Of a stretch of 24,886 nucleotides of DNA, positions 1-24,886 are shown piece by piece. Under the pieces are notes generated by a model. The model saw only the letters and a program-made list of their open reading frames with translations. It searched no databases and was not told the origin of the DNA. The translations under genes and the position numbers were made by a program. Every line of letters starts with the position of its first letter. The stretch's first letter is position 1. Source of the DNA: a virus; the IMG/VR virus record IMGVR_UViG_3300009610_000637, positions 1 to 24,886 of that record. One strand, given 5' to 3'.

Positions 1-11
1 TAGGCATCGCT

Positions 12-362
12 CTAGCTGCCCCAGGCGACGACCTGCACGACGACTTTCGACATGTCTTTGCCGTTTTCGACCTCTTTGCCGGTCGCGTTGTCGAGCAGCA
101 TCAGCTTTTCGTTGGCGACGTTGTAATCGGCGTTGGCGACTCGCAGCACCGCCGATTCGCTGCCGTGGACGACCTCGGCCTGGGCGAAGACGACGCGGGC
201 GAGCCCGAGATCCTCGGGAGTGACGACCTCGCCCCCGGTCGGGTAAGCGTTGTCGAAGGTGACGCGGGTGACGGTGCGCTTCTCGGCACCGGGCACTCGG
301 GGCGGCTGTACTCGGGAGATCCCGATAGCCGCCAGAGCGGCGAGGAGCAGGGCGATAAACAT
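12..362 (-). CDS. Phage structural protein next to the capsid gene (116 aa)
   Basis: The core reads VTFDNAYPTGGEVVTPEDLGL followed by strands such as VVFAQAEVV and ends in KVVVQVVAWGS. A '(T)FDxxYPTGGE' opening is known from small phage proteins encoded beside major capsid genes, so a head-associated or decoration role is inferred. The start was set at the ATG preceded by AAGGAGG; an ORF reading 12 codons further upstream has no such site. The first 16 residues (FIALLLAALAAIGIS) are strongly hydrophobic, like a signal or membrane anchor, which is odd for a capsid component. It is the last complete leftward gene here and is separated from the capsid gene by an oppositely oriented gene. The family call rests on recognition only. 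Confidence 0.6.
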   Translation of the reverse strand: MFIALLLAALAAIGISRVQPPRVPGAEKRTVTRVTFDNAYPTGGEVVTPEDLGLARVVFAQAEVVHGSESAVLRVANADYNVANEKLMLLDNATGKEVENGKDMSKVVVQVVAWGS

Positions 363-482
363 CGTTGTGCCTCCTTGGTCGATTTTCGTGTCAAGCAATT
401 TTTAGAAAGCCTGCAAAACACACACTTCATTTTCGGAAGGGTGTGCCTGAGACGGTCAGGTGTGAAAAGTGCGTTTGAGAAA

Positions 483-495
483 ATGTGTACTCACA
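483..495. promoter_or_regulatory. Operator-like site, ATGTGTACTCACA
   Basis: TGTG and CACA arms flank TACT, 20 bp before the ATG of the rightward gene at 516. It matches the ATGTGTAC sites near 11683, 11983, 12012 and 24122, each placed beside a transcription start region. Binding by a phage repressor is inferred. Confidence 0.45.
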
Positions 496-498
496 CCC

Positions 499-512
499 AA
501 CCGAAGGGAGCA
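499..512 (+). promoter_or_regulatory. Shared leader/RBS motif AACCGAAGGGAGCA
   Basis: This Shine-Dalgarno-containing leader sits directly before the ATG at 516. Near copies lie at 12060-12073, 13359-13373, 14139-14150 and 24160-24174 on the plus strand and at 24071-24084 on the minus strand. All six stand before a gene that opens a transcript or follows a gap, and none is in the overlapping-gene operons. Confidence 0.6.
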
Positions 513-515
513 CAC

Positions 516-854
516 ATGAGCGAGGCAATTGGCGAAGAGGCAACGCAGAGAATCAGCGAACGCCTCAACCAATACCTACGCGAAACGGGCCTCGTCTCGA
601 CGGCGCCCTCCTACCGTTACTTCCAAGGGAAGAACGGCAACATGTACTGCTGGACGACGGAGCGCGCCGACCAAACCGACGACGACGAGAAAGGCTGGTA
701 CGCGAGCTTCATCTACCGCGGCTACGGCGAGGGCTCGAGGAGCGGCAAGCCGAAGGCGTGGAAGCCCGATCAGAAGACGATGCGCCGGCACCGCAAGCGC
801 AAGGACGCGAAGGCTCGAGCGTTGAAGATGCTGCGCCGGGACAACCCGGCCTGA
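516..854 (+). CDS. Isolated rightward gene of unknown function (112 aa)
   Basis: I do not recognise the family. The N-terminal third is a predicted helix (EEATQRISERLNQYLRETG). The middle is aromatic-rich (SYRYFQGKNGNMYCW, then GWYASFIYRGYG), suggesting a small beta fold. The C-terminus is very basic (RRHRKRKDAKARALKMLRR), consistent with nucleic-acid binding. The ATG was chosen because the shared AACCGAAGGGAGCA leader precedes it; the longer open frame upstream lacks an RBS. It is inserted against the direction of the surrounding structural operon, has its own leader and operator-like site, and ends at a strong hairpin. That is the layout of a 'moron', a gene expressed independently of the lytic programme, such as in a lysogen. 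Confidence 0.75.
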   Translation: MSEAIGEEATQRISERLNQYLRETGLVSTAPSYRYFQGKNGNMYCWTTERADQTDDDEKGWYASFIYRGYGEGSRSGKPKAWKPDQKTMRRHRKRKDAKARALKMLRRDNPA

Positions 855-864
855 CGACGCAGAA

Positions 865-895
865 GAGGGGCGCCCCCGGCAATGGGGCGCCCCTC
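865..895. terminator. Strong two-way hairpin between convergent genes
   Basis: A perfect 12-bp GC-rich stem (GAGGGGCGCCCC with its complement) encloses a 7-nt loop. It lies 11 bp after the stop at 854 and 7 bp beyond the end of the capsid gene at 902. There is no U-run on either side, so it is not a textbook intrinsic terminator. Its position between converging genes still suggests transcription punctuation or 3'-end protection in both directions. Confidence 0.7.
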
Positions 896-901
896 GAGCT
901 G

Positions 902-2110
902 CTAGTTGAGCGCCGTCGCCACCGCGTGGGTGTTGCGACGGGTCAGCGCGGAGTTGAGCCGCCAGTAGAGCGCGCCCCGGTAGTGGGTCGTTCCCTCCTG
1001 GTAGCGGATCATCTCCGAGCTCGCCCACTGAGGACCCTGCTTGCTGCGGATCGAACCGAGGTCCGATTTACGCAGCATGAACAGGCACCGATCGGGGCAG
1101 TCGAAGTGACGCTCGATCGGAGTGCCCTGCGGGGTGGTGAGCCCGTTGCGCTTGCCGGTGTTGTAGCTGTCTCCGGCGTTGAAGCGGACCTGCGCCTGGA
1201 GTTCTTCACTCAGGATGCGGATCTGCTTCGCGGAGGAGATGCACCAATCCGGCTCCTCGCCGGAGCTCTGGAAGACTTCGTCTTCGAGCTCGTAGACGAG
1301 GCTGGTGCTGACGTCCTGGGCGTCGTCGTCGACGAAGGCCGCCCAGGTCGGCACTTCGGCGGGGTCGATCTCGCCGTATTTCGTCGTGTCGCTGAGCATC
1401 GCCAGCAACCCGTCGACCTCGAACGATTCTTCCCCATCGCGCGCGTTGGCGATCGAGACGAAGAATTTGCCGTCTTCTTCGGTGTCGATCGCAGCCCCGT
1501 TGATCGTGATCGTCCCGTTTTTGACGGAGACGGCGGTGACTTCGCGCTTGTCACCTTTGCTGTCCTCGGCCGCTTTCGTGCCGATGTCGATCTTGAGGCC
1601 GGGGTACAGGTGTCCCCGCTTGAGGGCGCCTTTCCCGTTGGTGTCGAGAGTGAAGGTGTTGACCGCCCCTTCACTGTCTTCGAGCGAGCAGATGATGCCC
1701 GAGCCGTCCGAAAACAGCCCGCGCTGCAACTGCCGCTTGATGCCGTCGACCGCGCCTGCGCGCTCGGCCTCGACCGCCTTGGACAGCGCCAGGGCAGACG
1801 TGGCCGATTCGTCGATCACGGCCGACTCGATGATGACATCGAACCAGTTGTGCGAGTAGAGGTAATCCGCCCGCTTGGTCACGATGTTGGTGCCTTCGTT
1901 CAGTTCCGAAGAACCGTTGCGAGGCACCGCCGAGTAGCCACCCGAGAGTCCGGTACGGACGGCGACGCGGCAAGTGTCACCGTTTTCACCCTCGGGGGTG
2001 AGTTTGACGAACTGATCGAGCAGCGGGCTTCCGACGAAGACCGAGTTCTCGATCGAGTCCGACAGGAACGTGTCCTTCATTACGGCCCGGAAGGCCGTGG
2101 CGTTCTGCAT
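902..2110 (-). CDS. Major capsid protein (402 aa)
   Basis: Forms the icosahedral head shell. Length and layout fit HK97-fold capsid proteins: an N-terminal arm region, a helix-rich stretch with SALALSKAVEAERAGAVDGIKRQL (residues about 105-130), a central beta-rich insertion rich in D/E/G/T (about 150-225), and a C-terminal part with KQIRILSEEL and YWRLNSALTRRNTHAVATALN, the kind of ending seen in phage capsid proteins. It sits directly downstream of the scaffold and portal genes, the standard head-module order. The gap to the scaffold gene is 8 bp, so the two are co-transcribed. No N-terminal protease-cleavage signal is evident, and the scaffold is a separate gene. Assignment is by composition and context. 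Confidence 0.85.
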   Translation of the reverse strand: MQNATAFRAVMKDTFLSDSIENSVFVGSPLLDQFVKLTPEGENGDTCRVAVRTGLSGGYSAVPRNGSSELNEGTNIVTKRADYLYSHNWFDVIIESAVIDESATSALALSKAVEAERAGAVDGIKRQLQRGLFSDGSGIICSLEDSEGAVNTFTLDTNGKGALKRGHLYPGLKIDIGTKAAEDSKGDKREVTAVSVKNGTITINGAAIDTEEDGKFFVSIANARDGEESFEVDGLLAMLSDTTKYGEIDPAEVPTWAAFVDDDAQDVSTSLVYELEDEVFQSSGEEPDWCISSAKQIRILSEELQAQVRFNAGDSYNTGKRNGLTTPQGTPIERHFDCPDRCLFMLRKSDLGSIRSKQGPQWASSEMIRYQEGTTHYRGALYWRLNSALTRRNTHAVATALN

Positions 2111-2118
2111 CAGAGCTC

Positions 2119-3093
2119 CTAGTCGTTTTGGGAGGCGAGTGCCGCTTCGGCCGATGCGAGGCCGATCTCGGCGCGCTCCTCCGGCTTGTTGACGTCGAGC
2201 GCCTTGCCGCCGGGCCTACCACCCGGTGCCCCACGTCCCGGCTGCGATCGCTGCTCGGCCCATTGCTCCTCGCGCTGGGCCAGCCACCCCTTGAGCAGGG
2301 CAGCGGCAGCCTCGTAGTCGGGCAAGCCGTCCGGGCCGGGGGTCGCCTCCGCTCGCTGGCGGATGATGGCGTCCTCGTACTCGTCCAGCTCACGATCCCA
2401 CTCGCCCTCGATCCTCTCGAGTTCGGTGTCGGCCAGTTCGTCGAGGGCATCCTCGACTGCCTGGGCCTCCCTCTCCTGTTTTTCCGTCTGCCGCTCTCCC
2501 TCGAGGGCGTCGAGGCGGGCTTTCAGCTCGCCCTCGTCGTCCTCCTCGAGCAACTGACGCAACTCGTCGTCGATCTCGCCGCCGCCCCTCGCCGGCGCCT
2601 GAACTCCGAGGAGCTCGAGCGTCTGCGGGTCCGACAGGTCGATCCCCATGAGTTGCAGGTAATGGGGCATCGTTGCGGGGTCGCGCAGCCCTTGGATAAG
2701 GGCCTGCGACTGTTCGACTTCACGCCTGGCCTCGGCAACCTCCGCGCTCTCAGCTTGTCGCCGCTGCGTGTACTGACCCTGCCAATCTCTTTGCAGGGCC
2801 TCCACGTGTGGGCGGGCCTCGGGCGGGACACTGTCGAGGTCGAAGGAGCCAAGAAACTCCTCCTCAGAGCCGGGCTCAGCACCGCCGCCGGGCTCTCCCT
2901 CACCACCGGGCTCTACAGCGGCCGGAGGCTGCCCCGGTTCGGCTCGGCACACGAGCGTCCCTGGGGTTATAGCCGCGGCTTCTGCGGGCCAGTTGGCTTC
3001 GAGACTCGGCGCGATCGCAAGGACCTCGTCGAGCATCGGGAGGGTGTCGGATACAGCCTTGTTCCGGTCGGTGCCGGAGGGCGTGTCCTTCAT
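2119..3093 (-). CDS. Putative capsid scaffolding protein (324 aa)
   Basis: The protein would guide capsid assembly and then leave the head. It is highly acidic and mostly helical. A Gly/Glu/Pro-rich linker (about 55-75) is followed by long coiled-coil-like stretches (about 105-130 and 165-250, with runs such as EEDDEGELKARLDALEGERQ). The C-terminus is basic and Gly/Arg-rich (SQPGRGAPGGRPGGKAL), as expected for a capsid-binding tail. The ATG at 3093 follows AAAGGAG; the upstream in-frame extension is low complexity and has no RBS. Position between portal and capsid genes is the main support. No catalytic protease motif is visible, so a protease-scaffold fusion is unlikely. Confidence 0.7.
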   Translation of the reverse strand: MKDTPSGTDRNKAVSDTLPMLDEVLAIAPSLEANWPAEAAAITPGTLVCRAEPGQPPAAVEPGGEGEPGGGAEPGSEEEFLGSFDLDSVPPEARPHVEALQRDWQGQYTQRRQAESAEVAEARREVEQSQALIQGLRDPATMPHYLQLMGIDLSDPQTLELLGVQAPARGGGEIDDELRQLLEEDDEGELKARLDALEGERQTEKQEREAQAVEDALDELADTELERIEGEWDRELDEYEDAIIRQRAEATPGPDGLPDYEAAAALLKGWLAQREEQWAEQRSQPGRGAPGGRPGGKALDVNKPEERAEIGLASAEAALASQND

Positions 3094-3157
3094 CGGTATT
3101 GACTCCTTTGGTGTGTGTGGGGCGCTCGGGAGCGCTTGTCCACTGTTTGGATCGGAG

Positions 3158-3175
3158 GGGGATCTGCCGATCCCC
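3158..3175. other. Intercistronic hairpin between portal and scaffold
   Basis: GGGGATC and GATCCCC form a perfect 7-bp stem around a 4-nt loop in the 100-bp gap between the portal stop and the scaffold start. A second, shorter hairpin (GCGCT with AGCGC) lies about 30 bp nearer the scaffold gene. There is no U-run on the leftward strand. An attenuator or RNA-processing site that sets portal against scaffold and capsid levels is possible. Confidence 0.4.
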
Positions 3176-3193
3176 TTGTTCCGGGTAAGTGTG

Positions 3194-5368
3194 TTATTCG
3201 GCCGGCGCAGGGCCAGGGCCTTCTTCGCCTGGCTGGGTGCCGCCGGGGGCCGGGCCGCCGCCGGGCAGGGAGGGCGAGGGCTTGGGTTCCTGCGGCTTGG
3301 CCGCGTTGACTTCGCCCTGTTCTTCAGCGACCTGATTCTGCACTTCGGCTTCGCGCTGCTGCTGCTGGGCTTCGAGGTCAAGCAGCTTTTGGTAGTAGAA
3401 GAGCGAGGCGTCCTTGACCTGGCGGTTGGAGCGGTCCCAATCGTCGGTCTTCATCCATTCCTCGATCGCCGATTTGAGCACCGGCAACGAGTCGAACGGG
3501 CGAGGCAGCCAACCCGGCACCATCGGGCGGCCGCCGACTTCCTCGAGCACTTCCTCGCCGGGCAGCGCCGGCCGGAGAGGCTGGTTCCAGAAGGTGCCGT
3601 CGCGAAGCTGCTCGATCACGCGGTGGGCGCGGCCGATGTCCTCTTCGTAACCCTGAATCAGTTTCTCGGGGTGCGCCGAGTTGAGGGCCTCGATCACGAC
3701 CTCCGGCGGGAAGACGCCGGGGAAGGTCTGCACGAGCTGCATGATCCGCTGTTCGATCTGCGGCCGCGTCTGAGTGTTGGCCGCCGACTGCTTCACGGCG
3801 ACGTCGGTTTGGCCGCGGATGTCGGCCCCGGTGAAGTCGCCGACAGGTTCCCAGCCCGTCGTGCCCCGGAACTTCAAGAGCCGGTCGGCACCGTAGCGGC
3901 GCTGGGCGATCACGAGGCAGTCGGACATCAGGCCCGAGCGGAAGCGGTCGAAGTCGTCGACGAACTTCTGCCAAGCGGTGCGGTTGAGTTCACGCACTTC
4001 CCCGATCGCCTTGCCCGATTCGACCTGCGGGGGGATGTCTTCGTCGAAGCTGATCTTCGAGAAGCGCGCCTCGGCCCGTTCTTCCATCTCGAAGAGCTCG
4101 GAGGGGAACTGGATGTTCTCGCGCCATTCGGGCTTTTCGCCGTTGGCGAGGGTGCGGTCGTACTCGATCACGAGGCCAGGCTCGTCGGTCGGGTCGGTGA
4201 GCAGCACCCCCTCGGCGGCGAGGATCTGCGCGACAAGGCCGATCTGGCTGTACTCCGACTGCTTGTTGATCGCCTGGTCGTAGCTGCGGACCACGTCGAC
4301 GATCTTCTGCACGAGCCCGCGGGCGCGATCGCTGGCGCCGTCGACGTCGTAGATCAGCCGGCGCAGGCAAGGGATGTCGACGACCTGGCCCTTGTCGTCC
4401 TGCATCGGGTAGTCCTCGTCCTTGAAGATCTTGCGGCCCCCGGCGTAGGTGCCCCAGCGGCCTTTCGGGTACTTGGGGCAGGGCCGCTCGAAGTATTCGG
4501 TGACGATCGCCAGCTTGGCGCCCTTCTTCGTCTTCGCCGTCGAGCGGCTCTCGGCGGTGGCGGCGTCGGGTTGGAGTTTGCCGTTGGGGACCTTGAGGAG
4601 GCCGGGTTCGTCTTCGAGCTCCTCGATCGAGCGCGCGTGCTCGACGGCATACCACCGGCTCTTCTCGAAATCGACGCCGGGCTCCCACAGAACCTCGAGC
4701 CCGGAGTAGATCACGACCTCGATCTCGCCCTTGCCGCGCCACACCGGATTCTCGGGGTCGGGCTTCCCCTGGTAGGGGCGCTCTTCGCGCTGGCCGCCTT
4801 CGCCGTTGTCGACCATCTCGACCTTGTCGGCCTCGGGGTGGCGGGAGACGTCGATGTAGGGGCCGACGTTGCCGTTCCAGACCCCCCGGCCGAAGGTTTC
4901 CTCCGTGACCATCGCCCACCACAGGGCCTTCGCCTCGGCGCTGGGGAAGCCCCACAGTTCGTAGCCGGCCTTGGCGAGCCGCATGGCGATCCTCGAGGCG
5001 GCGTAGTCCTCGGGGTCTGACGTCACCGCCGTCGATTCCCATTCCGGCTCGCGCTGCGTCGCGGAGGAGATCTTCCGCTTGAGCATCGGCGAGATGATGT
5101 CGTTGCTGCGGCGCACCCGGTGGTCGGGCTTTTCCCCACCCTGGGCGACGACGGTGGTGGAGACGTCGGTGAGTTTGGTGCCGTCGTCGTTGAGCTCGGA
5201 GAAGTGGTGGCCGTTGGCGAAGCGGATGCCGAGCTGGCGACGGGCGACGACTTCCTCGAGCCCGGTGCGGCCGCGCTTGAGCCGCGCGTCGACGTCGGTG
5301 GGGATGCTCTCCTTGCCCTTGACGTCGCCCGAGCTCGGCGTCTTCTCGGGGGTGGCGACGTCAGCCAC
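3194..5368 (-). CDS. Portal protein (724 aa)
   Basis: Forms the dodecameric ring at the packaging vertex through which the terminase drives DNA. Supporting features are the size and the N-terminal region with RRSNDIISPMLKRKISSATQ and VESGKAIGEVRELNRTAWQKFVDDFDRFRSGL in the middle, resembling the long P22-type portal proteins. A coiled-coil/Gln-rich C-terminal part (LLDLEAQQQQREAEVQNQVAEE) ends in a disordered Pro/Gly/Glu tail. It starts with GTG and overlaps the upstream small gene by 8 bp. Location between terminase and scaffold/capsid genes agrees with the call. Its size suggests a podovirus-like head-tail connector, but no tail gene is in the window to confirm this. Confidence 0.85.
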   Translation of the reverse strand: MADVATPEKTPSSGDVKGKESIPTDVDARLKRGRTGLEEVVARRQLGIRFANGHHFSELNDDGTKLTDVSTTVVAQGGEKPDHRVRRSNDIISPMLKRKISSATQREPEWESTAVTSDPEDYAASRIAMRLAKAGYELWGFPSAEAKALWWAMVTEETFGRGVWNGNVGPYIDVSRHPEADKVEMVDNGEGGQREERPYQGKPDPENPVWRGKGEIEVVIYSGLEVLWEPGVDFEKSRWYAVEHARSIEELEDEPGLLKVPNGKLQPDAATAESRSTAKTKKGAKLAIVTEYFERPCPKYPKGRWGTYAGGRKIFKDEDYPMQDDKGQVVDIPCLRRLIYDVDGASDRARGLVQKIVDVVRSYDQAINKQSEYSQIGLVAQILAAEGVLLTDPTDEPGLVIEYDRTLANGEKPEWRENIQFPSELFEMEERAEARFSKISFDEDIPPQVESGKAIGEVRELNRTAWQKFVDDFDRFRSGLMSDCLVIAQRRYGADRLLKFRGTTGWEPVGDFTGADIRGQTDVAVKQSAANTQTRPQIEQRIMQLVQTFPGVFPPEVVIEALNSAHPEKLIQGYEEDIGRAHRVIEQLRDGTFWNQPLRPALPGEEVLEEVGGRPMVPGWLPRPFDSLPVLKSAIEEWMKTDDWDRSNRQVKDASLFYYQKLLDLEAQQQQREAEVQNQVAEEQGEVNAAKPQEPKPSPSLPGGGPAPGGTQPGEEGPGPAPAE

Positions 5369-5708
5369 GATCCGGCTGCTCCTCGTCGCGCTTCTGCTCG
5401 CGCTGGCGCGTAAAGGCGGCGTCGTCGTCGGCGCCTACCGGCTCACGGCGCACGTAGGGGCGATCACGCCGCGCCTCGAGGGCAGCGTCGGCCACGGCGA
5501 CGTCCGGGGCCTGTATGCGCTGGTAGAGCTCCCTGCGCTCCGCTGCCGCCCTCTCGCGCTCCTCGGCCAGCTCAGCCCGCGCAGCGGCCGTCTCCGCGCG
5601 GCTGCGGGCCAGCTCCGTCGCCGCGGTGCGGCGATCGCGCCTCGAGCTCCACTCGGCGTAGAGGAGGAGGGCGAGGAGGCCGAGGGTGGCTGCGAGGATG
5701 GCGATCAT
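5361..5708 (-). CDS. Small membrane-anchored coiled-coil protein (115 aa)
   Basis: An N-terminal membrane segment (MIAILAATLGLLALLLY) is followed by a basic stop-transfer patch (WSSRRDRR). Then comes an Ala/Glu/Arg coiled coil (about 25-65, with ARAELAEERERAAAERRELYQR) and a polar C-terminus. The start was placed at the ATG that overlaps the upstream stop by 4 bp (ATGA); an in-frame upstream ATG would add 23 residues inside the previous gene. The architecture resembles inner-membrane spanins or other phage anchors, but no lysin or partner gene is nearby. I therefore leave the function open. Confidence 0.65.
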   Translation of the reverse strand: MIAILAATLGLLALLLYAEWSSRRDRRTAATELARSRAETAAARAELAEERERAAAERRELYQRIQAPDVAVADAALEARRDRPYVRREPVGADDDAAFTRQREQKRDEEQPDRG

Positions 5709-6166
5709 CGAATCGCCGAGGCTCCGACCGTGTACGTCCACGAGCCGCCGGCCGAGTGCGTCACCTTGACGCGCCACTTGCCGGGCAGGCCGAGGGCCAT
5801 GACCTCGTGGCCGCCGAGGGCCGCCGTCTCCGCGGCGCCGGGGTAGAGCGTGTAGGTGAGGGTCGCGCCCGCTTCCAGTTCTTTCGCTTTTTTGGTGACG
5901 GCAAAAGCGGTCAGCGAAATGAACTTGCCCGAGGCCGGGTCGCGGACCTCGAGCGAAAGGGCGAGGGTGCCTTCTTCGGCGGCTTTTTCGGCCGCGAGTT
6001 CGGCTTTTTCTTCGGCCGTTTCTTCTTCTTTTTCGGCCCTGGCTTTGGGCGGCGCTTTGGTGACGTCGAGGACGAGCAGCACCCCGCGCTGGTCGACCGG
6101 AGTGTTCTGGACGTCGCTCTCCGTGGTCGCGGTACGCGGCTCGGATGCGAGGACGGTGCTGTTCAT
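5705..6166 (-). CDS. Phage structural protein with a charged insertion (153 aa)
   Basis: Two conserved blocks, GVLLVLDVTKAP (about 28-39) and LPGKWRVKVTHSAGGSWTYTVG (about 127-148), match a widespread family of small phage proteins found beside portal and capsid genes. These are beta-rich and probably head-associated. Between the strands lies a roughly 30-residue Glu/Lys/Ala helix (AEKEEETAEEKAELAAEKAA), which reads as an insertion into the usual loop. The start ATG overlaps the upstream stop by 4 bp, and its own stop overlaps the next ATG by 4 bp. Family assignment is by recognition, so the precise role in the head is inferred. Confidence 0.6.
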   Translation of the reverse strand: MNSTVLASEPRTATTESDVQNTPVDQRGVLLVLDVTKAPPKARAEKEEETAEEKAELAAEKAAEEGTLALSLEVRDPASGKFISLTAFAVTKKAKELEAGATLTYTLYPGAAETAALGGHEVMALGLPGKWRVKVTHSAGGSWTYTVGASAIR

Positions 6167-6501
6167 TTCTCCTCCGTGGTTGACGCGGGACTCAGGGCCT
6201 CGCGGAGTCTGTCTTCGGCCTCGGACAACCCCTCCTTGCCGGCGACGATCTTGCGGAGCCGGGCCGCCTCGGCGTTGGCCTCCTCGAGCTCGGCCTTGAT
6301 CTCGTCGACCTCGTCCTGGCGGACCATGCCGCAGAGCTCGCCCGCCACTTCGACCGTCTCGCGGCGGACGTAGATGTGTGGGTCGACGCCGTCGTAGTCC
6401 TTGCCGAAGTCGACGACCTCGCCATCGCGGCGGCCGGTGACGACGCACGTGTGCGGCGGCTTGGAGTTGTGGGCGGGCAGGGTGAGGAGTTTCGGGTCCA
6501 A
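6163..6501 (-). CDS. Unknown small protein with a C-terminal coiled coil (112 aa)
   Basis: The N-terminal half holds PHTCVVTGRRDGEVVDFG and VDPHIYVRRETVEVAGELCGMV, which look like a small beta domain with two Cys residues (C19 and C58). The C-terminal half is a coiled coil (DEVDEIKAELEEANAEAARLRKI). Translation starts at TTG preceded by GAAAGGA; that RBS overlaps the terminase stop region 10 bp upstream, so translation is probably coupled. It lies between terminase and the structural genes. I do not recognise it. A packaging or head-completion accessory role is only suggested by position. Confidence 0.6.
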   Translation of the reverse strand: MDPKLLTLPAHNSKPPHTCVVTGRRDGEVVDFGKDYDGVDPHIYVRRETVEVAGELCGMVRQDEVDEIKAELEEANAEAARLRKIVAGKEGLSEAEDRLREALSPASTTEEK

Positions 6502-6511
6502 GGGGTTCCTT

Positions 6512-8137
6512 TCAGGTGAAGCGGCCCATGACGGTGCCGCTGCGACGTGGTGCTGGTTTGTAGGGCGGGGCGGTGCCGGGCACCCACCCCTGCTGCCGGG
6601 AGCGTTTGCGTTTGCGCTTGACGGGGACGCGGCGCTCCATGCACAGGTAGCGGAGCGCGTCGCAGGCGTGGTCGTCCTTCTTGACCACGCCGAAGGTGCC
6701 GTCCTCCTTGGGCTTCTTGCGGTATTTCCGCATCTGCTTGATGAGGTTGGTGCAGCGCGAAGAGATCACGATCAGCGGGAAGGGCTCCTTGCCGTCCTCG
6801 CCGTCGATGTGGTGGATCAGCCGGCGTTCGACCTCCATGCAGCCGGCCTCGACGTCGTGCTTGCCGTAGATCACCGGAATGCCGGCGGCGATCCATTGCT
6901 CGCCGACGCGCTCACCCGAGCCCAGGTCCCTCGAGCGCGCGGCCGGGTCGATGATCGTGTACTTGCAGACCTCCGGCAGGCCCCAGCCTTCGCGCTTGGT
7001 GGCGATCGTTTCCGCCGCCCGCTCGGGGACCGCGGCCCGGCCGGAGAGGGCGAGCTCGTCGTAGATCACGATCCGGTTCTGCTTGTCGACGCCGCCGAAG
7101 AGGATCGCCGTCTGCACCTGGCCGGGGTCGATCGAGTCGAGATGTTCGAGATGGCCGACGAGCTCCTTGTCGATCCACTCCTCGGGCACCACGTGAATGT
7201 GATCCTCGGGCCGCGGCTCGAACGCCTCCCAGACCAAGCCTTTCGCGTTGGTGAAGGAGCCTTCGATCACCGCGGCGCGCTGGTCCCCGCGGATGCCGGC
7301 GATCGCGTCTTCGCGGCCTTCTTCGTCGATGTGCGGGTTCTCGTAGATCGACACCTGCACGAGGAGCAGGCCCTCGGCCTCGTTAAGCCACACCTTCTCG
7401 GTAAGCCGCTCGCCTTCTTCGACCGCCTGCTCGTGGATCTCGTCGAAGACCCAGCCGAGCTTTTCGGAGATCGGGGTGAAGCCCCAGAGCATGTCGCCGT
7501 GGTAGTCGGCGATCCGCATACGGGCCTGGTTGTAGATCCGTTCGCCCTCTTCGGTGTCGGGCGGCTCCTCGTCCCAGACGATGCGGTGACGGGCCGAGCC
7601 GCCGTGCTTGGAGGCCGGCTGTTCGGTCGTCATGAAGTCGAAGATCGACCCGTTGGCGAAGGTGAGGACGTGATCCTTGTCCTTGTAGGCCGTCTCCCAG
7701 GACCCGCCCTTGAGCTGCGACGGCGGCACCCACATCTGGATCGCCTCAACGAGCGATTGGAAGGGCTTGCCGTAGTCGGGGGTGATGAAGCGGCATTTGA
7801 ACTTCGTCCCCTTCGGCCAGATCCGGTAGGGCATCAGGGCCTCGGGGATTTGGTCGATGTCGATGGCTTGGATCAGGCAGTCGACGGCGGTGGCCGTGGA
7901 CTTGCCGGAGCGGTTGCCGCCGACGAAGGCTTTGGTCTTCACCCGGATCTCGTGAAACCGCTTCTGCTTCGGGTGGGGCACGTAGCGGTAGAGGGGGTTT
8001 TCCTCGGCCGCCTCGTTGGCCTTGTGGAGGAGGTCGAGAACCTCGGGGTCCTCGAGCAGCGTCGGGTCGTCGAGCTCGATCTCGAAGCCGGGGGGGACCG
8101 CGCCGCCGATGCCGTCCTCGCGGGTGAGCTCAACCAT
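6512..8137 (-). CDS. Terminase large subunit (541 aa)
   Basis: The motor that cuts concatemeric DNA and pumps it through the portal. The N-terminal ATPase domain has Walker A GGNRSGKS at 73-80, Walker B RIVWDEE at 185-191 with catalytic Glu, and a GFTP coupling motif near 219. The C-terminal RNase H-fold nuclease shows acidic residues expected for metal binding: D337 in SIDPG, D397 in IIDPA, and D488/D489/D493 in KKDDHACDALRYL. The C-terminus is a basic tail (KRKRKRSRQQ). Length is normal for the family and all motifs are intact. The start overlaps the small-subunit stop by 8 bp, which supports coupled expression of the packaging pair. Confidence 0.95.
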   Translation of the reverse strand: MVELTREDGIGGAVPPGFEIELDDPTLLEDPEVLDLLHKANEAAEENPLYRYVPHPKQKRFHEIRVKTKAFVGGNRSGKSTATAVDCLIQAIDIDQIPEALMPYRIWPKGTKFKCRFITPDYGKPFQSLVEAIQMWVPPSQLKGGSWETAYKDKDHVLTFANGSIFDFMTTEQPASKHGGSARHRIVWDEEPPDTEEGERIYNQARMRIADYHGDMLWGFTPISEKLGWVFDEIHEQAVEEGERLTEKVWLNEAEGLLLVQVSIYENPHIDEEGREDAIAGIRGDQRAAVIEGSFTNAKGLVWEAFEPRPEDHIHVVPEEWIDKELVGHLEHLDSIDPGQVQTAILFGGVDKQNRIVIYDELALSGRAAVPERAAETIATKREGWGLPEVCKYTIIDPAARSRDLGSGERVGEQWIAAGIPVIYGKHDVEAGCMEVERRLIHHIDGEDGKEPFPLIVISSRCTNLIKQMRKYRKKPKEDGTFGVVKKDDHACDALRYLCMERRVPVKRKRKRSRQQGWVPGTAPPYKPAPRRSGTVMGRFT

Positions 8138-8942
8138 CGGCCGGCACCACTTTCGCCGGCAGCGCCTTGGCCTCGATCGCCGGCAGCGGCTTCGCCTGCC
8201 CCTGACCGGGGAGGAGGCGGATGCCCTTCGCCGCGAGCGCCCGCTGCAACTCGGGGAAGCTGTGCTCGACGCGGTCGGTGGCCTGGCCGGTGAGCAATTG
8301 GAGCTTTTCGGTCGAGACGCCGCCCATGACGGCCGACTCGTGAAGCACCTTGCCGAGCTCTTTGAGCGTGACTTCGGCAGCGTTGCGGCGAATCCACGCG
8401 GCCTTGATCTCCTCGACGATCGACTCCCGCCGCTTGTAGGCGCCGTTCAACTTGGCGACTTTGTCGGCCGGGAGCTCGAGGTCGCCGGGGTTGGTGAGGA
8501 TCTCCTCGATCAGGGAGTCGACGTCGGGCAGCTCGATCGAGGCGGCGATGTCGCGCTGGTCGAGGTCGATCAGGGTGTTGATCTCGGCCAGGCGGCGTTC
8601 GGCGTCGACGAGCTTCTCGTCGGCCTCGGCGAACTCCTTGTCCTTGCGCTCGAGCGTCTCCTTGATCCTGCGGAGGACGTCTTCGGAGAGGTCGGTCGAG
8701 ATCCGGGCAAGGCGGTGGTAGTCGTCGGCCATCCGGGCGCGGACGGTCTGCTCGACTTCGAGGGAGATCTGCTGGTAGCGGTCGGCGTGGGTGTCGTAGG
8801 CCCAGCCGCGCAGGGTGCCGAAGGGGACTTTGAGGCCGGCCGACCGGAGGAGTTTCTCGGTCGGCTTCTGGCGGCCACCTTCGAGGGCGAAGGCAGCGAG
8901 GGCGACGTCGATTTCCTGGGAGCTGTAATCCCGTTTCGGCAC
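8130..8942 (-). CDS. Putative terminase small subunit (270 aa)
   Basis: Small subunits recognise the packaging site and load the large subunit. The N-terminus has a helix-turn-helix-like stretch (about 8-50: SSQEIDVALAAFALEGGR through VPFGTLRGWAYDTHADRY). Long helices follow (about 60-200), including a coiled coil rich in E/K/D. The C-terminus is Pro/Ala/Lys-rich and probably flexible. The start is GTG with AAAGGAGG just upstream. Position directly before the large subunit, overlapping it by 8 bp, is the main support. It is longer than many small subunits, which range widely, and no sequence motif is diagnostic. Confidence 0.7.
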   Translation of the reverse strand: MPKRDYSSQEIDVALAAFALEGGRQKPTEKLLRSAGLKVPFGTLRGWAYDTHADRYQQISLEVEQTVRARMADDYHRLARISTDLSEDVLRRIKETLERKDKEFAEADEKLVDAERRLAEINTLIDLDQRDIAASIELPDVDSLIEEILTNPGDLELPADKVAKLNGAYKRRESIVEEIKAAWIRRNAAEVTLKELGKVLHESAVMGGVSTEKLQLLTGQATDRVEHSFPELQRALAAKGIRLLPGQGQAKPLPAIEAKALPAKVVPADG

Positions 8943-8960
8943 CCGCCCTCCTTTCGCTGG

Positions 8961-9221
8961 TTAAGTTTTTCGCACCCTCCGGGTCAGCTCGTCGAGGGCG
9001 TTCTTGCCGGGGGTCGTCTCCGGCGGGTCGTCGAGGCCGAGGGCGATCCGGGTGAGCTCGGATTTGGTCGTCCCCGGCGGGATCTTGCGCTCCGGCAAAG
9101 TGACGCCGTCGCGGGCCATGCGCTCGATCGTTTTGAGATCCGCCGCACGGACGCGGATCTTGAATTGCTGGTCGATCGGGTCGTCGGTCTGAGGACCGCG
9201 CTTGAGGGGGCCGAATGCCAT
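8961..9221 (-). CDS. Small ribbon-helix-helix-like protein (86 aa)
   Basis: Residues about 18-62 run from a strand (QQFKIRVRAADLKTIERMA) through an insertion to TTKSELTRIALGL, the strand-helix-helix pattern of Arc/MetJ-type DNA-binding proteins. The N- and C-termini are polar, and the last residues are basic (TRRVRKT). It ends 19 bp before the small terminase start. A role as a DNA-binding regulator of the packaging operon or in packaging-site recognition is inferred from fold pattern and location only. Confidence 0.55.
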   Translation of the reverse strand: MAFGPLKRGPQTDDPIDQQFKIRVRAADLKTIERMARDGVTLPERKIPPGTTKSELTRIALGLDDPPETTPGKNALDELTRRVRKT

Positions 9222-9224
9222 CAG

Positions 9225-9500
9225 CTACAGGGGGTCGGGGGGATCGTCGTCAAAGGGCCACTCGTCAGCGACGAACTCCGGGGCGACGCCGCCCGCGTCT
9301 CGCTCGAGGCCCTGAGCGTGTGCCGCGGCCGCCTCGACGGGGGCGCCGGCCTTGAGCATCTGCCGGCCGGTGCAAGCCCGGCTGTGGCGGCAGATCCCGC
9401 GCTCGTTCAAGTGGGTGCCGCCCGGCGAGGCCATCCCGCAGTCGGTGCAGGCGATCGGGTTGCAGTTGACGCAGGGGCAGTCTTCGGGGTGGTTGCTCAC
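9225..9500 (-). CDS. Small zinc-binding-like protein (91 aa)
   Basis: The N-terminal half carries many Cys/His residues: C8, C10, C13, C18, C21, H30, C37, H39 and C43, in the order CPCVNC, CTDCG and CRHSRAC. This is suggestive of one or two zinc-ribbon sites. The C-terminal half is Ala-rich and then acidic (EWPFDDDPPDP). The GTG start overlaps the upstream microprotein stop by 4 bp (GTGA) and has GGAGG at suitable spacing; the longer in-frame reading upstream overlaps other genes. The function is not recognised. Protein or nucleic-acid binding is likely for such a fold. Confidence 0.55.
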   Translation of the reverse strand: MSNHPEDCPCVNCNPIACTDCGMASPGGTHLNERGICRHSRACTGRQMLKAGAPVEAAAAHAQGLERDAGGVAPEFVADEWPFDDDPPDPL

Positions 9501-9589
9501 AGCAAGACCTCCACGAATAGGTGAACGAGGTAGACGGTAGAGAAGCCGAGGACCGCCCCGTAGCCGAGCACCCACAGGTAGGGGCTCAA
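9497..9589 (-). CDS. Single-pass membrane microprotein (30 aa)
   Basis: A TTG start overlaps the preceding stop as TTGA, and the stop overlaps the next GTG as GTGA, so the gene is locked into a chain of couplings. The whole product is one hydrophobic helix (WVLGYGAVLGFSTVYLVHLF) with a glutamate near the end. The RBS is weak, as expected for coupled re-initiation. It could be a holin-like or regulatory membrane peptide. The evidence is the exact overlaps and the hydrophobic content; no homology is claimed. Confidence 0.45.
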   Translation of the reverse strand: MSPYLWVLGYGAVLGFSTVYLVHLFVEVLL

Positions 9590-9720
9590 GAGAGCGCCGC
9601 CTCGAGCGCCTCGAGCGCGCGGACGACACCGACGAAGAAGAAGAAGTCGATCTCGAGGACGACGATCAGCCAGGCCACGCCGCCGAGGACGTCGGCCCAA
9701 TGCGGCTCTACCGCATCCAC
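9586..9720 (-). CDS. Single-pass membrane microprotein (44 aa)
   Basis: A GTG start lies inside the end of the upstream gene (13-bp overlap) with AGGGGG about 8 bp before it. The stop overlaps the next TTG. The protein has a short polar N-terminus, a hydrophobic stretch (VLGGVAWLIVVLEIDFFFFV, about 11-30) and an amphipathic Ala/Leu/Glu C-terminus. Two acidic residues (E23 and D25) fall in the middle of the membrane helix, which is unusual. Together with the 30-aa neighbour it could be a two-component holin-like pair, but this is inference. Confidence 0.45.
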   Translation of the reverse strand: MDAVEPHWADVLGGVAWLIVVLEIDFFFFVGVVRALEALEAALS

Positions 9721-10043
9721 ACGCGCAGGCCCCCTACGTCCTGCGGCCGCGGCTGGCGATCGTCACGGACGTCGGCCAGGTCGGCGATCGCGTCGACGCC
9801 GCAGAGAGCGATGAACTCACGGAGCTTCTCCTGCGCCTTGGCGAAGCCGATCATTTCCCGGTCGATCTCGGCCTGCTTGTGCTCCGACATCGTCGGGTAG
9901 CTGTCGGGCTCGGAGATCGTCAGCGAGAGGAACTCTTCGACGATGTGCGGGAGGGCGAGCTGCTTCTTTTTCGGCAGCCGCACCGCACCGCCGTCCTTGG
10001 TGAGCTCCTCGAGCGTCTCGCCGGCCTTGCGTTCGCGGGCCAT
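9708..10043 (-). CDS. Unknown helical protein (111 aa)
   Basis: The N-terminus is basic (MARERKAG, then LPKKKQL). The body looks helical (LPHIVEEFLSLTISEP; MSEHKQAEIDREMIGFAKAQEKLREFIAL). The C-terminus, RDDRQPRPQDVGGLRVWM, may be disordered. The ATG was chosen because it overlaps the preceding stop by one base (TGATG); upstream in-frame codons belong to the neighbouring gene's shadow. No family is recognised. It is part of the tightly coupled small-gene chain before terminase. Confidence 0.6.
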   Translation of the reverse strand: MARERKAGETLEELTKDGGAVRLPKKKQLALPHIVEEFLSLTISEPDSYPTMSEHKQAEIDREMIGFAKAQEKLREFIALCGVDAIADLADVRDDRQPRPQDVGGLRVWMR

Positions 10044-10219
10044 CAGCGGCGGCAGGCGAAACGGTCGCGGGCCTGGGTGACGGTGAAGAGCGCGCCGTCG
10101 TGCTTCTCGGGCTCGGCGCAAGCCTCGATCTGGATCACGACCCCGCTGCCGAGCTGCACGTCCGGCAGGTAGCCGCGCACAGCCTCGATCACCTTCTCTT
10201 CGCGTTCGGCGCGAGTCAC
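10043..10219 (-). CDS. Unknown small protein (58 aa)
   Basis: The reading frame starts MTRAEREEKVIEAVRGYLPD, continues with a strand-like part (VQLGSGVVIQIEACA, then ALFTVTQARDRF) and ends ACRR. A helix plus a small sheet would fit. The GTG start overlaps the upstream stop as GTGA, and the stop overlaps the next ATG as TGATG. Those two exact junctions fill an otherwise empty stretch between neighbours and are the main reason to call it. The function is unknown. Confidence 0.55.
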   Translation of the reverse strand: MTRAEREEKVIEAVRGYLPDVQLGSGVVIQIEACAEPEKHDGALFTVTQARDRFACRR

Positions 10220-11514
10220 CGGAGGATGTCGATCACGCGGGCGAGTTCCGCGGGGTTGGGGACCGGCCCCTCAGTGAGCCGCTCGTGCAGCCGTTCGCGG
10301 GCCGCCCGGCCGATGTCGAACTCGTCGGGCGGCCGGAGGTCGACTGCCCCCTCGGCTCGCGAGAGCTCCGGCTTGGCGACCTCCTTGCGGCCGTGTTCGA
10401 GTTGCTCTTCCTGGCAGCCGCCGCAGGCCCGCGGAATGCCGAAGGTGAGGAGGAGCTCGGCAACCGCGTCGCCTACCTCCTCGGCCGGCATGATCTTCTC
10501 GCCGTCTTCGCGGAGGAAGACCCCGCTGGCAGCACCCGCGGCCTGGTAGACAACCTCCGTCACCCAAGCGTCGTCGCGGAAGCCGAAGCCCGCTTCCTCG
10601 GGGGTGGTGCCGCACTTCAAGCAGCTCGTCCCGTCGCGGGTCGGATTGCGCGGCCACGAGTGAGTGCCCCCTCGAGCGCAGGCCACCCCCACCGGCCCGA
10701 CCGGGTAGGGCACCGGGATCACGATGTGGCTGTACTGCCCGACGAGCCGATGCTCGAAGCCGCCGACGCTGGCCCCCTTCTCGTCCTCGAGCTCGACAAA
10801 GAGCATCTGCGGCGAGTCAGCGGTGTTGTCGGCAAGCACGACGTGGAGCTCGCGGCTGCCGCGACGTTCGTTCTCCTCGGCGACCGTGTCGAGCCGCTCG
10901 ACCGAATCGCGGGCCTCGTCGTCGATCGTCGACTTGAGCAGCGCGGCCTCGATCTCGTCGGCGAGGTTGAGGCAGGACCGCTTGGTGGCCTTGCCGCCGA
11001 CCCCGGAGATCAGCCGCACGGCGAAGTTGTCGATCACCCCGAGGATCAGCGCGCGCCGGGTGCCCTCCGCGGGCGGCGTCCCCTTCCAACCGGCACCACT
11101 CGCGAGGTCGGCCGCGACCTTCTCCATGCGGGAGGACTCGTCGAAGGGCCTGTCGCGCTCGACCGGGGCGATCCAGTCCTGCCCGTCGTTGCGGATGTAG
11201 GCCACCTTGAAGTCCTCGTCGCTGTAGAGCTGCGGCCGCCCATCGGCGTCGCGGACCATCCAGTAGCCCGGCGGCACCGCCAAGCACATCCCGATCGCCG
11301 AGTCGCGCTCGCCGACGCAGACGCCGAGTTGAGGGGGCGGGGCCGGGAAGACCATCTCGGTCGGCCGGAGGAAGTTGATCGGGAAGTCCTGGGTGCCGAT
11401 GAAGCGCACCGCCTCCCGCGTCGCCGGATCGGGGTTGCCCGGTCGCGCCTCGAACCATCCGGGGATGAAGTCGGGGGTCCGCTCACTCGGCTGGCCTGCT
11501 CGGCTGTTGCTCAC
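10216..11514 (-). CDS. Large unknown phage protein, first gene of the leftward late operon (432 aa)
   Basis: I do not recognise the family. The first half has beta-rich segments (INFLRPTEMVFPAPP, GMCLAVPPGYWMV, DFKVAYIRNDG) and a helical middle (NLADEIEAALLKSTI). Near 275-301 is a possible zinc site (CARGGTHSW then CLKC), and near 364 a CGGC motif. The C-terminus is helical. The start is a GTG with GAGGAG at 6-bp spacing. Just upstream lies a six-codon ORF (11511-11531) that contains this RBS and overlaps the GTG by 4 bp, so initiation could be coupled to a leader peptide. The long upstream extension of the frame runs into regulatory DNA and is discarded. Confidence 0.7.
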   Translation of the reverse strand: MSNSRAGQPSERTPDFIPGWFEARPGNPDPATREAVRFIGTQDFPINFLRPTEMVFPAPPPQLGVCVGERDSAIGMCLAVPPGYWMVRDADGRPQLYSDEDFKVAYIRNDGQDWIAPVERDRPFDESSRMEKVAADLASGAGWKGTPPAEGTRRALILGVIDNFAVRLISGVGGKATKRSCLNLADEIEAALLKSTIDDEARDSVERLDTVAEENERRGSRELHVVLADNTADSPQMLFVELEDEKGASVGGFEHRLVGQYSHIVIPVPYPVGPVGVACARGGTHSWPRNPTRDGTSCLKCGTTPEEAGFGFRDDAWVTEVVYQAAGAASGVFLREDGEKIMPAEEVGDAVAELLLTFGIPRACGGCQEEQLEHGRKEVAKPELSRAEGAVDLRPPDEFDIGRAARERLHERLTEGPVPNPAELARVIDILR

Positions 11515-11531
11515 TCTGTCTCCTCGCTCAT
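11511..11531 (-). other. Possible six-codon leader ORF
   Basis: ATG to TGA encodes six residues (MSEETE) and contains the GAGGAG that serves the next gene. Its stop overlaps the GTG of the 432-aa gene as GTGA. Translation of the leader would pass over the RBS of the main gene and could couple or regulate it. It may equally be coincidence, because its own RBS is poor. Confidence 0.25.
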
Positions 11532-11682
11532 GGGTTCCTGGGGGTGAGAGCGGGCCTCGCCACCGGCACGACCGCCAGGGTCTAGATGGCGAGGCCCTAC
11601 GCCGTGCCCTGGGGAGTGTGCCGCCCCCGTAGCTGTCCGGCGATTCCTCGGACGGGCACCCTAGCGACTCTGACGGTCGGAC

Positions 11683-11692
11683 GTGTACACAT
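11683..11692 (-). promoter_or_regulatory. Operator-like site ATGTGTACAC
   Basis: The minus-strand 10-mer is identical to the one at 24122-24131 and contains the 8-bp palindrome GTGTACAC. It lies about 170 bp before the first leftward late gene. A repressor site for the late operon is inferred. Confidence 0.45.
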
Positions 11693-11982
11693 AGGCCGCT
11701 CTTTAGGGCAAATCCTGTAGAGGAGGGTGGAGATATATAGATGCGCCGGGCGCGGGGTTCGCCCACTCCCCTCCCCCCCTGAATGTGCCGTTTGCGGTAC
11801 AGATCGAGCGTGGTTTCGCGGGTCCTGATGATCGACTGTCGAGCAGGCCCAAGCGCAGAGCCGATCAAGGGTTGACATTCCCGGCGTTATGTCCGATCAG
11901 CCTCGCGCGCATTTGCTGCGTCGCGTGTAGAGCCAACGCGCCACCCGCTGACTGTCGAGCCAGTGAGGAAGCGGACTCGTAC

Positions 11983-12021
11983 ATGTGTCCACGATCCCGC
12001 GATCCCCTGCTATGTGGACAC
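11983..12021. promoter_or_regulatory. Pair of operator-like sites forming an inverted repeat
   Basis: ATGTGTCCAC (11983-11992) and ATGTGGACAC (12012-12021) each match the ATGTGTACAC site at 9 of 10 and 8 of 10 positions or better. Their GTGTCCAC and GTGGACAC cores are exact reverse complements separated by 21 bp. The pair sits 54 bp before the ATG of the cargo operon, a place where bound protein would block its promoter or where a transcript could form a hairpin. Confidence 0.5.
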
Positions 12022-12059
12022 GCGATGGTGTACCGTGCGCGATACATGAACGCAGTACC

Positions 12060-12073
12060 GACGAAGGGAGCAG
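12060..12073 (+). promoter_or_regulatory. Shared leader/RBS motif before the cargo operon
   Basis: GACGAAGGGAGCAG directly before the ATG at 12075 matches the leader at 13359-13373. The similarity extends upstream: CGCAGTAC at 12051 is also found at 13351 at the same distance, giving more than 20 nearly identical positions. Confidence 0.6.
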
Positions 12074-12074
12074 C

Positions 12075-12482
12075 ATGAAGCAGATACCGACCGGCGACTA
12101 CGAGGACCGCAAGGTTCGAGACATCCGCGCTGGCGACCGTGCCTTCATCGACGGGGAGTGGCGGGAGATTGAGGCTGGCGGTAGCTGGCCTGAGTCGCCC
12201 AACGTCGTCGAACTGACGACCGAGCCGCACAGCGAGGGCTTCACCTTCAACCCGTCTGTCTCGCTGCCCGTCGCAGTGGGCGAGGTTGACTCGCGGCCAG
12301 AGGGCGAAGCCTTCACGCTCCGTATCGAGCTGGGCAACGCGGCAATGAGCACGGCTGCCGATGTTGCCGACGCGCTGGCGAGAATCGCGGCTGAGGTCGG
12401 GGAAACCGGATCGTGGGAAGGCCGCATCGCTGACGGCAACGGGAACACCGTGGGCCGCTACCTGCTCGGGGAGGCGGTCTAG
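12075..12482 (+). CDS. Cargo protein with a GDRxxxDGEW module (135 aa)
   Basis: Residues about 12-35 (KVRDIRAGDRAFIDGEWREIE) match the start of the 209-aa protein two genes downstream (ADLQTGDRVYVEGDWLTLED), so the two share a small beta module. The central part (FTFNPSVSLPVAVGEV) is strand-like. The C-terminal third (MSTAADVADALARIAAEVGE, then WEGRIADGNGNTVGRYLL) looks like a helix plus beta hairpin. It is acidic overall. The ATG was set by the shared leader; upstream in-frame codons lack an RBS. It is the first gene of the rightward operon. No function is known to me. Confidence 0.7.
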   Translation: MKQIPTGDYEDRKVRDIRAGDRAFIDGEWREIEAGGSWPESPNVVELTTEPHSEGFTFNPSVSLPVAVGEVDSRPEGEAFTLRIELGNAAMSTAADVADALARIAAEVGETGSWEGRIADGNGNTVGRYLLGEAV

Positions 12483-12668
12483 GTGGACTTCGCCGAACGA
12501 ATCGAACGGCTGCGCTGCATCAGCGACGGTATGGGCGACCTCTACTCCAATGACGAGATCCTTGCTGTGGGTGTCGGCTACGGCGTCCCTGGGGCGCTCA
12601 CGGTCGAGCAGATGGCGAAGGAAGCAGACGAGATCCTCGCCGACCTGCTCGAAGGGGCGACGGTCTGA
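12483..12668 (+). CDS. Small acidic helical protein (61 aa)
   Basis: A GTG start immediately follows the TAG of the previous gene, with GGGGAGG about 7 bp upstream inside that gene. The stop overlaps the next ATG by one base. The sequence is helix (MDFAERIERLRCISDGM), a Gly/Val turn (VGVGYGVPG), then helix (ALTVEQMAKEADEILADLLEG). It is acidic. No family is recognised, but the exact junctions on both sides support it as a real gene in the operon. Confidence 0.6.
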   Translation: MDFAERIERLRCISDGMGDLYSNDEILAVGVGYGVPGALTVEQMAKEADEILADLLEGATV

Positions 12669-13297
12669 TGCGCGTCCCCGGAGCTGATCTGCAAACCGGC
12701 GACCGCGTCTATGTCGAAGGCGATTGGCTGACCCTTGAGGACGTGGGGCCGTCTGTCGAGGCTGAGGACGTAATCGAAGCCTTCGTCGGCAACCGCGCCG
12801 TCTACTTCGCCCCTGACGGTCAATACGACCGCCGGGCGAGGTCGGGGGAGTTCGTCGCCGTCGATCTAGACGAGAACAACCGCAAGCCCGCCGGGACGTT
12901 CGGCTGGGGCGTCTGTCGCCACGGCCACGGCTTGCAAGCGGACCTGCCGCGCCTCTCTGAGCACGAAGCCCGCTACCTGGCCGCCTTGCTCACTGAGGAG
13001 GCGTCTAGGTGGCGGCCAGCGTCCAACGGGGCCGGTGCTCGTCACTGGTTCCTGATCCGCGACGCTCAGGCCAGCGTGTCGGCTCGCTACCACCGCAGCG
13101 CCAAAGATCAGCTAGTCCGCTACGCCTCGCACGAGAGCGCGCAGCGGGCCGCTGATCGGCTCAACCGCGACACGGAAGCAGAAGCCCTAACGACCTGCCC
13201 CCACTGTGGGGGAGCACTGGGGCCTGTCGAGCGGCCGGAGCGAGGCGGGGACGCTTGGCGGACCTGCCGCGACTGCGGAAACAACATCTACCCCTAG
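12668..13297 (+). CDS. Cargo protein: GDRxxxEGDW module plus zinc ribbon (209 aa)
   Basis: Three parts are visible. The N-terminal module (about 5-25, ADLQTGDRVYVEGDWLTLED) is shared with the first gene of the operon. A middle part contains GWGVCRHGHGLQADLPRLSEHEARYLAALL and a basic helical stretch. The C-terminus is a zinc ribbon with two Cys pairs (CPHCGG and CRDCGN, near 176-205). Zinc ribbons of this kind usually bind nucleic acid or protein. The stop TAG supplies the first base of the tRNA-like minihelix that follows. Its function is unknown, and the shared module with its neighbour suggests duplication within the cargo module. Confidence 0.7.
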   Translation: MRVPGADLQTGDRVYVEGDWLTLEDVGPSVEAEDVIEAFVGNRAVYFAPDGQYDRRARSGEFVAVDLDENNRKPAGTFGWGVCRHGHGLQADLPRLSEHEARYLAALLTEEASRWRPASNGAGARHWFLIRDAQASVSARYHRSAKDQLVRYASHESAQRAADRLNRDTEAEALTTCPHCGGALGPVERPERGGDAWRTCRDCGNNIYP

Positions 13298-13339
13298 CCG
13301 CGCTTGGAGCGCCGCCCCGGTTCGATTCCGGGGCGCGGC
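13297..13339 (+). other. tRNA-like minihelix A (acceptor stem plus T-arm)
   Basis: GCCGCGC (13297-13303) pairs perfectly with GCGCGGC (13333-13339) as a 7-bp acceptor-like stem. Between them lie 12 nt and a textbook T-arm: CCCGG, the 7-nt loop TTCGATT, CCGGG. D-arm and anticodon arm are absent. The first G of the stem is the G of the upstream TAG stop, and the element is followed by CAT. A near twin with the same layout follows the stop at 14078. It is not a normal tRNA gene. It could be an RNA-processing site, a relic, or a recombination point. Confidence 0.55.
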
Positions 13340-13358
13340 CATGTACCAACCGCAGTAC

Positions 13359-13373
13359 AACCGAAGGGAGCAG
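13359..13373 (+). promoter_or_regulatory. Shared leader/RBS motif AACCGAAGGGAGCAG
   Basis: Located 20 bp after minihelix A and just before the ATG at 13379. It is preceded by CGCAGTAC exactly as at 12051, so this gap repeats the leader of the operon's first gene and may carry a promoter. Confidence 0.6.
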
Positions 13374-13378
13374 TACCC

Positions 13379-13915
13379 ATGAACGCAGAATCCGAGATGG
13401 CGACCGCTGACGGCCTGGGCGGCGAGCCCGCACCGTCGCGGCTCGACCGGCTCCGCGAGCTGGTCGCTGACGAGATCAACCGACCGCACACCGACGCCGC
13501 CGCCGAGCTGTCGGACGTGCTGCACAATGACGACGTGCTCGCCCTCTACGTGGACGGGGGCGACGTACCGCAGATCCTCGCCTGCACGTCTGAGGGCTCG
13601 GGCGAATCGAGCTACCGGGATAACCCGGACTTCTTCGCCGGCACCCGCGACGAAGTCGGCGAGTGGCTCGCCGGCAGCTACAACGAAGGCTGGGCCGCTA
13701 ACTGGATCATCGACCTAGACAGCGGGCAGGCCGTCAACTGGCAGACGAGCGTTTTGCTGGGCGATATGTCCGCCCGGCGGCTGCTCGACGTGATCGCCTC
13801 CGGCGTCCCGCGAGAGGACGAGTGGGACAGCGCGGCCGACTTCATGGAGGCCGTCGCCGAAGGACTCGACCGCGCCGGGATCACCCGGCCCGACCACTAC
13901 CCCGAGGAGGACTGA
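13379..13915 (+). CDS. Strongly acidic cargo protein (178 aa)
   Basis: I do not recognise the family. It is rich in Asp and Glu throughout. The N-terminus is disordered and then helical (PSRLDRLRELVADEINR). The middle is strand-like (VLALYVDGGDVPQILACT) and ends in aromatic-rich segments (GTRDEVGEWLAGSYNEGW, NWIIDLDSGQAVNWQT). A helical C-terminus (SARRLLDVIASG, DFMEAVAEGLDRAGI) closes it. The ATG was chosen by the shared leader. High acidity and position in an accessory module would fit a DNA-mimic or anti-defence protein, but nothing specific shows it. Confidence 0.65.
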   Translation: MNAESEMATADGLGGEPAPSRLDRLRELVADEINRPHTDAAAELSDVLHNDDVLALYVDGGDVPQILACTSEGSGESSYRDNPDFFAGTRDEVGEWLAGSYNEGWAANWIIDLDSGQAVNWQTSVLLGDMSARRLLDVIASGVPREDEWDSAADFMEAVAEGLDRAGITRPDHYPEED

Positions 13916-13919
13916 CCGA

Positions 13920-14078
13920 ATGCCGATCTACCGCTACACGGCCGTTATCCAAGTCACCGCCGACGACCAGGCCGACGCCGACAAGCAGGCCGAGGACGCT
14001 ATCGGCGTCTTCCACGGCAACGCCGACGTGGGCGCGTGGCTCGAAGACAGCGAACCGGAAATCGAAGAGCAGGACTAG
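13920..14078 (+). CDS. Small acidic protein (52 aa)
   Basis: The ORF begins 4 bp after the previous stop with GAGGAGG just inside that gene. Its product starts with a strand (MPIYRYTAVIQVTAD), then a helix (DQADADKQAEDAI), then an acidic tail (WLEDSEPEIEEQD). A similar strand-helix pattern (TWRVTIADDLGDDELLDRL) occurs in the 145-aa protein downstream, so it may be a short relative of that domain. The TAG stop provides the first base of minihelix B. It has no recognised function. Confidence 0.6.
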   Translation: MPIYRYTAVIQVTADDQADADKQAEDAIGVFHGNADVGAWLEDSEPEIEEQD

Positions 14079-14122
14079 CGACGCGCTGGCGCGCTCGGCG
14101 GGGTTCGATCCCTCGCCGTCGC
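14078..14122 (+). other. tRNA-like minihelix B (acceptor stem plus T-arm)
   Basis: GCGACG (14078-14083) pairs with CGTCGC (14117-14122), one base short of a full acceptor stem. Inside is a T-arm with stem CGGGG/CCTCG (one G-T pair) and loop TTCGATC. As in element A, the first G belongs to the upstream TAG stop, the element is followed by CAT, and the leader motif comes next. The central linker differs, so the shared parts are the structural and T-arm bases. Confidence 0.5.
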
Positions 14123-14138
14123 CATTCACCCAACACCC

Positions 14139-14150
14139 AACCGAAAGAGA
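14139..14150 (+). promoter_or_regulatory. Shared leader/RBS motif, AACCGAAAGAGA variant
   Basis: It lies 5 bp before the ATG at 14155. It continues as ATCCC, matching the integrase leader on the other strand (AACCGAAGGAGATCC at 24071-24084) better than the other copies. Confidence 0.5.
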
Positions 14151-14154
14151 TCCC

Positions 14155-14592
14155 ATGAGCGAGAAGACCTACGAGTTCGAGAGCATCGGCGAGGCGACGC
14201 TGCGCGAGACGTGGCGCGTCACCATCGCCGACGACCTGGGCGACGACGAATTGCTCGACCGTCTCACCGACGAGCTGCAAGCCGGGAACTGCGAGTTCGT
14301 CGAGGAGCGCGCCGAAGAAGAGCGCGAACGCGAGATCCGGCCGGAGTCGATCGAGGAGGCCGGACCCGAGCCGGAGACGGCATACACCGTCGTCGGGCTC
14401 TACTGCGACAACGGGCAGCGCTACGCAACGAGCGTCTACACCAACGACGGGCCGCAAGCCGCCGAAGCGCTGGCGCAGAAGGTCTGCCGAGAGGACAACG
14501 ACGAGGCCGACTCAGACCGCGACCTGATCGAGATCGCCGCCGTGATCGAGGGGGAGGCGACCCTCGCCGACCTGGGCGCAGACATCCCATGA
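14155..14592 (+). CDS. Acidic cargo protein, possibly two small domains (145 aa)
   Basis: The first part (about 1-65) has a strand TWRVTIADDLG, a helix DDELLDRLTDELQAG and a highly charged region (ERAEEEREREI). The second part (about 75-145) has the strands TAYTVVGLYC and RYATSVYT, a helix AAEALAQKVCRED and another strand IEIAAVIEG. The alternation suggests small alpha/beta domains. The stop overlaps the next ATG as ATGA. The family is not recognised. Like its neighbours it is strongly acidic, which is a common feature of this module. Confidence 0.65.
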   Translation: MSEKTYEFESIGEATLRETWRVTIADDLGDDELLDRLTDELQAGNCEFVEERAEEEREREIRPESIEEAGPEPETAYTVVGLYCDNGQRYATSVYTNDGPQAAEALAQKVCREDNDEADSDRDLIEIAAVIEGEATLADLGADIP

Positions 14593-14822
14593 GAAAGGCC
14601 GAGCAGATCCGTCTAGACGTCGGGGCGACCGCTCAGGAAATCGCGGAGTGGGAAGAGCGCGGAGTCGAGCTGCGAAGGCGGCTCGGCTCGGCTCTTGCCG
14701 AGGCCCGCGACCATCCCGAGTTGACGCTAGAAGAGGCTCGCGCGATCCCCGAGAAACCGATCCCGAGGCAGACCGCCAACCGCCTGATCCGCGAGGCCGG
14801 TACTGCCAACGCCGCGCCATGA
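14589..14822 (+). CDS. Small helical protein, possibly HTH (77 aa)
   Basis: The start overlaps the previous stop by 4 bp and the end overlaps the protease start by 4 bp. The sequence is helical with a charged middle (EIAEWEERGVELRRRLGSALAEARD) and a C-terminal stretch with EEARAIPEKPIPRQTANRLIREAG that could be a helix-turn-helix. It has no recognised family. Coupling to the protease gene implies co-expression. Confidence 0.6.
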   Translation: MRKAEQIRLDVGATAQEIAEWEERGVELRRRLGSALAEARDHPELTLEEARAIPEKPIPRQTANRLIREAGTANAAP

Positions 14823-15277
14823 TTTTCCGGCGCTGCATCGCCTCGCTCGTCGTCCTCCTGGCGCTTGCCGCGCCAGCGAGGGCGGCACCGTTCACCCCCG
14901 AACTCGACCGGGCCTACAACACGGCCCTGCGCTTCTGGCACACCGAGCCCGGCAACTGCACGTCGCTGGACCGCGAGATCGTCGCCGACGCGGCGATGCC
15001 CGAGGAAGCCGAGGGCTGGGCGACCATCGCCACCGAGCCGACGCCGTGCGTCCTCTACCTGCGCCGCACCCTGGCCGGGCCGCGCTGGTTCGAGCGGGCC
15101 TGCGCCGTGATGATCCACGAGGTCGGCCACCTACTCGGCTACGGGCACTCGGCCGATCCGCGCAACGTCATGTACCCCGAAGTCGTCGCCATCCCCGGCC
15201 TCTGCCAGCGGGTCGGGTTGCGCGAACTCAACCGGCGCGACCGCTACGTGAAGCCGGTACAGCGCTCGTCCGGCTGA
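14819..15277 (+). CDS. Secreted metzincin-like zinc metalloprotease (152 aa)
   Basis: An N-terminal signal peptide (basic MIFRR, hydrophobic SLVVLLALAAPA, cleavage likely after ARA near 21-23) sends it out of the cytoplasm. The catalytic zinc site HEVGHLLGYGH at 100-110 is the full HExxHxxGxxH metzincin motif. It is followed by NVMYP (M118), matching the Met-turn of matrixin-like enzymes. Four Cys in the mature part (C47, C77, C95, C129) could form two disulfides. Length is short for the clan, with no propeptide apparent. It is the last gene of the cargo operon and overlaps its neighbour by 4 bp. Its substrate is unknown; surface or competitor proteins are possible. Confidence 0.8.
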   Translation: MIFRRCIASLVVLLALAAPARAAPFTPELDRAYNTALRFWHTEPGNCTSLDREIVADAAMPEEAEGWATIATEPTPCVLYLRRTLAGPRWFERACAVMIHEVGHLLGYGHSADPRNVMYPEVVAIPGLCQRVGLRELNRRDRYVKPVQRSSG

Positions 15278-15303
15278 CCGTTTATTCCGGCCGGCCGGAC
15301 GAG
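15265..15303. terminator. Inverted repeat at the end of the cargo operon
   Basis: CTCGTCCGGC (15265-15274) and GCCGGACGAG (15294-15303) are perfect 10-bp complements with a 19-nt loop that overlaps the protease stop. Part of the loop and one arm form the 14-bp palindrome TCCGGCCGGCCGGA (15286-15299). There is no U-run, so a terminator or mRNA 3'-end role is inferred from location. Confidence 0.45.
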
Positions 15304-15309
15304 TGGTAG

Positions 15310-15334
15310 TGGCGGCCCCAGGGGTCGAACCTGG
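15310..15334 (-). other. tRNA 3'-end-like element (T-arm plus acceptor strand)
   Basis: On the minus strand CCAGG, loop TTCGACC and CCTGG make a perfect T-arm, followed by GGCCGCC and A in the place of the 3' acceptor strand and discriminator. A matching 5' strand GGCGGTC (15410-15416) pairs at all seven positions with one G-T pair. The 107-nt interval has no D-arm or anticodon arm I can fold, so it is tRNA-like rather than a tRNA gene. Confidence 0.4.
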
Positions 15335-15603
15335 CTCTCCGGGGTAGTAGGCAGGTCGCGACAGCTACGACGTTCCTGCTCGAACCCCGACGACTTTCTC
15401 TACCGTCCCGACCGCCGTGAGGAGTCCTCCACCGGGCGCCGTAGATCCCTCCGTCCGGCCCCAGCAGGCCGGTCCCCCAGGATCGTGCGCGCATCCATTC
15501 GGTCGCTTCGTCCGCTAGCTCTGGCGAGCCGCAGCCCGGCGAAGATTCCCGCCGCCTTTGAGTGTCGCCAGGGAACGACGACGGCGGGCTTGAGGAGGAG
15601 ATC

Positions 15604-15652
15604 CTCTTGGCCTCGCGGCCCAAGAGCGCGACTAGTCGCTAGTGGCTCTTGG
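15604..15652. other. Mutually exclusive hairpins
   Basis: CTCTTGG (15604-15610), CCAAGAG (15620-15626) and CTCTTGG (15646-15652) let the middle segment pair with either neighbour. The second option extends to 8 bp (CCAAGAGC with GCTCTTGG) and encloses the palindrome GCGACTAGTCGC (15627-15638 region). Such alternatives are typical of RNA switches or processing sites, but no ligand or function is evident. Confidence 0.4.
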
Positions 15653-15707
15653 CTTGACCACCCAGTATGAGGGGCGGTCTGCGCGCGGGCTCGGCCAGTA
15701 TAGCCCG

Positions 15708-16127
15708 TCAGGACGCCGAAAAACGGCGCTCGGCCAGTCCTTGCAACCCACGTTCCTGCGTGAACTCCTCGACGTCGTCGGGCAGCGCCAGGCGCGGGAC
15801 GACGAGAGCCTTCGCCCGGCCGTCCTGATGGTCGAAGGCGACGTGGTGAACGAGGCACCCTGGGCCGGCGTTTCGCGGGTCCCAATCGAGGTAGACGAAG
15901 TCTTCGGGGGTGAGGTCGCGAAGAGGGCCGTGGGTGCGGATTTCCTGCTTGCCGAAGAAGTGGAACGCCTGCCACTTGCGATCGGTCGTGCAGGGCCGCT
16001 CGTAGGGGTCGAAGCTGGCGAGCCAGCAGGCGGGCTTGCCGTCGATGAAGGGGACCGGGCAGCGACGCACCATCGCCGCCCGCCAGAACTCGTGAGAGAG
16101 CCCTGGGGGCGGCTTGGCGATCGTCAC
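15708..16127 (-). CDS. HNH endonuclease-like protein (139 aa)
   Basis: The layout matches small phage and actinobacterial HNH proteins. A Cys-rich N-terminal part (C23, C34, C46) is followed by WQAFHFFGKQEIR (52-64), then DWDPRN (81-86), CLVHH (91-95) and the tail PRLALPDDVEEFTQERGL that is typical after the domain. H56, N86 and H94/H95 are candidate catalytic or metal residues. The usual HH pair at the first site reads FH here, so activity needs testing. The GTG start overlaps the upstream stop as GTGA. It is the last gene of the replication operon. Likely nicking or cutting of DNA, perhaps in replication or packaging. Confidence 0.6.
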   Translation of the reverse strand: MTIAKPPPGLSHEFWRAAMVRRCPVPFIDGKPACWLASFDPYERPCTTDRKWQAFHFFGKQEIRTHGPLRDLTPEDFVYLDWDPRNAGPGCLVHHVAFDHQDGRAKALVVPRLALPDDVEEFTQERGLQGLAERRFSAS

Positions 16128-16672
16128 GGCGTGTCGCCGTCGACTTCTTCGAGCGCGATCTGATTCGGGTCGACGGCCTCGGCCTCGGGCTCCGTCTTCG
16201 CGCGGCACATCTTCCCGCAGTCCTCGCACTCGGTCAGCGGGATTCGCTCGGCCGGGACCGACTGGCCGTACTTCTCGCGCAGGGCCGAGCGCGAGAGCTC
16301 CTCGCAGTCGGCGAGCACGTCCTCGAGCTCGACGTCGCCCTTGCGCAGCGCTGGCAGCACCACGGCGAGCTTCGACATCTCGAGCTCGGCGAGCTGCTCT
16401 TGCGAGACACCCCGCTTGACGACGAGCTCCTCGTAGACCTCGATCAACTGGTAGGTCTGCGAGCGCTTCAATCCGATGGCCGGATCGCCGAGCCACGACT
16501 CAAACTTTTCGTGGCCCAGCGCCGTCCACATCTGCCCGGTGTAGAACTCGTGCAGGTGGCCGGCGAGGGCGATCCAGACCTGCTTGATCGCCCCCGTCCC
16601 CTTCTTGATTTTCTGCTCGACGGCGAACGCCTTCTTGGCCGCTCGCTCCTCGGGTGAGAGTGCTTTCCCCAT
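16124..16672 (-). CDS. HTH-like DNA-binding protein with C-terminal zinc knuckle (182 aa)
   Basis: Residues about 40-85 (FYTGQMWTALGHEKFESWLG then IGLKRSQTYQLIEVYEELV) resemble phage and plasmid proteins with a helix-turn-helix like the DUF3102 or partition-associated group. A second helical part includes SKLAVVLPALRKGDVELEDVLADC. C149, C152 and C156 (CEDCGKMC) may bind zinc, and the tail is acidic. The start ATG lies 4 bp after the preceding stop. Its place after the recombination genes suggests a role in replication or its control. Confidence 0.55.
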   Translation of the reverse strand: MGKALSPEERAAKKAFAVEQKIKKGTGAIKQVWIALAGHLHEFYTGQMWTALGHEKFESWLGDPAIGLKRSQTYQLIEVYEELVVKRGVSQEQLAELEMSKLAVVLPALRKGDVELEDVLADCEELSRSALREKYGQSVPAERIPLTECEDCGKMCRAKTEPEAEAVDPNQIALEEVDGDTP

Positions 16673-16676
16673 CGGT

Positions 16677-17195
16677 CTAGAAGGGGATGTCGTCTTCGCC
16701 GTCACCGCCGGCAGCGGCGCCCTCGAAGTCGGACGTGTCGGCCGGGACATCGCTACCGCCGCCCGTCCACGCCTCGCCCTCGCCGAGCAGCTCGTTGACG
16801 TAGGTGTTGCGGTACTTCTTCTCGCCCTTGTCGGTGGTGGTGACGCGGATCGACACCCGCGCCCTGCCACACAGCGGCTCGAGCGCCTCGGGGAGATCGG
16901 CCAGGGCGACGCCTTGGAGCCCGAGCATCTCCAAGTAGCCCTTCGTCCAGGCGATCCGGTCGGGGTCCTCGAGCTCGTGCCAAACGCTCGGCGCCGAGAG
17001 GCCCATGTGCTCGCCCTCGGTGACGCTGATTTCGGTAATCAGCTTGAGCGGGCCGCCGCCCTCCTTTTCCCAGAAATCGAAGCGCTCGATCTGGCCTTCG
17101 TAGTCGCCATCGGGGACGCTACCTCCCGACGTCTTCGCCTCGGCATCGTCGTAGACGTCCTGCATCTCGGCGAGTCGCTCTGCGTAATCCGTCAT
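16677..17195 (-). CDS. DUF669-like single-strand DNA-binding partner (172 aa)
   Basis: Contains VPDGDYEGQIERFDFWEKEGGGPLKLITEISVTEGEHMG, the OB-fold-like strand pattern of the DUF669 family, and ends in an acidic tail GEDDIPF, the SSB-type tip that recruits partner proteins. The ATG overlaps the Sak4-like gene stop by 4 bp. Phage DUF669 proteins typically sit beside a Sak4/RecA-like ATPase and serve as its single-strand-binding partner, exactly as here. Alternative long frames on this strand through 18140 are shadows. Confidence 0.75.
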   Translation of the reverse strand: MTDYAERLAEMQDVYDDAEAKTSGGSVPDGDYEGQIERFDFWEKEGGGPLKLITEISVTEGEHMGLSAPSVWHELEDPDRIAWTKGYLEMLGLQGVALADLPEALEPLCGRARVSIRVTTTDKGEKKYRNTYVNELLGEGEAWTGGGSDVPADTSDFEGAAAGGDGEDDIPF

Positions 17196-17980
17196 TTGGT
17201 CTTCTTCTCCTGTTTCGCGGGTTTGGGCTTCTCGGGCTCGGGCTCGGGCGCGGCCGGCGGCGCCAACGACTTCGCCATCTCCTTGCGGAGAGTGACCGCG
17301 TCGAGCGGAAGCGGATCGGGAAGGGGTGCCGCGCCCTCGGGGACGCGACCGCCGGCCTCGTGGTGCTCGGCCCCCTGCGTCCGCAACACCCGCTTGCTTT
17401 TCTCCTCCTCGCCCTCCCACTCCGCGAGGAAGATGAAGTCGACGAAGCCGACGAGGAACTTGCGCGCCTGGCCGGAGAGGGTCGGCTGCGTGACCGTCTT
17501 CGAGCCGACCTTCTTCTTGACCTCGCGATCCTCGGCGTGGGAGATGAACCACACCCCGAGGCCGAGGCCGGCCAGCTTGCCGACGCGCAAGCGGAACTCG
17601 TCGGCAACGGCCGACCACCCCTTGCCGTATTCGGCGTCGCTCGGGTGCTTGATCCCGAGCTGGGCGCAGACGTAGTCGGAGCAGAAGCGGTAGAGCTCGT
17701 CGACCGTGTCGACGGCGACGACGTCGAAGCGGCGGTCCTTCCCCTTCTTTGCGTCGTCGGCGATTTCCTGGCCGACCGCAAGAAACTCCGCCCAATTGGA
17801 GACGGGCGCTTCGTAAACCTCGAGCGAGCCGAGGCCGGGTTCGGTCGCAATGAAGAGCGTCTTGTCGGGGTTGATCTTCGATGCGAACGTGCTCTTCCCG
17901 ATCTTCGGCGGCCCGTAGAGGAGGGCCTTGATCCGAGCGGGGGAGAGCGACGGCGCAGACTTCTCGGTGGGGAGCGTCAT
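17192..17980 (-). CDS. Sak4-like RecA-family ATPase for recombination (262 aa)
   Basis: Walker A GPPKIGKST at 23-31, a Walker B strand VVAVDT at 87-92 and the sensor-like SHAE at 147-150 give the phage nucleotide-binding ATPase pattern (AAA_24/Sak4). These proteins promote annealing or exchange of single-stranded DNA during phage replication and repair. The C-terminus, from about 235, is a Pro/Glu/Lys-rich tail. It lies between the PD-(D/E)XK nuclease and the DUF669-like gene with 4-bp overlaps on both sides, which makes a recombination cassette: resect, bind, anneal. Confidence 0.8.
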   Translation of the reverse strand: MTLPTEKSAPSLSPARIKALLYGPPKIGKSTFASKINPDKTLFIATEPGLGSLEVYEAPVSNWAEFLAVGQEIADDAKKGKDRRFDVVAVDTVDELYRFCSDYVCAQLGIKHPSDAEYGKGWSAVADEFRLRVGKLAGLGLGVWFISHAEDREVKKKVGSKTVTQPTLSGQARKFLVGFVDFIFLAEWEGEEEKSKRVLRTQGAEHHEAGGRVPEGAAPLPDPLPLDAVTLRKEMAKSLAPPAAPEPEPEKPKPAKQEKKTK

Positions 17981-19020
17981 GCTTTGTCCTCCTCGTTGGT
18001 GGTTGCTGGGGAGATGTCGGTGTTGGGGAACTTCTTGAGGATCGACGCCGTGACCTCGGCGTCGGTGTAGGGCTTGCTCGCAGAGCGGTCGCTCCGCTGC
18101 TTCTCCTTGAAGAGCGAAGGTGCGTCGGGGTCGCCGACACAGAGCGGGAGGAAGGGGCAGCCGCCGTAGTCGTGGCAATGGCTCGAGTTGCGGGGGTAGA
18201 TCCGCGCTCGCGATGCCTCGCGCCGCTGGGCGGCCCATTGCCAGAGCTCGGCCTCGATCCGCACGAGGTCGGTGGCGCTGCGGGTGATCGGCTCCTCGAC
18301 GAGATAGAACTCGGGCCGCTCGGCGTAGTCGGCTTCGACCCGCTCGGCGTACTCGTCGACCGTCTCCGTTTTCTTCTGCTTGATCGACGGCTTGCGGGTG
18401 AAGCGGTAGGAGACGTTGGTGATCTCGTGGCCGGTCGCCCGCCAGATCCCGTAGCACTCGAGGGCGAGCTGCCGATCGAGCTTCAACCGCTTGATCGCCA
18501 CCGCCTGCATCTGCCCTACGAGCTTGTCCTCGATCAGCATCCAGTCGGCGGTGAGTCCGTCCGCGTAGCCCTCGAGGTCGAAGGTGCGCGAGTAGGCCCC
18601 GGTGTCGGGGTTGCGGAGCCGGACCCGGTATCCGAACTCGCGCCGCTCGTGCCGGCCGTAAGCGGCGAGGTAGGCCCTGGCCGCCCCGGTGACGATCGCG
18701 CAGTCGACGGTGAGCCGGTCCTGATCCTCTTGGGTGAGGATCGTCGCTTCGCCGGAGAGCTTGGCGACACCGTCCGCGGGGTCGCCCGTCTCGGTCGCCT
18801 TGGCGAAGGCCCCGCCGAGGCGAAGGCTGGCCGCCCTGGCGATCGGTTCGATCTTGTCGACGTAGCTGTAGGCGTAGCGCTGATGGCAAGCGAGCTGGGT
18901 GTTGAGCGACGAGTGCGAGAGGGAGGCGCGGCCTTCACGGTCCTCTTGGTCGACGAGGTTCTGCACGTCGGACGGGATCAGCTCGGGCAGGCCCTCGAGC
19001 ACGGTCAAGGCAACGGTCAT
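17977..19020 (-). CDS. Cas4/AddB-like PD-(D/E)XK nuclease with Fe-S cysteines (347 aa)
   Basis: The nuclease core is visible as GYAD (D154), LIEDK (E164, K166) and QLALECY (Q184 to Y190, the QxxxY motif). One Cys at 45 (TQLACHQRY) and three at 282, 288 and 294 (CHDYGGCPFLPLC) reproduce the arrangement that holds a 4Fe-4S cluster in Cas4 and AddB nucleases. Established members are exonucleases acting on DNA ends; here it probably supplies single strands to the Sak4-like protein. The ATG is preceded by GGAGGAG inside the previous gene. No CRISPR array or cas1/cas2 gene is near, so phage recombination is the likelier role than spacer acquisition. Confidence 0.8.
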   Translation of the reverse strand: MTVALTVLEGLPELIPSDVQNLVDQEDREGRASLSHSSLNTQLACHQRYAYSYVDKIEPIARAASLRLGGAFAKATETGDPADGVAKLSGEATILTQEDQDRLTVDCAIVTGAARAYLAAYGRHERREFGYRVRLRNPDTGAYSRTFDLEGYADGLTADWMLIEDKLVGQMQAVAIKRLKLDRQLALECYGIWRATGHEITNVSYRFTRKPSIKQKKTETVDEYAERVEADYAERPEFYLVEEPITRSATDLVRIEAELWQWAAQRREASRARIYPRNSSHCHDYGGCPFLPLCVGDPDAPSLFKEKQRSDRSASKPYTDAEVTASILKKFPNTDISPATTNEEDKA

Positions 19021-19244
19021 TTTCTCCTCCGGTAGCGACGGGATTTACAGGTGTCGAAGTGGTGGCGGTGACGCGACCGGCTGTAGTCGCGGGGCAGCCG
19101 CGCCGGCCGAGCCGAGAGCACCCCGAAGTCGTGGAAGAGGACGTAGCTGCCCTCGTGGCAGTCGGGCTCGGCGTCGATCGGGATGGTGCGATCGCCGAGA
19201 CGGGCGAAGTTGATCGGGGCCTGGCAGTCGCGGCAATTCGGCAT
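19017..19244 (-). CDS. Small zinc-ribbon protein (75 aa)
   Basis: The start MPNCRDCQAPINFARLGDRTIPIDAEP matches a common small phage and actinobacterial zinc-ribbon type, with CxxC (C4, C7), an IPxDAEP segment and a later HxxxC (HFDTC). The C-terminus is basic (KSRRYRRRK). The start overlaps the preceding stop by one base (TGATG), and its stop overlaps the nuclease ATG by 4 bp. Probably nucleic-acid binding; the exact role is unknown. Confidence 0.65.
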   Translation of the reverse strand: MPNCRDCQAPINFARLGDRTIPIDAEPDCHEGSYVLFHDFGVLSARPARLPRDYSRSRHRHHFDTCKSRRYRRRK

Positions 19245-19501
19245 CAGAAAATGTCCTCGGGTCGAACTTCGCTGGGGGCATCTACCTTTTCCGGCTGGCC
19301 GGACAGAACGGTGGGACGGCGACCCTCGGTGTTTGCGGCTTGGCGCTCGGCCTTCGCCGCGTCCTTCGTTCTGCCGGCGCCAGGGCAGCGCTTCCGCATC
19401 CCCGGTCGGCCGTAGTCGTGGTCCCACATCGTGCCGTCCTTCTTGAGCCGCGGGTGCCCGAGGCAGAAGGGGCATTGCACCTTCTCGGCCGAGGGGCTCA
19501 C
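19244..19501 (-). CDS. Small zinc-finger-like protein (85 aa)
   Basis: CPFCLGHPRLKKDG (C10, C13) is followed by WDHDYGRPGMRKRCPG, giving a CxxC-H-C pattern consistent with one zinc site. The rest is polar and likely disordered. The GTG overlaps the upstream stop as GTGA. No family is recognised beyond a zinc finger. It sits between the helicase-linked unknown gene and the second zinc ribbon. Confidence 0.55.
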   Translation of the reverse strand: MSPSAEKVQCPFCLGHPRLKKDGTMWDHDYGRPGMRKRCPGAGRTKDAAKAERQAANTEGRRPTVLSGQPEKVDAPSEVRPEDIF

Positions 19502-20052
19502 TCGGAATCGACCGCCGACCGCATCGCGTCCTCGCCAAGCTGGTTGAGCAGCTTGCGAACGAACCGGATCTTGCCCGGCTTGTAGTGGCCGGCCGCTTCG
19601 AGCTTCTCGAGCAGCTTGTCGATCTCGTAGAGGGGCGACATCACCACCCGCTCCTTTTTCTCTCGAGCCCGGCGGGTGATTTCTTCCTGGGCCTCCCTCG
19701 AGATCGCCTCGGGCTCGCCGGAGAGGGCCGAACTCGGCGACGACGTGTAGCCGCTCTCCTCCCCGGCCTCGGCAATCGCGGCGGGGTCGCCGACGTCGTG
19801 CGGCACCCCTTCCTCGTCGAAGCTGTCCCGAATCTTTTTGTAGTCGGTGCTGTGCGGGCTGGCGCGGAGCAGCCGCGCGTCGTCGTCGGATGCCGGCGGC
19901 GAGTCGTCGATCACGACGCGGCGCTTCCTCGAGAAGGGCTTGCCGCCCGTCCCTGGGATCAGGGTGATCGGGGACCTCTTCCTCCGCTTCGGCGGCTTCT
20001 CCCGGTCCCGCTCGGCTTCCCGTTTGCGCTGGGCCTCCGACTTCTCGAGCAT
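19498..20052 (-). CDS. Unknown charged protein downstream of the helicase (184 aa)
   Basis: The N-terminal half is very basic and disordered (KREAERDREKPPKRRKRSP, FSRKRRVVIDDSP). The C-terminal half is helical (EAQEEITRRAREKKERVV, LYEIDKLLEKLEAAGHY, RFVRKLLNQLG). It overlaps the helicase stop by one base (TGATG). A helicase-loader or replisome accessory role would suit the place but cannot be shown from sequence. The long upstream frame lies inside the helicase gene and is a shadow. Confidence 0.6.
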   Translation of the reverse strand: MLEKSEAQRKREAERDREKPPKRRKRSPITLIPGTGGKPFSRKRRVVIDDSPPASDDDARLLRASPHSTDYKKIRDSFDEEGVPHDVGDPAAIAEAGEESGYTSSPSSALSGEPEAISREAQEEITRRAREKKERVVMSPLYEIDKLLEKLEAAGHYKPGKIRFVRKLLNQLGEDAMRSAVDSE

Positions 20053-21464
20053 CAGTTCTCCCTCACTTGGTCGTGGCCTGGCGGTGGTAGGTGCGTCTCG
20101 CCGACCGCGAGCTCCGACTGCTCGTGCTTGGGCGGCGGGGTCAGCCGGTAGAAGCGGTGGGTGCGGCTGTTTTGGTAGATCGGCAACGACTTCTTGAGGC
20201 CGTTGCGGACCTTGTCGAAGTAGAGCTCGCCCTCGGGCAGCACGTTCGCTTCTTCGTCCTGGCTGCGGTGCAGGAAGAGCACCGCGTGGGCGAGGGTTTC
20301 GAGGGAGCCCGAGCCCTTGAGGTCGAGGCAGAGCGGCCGCGGCTTGACTCCCTTCGGGTCGCGCAGCCGGTTCCGGTTCAAGTGGGCGACGGCGATCACG
20401 TGGCACTCGGCCCTCGAGGCGAGCCGCGCCAGTCGCCGGGTGATCCCCGCCGCGAGCTCGGTTTTCTCGAAGCCGGGGATTTCGGTGATCGGGTCGATCG
20501 CGACGACGTCGTAATCGCCGTACATCGCCCGTTCGGCGATCTTGTCGGCGCTCCAATCGAACGCCTCGAAGTAGTCGAAGGGCAAGGCTTGGTGTTTGTT
20601 GGCGGCGACCAAAAGCCGCTTCATATCGGCGGGCTCGAGGCGGTTGCGCATGATCTTTTCGAGCGGCACCGCCGTCTCCGACGTCAGCCACCTGGCCGCC
20701 CTCTCCTCGCGCCCCATCTCCGTCGCGAAGAGGCCGCACTTGTAGCCCTGTTCGGCGAAGGCGGCGAGCATCTGATCGAGCACCCAGCTCTTCCCCATCC
20801 CGGTCCACCCGGCCAGCACCGACATCTGCTTGCGGCGGAAGCCGCCGATCACGCAGTCGTTGAGATCCGGCCAGGGCAACTCGAAGACGTCGCCCTCTTC
20901 CTGGGTGTCGAAGTAGTCGAAGAGCTCGGAGAGGATCGCCTCGCCCGAGGTCACTTCGGAGTCCACCGTGAAGTCGGCGGTGGCGAGCTCGAGCCCGTCG
21001 CGGATCATCTCGGCCTGCTTCTCGGGGTCGTCCTCGAAGTCACCTTGCTGAATGAGCTGGCCGCCGTGGAGCTTCGCCCGGAGCTGCGCGTTGAGCAGGA
21101 CGATCTCGGCGTAGTGACCGGCGTTGCCGGCGGCGGGGACCTTGGCGGCGAGCTCGGAGACGTAGTGCTTGCCGCCGGCCTCGTCGATCTTCTGGCGCCG
21201 GGTGAGCTCCTCGTTGACCATCAGCTCGTCGGCGGTGCCATTGCGATCGGCGACGGTGGCGATCGCCTCGAAGATCAGCCGGTGCCTGTCGAGGTAGAAG
21301 TGCGCCGCGACGAGTCCGATGTCGCCGCGGACCCGTTTGATCGCCGGCTGCGAGACGAGCATCGCGCCGAGCACCGCCTCCTCGGCCTCAATGTTCTGCG
21401 GCGGGACCTGTACCGGGGCGGCCGCGGGCGGCGGCCCTCCGACGCTGCGGGTGACGCGGCCCAT
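20052..21464 (-). CDS. dnaB: Replicative DnaB-type DNA helicase (470 aa)
   Basis: Unwinds the phage replication fork. The N-terminal domain starts with PQNIEAEEAVLGAML (22-36), the standard opening of DnaB. The RecA-like motor has Walker A GWTGMGKS (219-226), the conserved acidic segment FATEMGREE (247-255), Walker B VVAIDPI (320-326), the HLNR motif (361-364) and LDLKGSGSLETLAHAVLFLHR near 380-400. Length is normal. The start ATG overlaps the upstream stop by one base. The first 20 residues are a Pro/Ala-rich leader that is not usual. It is preceded by a winged-helix initiator-like gene, a common phage pairing. Confidence 0.92.
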   Translation of the reverse strand: MGRVTRSVGGPPPAAAPVQVPPQNIEAEEAVLGAMLVSQPAIKRVRGDIGLVAAHFYLDRHRLIFEAIATVADRNGTADELMVNEELTRRQKIDEAGGKHYVSELAAKVPAAGNAGHYAEIVLLNAQLRAKLHGGQLIQQGDFEDDPEKQAEMIRDGLELATADFTVDSEVTSGEAILSELFDYFDTQEEGDVFELPWPDLNDCVIGGFRRKQMSVLAGWTGMGKSWVLDQMLAAFAEQGYKCGLFATEMGREERAARWLTSETAVPLEKIMRNRLEPADMKRLLVAANKHQALPFDYFEAFDWSADKIAERAMYGDYDVVAIDPITEIPGFEKTELAAGITRRLARLASRAECHVIAVAHLNRNRLRDPKGVKPRPLCLDLKGSGSLETLAHAVLFLHRSQDEEANVLPEGELYFDKVRNGLKKSLPIYQNSRTHRFYRLTPPPKHEQSELAVGETHLPPPGHDQVREN

Positions 21465-22201
21465 CAGTCGAGCCCCTGCTCGCGGCGGATGCGCTCGGCC
21501 TCGGCGTTGACGTCGAAGCGCTTGGTCGCCTTCTTCGCCTGTTCGCGGGCCAGCTCGATCGACTGCTCGAAGATCGCGGGGTTGCCGTAGATAATCTTCG
21601 GCGTCGCCGGCCCCTTCCACCATCGCTCGCCCGCGAAGACGGCTTCGATGATCTTGCCGTGCTGCTCCTCGGTCAGCTTCGGCCGTTCGCGACAGCGGCC
21701 GACGATCGGGGTCAGGTGGGCGTCGGTCGTGAGCTCGGTGCCGGCGGAACTATTGAACATCGAAACAACAGCAGCAGCGAGAGCGAACTCGTCGTCGGAA
21801 ACGACTTTTCCGCCCACCTTTTTTTTCGGTCGCTTCCTATCTGACGGTTCATTGACGGTTCCCTTATTAGTGCGTTTCTCACTGTGAGAATTATTTTTCT
21901 CAGGCTGAGAATCGTCTTTCTCACTGTGAGAAAACCAGGGGACCATCAAATAGGCGCAAGGCCGGTCCCTCGAGTCGGTGGTGAAGACGAGCAAATCGGC
22001 CGCTTCGAGCTCTTTGATCGCCCGGTAGACCGTGGCCTGGGAGTAGCCGGTCTTCTCGACGATCTCCTCCTTGTCGGGCCAGCACTTGCCGTCAGCTTCG
22101 GCCGCGTTGTCGGCGTAGGCGACGAGGATGAAGCGCTGCGTGGGGGAGAGCTCGCGCTCACGGCTTTGCCCGAAGGCCCAGCCGACGACCTTGCCGCTCA
22201 C
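21464..22201 (-). CDS. Winged-helix replication initiator-like protein (245 aa)
   Basis: The N-terminal part (about 8-85: FGQSRERELSPTQRFILVAYADNA, WPDKEEIVEKTGYSQATVYRAIKELEAADLLV) is a clear winged helix-turn-helix of the kind in phage O-like or DnaD-type initiators. A low-GC polar linker (about 95-130) leads to a C-terminal helical domain (FALAAAVVSMFNS, PKLTEEQHGKIIEAVFAGERWWKG). The start is GTG with GAGGAG. It is the first gene of the replication operon, downstream of the promoter at 22342 and the terminator at 22268. Its linker bases (about 21760-21940) are visibly AT-richer than the rest, which may mark the origin or a recent insertion. Confidence 0.7.
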   Translation of the reverse strand: MSGKVVGWAFGQSRERELSPTQRFILVAYADNAAEADGKCWPDKEEIVEKTGYSQATVYRAIKELEAADLLVFTTDSRDRPCAYLMVPWFSHSEKDDSQPEKNNSHSEKRTNKGTVNEPSDRKRPKKKVGGKVVSDDEFALAAAVVSMFNSSAGTELTTDAHLTPIVGRCRERPKLTEEQHGKIIEAVFAGERWWKGPATPKIIYGNPAIFEQSIELAREQAKKATKRFDVNAEAERIRREQGLD

Positions 22202-22218
22202 CGATCTCCTCGCCGATT

Positions 22219-22233
22219 GTGATCCTGAATCAC
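22219..22233. promoter_or_regulatory. Inverted repeat before the replication operon
   Basis: GTGAT-CCTGA-ATCAC is a perfect 5-bp inverted repeat 18 bp before the GTG at 22201. It can be read as a DNA operator or as a hairpin next to the RBS. It does not match the ATGTGTACAC site. Confidence 0.4.
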
Positions 22234-22267
22234 GGCGAGGAAGATGGTCGGCCGGTCGGACGGAACG

Positions 22268-22298
22268 AAAAACGGGCCGCCCCGAAGGACGACCCGTT
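22268..22298 (-). terminator. Intrinsic terminator or attenuator before the replication operon
   Basis: In the leftward direction a 12-bp stem (two G-T pairs) closes on a C(TTCG)G tetraloop and runs into UUUUU, the full signature of an intrinsic terminator. It lies 67 bp before the initiator start and only 44 bp beyond the -10 of the promoter at 22342. It either ends the integrase transcript or attenuates the replication operon. Confidence 0.75.
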
Positions 22299-22335
22299 GG
22301 TGCGGCTGGGGAGAGGCGAGGCGAAGCGACCGAGC
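22268..22335 (-). ncRNA. Predicted short leader RNA of about 68 nt
   Basis: If the promoter and terminator above both work, a short RNA ending in the tetraloop hairpin would accumulate. It could be a small regulatory RNA or simply the abortive product of attenuation. Boundaries are estimated from promoter spacing and the end of the U-run. Confidence 0.3.
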
Positions 22336-22341
22336 CCGACG

Positions 22342-22371
22342 ACCCTACGTTGGCCGCTCCCTCGAGGTCAA
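22342..22371 (-). promoter_or_regulatory. Leftward promoter, TTGACC - 18 bp - TAGGGT
   Basis: Minus strand -35 TTGACC (22366-22371) and -10 TAGGGT (22342-22347) are separated by 18 bp, fitting a sigma-70-type actinobacterial promoter. Transcription would start near 22335 and meet the terminator at 22298 after about 40 nt. Confidence 0.6.
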
Positions 22372-22515
22372 CCCCCGACCCTGCATTTTGCGGCGAGGGC
22401 CTTGGACGACGGCGCCAAGCTCCTTGCCGCGCCCCCTGCCGGCGACCGGGCGGAAAGCTCGAGCGACGTCCCCTTCGGGGCAATCCTTCCGCCAGTCGAA
22501 GGGGCGCGAGCTCAC
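22345..22515 (-). CDS. Possible small Arg-rich ORF (56 aa)
   Basis: A GTG overlaps the preceding stop as GTGA and opens a 56-codon frame (MSSRPFDWRKDCPEGDVARA at the start). The product is basic and looks disordered. Against it, the last part of the frame coincides with the promoter at 22342-22371, and the composition is not clearly protein-like. Only the coupled start supports it. Confidence 0.35.
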   Translation of the reverse strand: MSSRPFDWRKDCPEGDVARAFRPVAGRGRGKELGAVVQGPRRKMQGRGLTSRERPT

Positions 22516-22643
22516 AGCCAGCCGCCCACCACTTCGACGAGCCACGGCACCCCGAGGACCGCGACCGGGATCACGACGAGCGGCCAGAGCGGGCGGCCGA
22601 CGTCGAGGATCGGGCCGCCGTCGTGGAAGCGGGAGGGGATCAC
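22512..22643 (-). CDS. Single-pass membrane microprotein in the integrase operon (43 aa)
   Basis: The GTG overlaps the upstream stop as GTGA. The product has a polar N-terminus (MIPSRFHDGGPILDVGR) and a C-terminal membrane helix (LWPLVVIPVAVLGVPWLVEV). Proline and glycine within the helix are frequent. Function unknown. Membrane microproteins expressed with an integrase could act in lysogeny, for example in exclusion, but this is inference. Confidence 0.5.
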   Translation of the reverse strand: MIPSRFHDGGPILDVGRPLWPLVVIPVAVLGVPWLVEVVGGWL

Positions 22644-22972
22644 GGTGCCGTCCCCTTCGCCTCGGCCCACCCGCTGACTTGCTGCTCAGTGAGCTCGAAG
22701 CCCTCCTTTGGCAGGCCCGCGACCACGTCGAACTTGAACGCCTGGTAGTTGGCTTCGACCCAATCCATTTCCTCTTTCTGGCCGGCACCTTCGAGGTAGT
22801 CGATCAGGATGCAGCGGGCGAGCTCAGACGGCCCGCTGCCCGCGTAGCCCCACTCGAAGCCGGTGGGTGAATGCTTGACGTCGTGCCCGAGCGGCGCCCG
22901 CACGGTCCCGTCGTCGACGAGGACGCGGGTGAGCGCGGAGTCGCCGTGGCGCTCGCCGATGTAGGTCTTCAT
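22640..22972 (-). CDS. DUF6166-like protein (110 aa)
   Basis: The motif block HSPTGFEWGYAGSGPSELARCILIDYL (about 34-60), followed by YQAFKFDVVAGLP and FELTEQQVSGW, matches the pattern of the DUF6166 family found in phages and mobile elements. Its biochemical role is not known. It overlaps both neighbours (ATGA at its start, GTGA at its end) and is co-transcribed with the integrase. Confidence 0.65.
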   Translation of the reverse strand: MKTYIGERHGDSALTRVLVDDGTVRAPLGHDVKHSPTGFEWGYAGSGPSELARCILIDYLEGAGQKEEMDWVEANYQAFKFDVVAGLPKEGFELTEQQVSGWAEAKGTAP

Positions 22973-23175
22973 CGCTTCACCGGGAGGAGCCCGAGCTTGT
23001 CCATTGCCGCCATCCACTTGGCGACGTCGGGGTCCTCGAGCAGCGTCTCGACGGCAGCGACGTCGAAATGGTGGCCCTGGTCGCTGATCGCCTCCTCGGC
23101 GTGACGGATGATCGAGCCGAGCTTCACGAGCAGCGGGAACTCGGGTTCCTGGGGAGCTATGCCCGCCGCGCTCAC
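22969..23175 (-). CDS. Unknown small helical protein (68 aa)
   Basis: GTG start overlapping the integrase stop as GTGA. It is mostly helical: FPLLVKLGSIIRHAEEAIS, FDVAAVETLLEDPDVAKWMAAMDKLGLL. It has a size like an excisionase, but I see no clear winged-helix or MerR-like pattern and it is not basic. It is placed directly after the integrase, so a recombination-directionality role deserves a test. Otherwise unknown. Confidence 0.55.
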   Translation of the reverse strand: MSAAGIAPQEPEFPLLVKLGSIIRHAEEAISDQGHHFDVAAVETLLEDPDVAKWMAAMDKLGLLPVKR

Positions 23176-24068
23176 CGGCCGACCCCCTCGAGCAAGTCTC
23201 GACCAAGGCTAAGGCTCGGGTTGGAGTTGAGGCTTAGGCTGCCCCGCTGATACCGCATGGTGGTGGCGGGATCGCGGTGCCCGACTGCGAGCTGCACGAC
23301 GTGGAGCTCGGCGCCTCCCTCGAGCGCGTTGGTGACGAAGCTGTGCCGCAGGCCGTGCGGCGAGAGCTCCGGGTTGACCCCCGCGTAGTCGGCCAGGTGG
23401 CGGACCCGCGCGAAAGCCGTCTGCCTCGAGATCCCCGCGATCGGCACCGCGACCTGGCGGTTGCGATCGAGCCTGGCGATGATCGGCCCCTCGGTGCGGC
23501 CGTCGAGGAAGACGTCGAGGACGTCGACCACGAAGGGCGCGAGAGGCGTCAGGCCCGGCTTGCTGCCCTTGCGGGTGATCGAGAGGGCGCGGTGGCCGTC
23601 GACGAGCCCCAGATCCGGCACAGCGGCTCTCAGGGCCTCGGAGACGCGCAGGCCGTTGATCCCGAGCAGGGCGAGGAGGAGGAAGTCCCTCGGGCTCTCC
23701 TCGAGCGCCACGGTGAGGAGCTTCGTCAGGTCGTCGGCGCCGAGCCAAGGCGTCGAGCTCTCCCCCGGCAGGGCCAACCGGCCCAGGTGGGTGAAGGGGT
23801 GGTCGACCTGCAACATCCCCCGCTCGCCGAGGTAGGTGAAGAAGCTGCGGCAGGCCGACATCTTGCGGTCGACGGTCTGCGGCAGCAACCCGCTCGAGAG
23901 CAGGTCGGCCCGGTAGGCGTTGACGTCGAGGCGGGTGGGCCGGAGGCCGTCGACGTCGTGCTCGAGGCACCACGCGAAGAAGCCGCGTAGATCTCGTTCG
24001 TATGCCTCGCGGGTGTTGGCGACCGGATACTCGGTCGCCCACTCGGCGAGGAGCTCTGCTGGGCTCAC
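23172..24068 (-). CDS. int: Tyrosine recombinase, phage integrase (298 aa)
   Basis: Joins and excises the phage at an att site. The N-terminal SAM-like DNA-binding domain spans about 1-95 (NTREAYERDLRGFFAWCLE, then KMSACRSFFTYLGERG). All catalytic residues are in place: R141 (GLRVSEAL), K167, H238 and R241 (HGLRHSFVT), H264 (VGHRDPATT) and Y273. Length is normal. It starts with GTG after the AACCGAAGGAG leader on this strand and heads an operon of small genes. The usual att site next to int is not obvious, since its 3' end overlaps the next gene. Confidence 0.93.
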   Translation of the reverse strand: MSPAELLAEWATEYPVANTREAYERDLRGFFAWCLEHDVDGLRPTRLDVNAYRADLLSSGLLPQTVDRKMSACRSFFTYLGERGMLQVDHPFTHLGRLALPGESSTPWLGADDLTKLLTVALEESPRDFLLLALLGINGLRVSEALRAAVPDLGLVDGHRALSITRKGSKPGLTPLAPFVVDVLDVFLDGRTEGPIIARLDRNRQVAVPIAGISRQTAFARVRHLADYAGVNPELSPHGLRHSFVTNALEGGAELHVVQLAVGHRDPATTMRYQRGSLSLNSNPSLSLGRDLLEGVGR

Positions 24069-24070
24069 TG

Positions 24071-24084
24071 GATCTCCTTCGGTT
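24071..24084 (-). promoter_or_regulatory. Integrase copy of the shared leader, AACCGAAGGAGATC
   Basis: It lies just before the integrase GTG and matches the leaders of the rightward genes on the opposite strand, linking the integrase to the same expression class. Confidence 0.5.
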
Positions 24085-24114
24085 GCCCCGGTTCCTGACG
24101 CCGGGATCGGGGCA
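24084..24114. promoter_or_regulatory. Inverted repeat TGCCCCG / CGGGGCA in the int-regulator gap
   Basis: Perfect 7-bp arms are separated by 17 bp. The -35 hexamer of the rightward promoter lies in the loop. It may be a binding site or a hairpin in the integrase leader. Confidence 0.35.
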
Positions 24115-24123
24115 GCCTACCAT
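24095..24123 (+). promoter_or_regulatory. Rightward promoter, CTGACG - 17 bp - TACCAT
   Basis: -35 CTGACG (24095-24100) and -10 TACCAT (24118-24123) with ideal 17-bp spacing precede the winged-helix gene. The last base of the -10 is the first base of the palindrome TGTGTACACA, so a bound protein would block the promoter. Confidence 0.5.
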
Positions 24124-24132
24124 GTGTACACA
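24122..24132. promoter_or_regulatory. Operator-like palindrome TGTGTACACA
   Basis: A perfect 10-bp palindrome (24123-24132), the best copy of the ATGTGTACAC site, placed at the predicted transcription start of the winged-helix gene. It is a likely autoregulatory operator. Confidence 0.55.
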
Positions 24133-24159
24133 CGTTGGGGTAAGGTTCTCGATTCCAGC

Positions 24160-24174
24160 AAACCGAAGGGAGCA
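24160..24174 (+). promoter_or_regulatory. Shared leader/RBS motif AAACCGAAGGGAGCA
   Basis: Directly before the ATG at 24179; same motif as before the genes at 516, 12075 and 13379. Confidence 0.6.
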
Positions 24175-24178
24175 ACGA

Positions 24179-24514
24179 ATGTCTGCAACTACCGAGAAGG
24201 TCCGCGAGCTTTTGGGTTCGCGGCTGACTGAGCTCGACGAGGAGAAGGTCCGCGTCGAGCGGGCGATCGAGGCCCTCCGCACGACGAGCAGCAACGGCAC
24301 CGCACCCGTACCCGCCCGGAAACGTCGGCGACGTCGCGGCGGCAGCCGGATCGACCAAGCCCTCGAGCTGATCCAGAAGCAGCCGGGGATCTCGGCGTCG
24401 GCGATCGCCAAAGCGATGAAGATCAAGCCGAACTACCTCTACCGGGTGCTCGGCGAACTCACCAAGGAGAAGCGGGTCCGCAAGGACGGCCGCAACTACT
24501 ACCCCGCCGACTGA
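24179..24514 (+). CDS. Basic winged-helix DNA-binding protein, candidate repressor (111 aa)
   Basis: The N-terminal helix (about 2-34, KVRELLGSRLTELDEEKVRV) is suited to dimerisation. A very basic hinge (ARKRRRRRGG, about 47-55) resembles an AT-hook or DNA-backbone contact. The C-terminal winged helix (57-109) has IDQALELIQKQPGISASAIA, the recognition part KPNYLYRVLGELTKEK and a wing ending RKDGRNYYPAD. It is divergent from the integrase and has the best operator palindrome on its own promoter, the classical place of a lysogeny repressor. A nucleoid-associated silencer is the alternative. Start chosen by the shared leader. Confidence 0.75.
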   Translation: MSATTEKVRELLGSRLTELDEEKVRVERAIEALRTTSSNGTAPVPARKRRRRRGGSRIDQALELIQKQPGISASAIAKAMKIKPNYLYRVLGELTKEKRVRKDGRNYYPAD

Positions 24515-24516
24515 CG

Positions 24517-24858
24517 ATGCAGGACTTCCGCCCCACCCCCGAGCAACGTCAGTTCTTCGAGGGTGGGGCGCGGGGGTTTTTGACGGGCCAGCGGAGCGGC
24601 CGCCGCTACGCGACCGAACTGTTCATCGTCGCCACCGCGGCGAATGAGGAGGAGGCCGCGCTCGCACTCGAGGATCTCCACACCAAGGGCATCGCCGCCC
24701 TCACCGACGACGGCAGGCGGATCGACCCGACCGCGCGCCAACGTCGCTTTGCCGTGGTCAAGTTCGACGAGGAGCCGCGGCGCACCGCCCCCTGCCCCGA
24801 CTGCGACGGCGCCGGCTGCGAACACTGTGGCGGCACCGGCCGGCGGTGGGTGTCGTGA
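24517..24858 (+). CDS. Small protein with DnaJ-type zinc knuckle (113 aa)
   Basis: The body has a strand-rich stretch (TELFIVATAANEEEAALALEDL, then RRFAVVKFDEEP). The C-terminus carries CPDCDGAGCEHCGGTG, a CxxCxxxxCxxC zinc knuckle like the repeats in DnaJ. It starts 2 bp after the stop of the winged-helix gene, so it is co-expressed with it. No J-domain is present. Probably protein or nucleic-acid binding; unknown role. Confidence 0.6.
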   Translation: MQDFRPTPEQRQFFEGGARGFLTGQRSGRRYATELFIVATAANEEEAALALEDLHTKGIAALTDDGRRIDPTARQRRFAVVKFDEEPRRTAPCPDCDGAGCEHCGGTGRRWVS

Positions 24859-24886
24859 GCAACGACAGCGCCGCCTACATTCCCGA
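24855..24886 (+). CDS. Start of a further gene, cut by the window edge
   Basis: A GTG overlaps the preceding stop as GTGA and opens a frame beginning MSNDSAAYIP that runs off the end. Only ten residues are visible, so no function can be given. Confidence 0.4.
   Translation, partial: MSNDSAAYIP

Follow-up and report, generated by a model that had tools for sequence, protein, structure and literature searches.

tRNA-like minihelices in the gene gaps of phage and mobile-element operons, candidate punctuation marks of polycistronic mRNA

Introduction

What are two tRNA-like hairpins, each fused to a stop codon, doing between the small genes of a viral operon? The question arises from the IMG/VR record IMGVR_UViG_3300009610_000637, a stretch of 24,886 bp that was analysed whole and is referred to here as the window. 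Genes for terminase, portal, capsid, exonuclease, DnaB helicase and tyrosine integrase occupy its minus strand, and a short operon of small genes (~11985–15277), which houses the two hairpins, elements A and B, lies on the plus strand. BLAST of the whole window against phages returned no matches.

Results

An initial annotation had placed two minihelices at 13297–13339 (A) and 14078–14122 (B), and had read the first stem base of each as the G of the upstream TAG stop; both elements were present at these positions, on the plus strand, and both begin with that G. Element A (47.3 bits with the covariance model R1, described below) starts on the last base of the TAG (13295–13297) of an ORF of 209 aa (12668–13297). 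Its acceptor pairs GCCGCGC (13297–13303) with GCGCGGC (13333–13339) over 7 bp, its T-arm (13316–13332) pairs CCCGG (13316–13320) with CCGGG (13328–13332) around the loop TTCGATT, and its linker carries GG at 13306–13307. Directly behind it on the same strand lies a second hairpin (13342–13359; TGTAC at 13342–13346 with GTACA at 13355–13359), then a Shine-Dalgarno-like sequence, GAAGGGAG (13363–13370), that is kept in relatives, and the next gene (13379–13915), whose N-terminal tag MNAESEMATADGLGGEP is common to different genes of related phages.

Element B (25.7 bits, E 9.5e-5 in the window record) starts on the last base of the TAG (14076–14078) that ends a plus-strand ORF of 52 aa (13920–14078). 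Its acceptor pairs GCGAC(G) at 14078–14082(83) with (C)GTCGC at (14117)14118–14122, and its T-arm (14097–14117) pairs GGCGGGG (14097–14103) with CCTCGCC (14111–14117) around the loop TTCGATC; the stems are readable as 5+7 or 6+6 bp, with a total of 12 bp both ways. The leader between element B and the start codon at 14155 (14123–14154) contains the Shine-Dalgarno-like GAAAGAGA and no clear second hairpin, and leads into a plus-strand ORF of 145 aa (14155–14592), related genes of which stand behind B-like sites in contigs L391 and L007.

The annotation had described the D-arm and the anticodon arm as missing. The anticodon arm is indeed absent, but the linkers of A and B retain a GG resembling G18-G19 of the D-loop and can form a small D-like hairpin, so that the lowest-energy fold of either sequence taken alone is a three-arm fold. 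This greater stability of alternative folds with a D-like hairpin counts against the cleavage reading discussed below. The thermodynamic stability of A and B was unremarkable (z -1.1 to -1.7), single-sequence folding being uninformative here. Minihelix geometry occurred twice in the window, compared with 0.17 expected from dinucleotide shuffles.

No intrinsic terminator (a GC hairpin followed by a T-run) was found in the window between 11900 and 15400. Downstream of the operon, on the minus strand at 15300–15345, lies an isolated tRNA 3' half (CCAGGTTCGACCCCTGGGGCCGCCA) that has no 5' counterpart and may be the attP core for the tyrosine integrase at 23172–24068; a similar lone 3' half occurs on the minus strand of L001, near 6050–6080. 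The small plus-strand gene at ~14822–15277 has a hydrophobic, signal-peptide-like start and the zinc-protease motif HEVGHLLGYGH, and matches Peptidase_M10 (matrixin).

A scan of genome contigs with the sequence of element A itself gave no matches, and a broader pattern was therefore adopted. In pattern scans of related contigs, element A was identical at 43 of 43 bases in five and present as a variant in L001. The genes upstream differ, and the element always starts at the TAG and is followed by a conserved leader and a start codon. In most of these relatives the second hairpin behind the minihelix reads TTGTAY...GTACAA, with a compensated form, TGCCC...GGGCA, in L391. Some contigs with element A hold second elements that have quite different stems and the same architecture, e.g., GAGACGGC/GCCGTCTC. 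Isolated Gordonia phages were matched by BLAST at the same spot, which is the end of an annotated gene. Behind element A, the tag MNAE(S/T)E(M/V)-x-x-x-DGLG is followed by unrelated protein bodies (window 13379–13430, L004, L007, L385, L387, and L391), as if the bodies of genes had been swapped behind a fixed start.

The stop codon is overlapped by 18 of the 19 elements in this group, to which the annotation's placement exactly at a stop codon proved to be confined; elsewhere the usual start is 5–12 nt after the stop. Nor does the 3' end generally run into CAT, as had been described, since relatives have CTTGTA, ACG, GCG or NCCA there.

Beyond the window's group, a family with a common build emerged, consisting of an acceptor stem of 5–8 bp, a linker of 8–15 nt, typically 10–12, with a D-loop-like GG about three bases in, and a T-arm with the loop TTCRANY, without an anticodon arm. 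The coaxial acceptor/T helix totals 11–13 bp with a mode of 12, as in tRNA. The T-loop and the GG are conserved across elements, and base 1 is a G in 69 of 99. Searches with model R1, for which 28 elements served as input, returned 126 matches at 40 loci. Over 96 distinct elements, 93.8% of stem cells were paired compared with 56% for shuffled partners (A2 likewise), and 401 double changes in stems were observed compared with 125 after shuffling, counts that lean upward because the first elements of the model were chosen by pairing. The covariation score was 0.856, compared with 0.173 for shuffled partners and about 0.2 for slid-partner controls; sliding the pairing partner by one column abolished the signal.

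Given this initial choice by pairing, a selection-free test was run in several phage genomes, with seeds defined by a 9-nt T-loop motif alone. Complete minihelices surrounded 68 of the 197 seeds, compared with 0.34 when flanks were shuffled, and GG stood 12–13 nt before G53 in 56 of these 68, a feature on which no selection had been made. Orthologous gaps of the phages Fowlmouth and Cuke likewise differ by compensating stem changes (e.g., TAGAGG/CCTCTA and TGATGG/CCATCA). Lack of stem covariation in homologues was the first of the refutations that the annotation had named, and the elements withstood it decisively. The family is almost certainly a real RNA structure under selection.

These results bear on two readings that the annotation had offered besides cleavage. 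That the elements are degenerate tRNA genes or attB/attP remnants has in its favour the resemblance of T-arm and acceptor 3' strand to the tRNA 3' half used as an att core. However, neither the window nor L001–L007 contains a tRNA gene by ARAGORN, the stems are maintained by compensatory changes, and the copies are numerous and precisely placed; the covariation and the arrays refute the relic reading. The other reading, recombination or cassette-joining sites between modular genes, draws on the identical element A, leader and N-terminal tag at mosaic joints between different genes in the window's group and on the occurrence of the same element twice within Fowlmouth. Against it, almost every array copy elsewhere differs in stem sequence with pairing kept, a pattern that indicates selection on RNA structure and that disfavours homologous recombination. 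Recombination is thus at best a side effect, and as the function of the elements it is highly improbable.

The placement of the elements is regular. The typical order is stop codon, 0–12 nt, acceptor strand, linker, T-arm, acceptor 3' strand, often a second hairpin, Shine-Dalgarno sequence and ATG, and the elements sit on the coding strand in gaps between codirectional genes. An ORF stop lay no more than 60 nt upstream of 86 of the 102 elements (median gap 7 nt), compared with 21% of random positions; about 16% of elements had no recognisable upstream stop within that distance. Behind 61% of elements, compared with 15% of shuffles, stood a second hairpin with 6 bp or more; about 40% had none of this length. 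In terms of genome positions rather than transcripts, Cafasso has one element in most codirectional gaps of at least 60 nt in its right-arm accessory operons and none at overlapping genes or in its structural half, and Fowlmouth genes 38–58 show a similar gap pattern. A pattern scan of the right half of Cafasso gave 10 elements compared with 0.1 expected, and none in the structural half.

Two adjacent hairpins, as in HK022 put, strand specificity and numerous copies across long operons of small genes could also point to an RNA that acts in cis on RNA polymerase, as put or nut sites do, for antitermination or for insulation from Rho. Known put and nut elements, however, are few per operon and near promoters, and the conserved parts of the present family are exactly the tRNA elbow and acceptor, while the stem sequence is free to vary; such a role is quite unlikely.

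The bases behind the stem vary among groups: A/G-C-G (ACG/GCG) is frequent in actinophages, and CTT/CAT in the window's group. In phage G025, CCA lies exactly one base past the 12th pair in 9 of 12 elements, the position of NCCA in tRNA, and is rare at neighbouring offsets. This encoded NCCA, the tight link to the stop codon and, in the window's group, a stop that forms part of the acceptor could be explained by a fixed tRNA-like mRNA structure that is not cut by RNase P and that stabilises the upstream 3' end or the next 5' end, or binds EF-Tu, the CCA-adding enzyme or TruB in cis. Viral tRNA-like 3' ends provide a precedent. Yet the elements are internal to operons, in the window with no terminators behind them, and a separate hairpin directly downstream suits a new 5' end better, so a fixed structure is unlikely, if worth weighing.

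With the model and whole records, 17 elements were counted in VanLee, 13 in G025, 11 each in Indlulamithi, Cafasso and Morgana, 10 each in Fowlmouth and Cuke, 9 in Endor1, 7 in Konstantine, and 2 in the window; arrays of 7–17 copies thus occur in isolated Gordonia, Mycobacterium and Streptomyces phages. Broader pattern scans yielded hundreds of loci, including arrays of 11 in L224 (48% GC), 8 in L101 (Mycobacterium phage Fowlmouth) and 6 in L249 (42% GC). The model also found copies in viral contigs of low GC and in mobile elements of actinobacteria. In bacterial genomes, 98 loci matched a stricter pattern, nearly all of them in Actinomycetota, and neighbouring genes for NUDIX, WhiB and DUF2637 proteins suggest that these loci are integrative elements. 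Twelve whole bacterial genomes searched with the model had 1–5 matches each, mostly in one cluster. With so few matches in these genomes and none in the phages TM4 and Anaya, the family is specific to mobile DNA.

One element (L292, ~5472–5516, minus strand) lies in a contig of an Anaerolineales (Chloroflexota) MAG, the only non-actinobacterial genome record among the matches listed. Possible further minihelices were seen in L012, L017 and L027, phages of 44–51% GC outside the actinophage group. The pattern also picked up true tRNA clusters of AT-rich large phages (L009, L111, L109, L189, and L208) and intron-split or degenerate tRNAs (L013, L034, and L002), false positives that were removed by the short-linker requirement and the covariance model. 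In the Manatee Spring match (L048, MW202621) the model found no element.

Arrays of up to 17 copies, complete mimicry of the upper half of tRNA and NCCA in one phage would suit minihelices that are excised and work in trans, either as small decoys that blunt tRNA-directed defences or toxins or by keeping tRNA enzymes occupied. Placement in gene gaps with leader and start codon, however, is needless for a function in trans, and anticodon nucleases would find no anticodon arm; decoys are very unlikely.

Rfam 15 at gathering thresholds assigned no family to the elements in the window and five array loci, and found only two ordinary tRNAs elsewhere. At relaxed thresholds the best Rfam resemblance of element B was to mascRNA-menRNA (RF01684), at 19.4 bits against a gathering threshold of 42.5, too low for membership; element A was not listed. 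The elements are not tRNA genes either, with no cloverleaf by ARAGORN, no Rfam tRNA match at the elements and a short linker. No RNA features were annotated at the elements, and the features under full-length BLAST matches were mostly 'none'; the genome announcement of VanLee lists a single tRNA and does not mention the 17 elements (PMC8320454). No description of the family was found in Rfam 15, GenBank annotation or the open-access literature (subscription-only papers and preprints being outside this scope), and it appears to be a widespread family that has so far gone undescribed. That such an RNA class has escaped annotation in phage genomes that are well studied and curated by hand is explained by the tools: programs for tRNA detection require an anticodon arm, and gene callers pass over gaps.

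Discussion

The reading that we favour, with a confidence a little above even, and that the annotation had put first, is that the elements are tRNA mimics cut by the tRNA-maturation enzymes of the host, and that they thereby punctuate polycistronic mRNA. RNase P cleaves hairpins composed of acceptor and T-arm at the canonical site, sensing G19, G53, A58 and the 12-bp distance, and it also processes phage M3 RNA, C4 RNA and some mRNAs (PMC11143913). The family has the features of a substrate for tRNA enzymes, namely a coaxial stem of ~12 bp, the T-loop, G53-C61, a D-loop G and G1. Judged by sequence, the features that it conserves, namely the elbow of T- and D-loop, a helix of 12 bp, G1 and in places the 3' end, are those by which tRNA-maturation enzymes recognise a substrate. 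Its placement also fits mRNA punctuation: larger gaps hold about one unit each, oriented with the genes, and the hairpin behind it is positioned to cap a new 5' end.

In the proposed mechanism, the nascent polycistronic mRNA would display each element as a minimal tRNA, whose elbow and 12-bp ruler would be recognised; RNase P would cut on the 5' side and RNase Z or another 3'-end nuclease on the 3' side, and the downstream message would be freed with a protective 5' hairpin. Accessory genes, each released in this way, would become separately expressed and freely shuffled modules. Cutting may also be coupled to translation, as a ribosome that terminates at the upstream stop would cover the acceptor. 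The broader proposal, that phages and actinobacterial mobile elements independently use a tRNA-punctuation system, possibly gated by this terminating ribosome, stands in our judgement at even chances.

Besides the alternative folds of A and B, other details count against cleavage. Some elements have no recognisable ORF stop close upstream or no second hairpin (about 16% and 40%, respectively). In the window's group, the C73-T/A that follows the stem mismatches the RCC contact of RNase P, which ACG matches in part. The least comfortable detail is that a 5' cut would harm the stop codon in this group: an RNase P cut ahead of base 1 would sever its final G (UA|G). Here the cut may be coupled to translation, the upstream message may be sacrificed, or cleavage may be confined to the 3' side.

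If the elements are processed, phages would possess their own version of mitochondrial tRNA punctuation, which would explain how their long operons of small accessory genes are modular and exchangeable. The family would also be a natural collection of putative minimal substrates for RNase P and RNase Z, present in many copies and with compensatory variants in the hundreds, and might serve as a compact tool to split polycistronic messages in actinobacteria. In addition, the elements mark gene starts. In Fowlmouth (L396), annotated ORFs or start codons of genes 43, 47 and 56 lie within or across an element, and for this reason these gene calls are probably wrong.

Several known systems share part of this design. 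The tRNA-like structures of plant RNA viruses share the mimicry of tRNA by viral RNA, but lie at the 3' ends of genomes, where they mimic aminoacylation in full or contain pseudoknots, rather than in phage gene gaps. The SAS/ESAS of cluster K phages likewise recur at gene starts in a strand-specific manner, within the non-structural half of the genome of these actinophages (PMC3203893), but consist of a 13-bp conserved sequence at the ribosome-binding site and 17-bp inverted repeats. In TM4 and Anaya, both of cluster K, 9 and 15 SAS-like sites (GGGATAGGAGCCC at the start of a gene) were counted and no tRNA-like element; the two do not co-occur there, and the family does not belong to SAS/ESAS.

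Closer in form are the acceptor and T-arm model substrates of RNase P, which share the minimal hairpin with acceptor, T-stem, T-loop and 12-bp ruler (PMC11143913). These model RNAs are synthetic, and the natural non-tRNA substrates (4.5S RNA, M3 RNA, C4 RNA, and some mRNAs) are single cases, whereas the phage family is evolved, multi-copy and keeps the GG of the D-loop. The mascRNA/menRNA, of which the phage element resembles a shortened form, also combine a tRNA-like acceptor, a small D-like arm and a T-arm at an RNA end with processing by RNase P and RNase Z, but they are longer, single-copy and found at the 3' end of a eukaryotic nuclear lncRNA (MALAT1). The punctuation of mitochondrial transcripts shares tRNA shapes in gene gaps that are usable as RNase P/RNase Z signals; mitochondria employ real tRNA genes for this, whereas phages would employ a mimic of 40–45 nt without an anticodon arm, putatively cleaved in the same manner.
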